Assembly (NCBI GenBank): GCA_029062885.1
Contig: JAIDPH010000280.1
Location: 1 to 35,944, forward strand
Length of the DNA: 35,944 nucleotides
Direction of reading: 5' to 3'
DNA from: Lachnospiraceae bacterium
Lineage (GTDB): Bacteria > Bacillota > Clostridia > Lachnospirales > Lachnospiraceae
Shown here: one piece after another, positions 1 to 35,944 of the stretch
Layout of the letters: each line of letters begins with the position of its first letter
How positions within the stretch are numbered: position 1 is the stretch's first letter
Notes under the pieces: model-generated
The model's database searches: none
Seen by the model: the letters and a program-made list of their open reading frames with translations, nothing else
Told to the model about the DNA's origin: nothing
Program-made: the position numbers and the translations under genes

Positions 1-1
1 G

Positions 2-367
2 GACGAGGTTGTGCGTGAGAGAGGAAATAATTTCTCAGCAGGGCAGCGTCAGCTTCTTTCTTTTGCACGTACTATTATCCACAAACCGTCTGTCATGATT
101 CTGGACGAAGCAACCGCCAACATAGATACGGAGACGGAACTGCTCATTCAGGACAGTCTGGAAAAAATGAAGAATATAGGCACAATGCTGATTGTGGCGC
201 ACCGACTTTCCACTATCCAACATGCGGACAACATAATCCTGCTGTCGCATGGACAGATTATAGAGCAGGGGAACCACCAGCAGCTTTTGCATCTCAAAGG
301 GAAGTATTATGATTTGTATACATTGCAGTATAATAGGCAGCAGCTGCAGAATGAACAATATAGATAA
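2..367 (+). CDS. ABC transporter ATP-binding/permease protein, C-terminal fragment
   Basis: This is the last ~121 codons of an ABC exporter; the reading frame is open to the left edge, so the membrane domain and Walker A lie outside the window. Visible in order are the ABC signature region (FSAGQRQ), Walker B followed by the D-loop (MILDEATANID) and the H-loop histidine (IVAHRLST). The sequence around the signature and the ILDEATANIDTETE stretch is typical of MdlB/YheH-type heterodimeric multidrug or peptide exporters, where the ATPase follows six transmembrane helices. The GTG at position 11 is an internal codon and not a start. The next gene begins ~90 bp downstream on the same strand with its own ribosome binding site. 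The substrate cannot be told from this fragment. Confidence 0.93.
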   Translation, partial: DEVVRERGNNFSAGQRQLLSFARTIIHKPSVMILDEATANIDTETELLIQDSLEKMKNIGTMLIVAHRLSTIQHADNIILLSHGQIIEQGNHQQLLHLKGKYYDLYTLQYNRQQLQNEQYR

Positions 368-454
368 ACTACAGACCGTAAATTCAAGAGCAGGGTTAGA
401 AGATGCATTGTGATGAGGTTTTTATATAATTATATACTGCTGAGGAGAAATAAG

Positions 455-2128
455 ATGAAAACTTTTAAAAAGAATATGATTTATGGGTGTTGCGTTAACC
501 TTTGTCTGGCATTCACGTTGATTGTATTCGGACCGCTGGAAATATTTATTTCCAATATTAGTGATTTTAGATTTGGTCTTTCAGACTTTTGGTGGATGCT
601 GTCAGCCCTGGCCTTAGGATATCTTATAATTTCTACGGTTTTCATAGCATTGCTTCCCGATAAATTATGTGAGATAATTACTTCGCTTATTTTTGCCTTT
701 ACGTTGTGCTGCTATATTCAGACCATGTTTTTAAATAGAAAAATGCAGGTTTTAATTGGTCAGGAAGTAGGATGGGAAAAGAAAACCATTATTTTTAATC
801 TTTTTATCTGGATGTGCATTTTTATAATAGTTTTTGCAGTAAAATATTATTTGAAAGATAAGGGAAGAAAAGTAATAAAGTTTATTTCTCTTTCTCTGGT
901 CGCTGTTCAATTGGTAGCGTTGATTTCGCTTTTGCTCACAACTGATGCCTTATTTGGAGAAAACAAAAATTATGGTTATGTTTCTACTGAGGGTATGTTG
1001 GAGCTATCGCAGGAAAAGAACGTAATTGTATTTATTCTGGACTACTTTGACGGACGGTATATGGATAGCATATTGGCTGAAAATGAAGATTTTTTGCTTC
1101 CCTTAAAAGGATTTACCTATTATCCGGATGCAACCAGTGTACATAGCAGAACTTATCCATCTATTACATACCTGTTGACAGGAAATATGTGTTATTTTGA
1201 TAAAGAGCCGCATGATTACGTGAATGAGGCTTATGAAGACAGCAGTTTTTTACCTGATTTATATGAGAATGGCATAGAAATCGGATTATATACTTATCCG
1301 AATTATATTGGCGATAGCATGAAGCCAAAGATTTGTAATTATGCTTTTAAGAGCCTGCCCTTAAATTTTAAGGAAGTCATAAAAAGTTTTATGAAAATAG
1401 CGCTTTACCGGGACATGCCTTATCTTGTCAAAGCGCGTTTTCAGTATGATGCCGCAGATATAAATAACAGAGTGATTAAATACGACTCTGATGATAAAAA
1501 ATCGGACGAAAATGCTGCGCCGTTTCAGCTTTTTAATGATGCATGGTTTGCGCAAATGCTTACGGAAAATGGAATCAGTATTGGTGAACAAGATGGGTGT
1601 TTCCGTTTTTATCACCTTGCTTCTGTACATGCAGATTTTAGTGATTGGTATTCATGTGCGGTAAGAAGTTTTGAAATTATAAATGAATATGCGGACAAAA
1701 TGCGCGAATTGGGAATTTATGAAGATTCCACAATTATTATTACAGCCGACCACGGATATCATGGTGGCGGCGGACTGGATCTGCCTCAGAAAACGGCAGT
1801 ACCGATATTATTCGTAAAGCCGGCAGGAGCATCTGATGAAGATTTTAAAGTTTCAGATGCGCCAGTGTCGCACACAGAGTTTATTCCGACTATACTCAAT
1901 GGATTTTCACTTGATTATCAGGATTATGGAAGAACGGTTTATGATATAGGCGAAACAGAAGACAGAGAAAGGTTTTATTATTATTCCGCAGTTTATACTC
2001 ATGAATACGGTGAAATAGAGTTGAGGGAATATAAGGTGGACGGAGATGCCAGGAATGAAGAGAATTATCATTACACGGGCAAAAAGTGGGATATTCTGTA
2101 TTCTGAAAATCCGGTATCGCCTAAATGA
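455..2128 (+). CDS. Membrane-anchored sulfatase/phosphatase-fold protein
   Basis: A 557-residue protein with about five hydrophobic helices in its first ~180 residues, followed by an extracytoplasmic alkaline-phosphatase-superfamily domain. Domain landmarks are NVIVFILDYFDG (first metal-binding Asp region), a SRTYPSITYLLTG segment where sulfatases and LTA synthase-like enzymes carry the catalytic Ser/Thr/Cys, and ITADHGYHGGG (metal-binding Asp-His). The architecture resembles LtaS- and YejM-type proteins, which act on phospholipid or glycopolymer substrates at the membrane surface; the actual substrate is unknown. The start was set at 455 because GAGGAG lies 7 nt upstream (442-447). In-frame GTG/ATG codons at 410 and 413 lack such a site and would add a poorly supported N-terminus. 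Confidence 0.85.
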   Translation: MKTFKKNMIYGCCVNLCLAFTLIVFGPLEIFISNISDFRFGLSDFWWMLSALALGYLIISTVFIALLPDKLCEIITSLIFAFTLCCYIQTMFLNRKMQVLIGQEVGWEKKTIIFNLFIWMCIFIIVFAVKYYLKDKGRKVIKFISLSLVAVQLVALISLLLTTDALFGENKNYGYVSTEGMLELSQEKNVIVFILDYFDGRYMDSILAENEDFLLPLKGFTYYPDATSVHSRTYPSITYLLTGNMCYFDKEPHDYVNEAYEDSSFLPDLYENGIEIGLYTYPNYIGDSMKPKICNYAFKSLPLNFKEVIKSFMKIALYRDMPYLVKARFQYDAADINNRVIKYDSDDKKSDENAAPFQLFNDAWFAQMLTENGISIGEQDGCFRFYHLASVHADFSDWYSCAVRSFEIINEYADKMRELGIYEDSTIIITADHGYHGGGGLDLPQKTAVPILFVKPAGASDEDFKVSDAPVSHTEFIPTILNGFSLDYQDYGRTVYDIGETEDRERFYYYSAVYTHEYGEIELREYKVDGDARNEENYHYTGKKWDILYSENPVSPK

Positions 2129-2261
2129 TTTTTGTCTTGCGTACATGATAGGTGATTATGCTATTATCTTACAGAGATGATTGGATATAATAAATTTTGC
2201 AGTAATGAACGTAGCAGAAAATTAGAACTTAATATTGGTTATGAATAAAAGGAATAATAAT

Positions 2262-4595
2262 ATGTACAGCATAAAAATAAATGCTAATGAAAAACTCACA
2301 GATGTTTCGGAAAACCTTTACGGTTTATTCTTTGAGGACATAAACAGGGCGGGAGATGGCGGCATATACGCTGAACTATTACGAAATAGAGCCTTTGACG
2401 ACGGTATTATACCGCAGGGGTGTACATATGATCCTCATAATAAGCTGATTATTTCGCCGACTGGATGGTGTTCTTCGTTTGATTGCTGTGAAAGCGAGAA
2501 AATAGCGGCATGGACTGCATGTAGTGGAGCTGAAATGAAACTTACTGATAAGAACACGCTGCACAAAAACCGCAAGCGGGCATTGGAAGTGAATTTTAAT
2601 GGCGGATATATACAAAATGACGGATTTATGGGGATACCTATTCAAAATGGGAAAACATACAGATTTTATATGTTTGCAAAAGCGGATGAAACGGTTGAGG
2701 TATCTGTACTGCTTACATCTCAAAATGGCGAAGAATATGCGAAACATACTTTTACAGTATGCGGCGATTACGATAGGTATGAATGTGAATTGACAAGTAT
2801 TACAGAGGATTTTAACGGACGTCTTGCAATTTACTCTTCTTCTGTGCAAACCATTACAATAGGGTTTACGTCTCTTTTTCCAACGGATACATTTATGGGA
2901 CGGAATAACGGACTGCGGAAATCATTAGCGGAAAGAATGATAAAGTTAGCGCCATCTTTTCTCAGATTTCCGGGCGGATGTATTGTTGAGGGATTTACTA
3001 AGGAAACTGCTTTCAGATTTGAAGATACGATAGGACCTGTATGGGAAAGAAAACCGCATTGGCTGCTTTGGTCGTATATGACTACTAATGGACTTGGTTT
3101 TCACGAATTTCTGCAATTTTGTGAAGATGCAAAAATAGACGCTATGTATGTATTTAATTGTGGAATGACTTGTCAGGGAAGAAATCCCGACTATTTTGAT
3201 GATGATCTGGTCAGGCAGTATTACGAAGATACCGTACATGCTGTTTTATATGCAACAGCTCCTTACGATACAGAATGGGGAGCTAAAAGAGCGGCTAACG
3301 GACATATTGAGCCTTTTACAGTGTTGAAATATTTGGAAATCGGTAATGAAAACTGGGGCAGTGAATACAGTAAACGCTATGAATATTTTTATGACAGGCT
3401 GAAAGAACAGTTTCCGCAGTTAATATATATTTCAACTGACCATACCGAACGCAGTGGACTGAAAACGGAAATGGTTGATGAACATTTTTATTCTTCACCT
3501 GATTTTTTTGCTGCGAATTCTGTAATGTATGATAATATAGACAGAAACGGAGTGGATATATACTGCGGTGAATATGCGGCAACCATTGGCTGCAAAGAAG
3601 GAAATTTGTTCGGTGCATTAGGTGAGGCGGCATTTCTGACCGGAATTGAAAGAAATCAGGACAAAGTTCGTATGACAAGCTATGCTCCACTTTTTCAGAA
3701 TGTTGCCTATAAGGTGTGGGAGCCTGATCTGATAATTTTTAATAACCACGAGGATTATGCTATTCCAAGCTACTATATGCTGAAAATGTTTGCGGAAAAC
3801 AGGGGAGATTATGTATGCAGATATGAAGTTGAAACCGAAAAGAACAGGCAGATGGAGACGGGAGCATTCAGCATACTCTTTGAAGACGGGATAAGTGTTT
3901 CGGATATTTATATTGACAATAAGCCATGTGAAAGTATTTGTACTCTTGATGGAGACATTAATGTTACGGATAATAAATCATATATAGGTACAGGCATAGG
4001 GCTTGTGGGTGATATTCAAAAAAATATGCAAATCTTTTCAGCAGTAATAAAATCTGAGAACGAAAGAATACACATTCGTTTTTGGGACACAGGACTTAAT
4101 GGCGAGGATCAAAATCATTACGACTGGATAATTGCAGAGGGCAAAAGCCGGGTGGTACATTATAATGGCTGGTCGAATGAAATAATATGTGATAATGTAG
4201 AGTGTACGGTAAATAAGGAGAATAGGGTTCGGATAATTACCGATAATGACACATTTGAAATTGCTCTCAACGGTAATATTATACATCACAAAGCGCTTGC
4301 GGAGATACCACATATAACGGCTGTCTGTACGATGGACACCAAAAAGGCAGAGATTATAACAAAGCTTGTGAATTTTTCAGAGAATGAAGTAAACATAAAT
4401 ATCAGCATAGACACAAAAATGAGCAGTAAAGCTATAATAACGACACTTACGGGAGACAGCTATTATGCGAAAAATACCTTTGATGAAAAGGAAGCTGTTT
4501 ATCCGTATACAGAAACAATTGAAGCGGATACTGATTATAATATTGTGATAAAGCCTCGCTCGATTAATGTGATACAGCAGCGACTGGCTGATTAA
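2262..4595 (+). CDS. Alpha-L-arabinofuranosidase, GH51
   Basis: A 777-residue glycoside hydrolase of family 51, expected to release terminal alpha-L-arabinofuranose from arabinan or arabinoxylan oligosaccharides. The N-terminus carries the family hallmark NLYGLFFEDINRAGDGGIYAE. The (beta/alpha)8 barrel contains FLRFPGGCIVEG, the acid/base glutamate in EIGNENWGSEY (about E363) and the nucleophile glutamate in YCGEYAAT (about E437). The C-terminal half forms beta-rich domains. There is no signal peptide, so it is probably cytoplasmic and works on imported oligosaccharides. The start at 2262 has AAGG 9 nt upstream; in-frame starts at 2235 and 2241 lack a ribosome binding site. A GH43 gene lies 28 kb away on the other strand, so arabinose-containing glycans are a plausible diet, but the two are not linked in an operon. 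Confidence 0.93.
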   Translation: MYSIKINANEKLTDVSENLYGLFFEDINRAGDGGIYAELLRNRAFDDGIIPQGCTYDPHNKLIISPTGWCSSFDCCESEKIAAWTACSGAEMKLTDKNTLHKNRKRALEVNFNGGYIQNDGFMGIPIQNGKTYRFYMFAKADETVEVSVLLTSQNGEEYAKHTFTVCGDYDRYECELTSITEDFNGRLAIYSSSVQTITIGFTSLFPTDTFMGRNNGLRKSLAERMIKLAPSFLRFPGGCIVEGFTKETAFRFEDTIGPVWERKPHWLLWSYMTTNGLGFHEFLQFCEDAKIDAMYVFNCGMTCQGRNPDYFDDDLVRQYYEDTVHAVLYATAPYDTEWGAKRAANGHIEPFTVLKYLEIGNENWGSEYSKRYEYFYDRLKEQFPQLIYISTDHTERSGLKTEMVDEHFYSSPDFFAANSVMYDNIDRNGVDIYCGEYAATIGCKEGNLFGALGEAAFLTGIERNQDKVRMTSYAPLFQNVAYKVWEPDLIIFNNHEDYAIPSYYMLKMFAENRGDYVCRYEVETEKNRQMETGAFSILFEDGISVSDIYIDNKPCESICTLDGDINVTDNKSYIGTGIGLVGDIQKNMQIFSAVIKSENERIHIRFWDTGLNGEDQNHYDWIIAEGKSRVVHYNGWSNEIICDNVECTVNKENRVRIITDNDTFEIALNGNIIHHKALAEIPHITAVCTMDTKKAEIITKLVNFSENEVNINISIDTKMSSKAIITTLTGDSYYAKNTFDEKEAVYPYTETIEADTDYNIVIKPRSINVIQQRLAD

Positions 4596-4642
4596 AGATA
4601 TTTCTACTGCCCTATAACAGGAGATAAAGGAAGGTGAAAAGT

Positions 4643-5590
4643 ATGTCAGAAAATTCAAATTTATCCGAAAATGTGAATCCGGATAGCAGCTTGAAAGTAC
4701 AGAAGACAACATACATAAAACAGCAGATGGAGCGGCAGCGTGCAGCGGAAGATGCAAGGCTGGAATACCTGATGAAAGAACAGGAGGTTATTGATGGTCT
4801 GCGTGAGACCATTGATGACAGTATGTGGCAGACAGAAGATGTCAGGAAATACAATCAGGAATTTCAGGAACAAATAAATATGCAGATTTATGAGGCGCAT
4901 GGAATCACAGCGGATAAGCTTACCGGAATGAAGGAGTATAAAAATGCTCTATATAGGGGAGCAGCTACAGTGATGTTCCTTTTGTCCCTCGCGCTGACTA
5001 TCTTGTGCGGAGCGCTGTTTGGTTTCAAAGAGGATGTCTGCATTTTGATGTTTGCATACACGGCTGTGGAGGGAACATTGCTGTTTAGGAAAGAAAAACA
5101 GCTGCCTATACTGGATATTATCTGCCGGGTTCTTTATATGCTGATATTCCCGGTAATGCTGGGTATGTTCGTATGCTTTGCTCTGGAATATGAAGCATAT
5201 GAATTTCTGCTTCAATATGCCGTTATTTTTGGTGTATTAGTAACATTGGCAGGAACGTTATCTTATTTTATATATGACCCTTACCGTCAGGATAAGAAAA
5301 AGGTACAGGATGCGAAAAAGAATATCCGCGATATTGAGCGTACTGTGGAGAAAGAAGTCAGGAAAGAGCAGAAAGAAATCAGGAGAGAACAGAAAATCCG
5401 GGAAAAAGGGGAACGGAAATTCTGGAAGTTTTTAAAACATTTTAAACAAAAAGAAGATACAGAACAAAATGTTTCTGAACAACCGGAACAGACTCTTTCG
5501 ATTGTGGGGGAAAATGTTGCAGAAGAAAAAGTTTCGGAAGAAAATAGCTTAGAGATGAAGCCGTTTGAGGAGGAACAGGCGAGTGTCTGA
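4643..5590 (+). CDS. Unknown four-helix membrane protein with charged coiled-coil ends
   Basis: A 315-residue protein that I do not recognise. The first ~95 residues are hydrophilic and Gln/Glu/Arg-rich with probable coiled coil (around KQQMERQRAAEDARLEYLMK). Then come four hydrophobic segments, roughly residues 105-130, 133-150, 155-185 and 190-215. The C-terminal ~100 residues are extremely Lys/Glu-rich, with a coiled-coil-like stretch starting DIERTVEKEVRKEQKEIRRE and an acidic tail. The start at 4643 is chosen because AAAGGAAGG lies 8 nt upstream. It follows the GH51 gene by 47 bp but shows no functional link to it. The layout suggests a membrane anchor with cytoplasmic arms that contact other proteins; this is inference only. 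Confidence 0.75.
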   Translation: MSENSNLSENVNPDSSLKVQKTTYIKQQMERQRAAEDARLEYLMKEQEVIDGLRETIDDSMWQTEDVRKYNQEFQEQINMQIYEAHGITADKLTGMKEYKNALYRGAATVMFLLSLALTILCGALFGFKEDVCILMFAYTAVEGTLLFRKEKQLPILDIICRVLYMLIFPVMLGMFVCFALEYEAYEFLLQYAVIFGVLVTLAGTLSYFIYDPYRQDKKKVQDAKKNIRDIERTVEKEVRKEQKEIRREQKIREKGERKFWKFLKHFKQKEDTEQNVSEQPEQTLSIVGENVAEEKVSEENSLEMKPFEEEQASV

Positions 5591-5664
5591 AATTTTTGAA
5601 TGGTTATGCCGTAACAGTCATATGAAGAAAATCATGCTCATAGAATAGATATGATAATGTATAA

Positions 5665-5685
5665 TTTTGACTATATAAGTCAAAA
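5665..5685 (+). promoter_or_regulatory. Palindrome overlapping the ribosome binding site of the Csp-like protease
   Basis: Perfect inverted repeat with 8-bp arms (TTTTGACT and AGTCAAAA) around an ATATA loop. The last four bases of the right arm are the first four of the AAAAGGAG ribosome binding site (5682-5689) of the protease gene that starts at 5695. It could be an operator or an RNA hairpin that limits ribosome access. A TATAAT (5660-5665) adjoins it, but no good -35 was found. Confidence 0.5.
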
Positions 5686-5694
5686 GGAGCGCTT

Positions 5695-7545
5695 ATGGCT
5701 TCCCAGAAGTTTGAAAATCTGCTGAATCTGGCATTGGAAACTCCGATGGATGAGCGTGACAAATCATTGGAATTGAATATTGGTTATGAACAAGAGGACA
5801 ATACCTGGGAGATTATCATAAAATATCATGGCAATCTGCAACAAGGACTGTCCTCTCTTTTGGCTCTGCCACGAGGAAGATTAATACAGATAGAGGAGTT
5901 GATAGCGGGATATGCTATTTTGATTGTGCCCGAGTCTTTGATGGATGCTGTGGCGGCGGTAGAAGAAGTTGAATATATAGAGAAACCTAAGCGGCTTTTT
6001 TTTGATATTCTGCAAGGGAAAACCGCATCATGTATTTTGACTGGAAACTCTGTTGTCTCATCACTGCGGGGGCAGGGGGTTTTAGTGGCGGTAATTGACT
6101 CCGGGATTTCATGGCGTAACAGGGATTTCAGAAATGCGGACGGAACGAGCAGAATCCTCTTTCTATGGGATCAGACATTGCAGGCTGAGCGGGTATGGGA
6201 ACAGATTGCAATGAGAAATCTGCTTCCGGAAGAAAGAAAAGAAGACTATGCACCACCTGCCGGTTTCCTGACAGGAGTAGAATTTGACAGAGCGCAGATT
6301 AATGAAGCGTTGAATGCCTCTTCGGAGATTGATGGAAATCTGTTGGTTCCAAGTGTAGATACATCGGGGCATGGAACAGCGGTGGCAGGCATAGCGGCGG
6401 GAAGCGGAGAAGGCTATGGAAGCGTCTATGAAGGTGTTGCTCCGCAAAGCGAGTTAATCATTGTGAAGCTTGGAACTCCCAGAGCAAATTCGTTTCCGAG
6501 GACGACAGAGCTAATGCGTGCCTTAACCTATGTAGTCAGAAAATCTTTGGATTTACGCCGACCTATTTCTATAAACTTAAGTTTTGGCAATACCTACGGT
6601 GCACATAACGGCACTTCGCTGTTGGAGAGATTTATTGATAATGTTTCGGAGATAGGCAGGAGCGTCATCTGTGTGGGAAGCGGTAATGAGGGAGCATCCG
6701 GCGGGCATGCGGGAGGCAGTACGGTAGGAGAAGCGCAGGCAATTGTGGAACTGGTGGTAGGAAATTATGAAACAGGGCTGAATGTCCAGCTCTGGAAAGA
6801 TTACGCAGATATCTATAATGTTAGGTTAAAATCTCCTAACGGGGAAGAGTTTAATATAAATACCGGCAGAGCTGGTAAACAGACCTTTATTTTAGAGCAG
6901 ACAAGGATCCTTTTATATAATGGTGAACCAGCGCCATACATGACCAGTCAGGAAATTTATTTCGATTTTCTTCCGAGGGGAAACGGAAGATATATTAACA
7001 GCGGCGTATGGACATTTGTTTTGGAACCCGTCAAAACAGTGACCGGCAATTATACTCTGTACCTTCCTTCCGAAACTGTGCGCTCAGGGCAGACTCGATT
7101 CGTCAGACCTACGCCGGATATAACATTAACTATTCCGTCCACAGCCTCAAAAGTAATTACAGTGGGGGCTTATGAGACTCAGCTGGAGGCATATGCGGAT
7201 TTTTCAGGCAGGGGATATCTATATCAGGACAGACTTGGCAGCCGCATCGACGGTTCTTTAGTAAAGCCGGATATTACTGCTCCGGGAGTCAACATTTTAG
7301 CGCCGACCAGAGAAGGAACATATGCCCCTGTAACAGGAACTTCATTTGCCACGCCGTTTGTCACGGGAGCGGCAGCGCTGTTGATGCAGTGGGGAATTGT
7401 AAATGGCAACGATCCATATCTTTATGGTGAAAAGGTAAAGGCATATTTACGGAGCGGCGCAAAACCGATAAGGGGAGAAAAAGTATATCCTAATGAGAGA
7501 GTTGGATACGGAGCGCTGTGTGTCAGTGCGAGTTTGCCAGAGTAA
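5695..7545 (+). CDS. Subtilisin-like serine protease, Csp-like (S8)
   Basis: A 616-residue S8 peptidase of the type found in Clostridia and related to the Csp germination proteases. The complete catalytic triad is visible: Asp in AVIDSG (D135), His in SGHGTAVAG (H226) and Ser in GTSFATP (S550), with the oxyanion Asn in GSGNEG around residue 330. The long insertion between His and Ser (roughly residues 350-480) forms a beta-rich domain, as in Csp proteins. There is no signal peptide; the first ~110 residues look like a propeptide. In Clostridium difficile CspB cuts pro-SleC while CspA and CspC are pseudoproteases; this copy keeps its triad, so an active protease is predicted. Its true substrate is not deducible, and no cortex hydrolase gene is next to it. 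The start is supported by AAAGGAG 5 nt upstream. Confidence 0.9.
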   Translation: MASQKFENLLNLALETPMDERDKSLELNIGYEQEDNTWEIIIKYHGNLQQGLSSLLALPRGRLIQIEELIAGYAILIVPESLMDAVAAVEEVEYIEKPKRLFFDILQGKTASCILTGNSVVSSLRGQGVLVAVIDSGISWRNRDFRNADGTSRILFLWDQTLQAERVWEQIAMRNLLPEERKEDYAPPAGFLTGVEFDRAQINEALNASSEIDGNLLVPSVDTSGHGTAVAGIAAGSGEGYGSVYEGVAPQSELIIVKLGTPRANSFPRTTELMRALTYVVRKSLDLRRPISINLSFGNTYGAHNGTSLLERFIDNVSEIGRSVICVGSGNEGASGGHAGGSTVGEAQAIVELVVGNYETGLNVQLWKDYADIYNVRLKSPNGEEFNINTGRAGKQTFILEQTRILLYNGEPAPYMTSQEIYFDFLPRGNGRYINSGVWTFVLEPVKTVTGNYTLYLPSETVRSGQTRFVRPTPDITLTIPSTASKVITVGAYETQLEAYADFSGRGYLYQDRLGSRIDGSLVKPDITAPGVNILAPTREGTYAPVTGTSFATPFVTGAAALLMQWGIVNGNDPYLYGEKVKAYLRSGAKPIRGEKVYPNERVGYGALCVSASLPE

Positions 7546-7592
7546 AAAAGAGCATATTTTGAAGTTTTGTTGGAATCTTCTATTTTGAAAGT

Positions 7593-7622
7593 ATTTACTT
7601 AAATAAAAGAAAGTGTTATGAT
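7593..7622 (+). promoter_or_regulatory. Possible promoter of the recombinase-like/RhuM/methyltransferase-nuclease cassette
   Basis: A TTTACT (7593-7598) and TATGAT (7617-7622) pair is separated by 18 bp, upstream of the first cassette gene. The -10 is a good match and the -35 a moderate one. It would give a leader of ~40 nt before the ATG at 7670. Confidence 0.35.
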
Positions 7623-7669
7623 GACAATGAAACAAAGGAAATATTGCGTTTGTGGTTCTGGAGGTACAA

Positions 7670-8602
7670 ATGAATCAGAAATTGAGGGAAACTATAGACG
7701 ATTACTATAAAACAATAAAGGAGATTCGTCCTAATTACAGAACATGTTACAATAGCTTTTTAGATTATTGTGATTCATACTATTCACAGTATTCTCTAAA
7801 AGAATTATTTAAAGAGCATCTTGATATTCTCGATATAAAAAAAGCGTGCAGACTTTATATTGAAAAAAGCAAGAAGGCCACGTCCATAGAAGCGGTTCAG
7901 CGTTTTTTGACGGCGATGGATTTTTTTTACAGATATTTGAAAGAGAATGACATTATATGTGAAAGTTTGGAGACCGGATGCAGAAGAAAAGAAATTGTGC
8001 ATGATATTTGTGTTAATTTGAATAATGAATTGGAGCAGAAAATATATCTTCCTTTTGATGGAGAACAGGAACTGAAGATAGTAGATGAGCAGATAGCGCT
8101 CTTACGCAATCAAAATTTTTATCAATTGGGTCAATCTATTATCTATCGGCTTTTGGTAACATATGGCTTTAAGGAAAAAGTAGTTATAAATTTCAAACGA
8201 TGCGATTTTGACAGAAAGAAAGGTAATCTGCTGGTGAATTACAATGGTGAGAACAGTATATATATAAATCTACCTGAAGACATCTGTCAAGACTTAGAGG
8301 AATATTGTACCTTAAATATGTATGAAGATAGAATATGTTTGTTTACAAAAAGTAATGGAACTCCGTTGACCCCTGACAGTATGTTAGGTACGTTAAAAAG
8401 CAGGCTGAAAAAAATGAACATCACTAATTTTACGCCAACTACAGTGGCATTGTATGGGGTAGCTAATTTGATTGAGAGAGGATTGACATTGGGAGAAATA
8501 AAGCTTTTGACAGGTTTTGAAACGCAGAAGATAGAAGACGTTTCACAATATTTATTGACAGATGAAAATGTTGACGAAGTAATAAATGAGAAAATCAAGT
8601 GA
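7670..8602 (+). CDS. Tyrosine-recombinase-like protein lacking most catalytic residues
   Basis: A 310-residue protein with the two-domain layout of phage integrases: an N-terminal SAM-like helical domain (about 1-105) and a C-terminal catalytic-fold domain (about 120-300). The C-terminal half aligns by eye to XerC/D-type enzymes, but key residues are replaced. The Arg I region LLYGTGLR appears as LLVTYGFK. The beta-hairpin lysine region reads NYNGENSIYINLP. The HxLRH box (normally TPHTLRHTFATHLLERG) reads TPTTVALYGVANLIERG. The GH box reads GFET. A tyrosine remains near the C-terminus in SQYLL. Strand exchange is therefore unlikely, and a DNA-binding or structural role is inferred. The start has GGAGG 5 nt upstream (7660-7664). 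The next gene follows after 13 bp, so it probably opens a three-gene operon. Confidence 0.75.
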   Translation: MNQKLRETIDDYYKTIKEIRPNYRTCYNSFLDYCDSYYSQYSLKELFKEHLDILDIKKACRLYIEKSKKATSIEAVQRFLTAMDFFYRYLKENDIICESLETGCRRKEIVHDICVNLNNELEQKIYLPFDGEQELKIVDEQIALLRNQNFYQLGQSIIYRLLVTYGFKEKVVINFKRCDFDRKKGNLLVNYNGENSIYINLPEDICQDLEEYCTLNMYEDRICLFTKSNGTPLTPDSMLGTLKSRLKKMNITNFTPTTVALYGVANLIERGLTLGEIKLLTGFETQKIEDVSQYLLTDENVDEVINEKIK

Positions 8603-8615
8603 AGGAAGAAAAATA

Positions 8616-9611
8616 ATGCCCAACTCAAATATACTAATGTATACGACAGAAGATGGATTAACTAAGATAGAAGCTACCTTTGAAGATGATACGGTCTGGT
8701 TGTCTATTGATCAGATGGCAGATCTGTTTCAACGTGATAGAAGCGTTATAGGAAAGCATGTTAGAAATATATTTAAAGAAGGCGAATTAGAAAAAAATGC
8801 AGTGTGGGCAAAATTTGCCTACACTGCTTCTGATGGAAAGGATTATGAGGTCGATTTTTATAATTTGGATGTAATTATTTCTGTTGGTTATCGTGTGAAA
8901 TCTTTGCGTGGTACACAATTTAGAATATGGTCATTGAACATTTTGAAAGAATATATGAAAAAAGGTTTTGCTCTTGATGATAGCAGGTTAAAAAGGCTGG
9001 GTGGAGGTAATTACTTTGATGAACTGCTTGCAAGAATCAGGGACATTCGTTCATCAGAAAAGGTGTTTTGGAGAAAGGTTCTGGAAATATATTCTACCAG
9101 TATAGATTATGATCCAAATGCAGAAGAGTCGATTGCTTTCTTCAAACAGGTACAAAATAAAATGCATTGGGCAGCCCATAAGCATACAGCAGCAGAAGTA
9201 GTATTTCAACGTGCTGATGCGGAAAAAGAAAATATGGGATTAACTTCATGGGAAGGAAAAAGAATTAAAAAGTCTGATTCTGAAATTGCAAAGAATTATT
9301 TGAATGAACAGGAATTGGATGCATTAAACAAAATAGTGACAGCCTATTTGGATATTGCGGAAGTGCAGGCTCTTAATCATGAGCCAATGTATATGCGAGA
9401 CTGGCTGGAAACAATTGATGATTATTTGAAATTGACAAGAAGGGAAATTCTTACAACGAAAGGACAGGTTTCACATAAACAAGCGATAGAGAAAGCACAT
9501 ATGGAGTATGATAAATATAAGAAAAAACAGGAAGAATTACTTTCTCCTGTGGAACAGGATTTTATGAATAGCATTGCGAGACTGGAACAGATAGATAAGA
9601 GTAATAAGTAA
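8616..9611 (+). CDS. RhuM family protein
   Basis: A 331-residue member of the RhuM (Virulence_RhuM) family, first named from a Salmonella pathogenicity island gene but widespread and often found in restriction-modification and mobile loci. Visible hallmarks are the N-terminal VWLSIDQMADLFQRDRSVIGKHVRNIF segment, which looks like a winged-helix DNA-binding module, the SVGYRVKSLRGTQFRIW stretch, and the C-terminal helical region with FFKQVQNKMHWAAHKHTAAE and MRDWLETIDDYLKL. Its biochemical function is not established. The start at 8616 has GGAAGAA upstream and is preferred over the in-frame codon at 8586, which would overlap the upstream gene. It sits between the recombinase-like gene (13 bp gap) and the methyltransferase-nuclease gene (23 bp gap), so a shared role is likely. 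Confidence 0.88.
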   Translation: MPNSNILMYTTEDGLTKIEATFEDDTVWLSIDQMADLFQRDRSVIGKHVRNIFKEGELEKNAVWAKFAYTASDGKDYEVDFYNLDVIISVGYRVKSLRGTQFRIWSLNILKEYMKKGFALDDSRLKRLGGGNYFDELLARIRDIRSSEKVFWRKVLEIYSTSIDYDPNAEESIAFFKQVQNKMHWAAHKHTAAEVVFQRADAEKENMGLTSWEGKRIKKSDSEIAKNYLNEQELDALNKIVTAYLDIAEVQALNHEPMYMRDWLETIDDYLKLTRREILTTKGQVSHKQAIEKAHMEYDKYKKKQEELLSPVEQDFMNSIARLEQIDKSNK

Positions 9612-9634
9612 ACTGCAGATGCATAATTGATGGG

Positions 9635-11152
9635 ATGAAATATATGGAACAACAATTTAGTATTATAGATGTTTTTTGTGGAATAGGTGGTATGTCAAAA
9701 GGTTTTTTGGATGCAGGATACCGGATAAAGGAAGCCATAGATTTAGACAAAGAAAAAGTAAGCATTTATAATAATATATTTGGAGAGAATATTGCAAAAT
9801 GCCAGGATTTATGTTTTATGAATCCAAGTGAAATCAGAGATGCTGATATAATTGTCGGCAGAATACTATTGAATGGTTTTAATATCGTAGGGCAAAAGAG
9901 AGGAGAAGATCATCATCCGCTTAATAAGCATATGATAAATCTTGTGTATGAAAAGAAACCAAAAGCAATTGTGTTGGAAGTTGTTGGGTTAGGAATAAAT
10001 AACATGTATAAGATATGTGATTGCTATGCAAATATGGGTTATCATATATATTATAAAAGACTGGCAGGACAAAGTTATTCAGGACTTCCATTTTATGATG
10101 TTAGGACATATGTTGTTGGAATCAGAAAAGATTTAGATAATAGAGAGTTTTATTTTCCAGAAGCACGTTACGATGAGAATGATATGGACGGGAGAGGCTA
10201 TTTATTTGAAAAAAGTGTGGATCCATGGTACAGAGAAATTAATAAAATTGAGAATTATGAGTTTGAAGAAAAAAAGATTTATGTTCGTAAAATGAATAAA
10301 CTATATGAATCAAATTTGATCATGAATGGATGTCTATTTGAAAACTTTCTATGTGATAGTGAGGGGCTGAGAAGATGTACACATGTAGAAATGGCACGAT
10401 TAAAAGGATTGGCATTATATGAATATAATAATTATAAAAATAAAAGGCTGATGTATCGTTATATATCGCAGGCAACGAATGCAATTGTTGTTTCATATAT
10501 TGCCAAAGCTTTAAGAGATTATTTGAGTGGGGAAGATGTTGTTGGCGATACAACCTATTTTTCGAAAGGACAATTGGTTGTTAAAAGGGATATGAAGCCT
10601 TTGGTAAAGGGCATCCAAAAAGAAAAAAATAATTCAGAGGATAAAATGGATGAGGATTGTCCAAGGGATGAATGGGATGAGTTGATAGAAGCTGTTGGTA
10701 AAGAAGCAATAAATAATTTTGAACACGGAAAGTCATTGGAAAAATTGATGTTAAAATTCTTTTCTGAAGTAGAAGGATTTCAGTGCCAGCCTAATGCAAG
10801 AACAGAAACAGAAGAAATAGATATATGGATTCTCAATAAGTCAAAAGACGAGTTATTTGTGAAAGAGAGTAACCTGATTTTGTGTGAATGTAAGAATTGT
10901 GAGCGAAAGGTTAGTCGTCAGGAATTAAATGTATTTATTGAAAAAATGAAAAACAGGAATGGAAGATGCAAATTGGGATTTTTTATTGCATGGAATGGAG
11001 TTACAGGTGATTTTGAAAACGAACTATTGAGAATTACGCGTGACGAGGAAGTTGTTGTTCTTTTGACAAAAGAAGGGATTATCGCCACAATAAAGTCAGG
11101 GAATGTAGCGAAATATTTGCAAGATGAATATTCAAAAGCATTATTAAGGTAA
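9635..11152 (+). CDS. Catalytically degenerate C5-cytosine methyltransferase fused to an Mrr-like nuclease
   Basis: A 505-residue two-domain protein. Residues ~8-310 follow the motif order of C5-cytosine DNA methyltransferases: motif I IIDVFCGIGGMSKGF (SAM site), motif II around AIDLDKE, motif VI with E115 (LEVV in place of ENV), motif VIII as GLPFYDVRTYVVGIR (normally GxPQxRxR), motif IX as CTHVEMARLKGL, and motif X as SQATNAIVVSYIAKAL. Motif IV, normally PCQ with the catalytic Cys, reads ILLNGFNIVGQKRG; Leu79 occupies the Cys position. Residues ~355-490 form an Mrr-like PD-(D/E)xK nuclease domain with GKSLEKL (E369), EEIDIW (D396) and CECKN (E418, K420) all present. Methylation is therefore unlikely while DNA cleavage looks possible. 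The start could also be 9644. It is the third gene of a tight cassette. Confidence 0.85.
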   Translation: MKYMEQQFSIIDVFCGIGGMSKGFLDAGYRIKEAIDLDKEKVSIYNNIFGENIAKCQDLCFMNPSEIRDADIIVGRILLNGFNIVGQKRGEDHHPLNKHMINLVYEKKPKAIVLEVVGLGINNMYKICDCYANMGYHIYYKRLAGQSYSGLPFYDVRTYVVGIRKDLDNREFYFPEARYDENDMDGRGYLFEKSVDPWYREINKIENYEFEEKKIYVRKMNKLYESNLIMNGCLFENFLCDSEGLRRCTHVEMARLKGLALYEYNNYKNKRLMYRYISQATNAIVVSYIAKALRDYLSGEDVVGDTTYFSKGQLVVKRDMKPLVKGIQKEKNNSEDKMDEDCPRDEWDELIEAVGKEAINNFEHGKSLEKLMLKFFSEVEGFQCQPNARTETEEIDIWILNKSKDELFVKESNLILCECKNCERKVSRQELNVFIEKMKNRNGRCKLGFFIAWNGVTGDFENELLRITRDEEVVVLLTKEGIIATIKSGNVAKYLQDEYSKALLR

Positions 11153-11235
11153 AATTAAACATAATGTGTGCAGGGCAAAACAGACTATATTGTTGTTGAC
11201 CTCATGAATTGACTGTAACTCTCCGATAAGAGTAG

Positions 11236-11264
11236 TTGCATAAGCAATATATTTTAGATATAAT
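11236..11264 (+). promoter_or_regulatory. Promoter of the Wadjet operon
   Basis: TTGCAT (11236-11241) and a perfect TATAAT (11259-11264) are spaced by 17 bp, in the 187-bp gap between the methyltransferase-nuclease gene and jetA. This suggests that the Wadjet genes are transcribed separately from the upstream cassette, with a leader of about 65-70 nt. Confidence 0.65.
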
Positions 11265-11338
11265 TAATCTGACAAGATATAGTAAACGATATAATCGGCA
11301 ATAAAGCAAGCTGGCAGGAAGGAATAATTACAACCGTC

Positions 11339-12718
11339 ATGAAAACCTTATTTGATATTCTACCAGCCGATTTTTTTAAGCCGCTGACAAGTAAATACCG
11401 GCAGGAGTATGCAGATTGCATTATGCAGCTTTTCAATACCTTCAAACCGGAAATTTCCTATGGCGTGAATCGGGACATCGTAGTCAGGGAATTGACGGAC
11501 TACTTTGAAGCTGATGATACAGAGATGAGTTTTGATGATGAGGTCTATGTATCCGATGCGAGGGAGAAGGCAAACGGAGTCATAGCCATATTGAAGAAGT
11601 GCGGCTGGATAGAATACGAGCAGGAGACGAATCACCAGATTAATGTAATTTTGTGTGAATATGCGATTCCTGTGATTGATAGCATGAATCGCATCATTCG
11701 GGAGGAAGAGGCGGAGTATCAGGGAATTATATCGCAGATTCATGCGAGTTTACAGAACGAGGAATTGTACGGTAAACCTTATGAATTGATTATTAAGGGT
11801 GTACAGGAGAATACAGAACGTCTTTTATCAGAGTTAAAGAAGCTGAATGCCAGCATTAAGCGGCACATGGATCAGCAGACGAATGATATGGATGCGGAAG
11901 AAATCTTAGATCACTTCTTTGAGTATCACAAGAATATCGGATCAAAGGCATATCTGAGAATGAAGACCAGTGAGAACATTTCTTATTTTCGGACAGCGAT
12001 CATAGAGCGTATTGAGCGGATAATGGAAAGCACAGAGATCATGGAGCGGGCGACGGCAGGTTACATGGAGGTGGAGGAGATTGAGGATCGGGAGAAGGCA
12101 TATGATGAGGTAATCTCCATGCTGATTGACATTAAGTCCTCCTTCTATCGTTTGGATGATATCATAGATGAAATTGACAGAAAGCATGCGCGATATATTC
12201 GCAGCGCGGTGATGCGGGCGCGGTTTCTGCTGGCAACCGGCAATAATCTGGAAGGGAAGCTGTCCAAAATAATGGATTTGTATGTGCGGCAGATGAACAA
12301 CGAAGAGGAAGAATCCTTTGAGAGGCTGTTCTCCCTGTATCCGCAAAACTATATTTCACCGGAATCGCTACAGACAATTCCAGTCACTAAGAAAATAGAC
12401 ACAATTAGCGGATTCTCGAATCAGGTGCAGATGAGTGAGTCGGACAGGCTATTGTATAAAGAAGCGCTCAAGCGAAAGAACCGAAACCGCTTTTCCCGCA
12501 AGAATATCAATGAGTATGTTGTAAATTTGTTAGGAGACAGGGATAAGATGTCGGTTACGGAGGTGCCGGTGGAATCCGTCAGGGATTTGATTCGGATTAT
12601 CTATATCAGTATCTATTCCGGTAACCGATCCAATAATTATGAAATCATCCGAAGCGGAAAACAAGTGGAGATGCAGGGATATTCGCTGCCATATTTTGAT
12701 ATTGTTAAGAAGAGATAG
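11339..12718 (+). CDS. jetA: Wadjet protein JetA
   Basis: A 459-residue protein at the head of a jetABCD operon. The N-terminus (MKTLFDILPADFFKPLTSKYRQEY) and the overall length match the JetA/DUF5716 type of Wadjet systems. In Wadjet, JetA is the kleisin-like (MukF-like) subunit that bridges the JetC heads and binds JetB. Visible are an N-terminal winged-helix-like region (about 1-110), long helical segments (about 120-300, including IIDEIDRKHARYIRS) and a C-terminal helical/winged region. The ATG at 11339 has no close ribosome binding site (AGGAAGG is 16 nt upstream), but family similarity starts right there. The jetB gene follows after 75 bp. The type assignment (probably type II, from JetA and JetB appearance) is by recognition and not verified. 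Confidence 0.85.
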   Translation: MKTLFDILPADFFKPLTSKYRQEYADCIMQLFNTFKPEISYGVNRDIVVRELTDYFEADDTEMSFDDEVYVSDAREKANGVIAILKKCGWIEYEQETNHQINVILCEYAIPVIDSMNRIIREEEAEYQGIISQIHASLQNEELYGKPYELIIKGVQENTERLLSELKKLNASIKRHMDQQTNDMDAEEILDHFFEYHKNIGSKAYLRMKTSENISYFRTAIIERIERIMESTEIMERATAGYMEVEEIEDREKAYDEVISMLIDIKSSFYRLDDIIDEIDRKHARYIRSAVMRARFLLATGNNLEGKLSKIMDLYVRQMNNEEEESFERLFSLYPQNYISPESLQTIPVTKKIDTISGFSNQVQMSESDRLLYKEALKRKNRNRFSRKNINEYVVNLLGDRDKMSVTEVPVESVRDLIRIIYISIYSGNRSNNYEIIRSGKQVEMQGYSLPYFDIVKKR

Positions 12719-12793
12719 AGCTATAATATATTTAAGAGTTTTTTAGCATGATTTTGAAAAATAAATCTTCATGAAAGTATAAAGGATTCACAT

Positions 12794-13435
12794 ATGTTTG
12801 AAGAATTAATGGAATCCGCCGCACAGAAAGAGAAATTCCGTGTCGCGGCTAACAAACTGTTAAATCAATGCTTTCTGCTACGGAAGCGGGAGGACACGAA
12901 GAAAGAATATATTTTCGTAAGACAGAATCGGGAATTGTTCATTCCATTTTTCGACCTGCTGGGGTACGAACTGAAAATCAATGAGGATCAGGGGGTGATC
13001 GGCATTGTGAACCAATTCGGGACGGGGAGGCTGGCACTTGGCAAATATGAGAGTGTCTATCTGCTGATTCTCCGTATTCTGTATGTGGAAAAGCGTAAGG
13101 AATTGGGAACTTTCACAGAGGAAGTGACTGTTCTCATGGAAGAGATCAGAGAGAAGTATGCGATGCTTAAGATTAAGGCGAAACCGTTGTTGGACAAGGG
13201 GAATGAGCGGCATATGGCCAGTTTGTTCCGCAGATATAACCTGATTCGTAATCTGGACAGTGACGTAAGCCAGCCGGATGCTAGGATTATTATCTATCCA
13301 TCGATTCTCATGGCGGTGACGGTGGAGGATATCAATGAGTATTATACGATGACGGAACAGAAACTGAGGGAGTATTCCGGAGGGAACGCAGATGGAGACT
13401 CAGAAGAAGATTATGACCAGAGTGCAGTTGATTAA
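12794..13435 (+). CDS. jetB: Wadjet protein JetB
   Basis: A 213-residue protein between jetA and jetC, of the size and position of JetB, the MukE-like/KITE subunit that binds the JetA kleisin in the Wadjet condensin complex. The sequence shows two winged-helix-like blocks: residues ~10-95, ending in LALGKYESVYLLILRILYVEKR, and ~100-190, with HMASLFRRYNLIRNL and ARIIIYPSILMAVTVEDI. Its end overlaps the start of jetC by 44 bp, indicating translational coupling. The start has AAGG about 8 nt upstream. The identification rests mainly on the operon plus KITE-like appearance (DUF4194/DUF6063 type). Confidence 0.85.
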   Translation: MFEELMESAAQKEKFRVAANKLLNQCFLLRKREDTKKEYIFVRQNRELFIPFFDLLGYELKINEDQGVIGIVNQFGTGRLALGKYESVYLLILRILYVEKRKELGTFTEEVTVLMEEIREKYAMLKIKAKPLLDKGNERHMASLFRRYNLIRNLDSDVSQPDARIIIYPSILMAVTVEDINEYYTMTEQKLREYSGGNADGDSEEDYDQSAVD

Positions 13436-16400
13436 CTGGCACTACTTTGAGAATGAGAGAATATCCTTTCATGGTTCGACGTTGAACAGCGGAGAGAATA
13501 CTGCCGGAAAATCCACCATACTGGATGCCATACAGCTGGTGCTGACAACGAACACACGCAGGTTCAACGTGGCGGCCAATGAGAAAGGAAAGAGAGATTT
13601 AAGAGGATATGTCCGCTGTAAGATCGGCAATGTGGGTGAGGCATATCTTCGAAAGGGTGCAGTGCCGGCCAATGTGGCGCTGGAATTTTATGAGGAAAAG
13701 GGAGACCGTTACTTTGTGCTGGGCGTACATATGCTTTCCAGAGACGAGGAGAGCCCGGTCATAACAAGATGGTATATTGAGGAATGCAGGCTGGAAGAAC
13801 TTTCTTTCATGGCAGGAGAGCGTGCCGCATTGGCGGAGGAATTTCGGGCGAAGGATAGTAAGATTTCATATATAGACCAGAAAAATGCGGCGCAAGATCG
13901 GTTTAAAAGACGTCTTGGGAATTTAGATGATAAATTTTTTGACATTATTCCAAAATCTCTGGCTTTTAAGCCGATGGACAATGTGAAGGAGTTTATCAAT
14001 AAATTTGTCTTGTCGGAAGAACGGGTGGATGTGGCTTCACTGCGGGAGAATATAGAGACACTGAGTGAGTTGGAGCATATATTGGAGCGTTCCAGAAGGC
14101 AGCAGGACGCATTGGAGAGAATTCTCGGTAAGTATGATGAGATAGAAGAGAAGGACAGAAGTATCCTTATCAACGATATTCTGCTTAAAATTGCGAATCG
14201 GGATGCCGTGCAGATGAATGTGGAGAACCTGGAGAAAGAGATCAGGATTAAGAGTCATTCAGTGGAGTCTAACCGCGGATTTCTGGAAGAATTAGGGAAG
14301 CAGATCAAGGATCTGGAGAATCAGATATTGGCGATTAATGTAGACATAGAAGCGACGCATTCCAATGCTCTTTTGCAGCAGGCCAGGAGCCGGATAGAGA
14401 AACTGGAGGATGAAATCCGCCGGAAGAAGGAGGACGAAAGGAAACTGCAGGAACAGGTTCGTCTTTTGATGGATTATCTGAGGGATTTGGAAAGACTGGA
14501 TTATAAGCCTGTAAAGCGAAAACAGGCAGAGCAGATAGGCGAGGCGGCGGATCAGGAGGAAAAGGCGAAGACGGTTGAGAAACTGGAAGCATTCGCCGCA
14601 AAGGAACAAAATGAGATTCAGAAAACCTGGGCACTCCTTACTGCAGACATGAACAGACTTTCCGGAGAGATAAATGAATGCCAGGAACGGCTGAAGAAAT
14701 TGAAAAAGAGAGTGCTTCCCTATCCGGAATATTCGAGGAAACTGAAAGAGATGGTGGAGAAGGAGTTTGTACGCAGGGGGATTCATTCCACGGTCTATTT
14801 CCTTTCGGAATTGTTGGAAATTACGGATGTGAAGTGGAGCAATGCCATAGAGGGATATCTTAATACGCAGAAATTCTATCTGGTTGTGGAGCCGGAATAT
14901 TATCATGTGGCATTGGAGGTTTATGATAAAAACCGTAAAAACATACATACAGCAGGTATCATTAACAGCCGTAAGCTTCCCACAGAGCAGGAGGCAGAGC
15001 AGGATTCTCTCGCCTATGTGGTGAAAAGCGATAACCGATACGCCAAGTCATATGCGAATTATATACTGGGAAGAGTGAAATGCTGCATAGATGTCCATGA
15101 ACTGGAACAGCATTCCATTGCCATGACGCCTGAGTGTATGCTCTATCAGGGATATGTGGTCAGACATTTGAATCCCAGGGACTATGAGAATCCCTTTATC
15201 GGACAGTATGCTTACAGGACGCAGATAGAGAATGTGAAGAAAGAGATTGAGGAAAAGACGAGAAGACGGAGCGAACTCAGGCAGGAAATCCAACTGTATA
15301 CAGCAGTTCAGGAAAGTGCGAAGAAGGTAAGTCTGGAAATCGTGAAGTTGTACCTGTATGTGCCGGAACGTTTAAATAGACTTCAGGAACAAATGATATC
15401 AGCAAAGGCAGAATTAGAAGAGGCAGCAAGCGACCCTACACTGATCGAACTGAAGCTGAAACTGGAGGCTAAAGAGAAAGATCGTGACGAAAAAAGAGCA
15501 GAGGAAAAAAGCCTCAACAATGAAAACATGCGCTTGGAGAATCAGATCGGTAATCACAGAAATGATATGCAGGAACGAAAAAAAGAGTATGACAGCCTGC
15601 GGACGGAACTGGAAGAGCAAGCGGACAGGGATGGTGCAGTCTACAATGAGGCGGAAGACAAGTACAGGCAGAATCGAAAGAGCAAGAGCGCACAGGTCAT
15701 TGCAGTGAATTATGCGCCTCAGAAGTCGCAGCTTCTGCGTGAGCGGGAGGAACTGCTGGACGGCAAGTCGGGTCTGAAAGAGCTGCAGATGAGATTCAAT
15801 CAGGAATTTACTCTTGATTTTGTGATGGGGCTTACGGGTATTTCAGAATATCGGGAGGCTCTGCAGAAGCTTAAGAGCGTGGAAATCGTGAGGTACGAAG
15901 AAAAGCTGAAGCTTGCCAAAGAGGATTGCGAACAGATTTTCCGGAGTGATTTTCTTTCCAGGATGAAAGAAAATATTGAGAGCGCGAAGAATGAATTCCG
16001 CAGCTTGAACAAGGCATTGGACAGTATTTATTATGGAGACGACAGCTACCGGTTTAAAATCAGTTTCGACAAGAATAAGGAAGGACTGTACAGGATGATT
16101 ACCTCAGAGAATAATTACGAGGGCATTAATCTCTGGACCAGCGCTTTCGAGGAAGAATACAGGGAGGAAATGGCCGATCTTTTTGACAAGCTGATGGCAA
16201 AGGACGATAATGGTCAGAAGATTGTGGAGGAATACACAGATTATCGTTCTTATCTGGATTATGATATTGAAATACATAAGCGGGACGGTTCGATACAGCG
16301 CTTTTCTGACATTTACGGAGAAAAAAGCGGCAGTGAGACACAGGTGCCTTATTATGTGGCAATTGCAGCTTCTTTTTATCAGTTATATCGATACGGGAAC

Positions 16401-16610
16401 AGTATCAGGATCATGCTGCTGGATGAGGCCTTTGATAAGATGGATGATGAACGCATTCAGTCCATGATGGAGTTTTTCAATGGATTAGGGCTGCAGGTTA
16501 TTTTGGCGACGCCGCCGGCGAAGATTGAGGTAATCGGTGAGCAGGTTGGAACGGTTCTGACTGCGATTCGTGTGGGGTCAAACAGTATTGTGGAGGAATA
16601 TGATCTGTGA
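13392..16610 (+). CDS. jetC: Wadjet protein JetC, SMC-like ATPase
   Basis: A 1072-residue SMC/MukB-like ATPase, the loop-extruding motor of the Wadjet complex. The N-terminal head has Walker A GENTAGKST (residues 34-42). Long coiled coils run from ~240 to ~430 and ~630 to ~920, separated by a hinge-like globular region around residues 450-600. The C-terminal head carries the signature region SGSETQVPYYVAIAASF (from S979) and Walker B IRIMLLDEAFDKMDDERI (D1011, E1012), followed by ILATPP. All ATPase residues needed for head engagement are present. GGAGGG lies 7 nt before the ATG, inside the end of jetB. The stop codon overlaps the jetD start (TGATG). Confidence 0.93.
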   Translation: METQKKIMTRVQLINWHYFENERISFHGSTLNSGENTAGKSTILDAIQLVLTTNTRRFNVAANEKGKRDLRGYVRCKIGNVGEAYLRKGAVPANVALEFYEEKGDRYFVLGVHMLSRDEESPVITRWYIEECRLEELSFMAGERAALAEEFRAKDSKISYIDQKNAAQDRFKRRLGNLDDKFFDIIPKSLAFKPMDNVKEFINKFVLSEERVDVASLRENIETLSELEHILERSRRQQDALERILGKYDEIEEKDRSILINDILLKIANRDAVQMNVENLEKEIRIKSHSVESNRGFLEELGKQIKDLENQILAINVDIEATHSNALLQQARSRIEKLEDEIRRKKEDERKLQEQVRLLMDYLRDLERLDYKPVKRKQAEQIGEAADQEEKAKTVEKLEAFAAKEQNEIQKTWALLTADMNRLSGEINECQERLKKLKKRVLPYPEYSRKLKEMVEKEFVRRGIHSTVYFLSELLEITDVKWSNAIEGYLNTQKFYLVVEPEYYHVALEVYDKNRKNIHTAGIINSRKLPTEQEAEQDSLAYVVKSDNRYAKSYANYILGRVKCCIDVHELEQHSIAMTPECMLYQGYVVRHLNPRDYENPFIGQYAYRTQIENVKKEIEEKTRRRSELRQEIQLYTAVQESAKKVSLEIVKLYLYVPERLNRLQEQMISAKAELEEAASDPTLIELKLKLEAKEKDRDEKRAEEKSLNNENMRLENQIGNHRNDMQERKKEYDSLRTELEEQADRDGAVYNEAEDKYRQNRKSKSAQVIAVNYAPQKSQLLREREELLDGKSGLKELQMRFNQEFTLDFVMGLTGISEYREALQKLKSVEIVRYEEKLKLAKEDCEQIFRSDFLSRMKENIESAKNEFRSLNKALDSIYYGDDSYRFKISFDKNKEGLYRMITSENNYEGINLWTSAFEEEYREEMADLFDKLMAKDDNGQKIVEEYTDYRSYLDYDIEIHKRDGSIQRFSDIYGEKSGSETQVPYYVAIAASFYQLYRYGNSIRIMLLDEAFDKMDDERIQSMMEFFNGLGLQVILATPPAKIEVIGEQVGTVLTAIRVGSNSIVEEYDL

Positions 16611-17863
16611 TGGACAGGCTGCAGAGGAAAATGTTGGAACATCTTTTGGATTCCTATGAGAGGAGCCGGACATTCCGGGGAGACAATCAGGTAAGACAAA
16701 GCTTTTCCGTTAGTGTCGGAAAGATTTTCCCCAAATATAATGATGATGCGGAGTATGAGTATTTCTGTCAGATTAATGAGTCAATCGAGGAGTTGTGTGC
16801 CGAGGGGATGGTTATACCGGAGTATCGGAAAAAGGGTGTGCTGAAGAAGGTCACACTCAATCCGGACCAGTTGGATGTCTGCTATGAAATGTTGGGAAGG
16901 ATGCCAAAAAGGCGAGAGCAGGAAGAGCTTGTGCGAATATGGGATGTTCTCTGTCAAGGTGACGAGCCCTGCCGGCAGAACCAATCCGGTCAAGAACATT
17001 GGCTTCCGTTAGTTAAGTATATTGCGGCTCAACGGCTCAGGGTTGAAAAAAATCTAAATGTGGAATATTACAATCATGACTTGGAAGAATATCGCGAACT
17101 GCTTCTGGCAGTAAAAGCGGTTCTGGAGAATCAGGAGGAGATATTTATCCGTAACTTTTCCATACAGATGTTCCACGACTCCAAAAGAATGGGGCAGCTA
17201 AAGCACAAGGTAGAGGCTTTACTGTATCAGTATGGAGAATACCAGGAGCGTGACTGTGTACTGGAGGAATGCGGAATTGTCAATACGCCGACTTATGTGA
17301 TGATGAAAGGAAACGGGAGTATAAGGATCGGAAGAGATGAGCAGGAGATTGATTTGTCCCTGATGGAAGGTGATATTGCGCTGTCTACGGAATCGGTCAA
17401 GAGTCTGAAAGACGTTACGGTCATGGGGAAGCGTGTGGTCACGGTGGAGAATCTTACCAGTTTTCATGATTATTCAGCGGAGGATGATTTTGTCGTTTAT
17501 CTGGGCGGATTCCACAATAAGGTAAAAAGAGACTTCATCCTATATCTATATCAACGGAATCCTGAGAAAGAATACCGACATTTCGGAGATATCGACGCCG
17601 GAGGCTTTTACATTCTGGAGCATTTAAAGAAAAAGACAGGGATTCCGTTTCGGTCATTGTATATGGATACGAGGACGCTTCAGAGATATCGCGGGGACAG
17701 AAAGCCATTGACCGACAATGACAGAAAAAGGCTCCTTCAATTAAAGGAGGAGCTGACAGAGCGGATGCAGCATGAAGAAACGGAGGATTATGGCGATGTA
17801 ATTTCGTACATGCTTGATGAGAACTGTAAGCTGGAACAGGAAGCAGTCCGTTTGTGGGATTGA
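16610..17863 (+). CDS. jetD: Wadjet protein JetD, Toprim nuclease subunit
   Basis: A 417-residue JetD, the nuclease subunit that cuts circular plasmid DNA after JetABC loop extrusion. The N-terminal ~250 residues are the winged-helix/arm region. The C-terminal domain is Toprim-like (DUF2220, related to topoisomerase VI A), with the Toprim glutamate in VVTVENLTSFH (E280) and the metal-binding pair in FGDIDAGGFYI (D327, D329). The ATG at 16610 overlaps the jetC stop; a GTG at 16607, closer to GGAGG at 16592-16596, is an alternative. It ends the operon; an AT-rich inverted repeat follows. Confidence 0.92.
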   Translation: MDRLQRKMLEHLLDSYERSRTFRGDNQVRQSFSVSVGKIFPKYNDDAEYEYFCQINESIEELCAEGMVIPEYRKKGVLKKVTLNPDQLDVCYEMLGRMPKRREQEELVRIWDVLCQGDEPCRQNQSGQEHWLPLVKYIAAQRLRVEKNLNVEYYNHDLEEYRELLLAVKAVLENQEEIFIRNFSIQMFHDSKRMGQLKHKVEALLYQYGEYQERDCVLEECGIVNTPTYVMMKGNGSIRIGRDEQEIDLSLMEGDIALSTESVKSLKDVTVMGKRVVTVENLTSFHDYSAEDDFVVYLGGFHNKVKRDFILYLYQRNPEKEYRHFGDIDAGGFYILEHLKKKTGIPFRSLYMDTRTLQRYRGDRKPLTDNDRKRLLQLKEELTERMQHEETEDYGDVISYMLDENCKLEQEAVRLWD

Positions 17864-17864
17864 A

Positions 17865-17908
17865 ATTTTTTGATTAATCCTTCAGTATCATTGGGAATTT
17901 CAAAAAAT
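17865..17908 (+). terminator. Weak terminator-like inverted repeat after jetD
   Basis: ATTTTTTGATTAATCC (17865-17880) and GGGAATTTCAAAAAAT (17893-17908) pair over most of their length with a few mismatches. The stem is AT-rich. It is the only structure visible after the jetD stop. Confidence 0.3.
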
Positions 17909-17990
17909 AAGCATAATCATATGGTCATCTATCGAAAAGTGTGGTACACTCATAAAAAATTAATATAACAAAATTCAGGAGGACAAACAG

Positions 17991-18530
17991 ATGAGCGGAA
18001 AATATGCAGGAACACAGACAGAAAAGAATCTGGAGGCGGCATTTGCCGGAGAGTCTCAGGCGAGAAACAAGTATACATACTTCGCTTCTGCGGCAAAGAA
18101 AGAGGGCTATGAGCAGATTGCGGCGATGTTTCTCAAGACAGCGGACAATGAGAAAGAGCATGCCAAGATGTGGTTCAAGGAGCTGAACGGCATCGGGAAC
18201 ACAGTGGAGAATCTGAACGCTGCAGCCGATGGAGAGAATTTCGAGTGGACGGATATGTATGAAGACTTTGCTAAAACTGCCGAGGAAGAGGGCTTTCCTG
18301 AGCTGGCATCTAAGTTCCGTATGGTAGCGGCTATCGAGAAGCATCATGAAGAACGTTATCGTGCACTTCTGAATAATGTGGAGACGGCGGAAGTATTTGC
18401 CAAGAGCGAGGTGAAGGTATGGGAATGCCGTAATTGCGGCCATATCGTGGTAGGAACCAAGGCTCCGGAGGTCTGCCCTGTATGTGCACATCCACAGGCA
18501 TATTTTGAGGTAAGCGCGGAGAATTATTGA
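17991..18530 (+). CDS. rbr: Rubrerythrin
   Basis: A 179-residue rubrerythrin, the non-heme iron peroxidase with which anaerobes reduce hydrogen peroxide using rubredoxin-type electron donors. The N-terminal ferritin-like four-helix domain shows the diiron ligands in [24 protein letters not shown] and [11 protein letters not shown]. The C-terminal rubredoxin-like domain has the two iron-binding pairs ECRNCGH and CPVCAHP. The length is typical. AGGAGG stands 8 nt before the ATG. A short dyad AGTGT-GGT-ACACT (17938-17950) upstream could be an operator, and a strong terminator follows, so the gene is monocistronic. Confidence 0.96.
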
Positions 18531-18540
18531 TTCTTGTAAA

Positions 18541-18594
18541 TAAAAGGGGCTATCGCTTTAAAGATTGAAAAATCTTAGTGCGACAGCCCTTTTA
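18541..18594 (+). terminator. Rho-independent terminator of rubrerythrin
   Basis: A hairpin just after the rubrerythrin stop: AAAAGGGGCTATCGC pairs with GCGACAGCCCTTTT (small mismatches), extended by an inner AAGATT/AATCTT helix, and ends in a T run. Confidence 0.8.
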
Positions 18595-18646
18595 TAATGC
18601 ACTTCAACCGGGATTTTCACTCAAAACTGCTTTAGTCATGCATATA

Positions 18647-18690
18647 AATGATGCAAAAATGATGTATTAATGATGCGAAAATGATGCATC
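18647..18690. repeat. Tandem 22-bp direct repeat, two copies
   Basis: Copies at 18647-18668 and 18669-18690 match at 19 of 22 positions. Each copy contains two ATGATG units, so the block has four. It lies in the 209-bp gap between rubrerythrin and the next lipoprotein gene. It may be a regulator binding site or simple sequence drift. Confidence 0.6.
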
Positions 18691-18739
18691 CATGCGGTAT
18701 CATCTGATTGTCCGCTAAAGCGGCCAGATGGGAGCAGGT

Positions 18740-20701
18740 ATGGGAATGAATAGAGTGAAAAGATGCATAGGATTAGCTATCCTGCTGTTAATTACAGGAT
18801 GCAGTACGGGAGTAAGTACAGAGACAGAGTCAAATCCGCAAAAGGAATTGATACAGGAAGATGAATTACGGATAGAAACAGAATCACAAACAGAAGAAGA
18901 CTCACAGTCAGGTCAGGAAAGCCGGCAGGAGAAAATCTCGGTACAGACTACGAAAGAGGAAAACGATCTTACAGCCGAATTGTACGGCGAGGATGATGAC
19001 TTTTATGTGCAGTGTCTTCAAAATCTGAATCAGGGAAACAGCATTACTTATTCGGACGGGTATTATTACTATAGAAGTCAGACGGAAAATTACTCCTTAT
19101 GCCGCACGAAAGGGGCAGGAATGCCTGTAGAGGTAGTGGCTGACCAGGTTCCGGGCTCTATATACGTCAGAGATGATCAGGTTTATTTTATAAATGTCAG
19201 TGACAACAGGACACTTTACTGTGTAGGAACAGACGGAAGCGGACTTAAGAAAATTTCTGATTTTCCTATGCATGAACTGATCGTTTTGGAGGATAAGGTT
19301 TATTTTCGTTCTGTTTACGACAGGGAATATGACCCGTTTTATCTGTTGACAGAGGAACCGGCGGAGGATGACTGTTATATTTATTCTATGAATTTGGATG
19401 GAAGCGGCTGCGAATTGTTGGTTCCTAAAGTATGTATGGAGTTTGCGACGGATGGGGAATGGCTTTATTATCTGGTTTATGAAGACGAATTTGTGCTTTA
19501 TAAGAGCGGTATGGATGGAAAAGAAGAGGAGAAAATATTATATAAAAAAGATGGGATATGGGATATACTTCCTTATCAGGGAGATTTATATTTAGTGGAA
19601 GGAAATCAGGATCTGTTGGTATGTCTGAATGCACAGGGAAAAGAAGAGATTTTAGCGTCAGATGTGCTGCATCTTACAATAGCGCGCGGACAGGCGTATG
19701 TAATAAATGAAGAGAAAATACGCAGGATAGATTTAACAACGGGAGAAGATAGAATTCTGGCAGATAGAAATAAAACGTTAAAGAATGGCTATCATGGCTA
19801 TCAGAGCAGAGAAGATACTTATCCTTGGTACTCCGGGAGTCATAACAGAGGTATCTTTCTGGTAAACGGACAGGTATTTGCAAGATATTATGAATCTGAA
19901 ACGAAAGGCGTCCTCTGGCATATCCTGAACGGGGAGACATTTGTTATATTTGAGGATATGGAACCTTTAACGGCAGAGGAGTTGGTTTTGGATACGTCTC
20001 TTTTGCATGAAGCGGACATTTATTATCCGGGAAGAATAGATGAGAATGTGCAAGAATATCTGGACGCGGATGGAGACTTATACTATGAAGAAACTTTCGG
20101 AACAAGGGAAGCCGGCTCTGTTTATGGACATTTCAGTATTACGCTTCCGAAATTTAATTCCAAACTGGATTCTTATGAGCAGCTAAACCAGCAGATGGAA
20201 AAATTGCTGGAACTTGCTTTAGAAGATAAAGATTCTTTCTTTCAGGAAATGAGCGAACTGAGGCAGGATCAATGGATTTCATGGCGCAGAGAGCATGAGT
20301 ACTGCAATTTATATATAGGAGAAAAATATATATCCATGCATTATTCCAGAGGAGGATATGAGGGCGGAATGAGAGAGTGGAAGCAATCGATGCCCCTGAT
20401 TTTTGACCGCGAAACAGGGTTTATGCTGCATATGGATGATCTTTTTACGGTGGAAGAGAGTATTTATATAAAACGTTTGACAGGTGCGATTTATAAGTAT
20501 TGTGAGATGATGGGCATGGATTACTGGAACGATGCATTTGATAATAATGTTTTGGTGAAAAATTATAGAGATTTGAGATGTTATCTGACGCCTGACGGGA
20601 TTGTACTATGTTATGAAAGGTATGAGATTAAGCATGGAGCCAGCGGAAGTCCTGCATTTGAGATTCCTTATGAATGGTTTGCGGATATTTATAAACAATA
20701 G
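18740..20701 (+). CDS. Lipoprotein with DUF5050-like propeller and RsiV-like C-terminal domain
   Basis: A ~653-residue predicted lipoprotein: basic N-terminus, hydrophobic stretch and lipobox ITGC, followed by a Glu/Thr/Ser-rich linker to about residue 75. Residues ~90-370 consist of short repeating beta units (for example YYYYRSQTENYSLCRTKG, YVRDDQVYFINVSDNRTLY, WLYYLVYEDEFVLYKSGMDG), as in DUF5050 beta-propeller proteins. The C-terminal ~200 residues (from SITLPKFNSKLDSYEQLNQQ through FDRETGFMLHMDDLF to FEIPYEWF) resemble the DUF3298-type domain seen in RsiV. The domain pairing suggests extracellular sensing or ligand binding; the function is unknown. The start may be 18728, 18740 or 18746; 18740 follows GGAGCAGG most closely. 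Confidence 0.8.
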   Translation: MGMNRVKRCIGLAILLLITGCSTGVSTETESNPQKELIQEDELRIETESQTEEDSQSGQESRQEKISVQTTKEENDLTAELYGEDDDFYVQCLQNLNQGNSITYSDGYYYYRSQTENYSLCRTKGAGMPVEVVADQVPGSIYVRDDQVYFINVSDNRTLYCVGTDGSGLKKISDFPMHELIVLEDKVYFRSVYDREYDPFYLLTEEPAEDDCYIYSMNLDGSGCELLVPKVCMEFATDGEWLYYLVYEDEFVLYKSGMDGKEEEKILYKKDGIWDILPYQGDLYLVEGNQDLLVCLNAQGKEEILASDVLHLTIARGQAYVINEEKIRRIDLTTGEDRILADRNKTLKNGYHGYQSREDTYPWYSGSHNRGIFLVNGQVFARYYESETKGVLWHILNGETFVIFEDMEPLTAEELVLDTSLLHEADIYYPGRIDENVQEYLDADGDLYYEETFGTREAGSVYGHFSITLPKFNSKLDSYEQLNQQMEKLLELALEDKDSFFQEMSELRQDQWISWRREHEYCNLYIGEKYISMHYSRGGYEGGMREWKQSMPLIFDRETGFMLHMDDLFTVEESIYIKRLTGAIYKYCEMMGMDYWNDAFDNNVLVKNYRDLRCYLTPDGIVLCYERYEIKHGASGSPAFEIPYEWFADIYKQ

Positions 20702-20792
20702 GTACTTTCGGACTATTATCTGGTGATATACACTATAGAACAGCATTTGATAAAACAGGCTTTACATTGAAGACATACAGGAGAAAATCAAA

Positions 20793-22955
20793 ATGAATAA
20801 AAATAAATATAAATATAAATTATTGTCATGCGCTGTGTTGTTCAGCTTGCTTCTTTGCGCATGTGGAAAGGGGATGGAGCCGCTGCAGGAAAATGCCGCA
20901 ACGCTGTCTGAAACCGTGGAAGAAAAGACAGAAACGAAAGGAACAACAGAAACAGGAAAAATTACTACCGGGGATGAAGCAGCAACAATATCGGACTTAT
21001 CTGAAGCTGAGAATGCCGACGAAACTCTGGCGCTGCTCATAGAAGATGAAGGTTTTAGAGAACGCGTGCGCTATGGGATTGGCATTGTAGAAGAGGACTC
21101 ACCGGAAATGGTTTTACAAAAACTGAAAAACTGCGAGAGTATAGTGTTGGAAGAAGCACCATATGGTAATGCGATTTATTCGCTTAAGTCTTTGTCGCTT
21201 CTTCCAAATTTGAAACACCTTGTTGTTGATATAGATGAATGGGATGATTCCGATATTACGGATTTTACGCCCATTGCACAGCTATCCCAACTGGAAGAGC
21301 TTTATATCAACTACGAAAAGGACGAGTGCATCGACCTTTCCTTTCTGGGTGAGATGCATACAATTACAGGGCTTTTCCTGACACGATGTACAATAACGGA
21401 CTTCTCGTTTTTAGGAGAATTGTCGCAGTTGCAGCGCTTGTCTCTGTATGAAACTCCTATTGATGATTTGGCGGTATTGGAGAAGCTACCGGAACTGGTT
21501 GAACTGGCACTTTCCGGCAATGAAAATGCAAAGAACATTGAGGCAGTGGGTACACTCACAAAAATGCAGGATTTGGGAATACAGTATTGCGGTATTGTGG
21601 ATATCAGCTTTTTGAGCGGATTGACGGAGCTTCGGGGTGTGAACCTGAACGGCAATTCTGTCACGGACATTACGCCTCTTGCGGGCCTTAACAAATTGGA
21701 GCGTCTGGGCTTATCCGAAAACAGAATCAGCGATATCTCGGCACTTGAAAATCTAAGTAATCTGTTTGATTTAGCACTGGATGGAAATGAGATTCGGGAT
21801 ATTTCTGCCCTTGCGCAGCTTTCGCATCTCAATCAGGTTGGAATTTCGGATAATCTTATTGAAGATTTGACGCCGCTTGCGGGAAAGGAAGAGCTGATGT
21901 ATGCCGCGGTATTTGGCAATCCGATAAAAAGCCTGGAGCCGCTCTTTGAAGTTCCGATGCTTATGCATACGGATTATACGGATAGAGGCGCATCGGATGA
22001 GGAAAAGACATTTGTAGCGGACTGGCTTGCAGAGCATTATCCTGAGGCGGAAGAGTTTAGATGCGTTGATTTTATCCAGGGAGACTTAAACAATGACGGG
22101 CGGCAGGATATCGCTTTTGTGGTTGACAGTGATGCTTTTGATTCGCATGAGAGCGATTATTATGAGGATCGCCGTTTGTTTATTTTGTTGCAGCAAAATG
22201 ATGGCTCATGGGCGGAACAGGCGCACACGCTGCGGATTGGCAGCGCCCAGAGCGGCGGGATGAGGGGAGACCCTTATTATGGCGCTTTTATGCAGGCCGG
22301 TTATTTGTTGATAAAAGTGGGATGGGGAAGCAGTTCAGGTACAGTACAGACGAATATCTATGAATACCGTAACGGAAGTATTAGTTTTGCGAAGGGTGTA
22401 AGCGTCGGCGATTACAATTACGCGGAGGGTTATGATGTGCGGATTCAAAACGAGCAGGATGACACATGGCAAAGCTATGTCATTGCCATGGACGGGTACC
22501 GCATGGTTCGTGTGGATTTAGCGGATTCAGAGCATTTGATGCATAAGGCGTTCCCAGAAATCAGCATATTTCATATGTCCTATTATATTTATGATCATAA
22601 AATAGAGTCACAAATTACTTCCGGAGAAGCGCTTGACCGTGTCCTCAAAGTGGCAGTAGAGGATGAAGCTTCGGCAGTTCAGGAAAAGCTGCCTTATGCC
22701 GAATGGCAGAAGGAAGGGTACGAGCTTTTACTGGCTGTGACGCTTCCGGATTATTATTATGTCATGCCTGAAACAAAAAGGGAGGCAGACGGCGAGTCGA
22801 CAGAATGGGAAGGTGATTATCTTTATTATGATGGTGTGATATGGAAGAACGGAAGTCTTTACCATAGGGTCTGCCTCGTAATTGATTTGGGGCAGAAGTC
22901 GGAAGAAAGAGAATTTCTGTTAGATGATGCTACGGGAGAGATAAAGGAGGAATGA
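20793..22955 (+). CDS. Leucine-rich-repeat lipoprotein with FG-GAP-like segment
   Basis: A 720-residue lipoprotein with lipobox LLCAC followed by a Thr/Glu-rich linker. Residues ~115-400 hold about ten SDS22/internalin-type leucine-rich repeats of ~22 residues (for example LNKLERLGLSENRISDISAL and LSNLFDLALDGNEIRDISAL). Next comes FIQGDLNNDGRQDIAFVVDSD, a calcium-binding-like FG-GAP/dockerin-type loop, then ~280 residues of unrecognised beta-rich sequence. Such proteins usually mediate protein contacts on the cell surface. GGAG lies ~10 nt before the ATG. It follows another large lipoprotein gene after 91 bp; the two may be expressed together. Confidence 0.88.
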   Translation: MNKNKYKYKLLSCAVLFSLLLCACGKGMEPLQENAATLSETVEEKTETKGTTETGKITTGDEAATISDLSEAENADETLALLIEDEGFRERVRYGIGIVEEDSPEMVLQKLKNCESIVLEEAPYGNAIYSLKSLSLLPNLKHLVVDIDEWDDSDITDFTPIAQLSQLEELYINYEKDECIDLSFLGEMHTITGLFLTRCTITDFSFLGELSQLQRLSLYETPIDDLAVLEKLPELVELALSGNENAKNIEAVGTLTKMQDLGIQYCGIVDISFLSGLTELRGVNLNGNSVTDITPLAGLNKLERLGLSENRISDISALENLSNLFDLALDGNEIRDISALAQLSHLNQVGISDNLIEDLTPLAGKEELMYAAVFGNPIKSLEPLFEVPMLMHTDYTDRGASDEEKTFVADWLAEHYPEAEEFRCVDFIQGDLNNDGRQDIAFVVDSDAFDSHESDYYEDRRLFILLQQNDGSWAEQAHTLRIGSAQSGGMRGDPYYGAFMQAGYLLIKVGWGSSSGTVQTNIYEYRNGSISFAKGVSVGDYNYAEGYDVRIQNEQDDTWQSYVIAMDGYRMVRVDLADSEHLMHKAFPEISIFHMSYYIYDHKIESQITSGEALDRVLKVAVEDEASAVQEKLPYAEWQKEGYELLLAVTLPDYYYVMPETKREADGESTEWEGDYLYYDGVIWKNGSLYHRVCLVIDLGQKSEEREFLLDDATGEIKEE

Positions 22956-23126
22956 AAAAGAATATTGGCGAGACTTTGCTTAAATTATTAAAATATTACA
23001 TAGTATCAGCTAAACATTTTTAAAGAGCTAGAAAATATAAAGTTAAAAGATTGAAAAAACGATATAAATATAAGTGGAACTTAGCTAAAGAAAGATAGTT
23101 CGATATAGTAATCGATGTAGATGGTT

Positions 23127-23140
23127 CTATATAGTGCTAT
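23127..23140. promoter_or_regulatory. Candidate MarR operator in front of marR
   Basis: CTATATAGTGCTAT lies 17 bp before the marR ATG. It matches at 13 of 14 positions a motif at 23787-23800 in front of the flavoprotein gene. A related ATATAGTA inside a CGAT/ATCG dyad lies just upstream at 23101-23114. Autoregulation by MarR is inferred. Confidence 0.5.
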
Positions 23141-23157
23141 GTTGAGTGGGAGGATAT

Positions 23158-23586
23158 ATGGAAACAAGAACAGGTTTTCTTATTTCACAAATCAAACAGG
23201 TACAAGGGAGGATATTCCAGCGGCTGCTCAGCGAAAGCGGAGTTGAAGAATTTAATGGTCCTCAGGGGCGAATCCTATATGTGCTTTGGCAGGAGGACGG
23301 CATTCCCATCGCCCGCCTTGTGCGGCAGACCGGTCTGGCAAAGAGCACTCTTACTGCAATGCTGGCTCGAATGGAAAACTCCGGGTTGATTACGAGGGAG
23401 AATTCATCGGTTGATAAAAGACAGGTGATTATCTGTCTGACTGACACTGCTAGAGGATTGCAGGATAAGTACGAGCAGGTATCTGAGAAAATGAATCAGT
23501 TGTTCTATCGTGGTATGACTCAGGAGGACGCGGATATTCTGGATGGTCTGTTGGAGAGGGTGCTGGCGAATATGCAGGAATTGTAA
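23158..23586 (+). CDS. MarR family transcriptional regulator
   Basis: A 142-residue winged-helix regulator. The helix-turn-helix region is IARLVRQTGLAKSTLTAMLARMENSGLITRE, followed by the wing with the conserved DKRQVIICLT (equivalent to the usual D-x-R motif), and flanked by the dimerisation helices typical of MarR. MarR proteins usually repress nearby genes and their own gene and are released by small ligands or oxidation. The start at 23158 has GGGAGG 4 nt upstream. Candidate operators lie before it and before the downstream flavoprotein gene, so it most likely controls 23847-24899. No cysteine is present, so redox sensing through thiols is unlikely. Confidence 0.92.
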   Translation: METRTGFLISQIKQVQGRIFQRLLSESGVEEFNGPQGRILYVLWQEDGIPIARLVRQTGLAKSTLTAMLARMENSGLITRENSSVDKRQVIICLTDTARGLQDKYEQVSEKMNQLFYRGMTQEDADILDGLLERVLANMQEL

Positions 23587-23595
23587 TAAAATTCG

Positions 23596-23778
23596 CTACT
23601 CATTTAAATCAATCCTATCAATTCCCAAAATATTGCGGGAAGAAATATACATAAAACTGTTTTCTATATGTGTGCGTCCTGATAACTTTAACGGAGTATT
23701 AATCACTTTTATATTTTCTAATGTATCTTTATTCCAAATATTTATGCATTTAATATATAGTGTAAAAAGCATTGACAC
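23596..23778 (-). pseudogene. Possible C-terminal remnant of an unknown gene
   Basis: In the gap between marR and the flavoprotein gene, the minus strand reads ~60 codons that look protein-like (NIWNKDTLENIKVINTPLKL, then HIENSFMYISSRNILGIDRI) and end in a stop. No ribosome binding site or plausible start is present, and the region runs into the promoter at 23772-23800. It could be the tail of a displaced gene. The family is not recognised. Confidence 0.25.
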
Positions 23779-23802
23779 AAATAATACTATATAGTACTAT
23801 AT
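23772..23802 (+). promoter_or_regulatory. Promoter and overlapping operator of the flavoprotein genes
   Basis: TTGACA (23772-23777) and TACTAT (23795-23800) are spaced by 17 bp. The -10 lies inside a perfect 14-bp palindrome ATATAGTACTATAT (23789-23802), which also contains the motif CTATATAGTACTAT shared with the marR upstream region. Bound regulator would block RNA polymerase directly. Confidence 0.7.
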
Positions 23803-23846
23803 GGATAAGAAAAATGATGATTGAGACAAGAGGAGGAAAGAAAGAT

Positions 23847-24308
23847 ATGACATTGAATGAAATTAATAACTTAGTAAAAGAATCCGGGGTTGCCAGTATA
23901 GGATTTTTGGATAAAGATGGGAATCCGGGTATAAGAAGAGTATTTTGCACTTGGCACAAAGGGTTAGGCGGACATTTTATTTCAACAAATACATCCTCTA
24001 TGCATACTCAGGCGTTATTAAAAAATAACAAAGCCTGCTTATATTTCGATAATTGTCAGGCCTTTCGGTGCGTGTGCTTTACAGGAACGGCTACGGTACA
24101 CTTTGACCACGAACATAAAGCTATGTTATGGAATGAAGGCGATGAGCAATATTATCCAAACGGAGTGGATGATGAAGATTACTGTATCATTGAATTTCAG
24201 GCAGATCACGGCCGCTATTACAGCTATGACGATATTGGAGATATTTCTACGGATGAATTGGCGGAATATGATAGAGAAACTGAATTTGTAAATTATGCTG
24301 AAAAATAA
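23847..24308 (+). CDS. Pyridoxamine 5'-phosphate oxidase-like FMN protein
   Basis: A 153-residue split-barrel flavoprotein of the pyridoxamine-phosphate-oxidase-like superfamily. The typical strands are seen in VASIGFLDKDGNPGIRRVFC, HFISTNTSSMHTQALLKNNKACLYFDN and CVCFTGTATVHFDHEHKAMLW. Members bind FMN or F420/heme and reduce diverse small molecules. The start is placed at 23847 because AGGAGG stands 10 nt upstream; upstream in-frame codons reach into the promoter. With the flavin reductase-like gene 24 bp downstream and a MarR gene upstream, a MarR-controlled detoxification or redox unit is plausible. Confidence 0.88.
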   Translation: MTLNEINNLVKESGVASIGFLDKDGNPGIRRVFCTWHKGLGGHFISTNTSSMHTQALLKNNKACLYFDNCQAFRCVCFTGTATVHFDHEHKAMLWNEGDEQYYPNGVDDEDYCIIEFQADHGRYYSYDDIGDISTDELAEYDRETEFVNYAEK

Positions 24309-24332
24309 GGGTGTTATGAAGGGAGAAAGCAC

Positions 24333-24899
24333 ATGAATAAAAGAAAATCCGTAGGTGCTGACCACTCTATGTGCGTTCAGCCAACATTCCTGATCGGTAC
24401 TTACGACGAGAATGGGAATCCGGACTTCGCACCAATCACATGGCTCAGTGTCACTCATGATGGAGAACGATGTATACTGGTGGTCAGCATGTTTGGCACA
24501 AAGAAAACAAAGATGAACGTAAAGAAAACGATGCGCCTGTCAGCAAATTTGGTCAGCACGGACATGCTGCCTCTGGTGGATTATTTTGGCAGCATTTCCG
24601 GTCATAATGGCTTAAAATCAGGAATGAGCTATGGTGTCAGTGAAGGTGAGATTGTGAAAGTACCCACACTGGATGCCAGCAGATGGGTATATGAGCTTGA
24701 GGTTTCTAAGATTGTTACCTGTGGTGAGTCCGATACTTTTTTCTGTGATATTAAAAATGTTCAAATTGATAGCAATATTGACATAACGGATGGTATCGAT
24801 TTAACTGAATTTGATCCGATAATCTATTCCGGTCATTATCATTCCATAGGTCAGCATTTAGGGAAAATTGGAGATTTTTTAAGTGAATGCAGTACTTAG
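24333..24899 (+). CDS. Flavin reductase-like (flavoredoxin) protein
   Basis: A 188-residue flavin reductase-like domain protein (split barrel, FMN-binding). The family is shown by FLIGTYDENGNPDFAPITWLS, ILVVSMFGTKKTKMNVKKTM, FSANL-like LSANLVSTDMLPLVDYFGS and GVSEGEIVKVPTLDASRW. Such proteins transfer electrons via FMN in anaerobes or supply reduced flavin. GAAGGGAGA lies ~10 nt before the ATG. It is probably cotranscribed with the preceding FMN protein gene. Its stop codon abuts the end of a gene remnant on the other strand. Confidence 0.9.
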   Translation: MNKRKSVGADHSMCVQPTFLIGTYDENGNPDFAPITWLSVTHDGERCILVVSMFGTKKTKMNVKKTMRLSANLVSTDMLPLVDYFGSISGHNGLKSGMSYGVSEGEIVKVPTLDASRWVYELEVSKIVTCGESDTFFCDIKNVQIDSNIDITDGIDLTEFDPIIYSGHYHSIGQHLGKIGDFLSECST

Positions 24900-25318
24900 T
24901 CAGCTGCTTCTTAGCTCCAATGCTAAGCCAATCAGTCGATTAGCATGATCTGCCATAAATAGAGGAATATTCAGTACGTCATCATCCAACTTCAGATTAT
25001 TCAGGGAGAAGCGTACGCGGAGCTTGATGTGACATTTTTCGTCGCCGTTGGCAAGCAGAAATTCCGTGAAAGTCATAGGATCAATCTGCATAAAGTTGGT
25101 CTTGCCTACAGGGAAAGAAGATGGCTTCGCCAGAGCAATCCCCAGCAAAGAACCGGCGCAGGCAATGTGATACTGCGGTGCATTCTCACAGAAATACTTC
25201 ATCGAATTGATAATTTTAGGGCAGTCCTGTACCTCGTCGAGGATAATAAGAGTCTTTTCAGGCACAATTTTTTGACCACTGGCCAGTATCAGATTCTGCA
25301 GGATGCGGTCTAAATCAC
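24900..25318 (-). pseudogene. Truncated AAA+ ATPase (DUF4143-type) remnant
   Basis: On the minus strand the frame reads DLDRILQNLILASGQKIVPEKTL and then the Walker B segment LIILDEVQDCPKIINSMKYF, followed by ACAGSLLGIAL and MTFTEFLLANGDE. These are hallmarks of the AAA ATPase/DUF4143 family (about 400-450 residues). The N-terminal ~80 residues with Walker A are missing: stop codons close the frame upstream of 25318. After FTEFLLANGDE the sequence jumps to a short unrelated-looking or internally deleted tail. The gene is therefore a decayed fragment, without a proper start. Confidence 0.75.
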
Positions 25319-25398
25319 ATTTTTATTATATGCTAAACATAAAAAAGCACAACCAAAATCACATAATCTAGGAATTTAAAGTCGGTTGCTCAATTCAA

Positions 25399-25428
25399 TT
25401 GACGAAACAAATCCATTTATTATATAAT
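25399..25428 (+). promoter_or_regulatory. Promoter of the secreted repeat protein
   Basis: TTGACG (25399-25404) and TATAAT (25423-25428), 18-bp spacing, in the gap between the ATPase remnant and the gene at 25502. A leader of about 65-70 nt is implied. Confidence 0.65.
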
Positions 25429-25501
25429 AAAGTAACGAATAGGTAAAAAATCGAAAATGGATTACCTAACAGAAGTCTTAAAATGGAAAGGGGAACACAG
25501 T

Positions 25502-26389
25502 ATGCACATTAGAAAAGTAATTGTAACGGGAGTTGCCGCAGTTTTGCTTGTCGGTTCGACGCTCAGCGTATCCGCTGCCGGACCTTCCACCAGTAATTAT
25601 GTAAAAGAGCTTAAAAAAAGCGGAAAGGAAAGCCTAATTATCGATGTTGAGGCATACAAGGCGGCCTACAGCGATTTGGCAGCAGCTTTCGGTGATAATG
25701 ATTATGCTTATATAGAGCATTATCTGACCGTTGGTGTCTTTGAGGGCAGAACTAAAGGAGTATTGTTTGATCCTCTGGTTTATGCGGCGGCATACGGTGA
25801 TGTCGGAGCGGCTTTCGGTAATGATATTTCCGCTATTGTGGATCACTATATAAACTTTGGAGCTGCGGAAAACCGCACATATGGTACGGCAAATGGCTAT
25901 GCAGACATCGCGACTGCGCAAAAAGTCGGCAGCCCGAGTATTGCAGTACAGAGAAGCGCTTACAATACCAACGCGGCAATAACCAATTTTGGAACAGGAA
26001 CTGTGGCTGCTGGCAATGCTGGAGCGAACACTGCGGTAACTGCTAACGGCTACATCACTTCAGATGGTAGTAATTTGGCTACAGTAACAGCGGTAAATGC
26101 TAATATCAACAGCACTCCTTCTGTAACTTCCGGTAACATAAATAATACGCCGAGTTACAATCATACCACTTCTATTTACGGGGATAACGAGCACAAGACT
26201 CTGCTGCGGGTTGAGTACTATGATGATAACAATAAGCTGTATGAGTATTCGGATGTAGTCTATAGTGATAAAGATACCAATTCCTATACGGAAACGGTAT
26301 ATCGTTATGATGAGGAGAGTAAAGAGGAGATTGTTACACGTACGGACACTTACGTAAACGGAGAACTCGTATCTTCTGAAAATCATTAG
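25502..26389 (+). CDS. Secreted protein with two YxxxYxD...HYxxxGxxExR repeats
   Basis: A 295-residue exported protein: signal peptide MHIRKVIVTGVAAVLLVGST with a likely cleavage near residue 26. Two ~39-residue repeats follow (about 48-86 and 90-128), sharing the pattern AYxAAYxD..AAFG.D..A...HY...G..E.RT.G. Similar repeats occur in bacterial surface proteins, including S-layer-like ones. The middle (about 130-225) is Ala/Asn/Thr/Ser-rich and low in complexity. The C-terminal ~75 residues are rich in Tyr/Asp/Glu, with beta-like YxxxDKDTNSYTETVYRYDEES. No sortase or lipobox signal is seen. The start has GAAAGGGG 7-8 nt upstream. The function is unknown, probably cell-surface. Confidence 0.85.
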   Translation: MHIRKVIVTGVAAVLLVGSTLSVSAAGPSTSNYVKELKKSGKESLIIDVEAYKAAYSDLAAAFGDNDYAYIEHYLTVGVFEGRTKGVLFDPLVYAAAYGDVGAAFGNDISAIVDHYINFGAAENRTYGTANGYADIATAQKVGSPSIAVQRSAYNTNAAITNFGTGTVAAGNAGANTAVTANGYITSDGSNLATVTAVNANINSTPSVTSGNINNTPSYNHTTSIYGDNEHKTLLRVEYYDDNNKLYEYSDVVYSDKDTNSYTETVYRYDEESKEEIVTRTDTYVNGELVSSENH

Positions 26390-26414
26390 TTAATATGAAT
26401 AGTTGGAATTTCTG

Positions 26415-26445
26415 GCGGGCGCATTTCTCAGGAAAGTGCGCCCGC
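26415..26445 (+). terminator. GC-rich hairpin between the secreted protein gene and the next operon
   Basis: GCGGGCGCA and TGCGCCCGC form a perfect 9-bp stem, extended by TTTC/GAAA with one bulged base. No T run follows, so termination is uncertain; an mRNA-stabilising hairpin is an alternative. Confidence 0.45.
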
Positions 26446-26467
26446 TGTTACGGGTAGGAGTATTGTT

Positions 26468-27169
26468 ATGAAAACCATAAAATATGCAGTATTAACTTTA
26501 TTATTTATAACGTTAAGCATCTCCACCGCTCTTTTGGTTTATTTACACTTTTTTGCATCGGATATGGAGGACCTTTCAGGTGAGTGGACTGCAAATCTGG
26601 ACATGACAGAACAGGCTGCAGTCGCAGCATATAGCTGGCTGCAGGACATAGAAGCCGTATCTGTCTCCATAGAGGATATGGAGTCTTATATGCAGGATCT
26701 GACTATCCAAGTTAATTTAACTTTAGAACAAACTGCCCGCTCCGAGGGAACCTTCCGGTGCAGTGTATCACAGGAAAGCTATGATGCCTGTAATCAGGCG
26801 GCTTATGAAGCGTTTGCTTTTGCATTTAAGGAGATTTTGGCAGAAAGGCTCCACATGGCAGGATATACTGACAGCGCAGACCGCGAAGACATTGAAACGC
26901 TTGTAACTGAGACATTCGGAATGTCTACAGTATCATATTTGATGTCCTGCGGTCCTGCGCTACTGCCTTCTTTGGAAGATTTACAGGCCCAGTATGATGG
27001 AAGAGGCACCTATGAAATTGCAGAAGGTATTCTGACCAGACAATATGACGACGGTCAGCCAGATGATATAAAGGTCGAATATTATATCAGTAATGATTAC
27101 AATTTAATCTTGTCAGAAGAAACATCTCTTATCTTGTATGAAAAACAAGTGGAAGGGGAGGAACAATGA
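26468..27169 (+). CDS. Unknown membrane-anchored extracytoplasmic protein
   Basis: A 233-residue protein with one N-terminal hydrophobic segment (about residues 7-29, VLTLLFITLSISTALLVYLHFF) that is either a signal anchor or an uncleaved signal peptide. The remainder is acidic, extracytoplasmic and helical in its middle part (SYDACNQAAYEAFAFAFKEILAERL), with a beta-like C-terminus. I do not recognise the family. Its end overlaps the start of the downstream D-Ala-D-Ala carboxypeptidase gene by 4 bp (ATGA), so the two are translationally coupled and may act together at the cell wall. GGTAGGAG lies ~8 nt before the ATG. Confidence 0.8.
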   Translation: MKTIKYAVLTLLFITLSISTALLVYLHFFASDMEDLSGEWTANLDMTEQAAVAAYSWLQDIEAVSVSIEDMESYMQDLTIQVNLTLEQTARSEGTFRCSVSQESYDACNQAAYEAFAFAFKEILAERLHMAGYTDSADREDIETLVTETFGMSTVSYLMSCGPALLPSLEDLQAQYDGRGTYEIAEGILTRQYDDGQPDDIKVEYYISNDYNLILSEETSLILYEKQVEGEEQ

Positions 27170-28617
27170 AAATAATCCTACAGAAAATAAGATTCCTAAT
27201 ACTGTGCGTAATCCTGATATGCTCAATCCTTCCTGTCAGAGTAGAAGCAAGCTACGAAATTCCCGGAATCTGTCAGGTACAGACTGAGATTGAAACCGCA
27301 TTCACTGTGAAAACTTTGGATTATGGTTACGATAACAATGCTTATCTTTCCCTGCGTGATATGGCTATGGTTCTTAAAGATACAGATAAATCTTTTTCAC
27401 TGGGAATTACAAGTAATACCGTATCCATGAACATAGGAAATAATTATGTACCCGTGGGAGTGGAAAATGAACCTTGGGAAGATGACGAAAACCCCAACAT
27501 TTCTTTACGACGAAACGAATTCAAGGTTAATGATGAAGATGTAAATTACTATACTCTGATTATGAAACTGCCCTCAGGATATTACGATTGCTTCATGATG
27601 GCGGCAGATCTGGCTATGATATTAGATGTTGACATCACTGTTTCCGATACAGACCTTTTGCAGATTAATACACAGGATTCCTTCCATGTATCCCCTATAG
27701 ATTTGGAGCAGGACGGATATTTTTACGGAGTCAACAGCGTACTGGTAGGAGATGCAACTACAGGAGAAGTATACTATCAGTATCAGTCTGATATGCCCTA
27801 TCCCATAGCAAGTACCACTAAGATTATGACATGTCTTCTGGCTATGGATGCCATCTCAGAGGGACGGATTACCCTTGGGGATTGGGTCACTATCTCTGAT
27901 GAAGTTCAGGCGCTATCTGTTTCAAGCGACGGAGTAATTCCTTTGACGGCCGGAGAACAGATTACCGTGCAAGACCTCCTGCTGGGAGCGCTTCTGCCAT
28001 CCAGCAATGAATGTGCATTGTGTCTGGCTGAATCTATCGCAGGTTCGGAGGAAGCTTTTGTCGAAATGATGAATCAGAAAGCACTTGAATTAGGTCTTTC
28101 TCAGGCAGTCTTTTTTAACAGTCATGGTCTGCCTTCTTATACTGAAGAGCCTGTTCCCTCAAAGCGTCAAAACCGCATGAGTGCAGAGGATATGTTTCGA
28201 CTTGTATCCTACCTTTTGAAAGTATATCCCCAGATTACAGACATAACATCTCTGGAATCTGCTACATTAGAATGCCTCGACCTTGAGGTGCGCAATACTA
28301 ACCCGCTTCTGAAAAATATGCCCGAAGTCACCGGATTGAAAACCGGAACTACCAACAAAGCAGGAGCCTGCCTGGTTACATCCCTGACCGCGGACGATGG
28401 AATACTGGAACATGATTTGGTAGTTATTGTCCTTGGCACCGAGGATTCGATAGAGAGGGGTCGCGTTTCGGGATTGCTGGCAAGATATGCCCTGAATACC
28501 TTTTATATGGGAATAGAAGAACCGGAACATGATGCTTCTTTACAGACATCCGGGAATCTGCCCATACACGCCGAGGCAGCAGTGGATTTGATACTTCAGA
28601 CAGCAAAAAAACACTAA
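27166..28617 (+). CDS. D-alanyl-D-alanine carboxypeptidase (S11, DacF-like)
   Basis: A 483-residue exported penicillin-binding protein that would trim the terminal D-Ala from peptidoglycan stem peptides. A signal peptide occupies the first ~28 residues. Residues ~50-185 resemble the copper-amine-oxidase N-terminal-like domain found in Clostridial surface proteins (YLSLRDMAMVLKDTDKSFSLG). The S11 domain shows all three active-site motifs: STTK (S216, K219), SSN (S279-N281) and KTGTT (K392). The C-terminal ~60 residues may include a short extension instead of the usual membrane helix; no clear C-terminal anchor is seen. It is coupled to the upstream membrane protein gene by a 4-bp overlap. Confidence 0.93.
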   Translation: MKIILQKIRFLILCVILICSILPVRVEASYEIPGICQVQTEIETAFTVKTLDYGYDNNAYLSLRDMAMVLKDTDKSFSLGITSNTVSMNIGNNYVPVGVENEPWEDDENPNISLRRNEFKVNDEDVNYYTLIMKLPSGYYDCFMMAADLAMILDVDITVSDTDLLQINTQDSFHVSPIDLEQDGYFYGVNSVLVGDATTGEVYYQYQSDMPYPIASTTKIMTCLLAMDAISEGRITLGDWVTISDEVQALSVSSDGVIPLTAGEQITVQDLLLGALLPSSNECALCLAESIAGSEEAFVEMMNQKALELGLSQAVFFNSHGLPSYTEEPVPSKRQNRMSAEDMFRLVSYLLKVYPQITDITSLESATLECLDLEVRNTNPLLKNMPEVTGLKTGTTNKAGACLVTSLTADDGILEHDLVVIVLGTEDSIERGRVSGLLARYALNTFYMGIEEPEHDASLQTSGNLPIHAEAAVDLILQTAKKH

Positions 28618-28647
28618 TTTATATGAAAGGCATGTGAGGAATTACAT

Positions 28648-31600
28648 ATGAAAATTAAAAAGCATTTGCAGGACATTATTTATGTTGTTTTCCTTTTTGT
28701 GGCCATTATCATTTTGTTCGTTTTGTTTACGGCACGGAACAGCAGCCGGATGGAGAAACAAAACAAAGATTATGCGGCGGACTCTGCTCGGATGAAGTCC
28801 GAACATATTGATGATGAATTGAATAATGCCCTGAACCGAATCAATGCATATGCATATTTTGCGGGAGAAAGTCTGGGTGAGACAATGATTACGGCACAGA
28901 TGCTCAGTCAAATTGAAGAACACTCACAGTTTGATGCCATAATGTTCACGGATTTAGACGGTGTGGATCATGCTTCTGACGGACGGACTGCGGAGGCGAT
29001 GGCGCGAAGGTTTTATAATGATGGCATAAGCGGAAACAGAGGCATAGAAGTTATATTTGATTCTCCGTTTTTTGATGAGACAATGTTATGTTTTTATTCG
29101 CCTGTTCGTGTCAATGGAGAAATCGTAGGTGTATTGCGGGGAGTCTTTCTTGCAGAGGAATATTTAAGAAACATGCTTAACACTACATATTTCGGAGAAG
29201 AGGCCCATGTTTTTTTGTGTACACCGGACGGCACGGTCATTGCAAGTTCTGATGGTAAAGACTATGAAAATCCTCTTATTGATGCACTTACGGAGAATGG
29301 TGTAATTGACCGGACAGTTGCCGAACAGGTCAGGCAAATTTTTGACAATGGAGGGGAAGGCGCTTTTGTATGCGGCGCCTCAAGTAAAACGGACAATATC
29401 TGTGTCACATATCTGCCGCAGAACAGTTACGTTTTGGTGCAGACATTTCCGAAAAATGTTACACAGCACATGATTGCGGAAGAAAATTTTGCGGGAATAC
29501 AGCTGGAGGCTATGATTATCCTTCTGTTTGTTATATATATTGTATTAATTATTATTCGTGCCGGACAAAGAAGGAAACAGCTGGAGAAGGAAAACCGTGA
29601 GATGGGATACATTATAAGCGGTGTCAATACACTGTTTACCAGATTTGCAATGGTTGATTTTGAGGAGGATACCTATCAGTATCTGGCAGGAACCAAACCC
29701 GAGGGCGGAGAAATTGAAGTCTCCGGAAGCTATCAGGATCTCATAGTTTTTCTGTCGTCCGCTGTAGTAGAAGACCAACGTCAGGAACTTGCTGATTTTA
29801 TGAAAAAAGATTCTATTATTGCAGCTATGGCTGAACATAATGACCTGCGGTATGAGTGTCATGTAGTAAAAAACGGACGCTCGGAATGGGAGCATATGAA
29901 TGTTGTCTGTCTGGAAAGAAAAGACAATATGGTTTCCAAGGTTCTCTATATCCGTCAGAATGTTACTGAGTTAAAAGAAAAAGAACTGCGTATTCAGGCA
30001 GAAAGGGCGCTGGCAATCCGAAAGGAAAGACAATATCAGATAGCTCTCATGTCCAGTGCTTTCAGCAGATTTGAGTTTAATCTGACTAAGGATCTAATTG
30101 AGCAGGATATTACCCGTGTCATAGACGGGAAAAAGATATCGTTCCTTGAACGAGTGGGATTGACGGCGCCATGTAAAGCCTCAGAATGTTTTGAAAAGTG
30201 GAAACAGTTTGTTTTGGAGGAATCCAGGGAGGATTATGATGCTGTAGTAAACACGGAAAATCTGCTTAGATGTTATGAGAAAGGCGATAGAGAAGTCATA
30301 GCAGAGTATTGGAGCGGAACTTCCGATGAGAATCAGATGTGTGCGCGCCAGTCTTTTGTTATGGCAAAAGATGACAATACAGGCGACATTATGGTCATGG
30401 TGGTGTCAAAAGATATTACTGAACAGGTAAAGAAGCAGAGGGAGCAGACCCAGGCTTTGCAGGATGCTCTGATGCAGGCACAGCATGCAAACAGGGCTAA
30501 GACCACATTTTTGTCTAATATGTCCCATGACATTCGTACGCCAATGAATGCTATAATAGGGTTTTCAACTATTGCTGTCAGCCATATCGACAATAAGGAT
30601 CAGGTTATGGATTGCCTGCAGAAAGTTCTTTCTTCCAGTAATCATCTCTTAAGTCTGATTAATGATGTTCTTGACATGAGCAGGATTGAGAGTGGAAAAG
30701 TGCAGATTAAAGAGCAGGAGTGCAATATATCCGAAATTATACATAATCTGGTAAATATTATTCAACCCCAGGTTAAAGCAAAGCAGCTTGAGTTGTTTAT
30801 TGATACATTTGAGGTAATCAACGAGGATGTTATCGCAGATCCTTTGAAGCTGAATCAGATATTTATCAATCTGTTAAGTAATGCCGTAAAATACACGCCT
30901 GCCGGAGGAACGATTTCGTTCCGTATTATGCAAAAGACAACGTTCAGGCACGGATACGGCGATTATACATTTATCGTTAAGGATAATGGAACAGGAATGT
31001 CATCGAGTTTCGTAGAGCATATCTTTGAACCGTTTGAAAGAGAGAGTACAGTGACTCAGAGCGGTATTCAGGGAACGGGATTAGGTATGGCCATCACCAA
31101 AAACATTGTGGAAATGATGAACGGTACTATCAGCGTTGAGAGCGAGTTGGGTAAGGGAAGCACATTTACGGTAGAAATCGGATTAAAACTACAGGATATA
31201 GAAAAAACAGAAAAACAGATCAGTGAGCTGGAAGGTCTGCGGGCTCTGGTGGTTGATGATGATTTTAATGTCTGCGACAGTGTCAGCAGGATGCTGAAAC
31301 AAATAGGTCTTCGCGCTGAGTGGACGACTTCAGGCAGAGAAGCGGTGTATCGTGCAAAGGCTGCTCATGATGAGGGAGATTCATACCATACATTTATTAT
31401 TGACTGGCAGATGCCGATACTCAGCGGAGTGGAAACAGCAAGAAAAATTCGTGAGACGGTTGGCAATGAAGCTCCTATTATCATATTGACTGCATATGAT
31501 TGGACGGATATAGAGGAGGAAGCAAAGGCTGCGGGCGTTACGGCTTTCTGTGCTAAACCCATGTTTATGTCAGATTTGAAAACAGTGTTGCTTGCCGCTA

Positions 31601-32034
31601 ACAATCTGTTGGAAAAACAGGAGGAGGTTCCTGAATGGACCTTGGCTGACTTTGGCGGAAAACGTATACTCCTGGTGGATGATATTGAGATAAACCGCGA
31701 GATAGCTCAGGTGATTTTGGAGGAAGCAGGTTTCGTTGTGGATACCGCGCCGGACGGAACAGATGCGGTGGCAATCATTGAAAAGGCGGAAGAATATTAT
31801 TACGATGCAATATTAATGGACGTGCAGATGCCTATTATGGATGGTTATGAGGCTACAAGGACTATCCGCAGACTTCCGAGAAAAGATGTGAAAGATCTGC
31901 CCATCATAGCCATGACTGCGAATGCGCTGGAAGAGGATAAAGCGGCTGCATTGCAGAATGGAATGAACGCCCATATTGCCAAACCTCTCGATATGGATGT
32001 ATTTATATCAGTGCTTAAGAAGTTTATTAGTTAA
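28648..32034 (+). CDS. Hybrid sensor histidine kinase with two receiver domains
   Basis: An 1128-residue membrane sensor. TM1 lies at about residues 11-30, followed by a dCache-like extracellular domain (about 35-275, with FDAIMFTDLDGVDHASDGR and VFLCTPDGTVIASSDGKDYEN). TM2 lies at about 285-303 (AMIILLFVIYIVLIII). Two PAS-like regions follow up to ~600. HisKA carries the phosphorylated His in SNMSHDIRTPMNAI (H627). The HATPase domain has NQIFINLLSNAVKYTP, DNGTGM and GTGLGMAI. Two receiver domains follow: REC1 (D919 in IIDWQMP) and REC2 (D1058 in LMDVQMP). There is no output domain and no adjacent response regulator, so its target is encoded elsewhere. GAGG lies ~9 nt before the ATG. MITE copy 1 starts directly after its stop codon. 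Confidence 0.95.
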   Translation: MKIKKHLQDIIYVVFLFVAIIILFVLFTARNSSRMEKQNKDYAADSARMKSEHIDDELNNALNRINAYAYFAGESLGETMITAQMLSQIEEHSQFDAIMFTDLDGVDHASDGRTAEAMARRFYNDGISGNRGIEVIFDSPFFDETMLCFYSPVRVNGEIVGVLRGVFLAEEYLRNMLNTTYFGEEAHVFLCTPDGTVIASSDGKDYENPLIDALTENGVIDRTVAEQVRQIFDNGGEGAFVCGASSKTDNICVTYLPQNSYVLVQTFPKNVTQHMIAEENFAGIQLEAMIILLFVIYIVLIIIRAGQRRKQLEKENREMGYIISGVNTLFTRFAMVDFEEDTYQYLAGTKPEGGEIEVSGSYQDLIVFLSSAVVEDQRQELADFMKKDSIIAAMAEHNDLRYECHVVKNGRSEWEHMNVVCLERKDNMVSKVLYIRQNVTELKEKELRIQAERALAIRKERQYQIALMSSAFSRFEFNLTKDLIEQDITRVIDGKKISFLERVGLTAPCKASECFEKWKQFVLEESREDYDAVVNTENLLRCYEKGDREVIAEYWSGTSDENQMCARQSFVMAKDDNTGDIMVMVVSKDITEQVKKQREQTQALQDALMQAQHANRAKTTFLSNMSHDIRTPMNAIIGFSTIAVSHIDNKDQVMDCLQKVLSSSNHLLSLINDVLDMSRIESGKVQIKEQECNISEIIHNLVNIIQPQVKAKQLELFIDTFEVINEDVIADPLKLNQIFINLLSNAVKYTPAGGTISFRIMQKTTFRHGYGDYTFIVKDNGTGMSSSFVEHIFEPFERESTVTQSGIQGTGLGMAITKNIVEMMNGTISVESELGKGSTFTVEIGLKLQDIEKTEKQISELEGLRALVVDDDFNVCDSVSRMLKQIGLRAEWTTSGREAVYRAKAAHDEGDSYHTFIIDWQMPILSGVETARKIRETVGNEAPIIILTAYDWTDIEEEAKAAGVTAFCAKPMFMSDLKTVLLAANNLLEKQEEVPEWTLADFGGKRILLVDDIEINREIAQVILEEAGFVVDTAPDGTDAVAIIEKAEEYYYDAILMDVQMPIMDGYEATRTIRRLPRKDVKDLPIIAMTANALEEDKAAALQNGMNAHIAKPLDMDVFISVLKKFIS

Positions 32035-32039
32035 TGAGT

Positions 32040-32181
32040 CAGGTAATTGCGAAACTGTTATTGCAAGTCACGAACTTACGCAACATAAACAAAAACGGCG
32101 CTCACCGCAAGCGAAATCGCACCTTATTTTGTTTATGTTGTGTAAGTTCTGGTTATCGAAATAGAATTTCGCAATTTCTTG
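32040..32181 (+). mobile_element. Palindromic MITE-like element, copy 1, with target-site duplication
   Basis: A 142-bp element flanked by the exact 10-bp direct repeat GTTAATGAGT (32030-32039 and 32182-32191). Its ends are inverted: CAGGTAATTGCGAAA on the left and, as reverse complement, CAAGAAATTGCGAAA on the right (13 of 15 identical). Inside, 32072-32094 and 32127-32149 form a 23-bp stem with one G-T pair around a ~32-nt loop containing a CGCT/AGCG helix. No coding capacity is seen. It lies between the convergent sensor kinase and GH43 genes, where it may also act as a bidirectional terminator. Confidence 0.75.
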
Positions 32182-32205
32182 GTTAATGAGTGAATGAAAG
32201 GAAAA

Positions 32206-33549
32206 TTACTTCATAAATACAAAAGATTTAAACTCAAAAAGATATCGGCTTTTGAACGATTCACCGCTCCAATCATTGGGATATTCCGTTGAAACTCTGA
32301 AAAAGACGCTATGCCTGCCCGTTACGGCTTTAACCCTTTCCGTAATGACGCCGCCGTTACGCCCTATCCGAAGCTGTCCGATTTCCTCATCATCAACGAG
32401 AACATGAAGTATACTGTCGCAGCCCATGCCACAGACGTCTACTGACAGTTCCATGGTTTTGCTGCCGAAATCATCTCCGAAGTCAAAATATTTATATCCT
32501 ATAATGCATCTATCGGTAATTCCCGTAACAACCCTTTCAAAAACATTTTTTTCAGTGATGATAGCGCCGCCCTTTAGTACACAGGCGATTTCTGCCGGAG
32601 TTATTTTATATGGATTGAGAGAATCCTCAAACCCAAGCGAGGTCATTTCAACCGTTGGGATAGTCCCATCGGGAAGAATATTGATTTTTTCAACGCATCC
32701 GCGGCGTGACATTATAGTCCCGTTTGTCATTCTATGATAGAAAATGTACCATTTACCGTTCACCTGCATGATTGAGCCGTGGTCGTTTCCACCGGGATAA
32801 TCCACGCCGTTGTCAACAATATACCCCTTGTAAGTGAATGGACCGGTCGGCTTATCGGATACCGCATATGCGAGTCTGCTTCCGCGCATAGGAGAGTATA
32901 TCAGATAGTATGTATCACCTATTTTTCTTGGAGAACAGGCTTCAAAGAAAAGGCTGTCCGGCTCGGTAAAGCCGCCTTTTTCCGTAGATTCGCACGGAAT
33001 AATATGTTCAATGCAGCTTCCGTCAATGATCTCGTACATATTATCGCTGTTTACTTCCGCCATAAATGAACGCTGATATCCGCAGTATATGTATGTCCGC
33101 CCGTCATCATCAACAAGCACTCCCGGATCGATAAACCAGCCATTGCAGCAGATTTCATCGGAAATCGTGTACTTATACTTGGACAGCAGTTTGAAAGGTC
33201 CCTCGGGCTTATCGCTGACAGCGACACAGCCGATGGAATTGACTATATAAGCATAAAGATAATACTTACCGTCTTTTTCAACGACATCGGGGGCATAAAG
33301 ATGGTTGGACTCGTCCGTCCAATCTGTGTCTGCGGGGTAGTCTACGGTTTCCCGTGTACGGAAAATATCTCCGTGGCATACCCATTCGTTAAGGTTATTA
33401 AGAGGCGCGCTCCAGCACTTCAAAACATAATCGCAGAATTTCACTGACCCGGAATTATCGTGGGAACCGTAAACATACAGTCTGTCGCCGAAAACTCTGG
33501 GTTCGCCGTCGGGAATGTATTCCCAGGGGGGGAGGTATGGATTTGGCAT
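32206..33549 (-). CDS. Glycoside hydrolase family 43 protein with C-terminal CBM6-like domain
   Basis: A 447-residue GH43 enzyme, probably an arabinofuranosidase, xylosidase or arabinanase-type exo-enzyme. The five-bladed propeller shows the N-terminal IPDGEPRVFGDRLYVYGSHD (D14/E16 region, where the general base normally sits), the middle aspartate in WFIDPGVLVDDDGRTYIYCG (D141) and the general acid in FFEACSPRKI (E203). HGSIMQVNGKWYIFYHR is also typical. Residues from ~325 (EKNVFERVV...KYFDFGDDFGSKTMELSVDV) form a CBM6-like beta-sandwich. No signal peptide, so probably cytoplasmic. AAAGGAG precedes the ATG. The substrate cannot be fixed. The gene lies between two MITE copies. Confidence 0.9.
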   Translation of the reverse strand: MPNPYLPPWEYIPDGEPRVFGDRLYVYGSHDNSGSVKFCDYVLKCWSAPLNNLNEWVCHGDIFRTRETVDYPADTDWTDESNHLYAPDVVEKDGKYYLYAYIVNSIGCVAVSDKPEGPFKLLSKYKYTISDEICCNGWFIDPGVLVDDDGRTYIYCGYQRSFMAEVNSDNMYEIIDGSCIEHIIPCESTEKGGFTEPDSLFFEACSPRKIGDTYYLIYSPMRGSRLAYAVSDKPTGPFTYKGYIVDNGVDYPGGNDHGSIMQVNGKWYIFYHRMTNGTIMSRRGCVEKINILPDGTIPTVEMTSLGFEDSLNPYKITPAEIACVLKGGAIITEKNVFERVVTGITDRCIIGYKYFDFGDDFGSKTMELSVDVCGMGCDSILHVLVDDEEIGQLRIGRNGGVITERVKAVTGRHSVFFRVSTEYPNDWSGESFKSRYLFEFKSFVFMK

Positions 33550-33577
33550 AGTATTTCTCCTTTACGTTTTTCTATAA

Positions 33578-33718
33578 TAGTCAATTATAAAACTGTATCA
33601 TAAGTCACGAACTTATTAATCATAAACAAAAACGGTGCTCATCGCAAGCGCAATCGCCCCTTATTTTGTTTATGATTAATAAGTTCTGGATATTGAAATG
33701 AAGTTTAGCTATTAGCTA
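33578..33718 (+). mobile_element. Palindromic MITE-like element, copy 2
   Basis: This copy aligns with copy 1 over its whole length: AAGTCACGAACTTA, the loop with CGCAAGCG, and TAAGTTCTGG are conserved. The stem (33608-33630 with 33663-33685) is a perfect 23-bp pairing. The variable stem segment is TTAATC/GATTAA instead of CGCAAC/GTTGTG. The ends are decayed (TAGTCAATTATAAAA on the left) and no clear target-site duplication is left. It occupies most of the predicted 5' leader of the GH43 gene on the minus strand. Confidence 0.7.
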
Positions 33719-33730
33719 TTTATACTATAC

Positions 33731-33758
33731 ATTATAAGTACGGTGGAAAAATATTCAA
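33731..33758 (-). promoter_or_regulatory. Promoter of the GH43 gene
   Basis: On the minus strand, TTGAAT (33758-33753) and a perfect TATAAT (33736-33731) are spaced by 16 bp. Transcription would start near 33724, just outside MITE copy 2, and give a ~175-nt leader made almost wholly of the element. Confidence 0.55.
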
Positions 33759-33839
33759 GTCTGAAATCATTTGAGGAATATAGAAAAATGTGTAATCATA
33801 AGTAAAATCAATATATCCTTTATCTCGACTTCTAGATTA

Positions 33840-33869
33840 TTGCAGGTGAAGCTTTCGCTATGATATAAT
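33840..33869 (+). promoter_or_regulatory. Promoter with extended -10 for the gene at 33939
   Basis: TTGCAG (33840-33845) and TATAAT (33864-33869), 18-bp spacing, with TG one base before the -10 (extended -10). With the GH43 promoter and MITE copy 2 this accounts for most of the 389-bp gap 33550-33938. Confidence 0.55.
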
Positions 33870-33938
33870 TACTTCGAGCGCGACAATAATTATGCGTCTG
33901 ATTATAAAAAATGTTTATGAGAATATGATTGTCACCAC

Positions 33939-35363
33939 ATGATACAGAGAAAGAAAACGGATATGAATAGTAAAATTAAGATAAAATGTAAAACCAATAT
34001 AAACAAAAGATTTCCTACAATTATAATTTTATTGTTTTGTGCCTGCCTTGTGTGCTATGGTGCTGCGAAAATGACGGCACATGCTGATGGACAGGCATTT
34101 AATATTGATGCGGAATTGCTGCCGTCAGAAAATTCCACACTTGATTTCATGCTGACTATTGAAAATATCGGAGAAGACTGGGAGGGAACAGTCCGGTTGA
34201 TGATAGGAACCAAATATGATGTTCCCAGTGACTGCGCTTATGACACTTTGCTTACACTACCGCAGGGAAGTATTAAACAGTTTGTGGTCAGCGTGCCGAA
34301 GGAAAGCATTTACTCTACAAATGAGGTAGTGTATGTTATATTGCTTGATAAAAAATCGAATGTAGCTGCGGAGAAGACTTTTAAAAGATTTGAAGGGCTG
34401 GATGCAGGTGAATCTTATACAAAGTATAGTAAAATTCCTACTGATTATAACATAATGGAAGTCCTTGGTAACTTTGGCATTAACTTGGATTTTACTCCCA
34501 TTAAATTCATAATGATCGTCTATGTGATTATAGTAGGACCGGTCTTGTATGTAATTCTGCGTTTTTATAAGAAAAGAGATTTTTATTGGGCAGCAGTGCC
34601 GGCAGCTTCGTTTGCAGGAGTAATTCTGATAGCGTTTGCCGGTAGAGGCTTTGAAGTCGAGAGTACAAGGGTATATTCGGTGACGATGTATAATCTTGCC
34701 GAGCAAGGAATTTGCACGACTTATATGCATTGTTATGACGCAGGGCATAAGGAATGGAGTCTGCGTCTTTCGGAGGATTATGAATATGTTGGACCTTGGG
34801 TAAGCTATAGCATTAATGATTCATATTTATATCATATCAGGAAAGATGGCAGCAGGCTGTTTTTTGGAATAAATCCATCTTTCAGTTTTGAAGACAGTTA
34901 TTTCTGCGCAGGTAAGGCGGCAGATGATGGGGAAGTGGGAGGTAGTATTGACATTACAATATCAAATGACGATGATACCTCATTGATAGGAACTGTGGCC
35001 AATAACACAAATAAGGATTTTGCGTATTTTGCTGTGGTTAAAGATGGTCATGTGTGGGTTTATAATGGTCTTCCGGCAGGAGAGACGAGCAGGCTGACCG
35101 ATGATGAATTGATTGCCAATGGTCCGTCGCATGCATACTCATTCGAGTATTTTATGTACCATGCTAATAGGATTCGGTTTTATGTGGAAGAAGAAAATCT
35201 TGATACTGTATACGCGTTATGCGTAGGTGTCCGTGAAGTCGGCTCAATGCTTGATAAGAAAAAGGGCGAATCTGCTATAATCGGAGTGGTGGAAGATTGG
35301 GATAAGGCAGTCGATGATGATTGTAGTGAGGTATCCTATGGGTGCTTCTATATGTTTCAGTAG
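33939..35363 (+). CDS. Unknown exported protein with two central membrane helices
   Basis: A 474-residue protein that I do not recognise. An N-terminal signal-like helix (about residues 25-47, TIIILLFCACLVCYGAAKM) ends near AHADG. Residues ~50-165 are an extracytoplasmic beta-sandwich-like domain (LDFMLTIENIGEDWEGTVRLMIG). Two membrane helices follow (about 187-208 and 217-234) with a short FYKKRDFYW loop between them. The C-terminal ~235 residues are again beta-rich (GGSIDITISNDDDTSLIGTVANNTNKDFAYFAVV, an Ig-like pattern). By topology both globular parts may be outside. The start is uncertain: 33939 and 33963 both lack a clear ribosome binding site. It does not appear truncated. Confidence 0.75.
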   Translation: MIQRKKTDMNSKIKIKCKTNINKRFPTIIILLFCACLVCYGAAKMTAHADGQAFNIDAELLPSENSTLDFMLTIENIGEDWEGTVRLMIGTKYDVPSDCAYDTLLTLPQGSIKQFVVSVPKESIYSTNEVVYVILLDKKSNVAAEKTFKRFEGLDAGESYTKYSKIPTDYNIMEVLGNFGINLDFTPIKFIMIVYVIIVGPVLYVILRFYKKRDFYWAAVPAASFAGVILIAFAGRGFEVESTRVYSVTMYNLAEQGICTTYMHCYDAGHKEWSLRLSEDYEYVGPWVSYSINDSYLYHIRKDGSRLFFGINPSFSFEDSYFCAGKAADDGEVGGSIDITISNDDDTSLIGTVANNTNKDFAYFAVVKDGHVWVYNGLPAGETSRLTDDELIANGPSHAYSFEYFMYHANRIRFYVEEENLDTVYALCVGVREVGSMLDKKKGESAIIGVVEDWDKAVDDDCSEVSYGCFYMFQ

Positions 35364-35480
35364 GTGCAATATAAATGGCATCAGAAAAACATTCTGTCTG
35401 GAAAGAGTGAAAACAGGCTTTTAAAATATTAAGTTGGAAACACCAGATAAATTTATTAGAATGATGGAGGCAGATAGATA

Positions 35481-35705
35481 ATGGATAATACGGCTAAAAT
35501 ATTGGCTCAAGGTTTTTCCTGTCTTGTGGATAACATGGGAGTTATTGATGCAGAGTATTTTATTTCCCTTATAAAAAGAGATGATTTCGATTATACAATA
35601 TGGCAGCGGGAATATTTTGATAAAATGAAACCCGGCGAGTTTGCAGCAAAAGCATCTGCTTATGCTGGCAGTCATCCATATACAGGCAATGCTCAAATAA
35701 TATAA
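35481..35705 (+). CDS. Small conserved-looking protein, unknown function
   Basis: A 74-residue protein with GGAGG 10 nt before the ATG. The segment NMGVIDAEYFISLIKRDDFDYTIWQREYF resembles short, widespread bacterial proteins of unknown function with an LGxVDAxxFIxxIxRxxFDYTxWQ pattern, some of which sit near toxin or DNA-binding genes. No partner gene is visible downstream; only a hairpin and a MITE fragment follow. The C-terminus is Ala/Gly/Ser-rich and may be disordered. An orphan antitoxin-like role is possible but unproven. Confidence 0.6.
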   Translation: MDNTAKILAQGFSCLVDNMGVIDAEYFISLIKRDDFDYTIWQREYFDKMKPGEFAAKASAYAGSHPYTGNAQII

Positions 35706-35749
35706 TATCTAAAGGGATATCAAGTAAAAACAGTATATTGATATTGATA

Positions 35750-35786
35750 CAAATGGCAACATTACTTATGGCAATGTTGCCATTTG
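35750..35786 (+). terminator. Perfect 14-bp hairpin after the small gene
   Basis: CAAATGGCAACATT (35750-35763) and AATGTTGCCATTTG (35773-35786) pair perfectly around a 9-nt loop. No T run follows directly, so it is either a weak terminator or a protein-binding dyad. Confidence 0.45.
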
Positions 35787-35890
35787 CATATAATGATTGC
35801 ATTCTATCTATTTTAATTATGAGGATATATTAGATATACATAAAATATATTTGACAAATATCAAATATTATGATAAACATATTATATATA

Positions 35891-35944
35891 AAAGTAATTT
35901 GCGAAACTCTATTTCAATAACCAGAACTTGGAGAAAATAAACAA
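35891..35944 (-). mobile_element. Palindromic MITE-like element, copy 3, inverted and cut by the window end
   Basis: The reverse complement of the copy 1 right half is recognisable: AAAGTAATTTGCGAAAC (terminal repeat), then CTATTTCAATAACCAGAACTT, then ATAAACAA at the edge. The variable segment here is GGAGAAA where copy 1 has ACACAAC. The other half lies beyond the window. Confidence 0.65.

Follow-up and report, generated by a model that had tools for sequence, protein, structure and literature searches.

MrpR (YopR) of prophage SPbeta is a DNA-binding repressor that has a tyrosine-recombinase fold without recombinase activity, and SroF of phi3T is likewise a phage repressor, bound to DNA according to its PDB titles. 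Defence systems can also be headed by regulators of other kinds, such as the WYL proteins BrxR and CapW, and RptR, which in the available passages have a WYL helix-turn-helix or a small helical fold and no recombinase fold. RhuM, a suspected toxin according to the available literature excerpts, occurs in loci with restriction-modification genes and PrrC and is often fused to DOC (Anantharaman et al. 2013); the available passages of that study name neither a dead methyltransferase-nuclease nor a recombinase-like head gene. Among restriction systems, Mrr and type IV enzymes fuse an Mrr_cat PD-(D/E)xK nuclease to a putative DNA-recognition part, and type II restriction-modification systems with a C5 methyltransferase combine a C5-methyltransferase fold and a nuclease in one locus. 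Among the matches listed from the open-licence PMC literature, the only recombinase-fold regulator was the phage repressor MrpR, with none for defence operons, and no dead C5-methyltransferase-nuclease was present.

The window analyzed here, a 35,944-bp stretch of a Lachnospiraceae contig, contains a cassette that resembles these systems in some respects and differs in others. Three same-strand genes, separated by gaps of 13 and 23 bp in the ORF listing, occupy positions 7670-11152 and encode a protein of the tyrosine-recombinase fold that lacks the catalytic residues, a RhuM protein, placed beside a restriction-type gene as in the published RhuM loci, and a C5 methyltransferase that lacks PCQ and is fused to an Mrr-type nuclease. 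The cassette lies behind a Csp-type subtilase gene (5695-7545, + strand; PF18425 prodomain and PF00082); it is at the 3' ends of genes of this type that cassettes of the gene 1 family are located. On the other side is a type I Wadjet operon, jetABCD (11339-17863, + strand), as a neighbour that is not implied to belong to the cassette. The G+C contents of genes 1, 2 and 3 are 0.328, 0.351, and 0.321 (32-35%), as compared to 0.462, 0.430, and 0.453 (43-46%) for the subtilase, JetA, and JetC, which bears out the initial annotation of a three-gene arrangement that is more A+T-rich than the adjoining Wadjet operon. The dip is not unique to the cassette, because the initial 5 kb of the window have similarly low values (34-39%).

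Our current proposal, in which we place about even confidence, is that the locus is a compact defence cassette that carries its own switch, where gene 1 would be the repressor and RhuM and the pseudo-methyltransferase-nuclease the effectors. The proposal is based on the gene order, the conserved catalytic loss, the intact nuclease residues, and the recurrence of gene 1 relatives in front of diverse defence genes, and from it we infer repression, induction, DNA cutting, and defence by the cassette. The gene 1 protein would most likely bind the promoter in front of gene 1 as a repressor, as MrpR does for its targets, and would hold down the expression of genes 2 and 3; once infection or DNA entry had lifted the repression, RhuM and the nuclease would act. 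The antiphage link of the cassette is by homology to PADLOC candidates only.

The recombinase-fold protein at the head of the cassette

Gene 1 (7670-8602, + strand) encodes a 310-aa protein from an ATG start; an alternative GTG start at 7652 would give 316 aa. Its family matches, to NCBIfam XerA (E 8.4e-13) and PF00589 (E 0.0064), are both below the cut-off. A Foldseek search with a model of gene 1, which was of low confidence and gave TM-scores of 0.2-0.3, returned only tyrosine-recombinase folds in the best 39 rows, the next row having an E value of 0.23. To locate what we take to be the catalytic positions of the family (R-K-H-R-H/W-Y), XerD-type controls were used; five of the eight genomes matched in the recombinase search contributed such ordinary XerD-type recombinases. 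In the alignment, the six positions are R, K, H, R, H, and Y in XerD and K, N, T, A, F, and S in gene 1, and none of the 21 recombinase-like sequences in the alignment keeps a catalytic residue at any of the six. The dN/dS of gene 1 is about 0.1. Because none of the 21 keeps R/H/R/H/Y and five PCQ-less methyltransferases lie on one branch (see below), the catalytic losses in genes 1 and 3 look ancestral from the aligned sequences.

Gene 1 is probably an operon-head repressor, which is the best reading by analogy because the phage repressors MrpR and SroF have the fold of gene 1 (first five rows of VIA-align). Alignment and Foldseek together indicate that gene 1 shares with MrpR a recombinase fold without catalysis. 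This likeness is at the fold level only, as 8A0A was absent from the hits (E ≤ 1) of a profile search against PDB sequences, and a tblastn search of phages (E ≤ 10) gave no SPbeta-type record among the 20 listed. Moreover, MrpR keeps K169 and Y304, whereas gene 1 is changed at all six positions, and MrpR and SroF are phage repressors, whereas gene 1 heads short defence operons, a position in which it resembles BrxR, CapW, and RptR. A probable sigma-A promoter, TTTACT-N17-TATGAT, is located upstream of gene 1 (7594-7622, + strand), and its architecture is shared by 11 of 12 close loci, the pattern having been drawn up after viewing those loci. A 22-bp element with CAAT...ATTG ends follows 3' of the -10 box (7625-7646, + strand) and is a candidate operator, suggestive only; palindromes upstream of gene 1 were reached by ≤5 of 100 shuffles in only 3 of 14 loci (L174, L178, and L182).

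Gene order in other loci

In 18 of 22 loci, the gene that immediately follows the gene 1 family member is of a defence or toxin type, a count that leaves out L085 (on the contig of L084), L210 and L219 (in the neighbourhood of L183), and L031-L033 and L211-L218 (shorter versions of places already counted). Seven kinds of cargo are found behind the family: a HipA-like kinase, an AAA ATPase, a type IV helicase, NgoPII restriction-modification, SIR2, Schlafen-AlbA, and RhuM. It had been suggested that gene 1 reads DNA for the nuclease; because the family precedes six other kinds of cargo, this role is unsupported, and gene 1 looks like a regulator. What survives of the earlier view that the dead folds were retained as DNA-recognition parts is that catalysis was lost while both folds were kept, and the restriction-like defence mechanism built upon it likewise retains the kept folds and the intact nuclease residues but not a gene 1 specific to this nuclease. 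More broadly, a regulatory role may apply to recombinase-like proteins in defence islands, and the gene 1 family, with its seven kinds of cargo, provides a testable set.

Gene 2 (8616-9611, + strand) encodes the 331-aa RhuM protein (PF13310, E 1.7e-108, 362 bits with a cut-off of 33.7; PADLOC PDC-S05), and an alternative ATG further upstream, at 8586, would make it overlap with gene 1. A regulatory role for RhuM, as initially proposed, found no support in this analysis. The expected co-occurrence of the three genes turned out to be weak, since a single other genome was found with the full trio (L184), as a decayed copy in which genes 1 and 3 are broken; the pair of gene 1 and RhuM does recur in a distant locus, L226. 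When used as a query against 200 genomes of the family, the distant gene 1 of L226 matched only G031 (itself) and G131.

It is possible, though somewhat unlikely, that two independent modules are placed side by side here, namely a unit of gene 1 and RhuM and an unrelated orphan pseudo-methyltransferase-nuclease. Such a unit is seen in L226, where other chromosomal-looking genes follow the pair, while the pseudo-methyltransferases of G147, G268, and G201 have no adjoining gene 1 or RhuM in the stretches read, and RhuM is the one gene intact in L184. However, the gap before gene 3 is just 23 bp on the same strand, and L184 has all three genes in the same order, 96% identical to the window over 1,621 bp that run from the end of gene 1 through RhuM into the beginning of gene 3. 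In addition, a Fic-type gene accompanies the pseudo-methyltransferase in G268 and G147, which is to be set beside the fusion of RhuM to DOC in the published excerpts.

Subtilase 3' ends and possible mobility

In 11 of 13 close loci, the window included, gene 1 is immediately preceded by a subtilase gene or the 3' end of one, and a displaced subtilase end is found beyond the cargo in 5 of 14 loci (L084, L174, L175, L176, and L180). Because the relatives sit at subtilase 3' ends, five of them with a displaced gene end past the cargo, the close relatives' loci with a displaced end are, judging from sequence, integrated cassettes. This raises a doubtful alternative, compatible with the other readings, in which gene 1 is an integrase relic or an accessory factor of an element that targets subtilase 3' ends and would bind DNA for mobility, not transcription. 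The near-identical cassettes of the window and L184, which sit behind subtilases only 47% identical, fit such an origin; the absence of the catalytic residues from all 21 recombinase-like sequences does not, nor does the window, where no right-hand subtilase copy (and no direct repeats around the cassette) was found. Furthermore, six distant relatives (L039, L040, L221, L222, L223, and L226) precede defence-type genes yet have no subtilase sequence in the stretches examined, and the proteins in L084, L175, and L181 that we judge by sequence to be large-serine-recombinase-like would be better candidates for movement than gene 1. If the cassettes at subtilase 3' ends are mobile, they would represent a route for defence-gene swapping in gut bacteria.

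The methyltransferase-nuclease protein

Gene 3 (9635-11152, + strand) encodes a 505-aa protein with matches to PF00145 (E 4.1e-22, 79.5 bits with a cut-off of 22) and PF04471 (Mrr_cat, E 3.4e-6). The pseudo-C5-methyltransferase part (9635-10600; Pfam match 9656-10513) keeps the motif I glycines, D58, and N282, and has a short target-recognition interval as measured by alignment over 67 rows. At what we take to be the catalytic motifs, motif IV (PCQ) and motif VI (ENV), the protein has LLN (residues 78-80) and EVV, respectively. The Mrr-type PD-(D/E)xK nuclease domain (10727-11026) has E369, D396, E418, and K420 all intact, in agreement with the initial description of a live-looking nuclease, and E, D, and (E/Q)xK are kept in all eight aligned Mrr_cat sequences, the window's included. 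The protein therefore differs from Mrr and type IV restriction enzymes in that its nuclease is joined to a C5-methyltransferase fold, and from type II systems in that the catalytic cysteine is absent and no other PF00145 protein over the cut-off was found in the genome (96.7% complete, 6.7% contamination; C5 class searched).

Whether homologues normally carry PCQ, which had been proposed as the mark of a decayed locus, has no uniform answer. PCQ is absent from the two best methyltransferase matches (G147 and G268) and from G201, the only other methyltransferase-Mrr fusion among those read; live C5-methyltransferases score close behind, and those of G053, G091, and G224 outscore G201. L065 carries PCQ. 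A decayed restriction-modification locus is nevertheless very unlikely and we reject it. In its favour, gene 3 lacks both PCQ and ENV, L184 as a near copy shows visible decay, and live enzymes score close to dead ones. Against it, five intact PCQ-less members from five genomes form one branch (branches are long) apart from 67 other rows, the frames are open with intact nuclease residues, dN/dS is 0.33 for the pseudo-methyltransferase part (L042/L167) as well as low for gene 1, and the genome has no partner C5 methyltransferase.

In the defence cassette that we propose, the C5-methyltransferase fold would aim or gate the nuclease, with SAM-pocket residues kept and methylation impossible. What the fold binds, be it non-host DNA, modified DNA or SAM state, would determine cutting, in place of a competition between methylation and cutting. 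If true, a conserved dead C5-methyltransferase-nuclease lineage would split the reading of DNA from its writing and could amount to restriction without self-methylation. A broader and rather improbable scenario is that gut Lachnospiraceae harbour small integrating cassettes at subtilase 3' ends, which large serine recombinases may move in trans. Each would be headed by a recombinase-fold defence regulator and carry exchangeable defence or toxin genes; in the window these would be a new effector type, in which an ancestrally dead C5-methyltransferase fold senses DNA state or SAM and gates the nuclease accordingly.

In other loci, the fusion partner of the pseudo-methyltransferase is either a different Mrr nuclease or a Fic-associated domain. 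For the PDC-M59A domain that is fused to the pseudo-methyltransferase, profile comparison with RhuM was not significant (probability 0.3%, shallow profiles), so these fusions are not called RhuM. Gene 1 and two of its distant relatives had no match in the plasmid collection, and gene 1 gave only chance-level rows in the phage collection (best E 0.3). The 505-aa protein matched 132 plasmid and 42 phage records, none covering 80% of the protein. A scan with the pseudo-methyltransferase alignment kept 80 of 116 loci, irrespective of motif IV. In viral contigs, no relative of the 505-aa protein and one relative of gene 1 were found.

Genes that follow the pseudo-recombinase

An ORF reading of the window placed the three cassette genes (7670-11152) where the initial annotation had them. 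In Pfam, the 310-aa pseudo-recombinase (gene 1) matched phage integrase only below threshold, the 331-aa protein was identified as RhuM (PF13310; PADLOC match PDC-S05, E 1.3e-172), and the 505-aa protein (gene 3) resolved into a C5 DNA methylase and Mrr_cat. The A+T-richness ascribed to the cassette was also borne out, the genes having 32-35% G+C and the adjoining sequence 43-46%; A+T-rich composition recurs at the window start. PADLOC assigned the four genes 3' of the cassette to type I Wadjet JetA-JetD, and a complete jetABCD operon occupies 11339-17863. A leucine-rich-repeat protein is encoded at 20793-22955 and resembles internalins by repeat family only.

Relatives of gene 1 came from three sources: 84,980 species genomes scanned with one pattern (11 loci), viral contigs (one contig, L084), and 397 family genomes searched with a profile (matches in 9, the window's included). 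After G102 and G276 were added and repeats dropped, these gave 22 loci. At 18 of the 22, gene 1 is directly followed, at most 146 bp away, by a same-strand gene of a defence or toxin type: a HipA-like kinase (8 loci), RhuM (3: the window, L184, and L226, where its gene 1 is very distant), an AAA_15/PD-T4-4_A-like ATPase (2, one truncated), Schlafen-AlbA_2 (2), a PLD-helicase with DUF3427 (L039), an NgoPII restriction enzyme with a live methyltransferase (L040), or SIR2 (L223). One representative each of the HipA, ATPase and AlbA groups was scanned, the others being assigned by sequence likeness. Of the four remaining loci, L177 has HipA remnants upstream and L220 has PDC-S02 and Mrr_cat genes there; the other two are L224 and L225. 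At a PADLOC E of 1e-20 or below, six of the seven cargo kinds were recognized versus none of ten control neighbours, three of which had weak hits; the kind that missed the threshold was Schlafen-AlbA_2 (best E 4e-7).

The pseudo-recombinase is best explained as a putative regulator of whatever genes follow it. It is alike in fold to MrpR, the repressor of phage SPbeta, and in its predicted role would resemble BrxR/CapW and RptR. The putative effectors of the cassette would be RhuM and the pseudo-methyltransferase-nuclease. For RhuM, PMC3710099 proposes a toxin function and describes links with R-M loci and with DOC domains. As candidate signals for the pseudo-methyltransferase, DNA binding, modified DNA and SAM state would all fit.

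In six loci (L084, L176, L178, L180, L182 and L183) the pseudo-recombinase is followed by a HipA-like kinase and a conserved ~71-aa protein, and takes the place of a HipB-type partner. The kinase of L176 is PDC-M03A; its ~71-aa protein has no Pfam match.

Upstream of gene 1, a TTTAC(T/A)-N16/17-TATAAT-like promoter and a 22-bp element occur in 11 of 12 close loci. This shared architecture is suggestive only, because the patterns were written after the sequences were seen, the 12 loci are related to each other, and palindromes at single loci fall mostly within shuffles.

Probable integration at subtilase genes

The gene upstream of the cassette is a subtilase in the window and in L184, L174, L175, L176, L179, L180 and L182, the latter seven being 45-60% identical to that of the window, which alone was scanned by Pfam. 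With the subtilase 3' ends kept in L084, L178 and L181, 11 of 13 close loci have the gene or its end upstream, the exceptions being L177 and L183; in a fourteenth locus, L220, the subtilase lies two genes further upstream.

A displaced subtilase end was found beyond the cargo in 5 of these 14 loci. Paired copies agree at 28 of 32 bases in L176 (7797-7828 and 14234-14265), 31 of 36 in L180 (7786-7821 and 10332-10367) and 29 of 36 in L084 (5786-5821 and 8362-8397). Longer pieces are displaced in L175 (about 9837-10001) and L174 (about 11269-11310; E 4e-4). The right-hand copies in L176, L180, L084 and L175 include tail residues and the stop codon; no right-hand copy was found in the window. We read these displaced ends as a mark left by site-specific integration, with subtilase genes as the target.

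A copy of the cassette in a Roseburia MAG (L184, 8001-10052) has genes 1 and 3 broken and RhuM intact, with a RhuM dN/dS of 0.05 against the window. The common sequence is 96% identical over 1,621 bp and 93-94% over two shorter pieces, and starts 36 bp past the subtilase stop. Because this near-identical cassette stands behind subtilases of only 47% identity, transfer from one genome to another, into an equivalent type of site, is the most likely explanation.

The right ends of these elements, and of elements that carry serine-recombinase-like genes, share a ...ACTTGACA-like sequence at the junction with the subtilase gene. Such ends, identified mostly by eye, lie in L084 (5756-5785 and 8332-8361), L180 (10302-10331), L174 (11244-11268), L175 (9812-9836) and L181 (near 7590), and exceed shuffles in L174, L180 and L084 only. 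In L084, L175 and L181, the same subtilase gene also bounds elements with large-serine-recombinase-like genes, whose last bases are similar by eye; this suggests that the cassettes may be moved in trans.

Dead methyltransferases and their fusion partners

A gene 3 search of 299 same-family genomes matched in 94, and the 30 loci read outscored over 90 further places. Besides the window, motif IV without PC was seen in these 30 loci only in G147 (L003/L044), G268 (L004/L042) and G201 (L008/L043); at L002 the match is confined to the nuclease. By methyltransferase score, G147 and G268 rank highest; three live proteins come close behind, ahead of G201. A broader sample (397 genomes, some of them shared with the first set) yielded 24 loci and no further dead methyltransferase; its large score gap partly reflects the profile itself, which was built from the dead rows. 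Across the class (391 genomes), 30 loci were read, of which 29 carry a live matched gene and the other one is the window itself. No other C5 methyltransferase exceeded the cut-off in the window genome. A search of G268's genus added G679, and the broken L184 gene 3 likewise lacks PCQ, bringing the known dead members to six. These were picked out by the missing PCQ, and their unity as a group rests on a tree of 72 rows, in which the five intact members group together on a single branch (100/97), although the branches within it are long and their order is weak.

Residues G16-G18, D58 and N282, which we take to lie in the SAM pocket of C5-methyltransferases, are invariant across four aligned rows. 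Motifs VIII and IX lie 78-91 residues apart in the five dead rows and more than 91 apart in 64 of the 67 others (median 113). The predicted target-recognition part is thus small, and the case for a precise sequence reader is therefore weaker.

The dead methyltransferase is joined to Mrr_cat in the window and G201 proteins, and to a PDC-M59A domain (PADLOC) in G268 (L042, 7287-9641), to which the G147 (L044, 1-2267) and G679 (L167) proteins align across the full 646-position profile. A Fic/DOC-type gene (PF02661) comes next after the G268 fusion and, by eye, after that of G147. Between G268 and G679, dN/dS is 0.33 for the methyltransferase part and 0.06 for the M59A part, so the former behaves as if it were the fast-changing recognition side of the fusion. 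The G201 protein (L043, 3690-5612) carries a second nuclease-like part matching PDC-M36A.

The nuclease residues of the window protein are intact, as had been proposed, with E369, D396, E418 and K420 all kept; E, D and (E/Q)xK are retained in all eight aligned nucleases, the window's included. A stand-alone 172-aa nuclease in G253 (L083, 3047-3562) shares 51% identity with the window protein's nuclease domain and lies near an HTH protein and a gene resembling phage tail-sheath.
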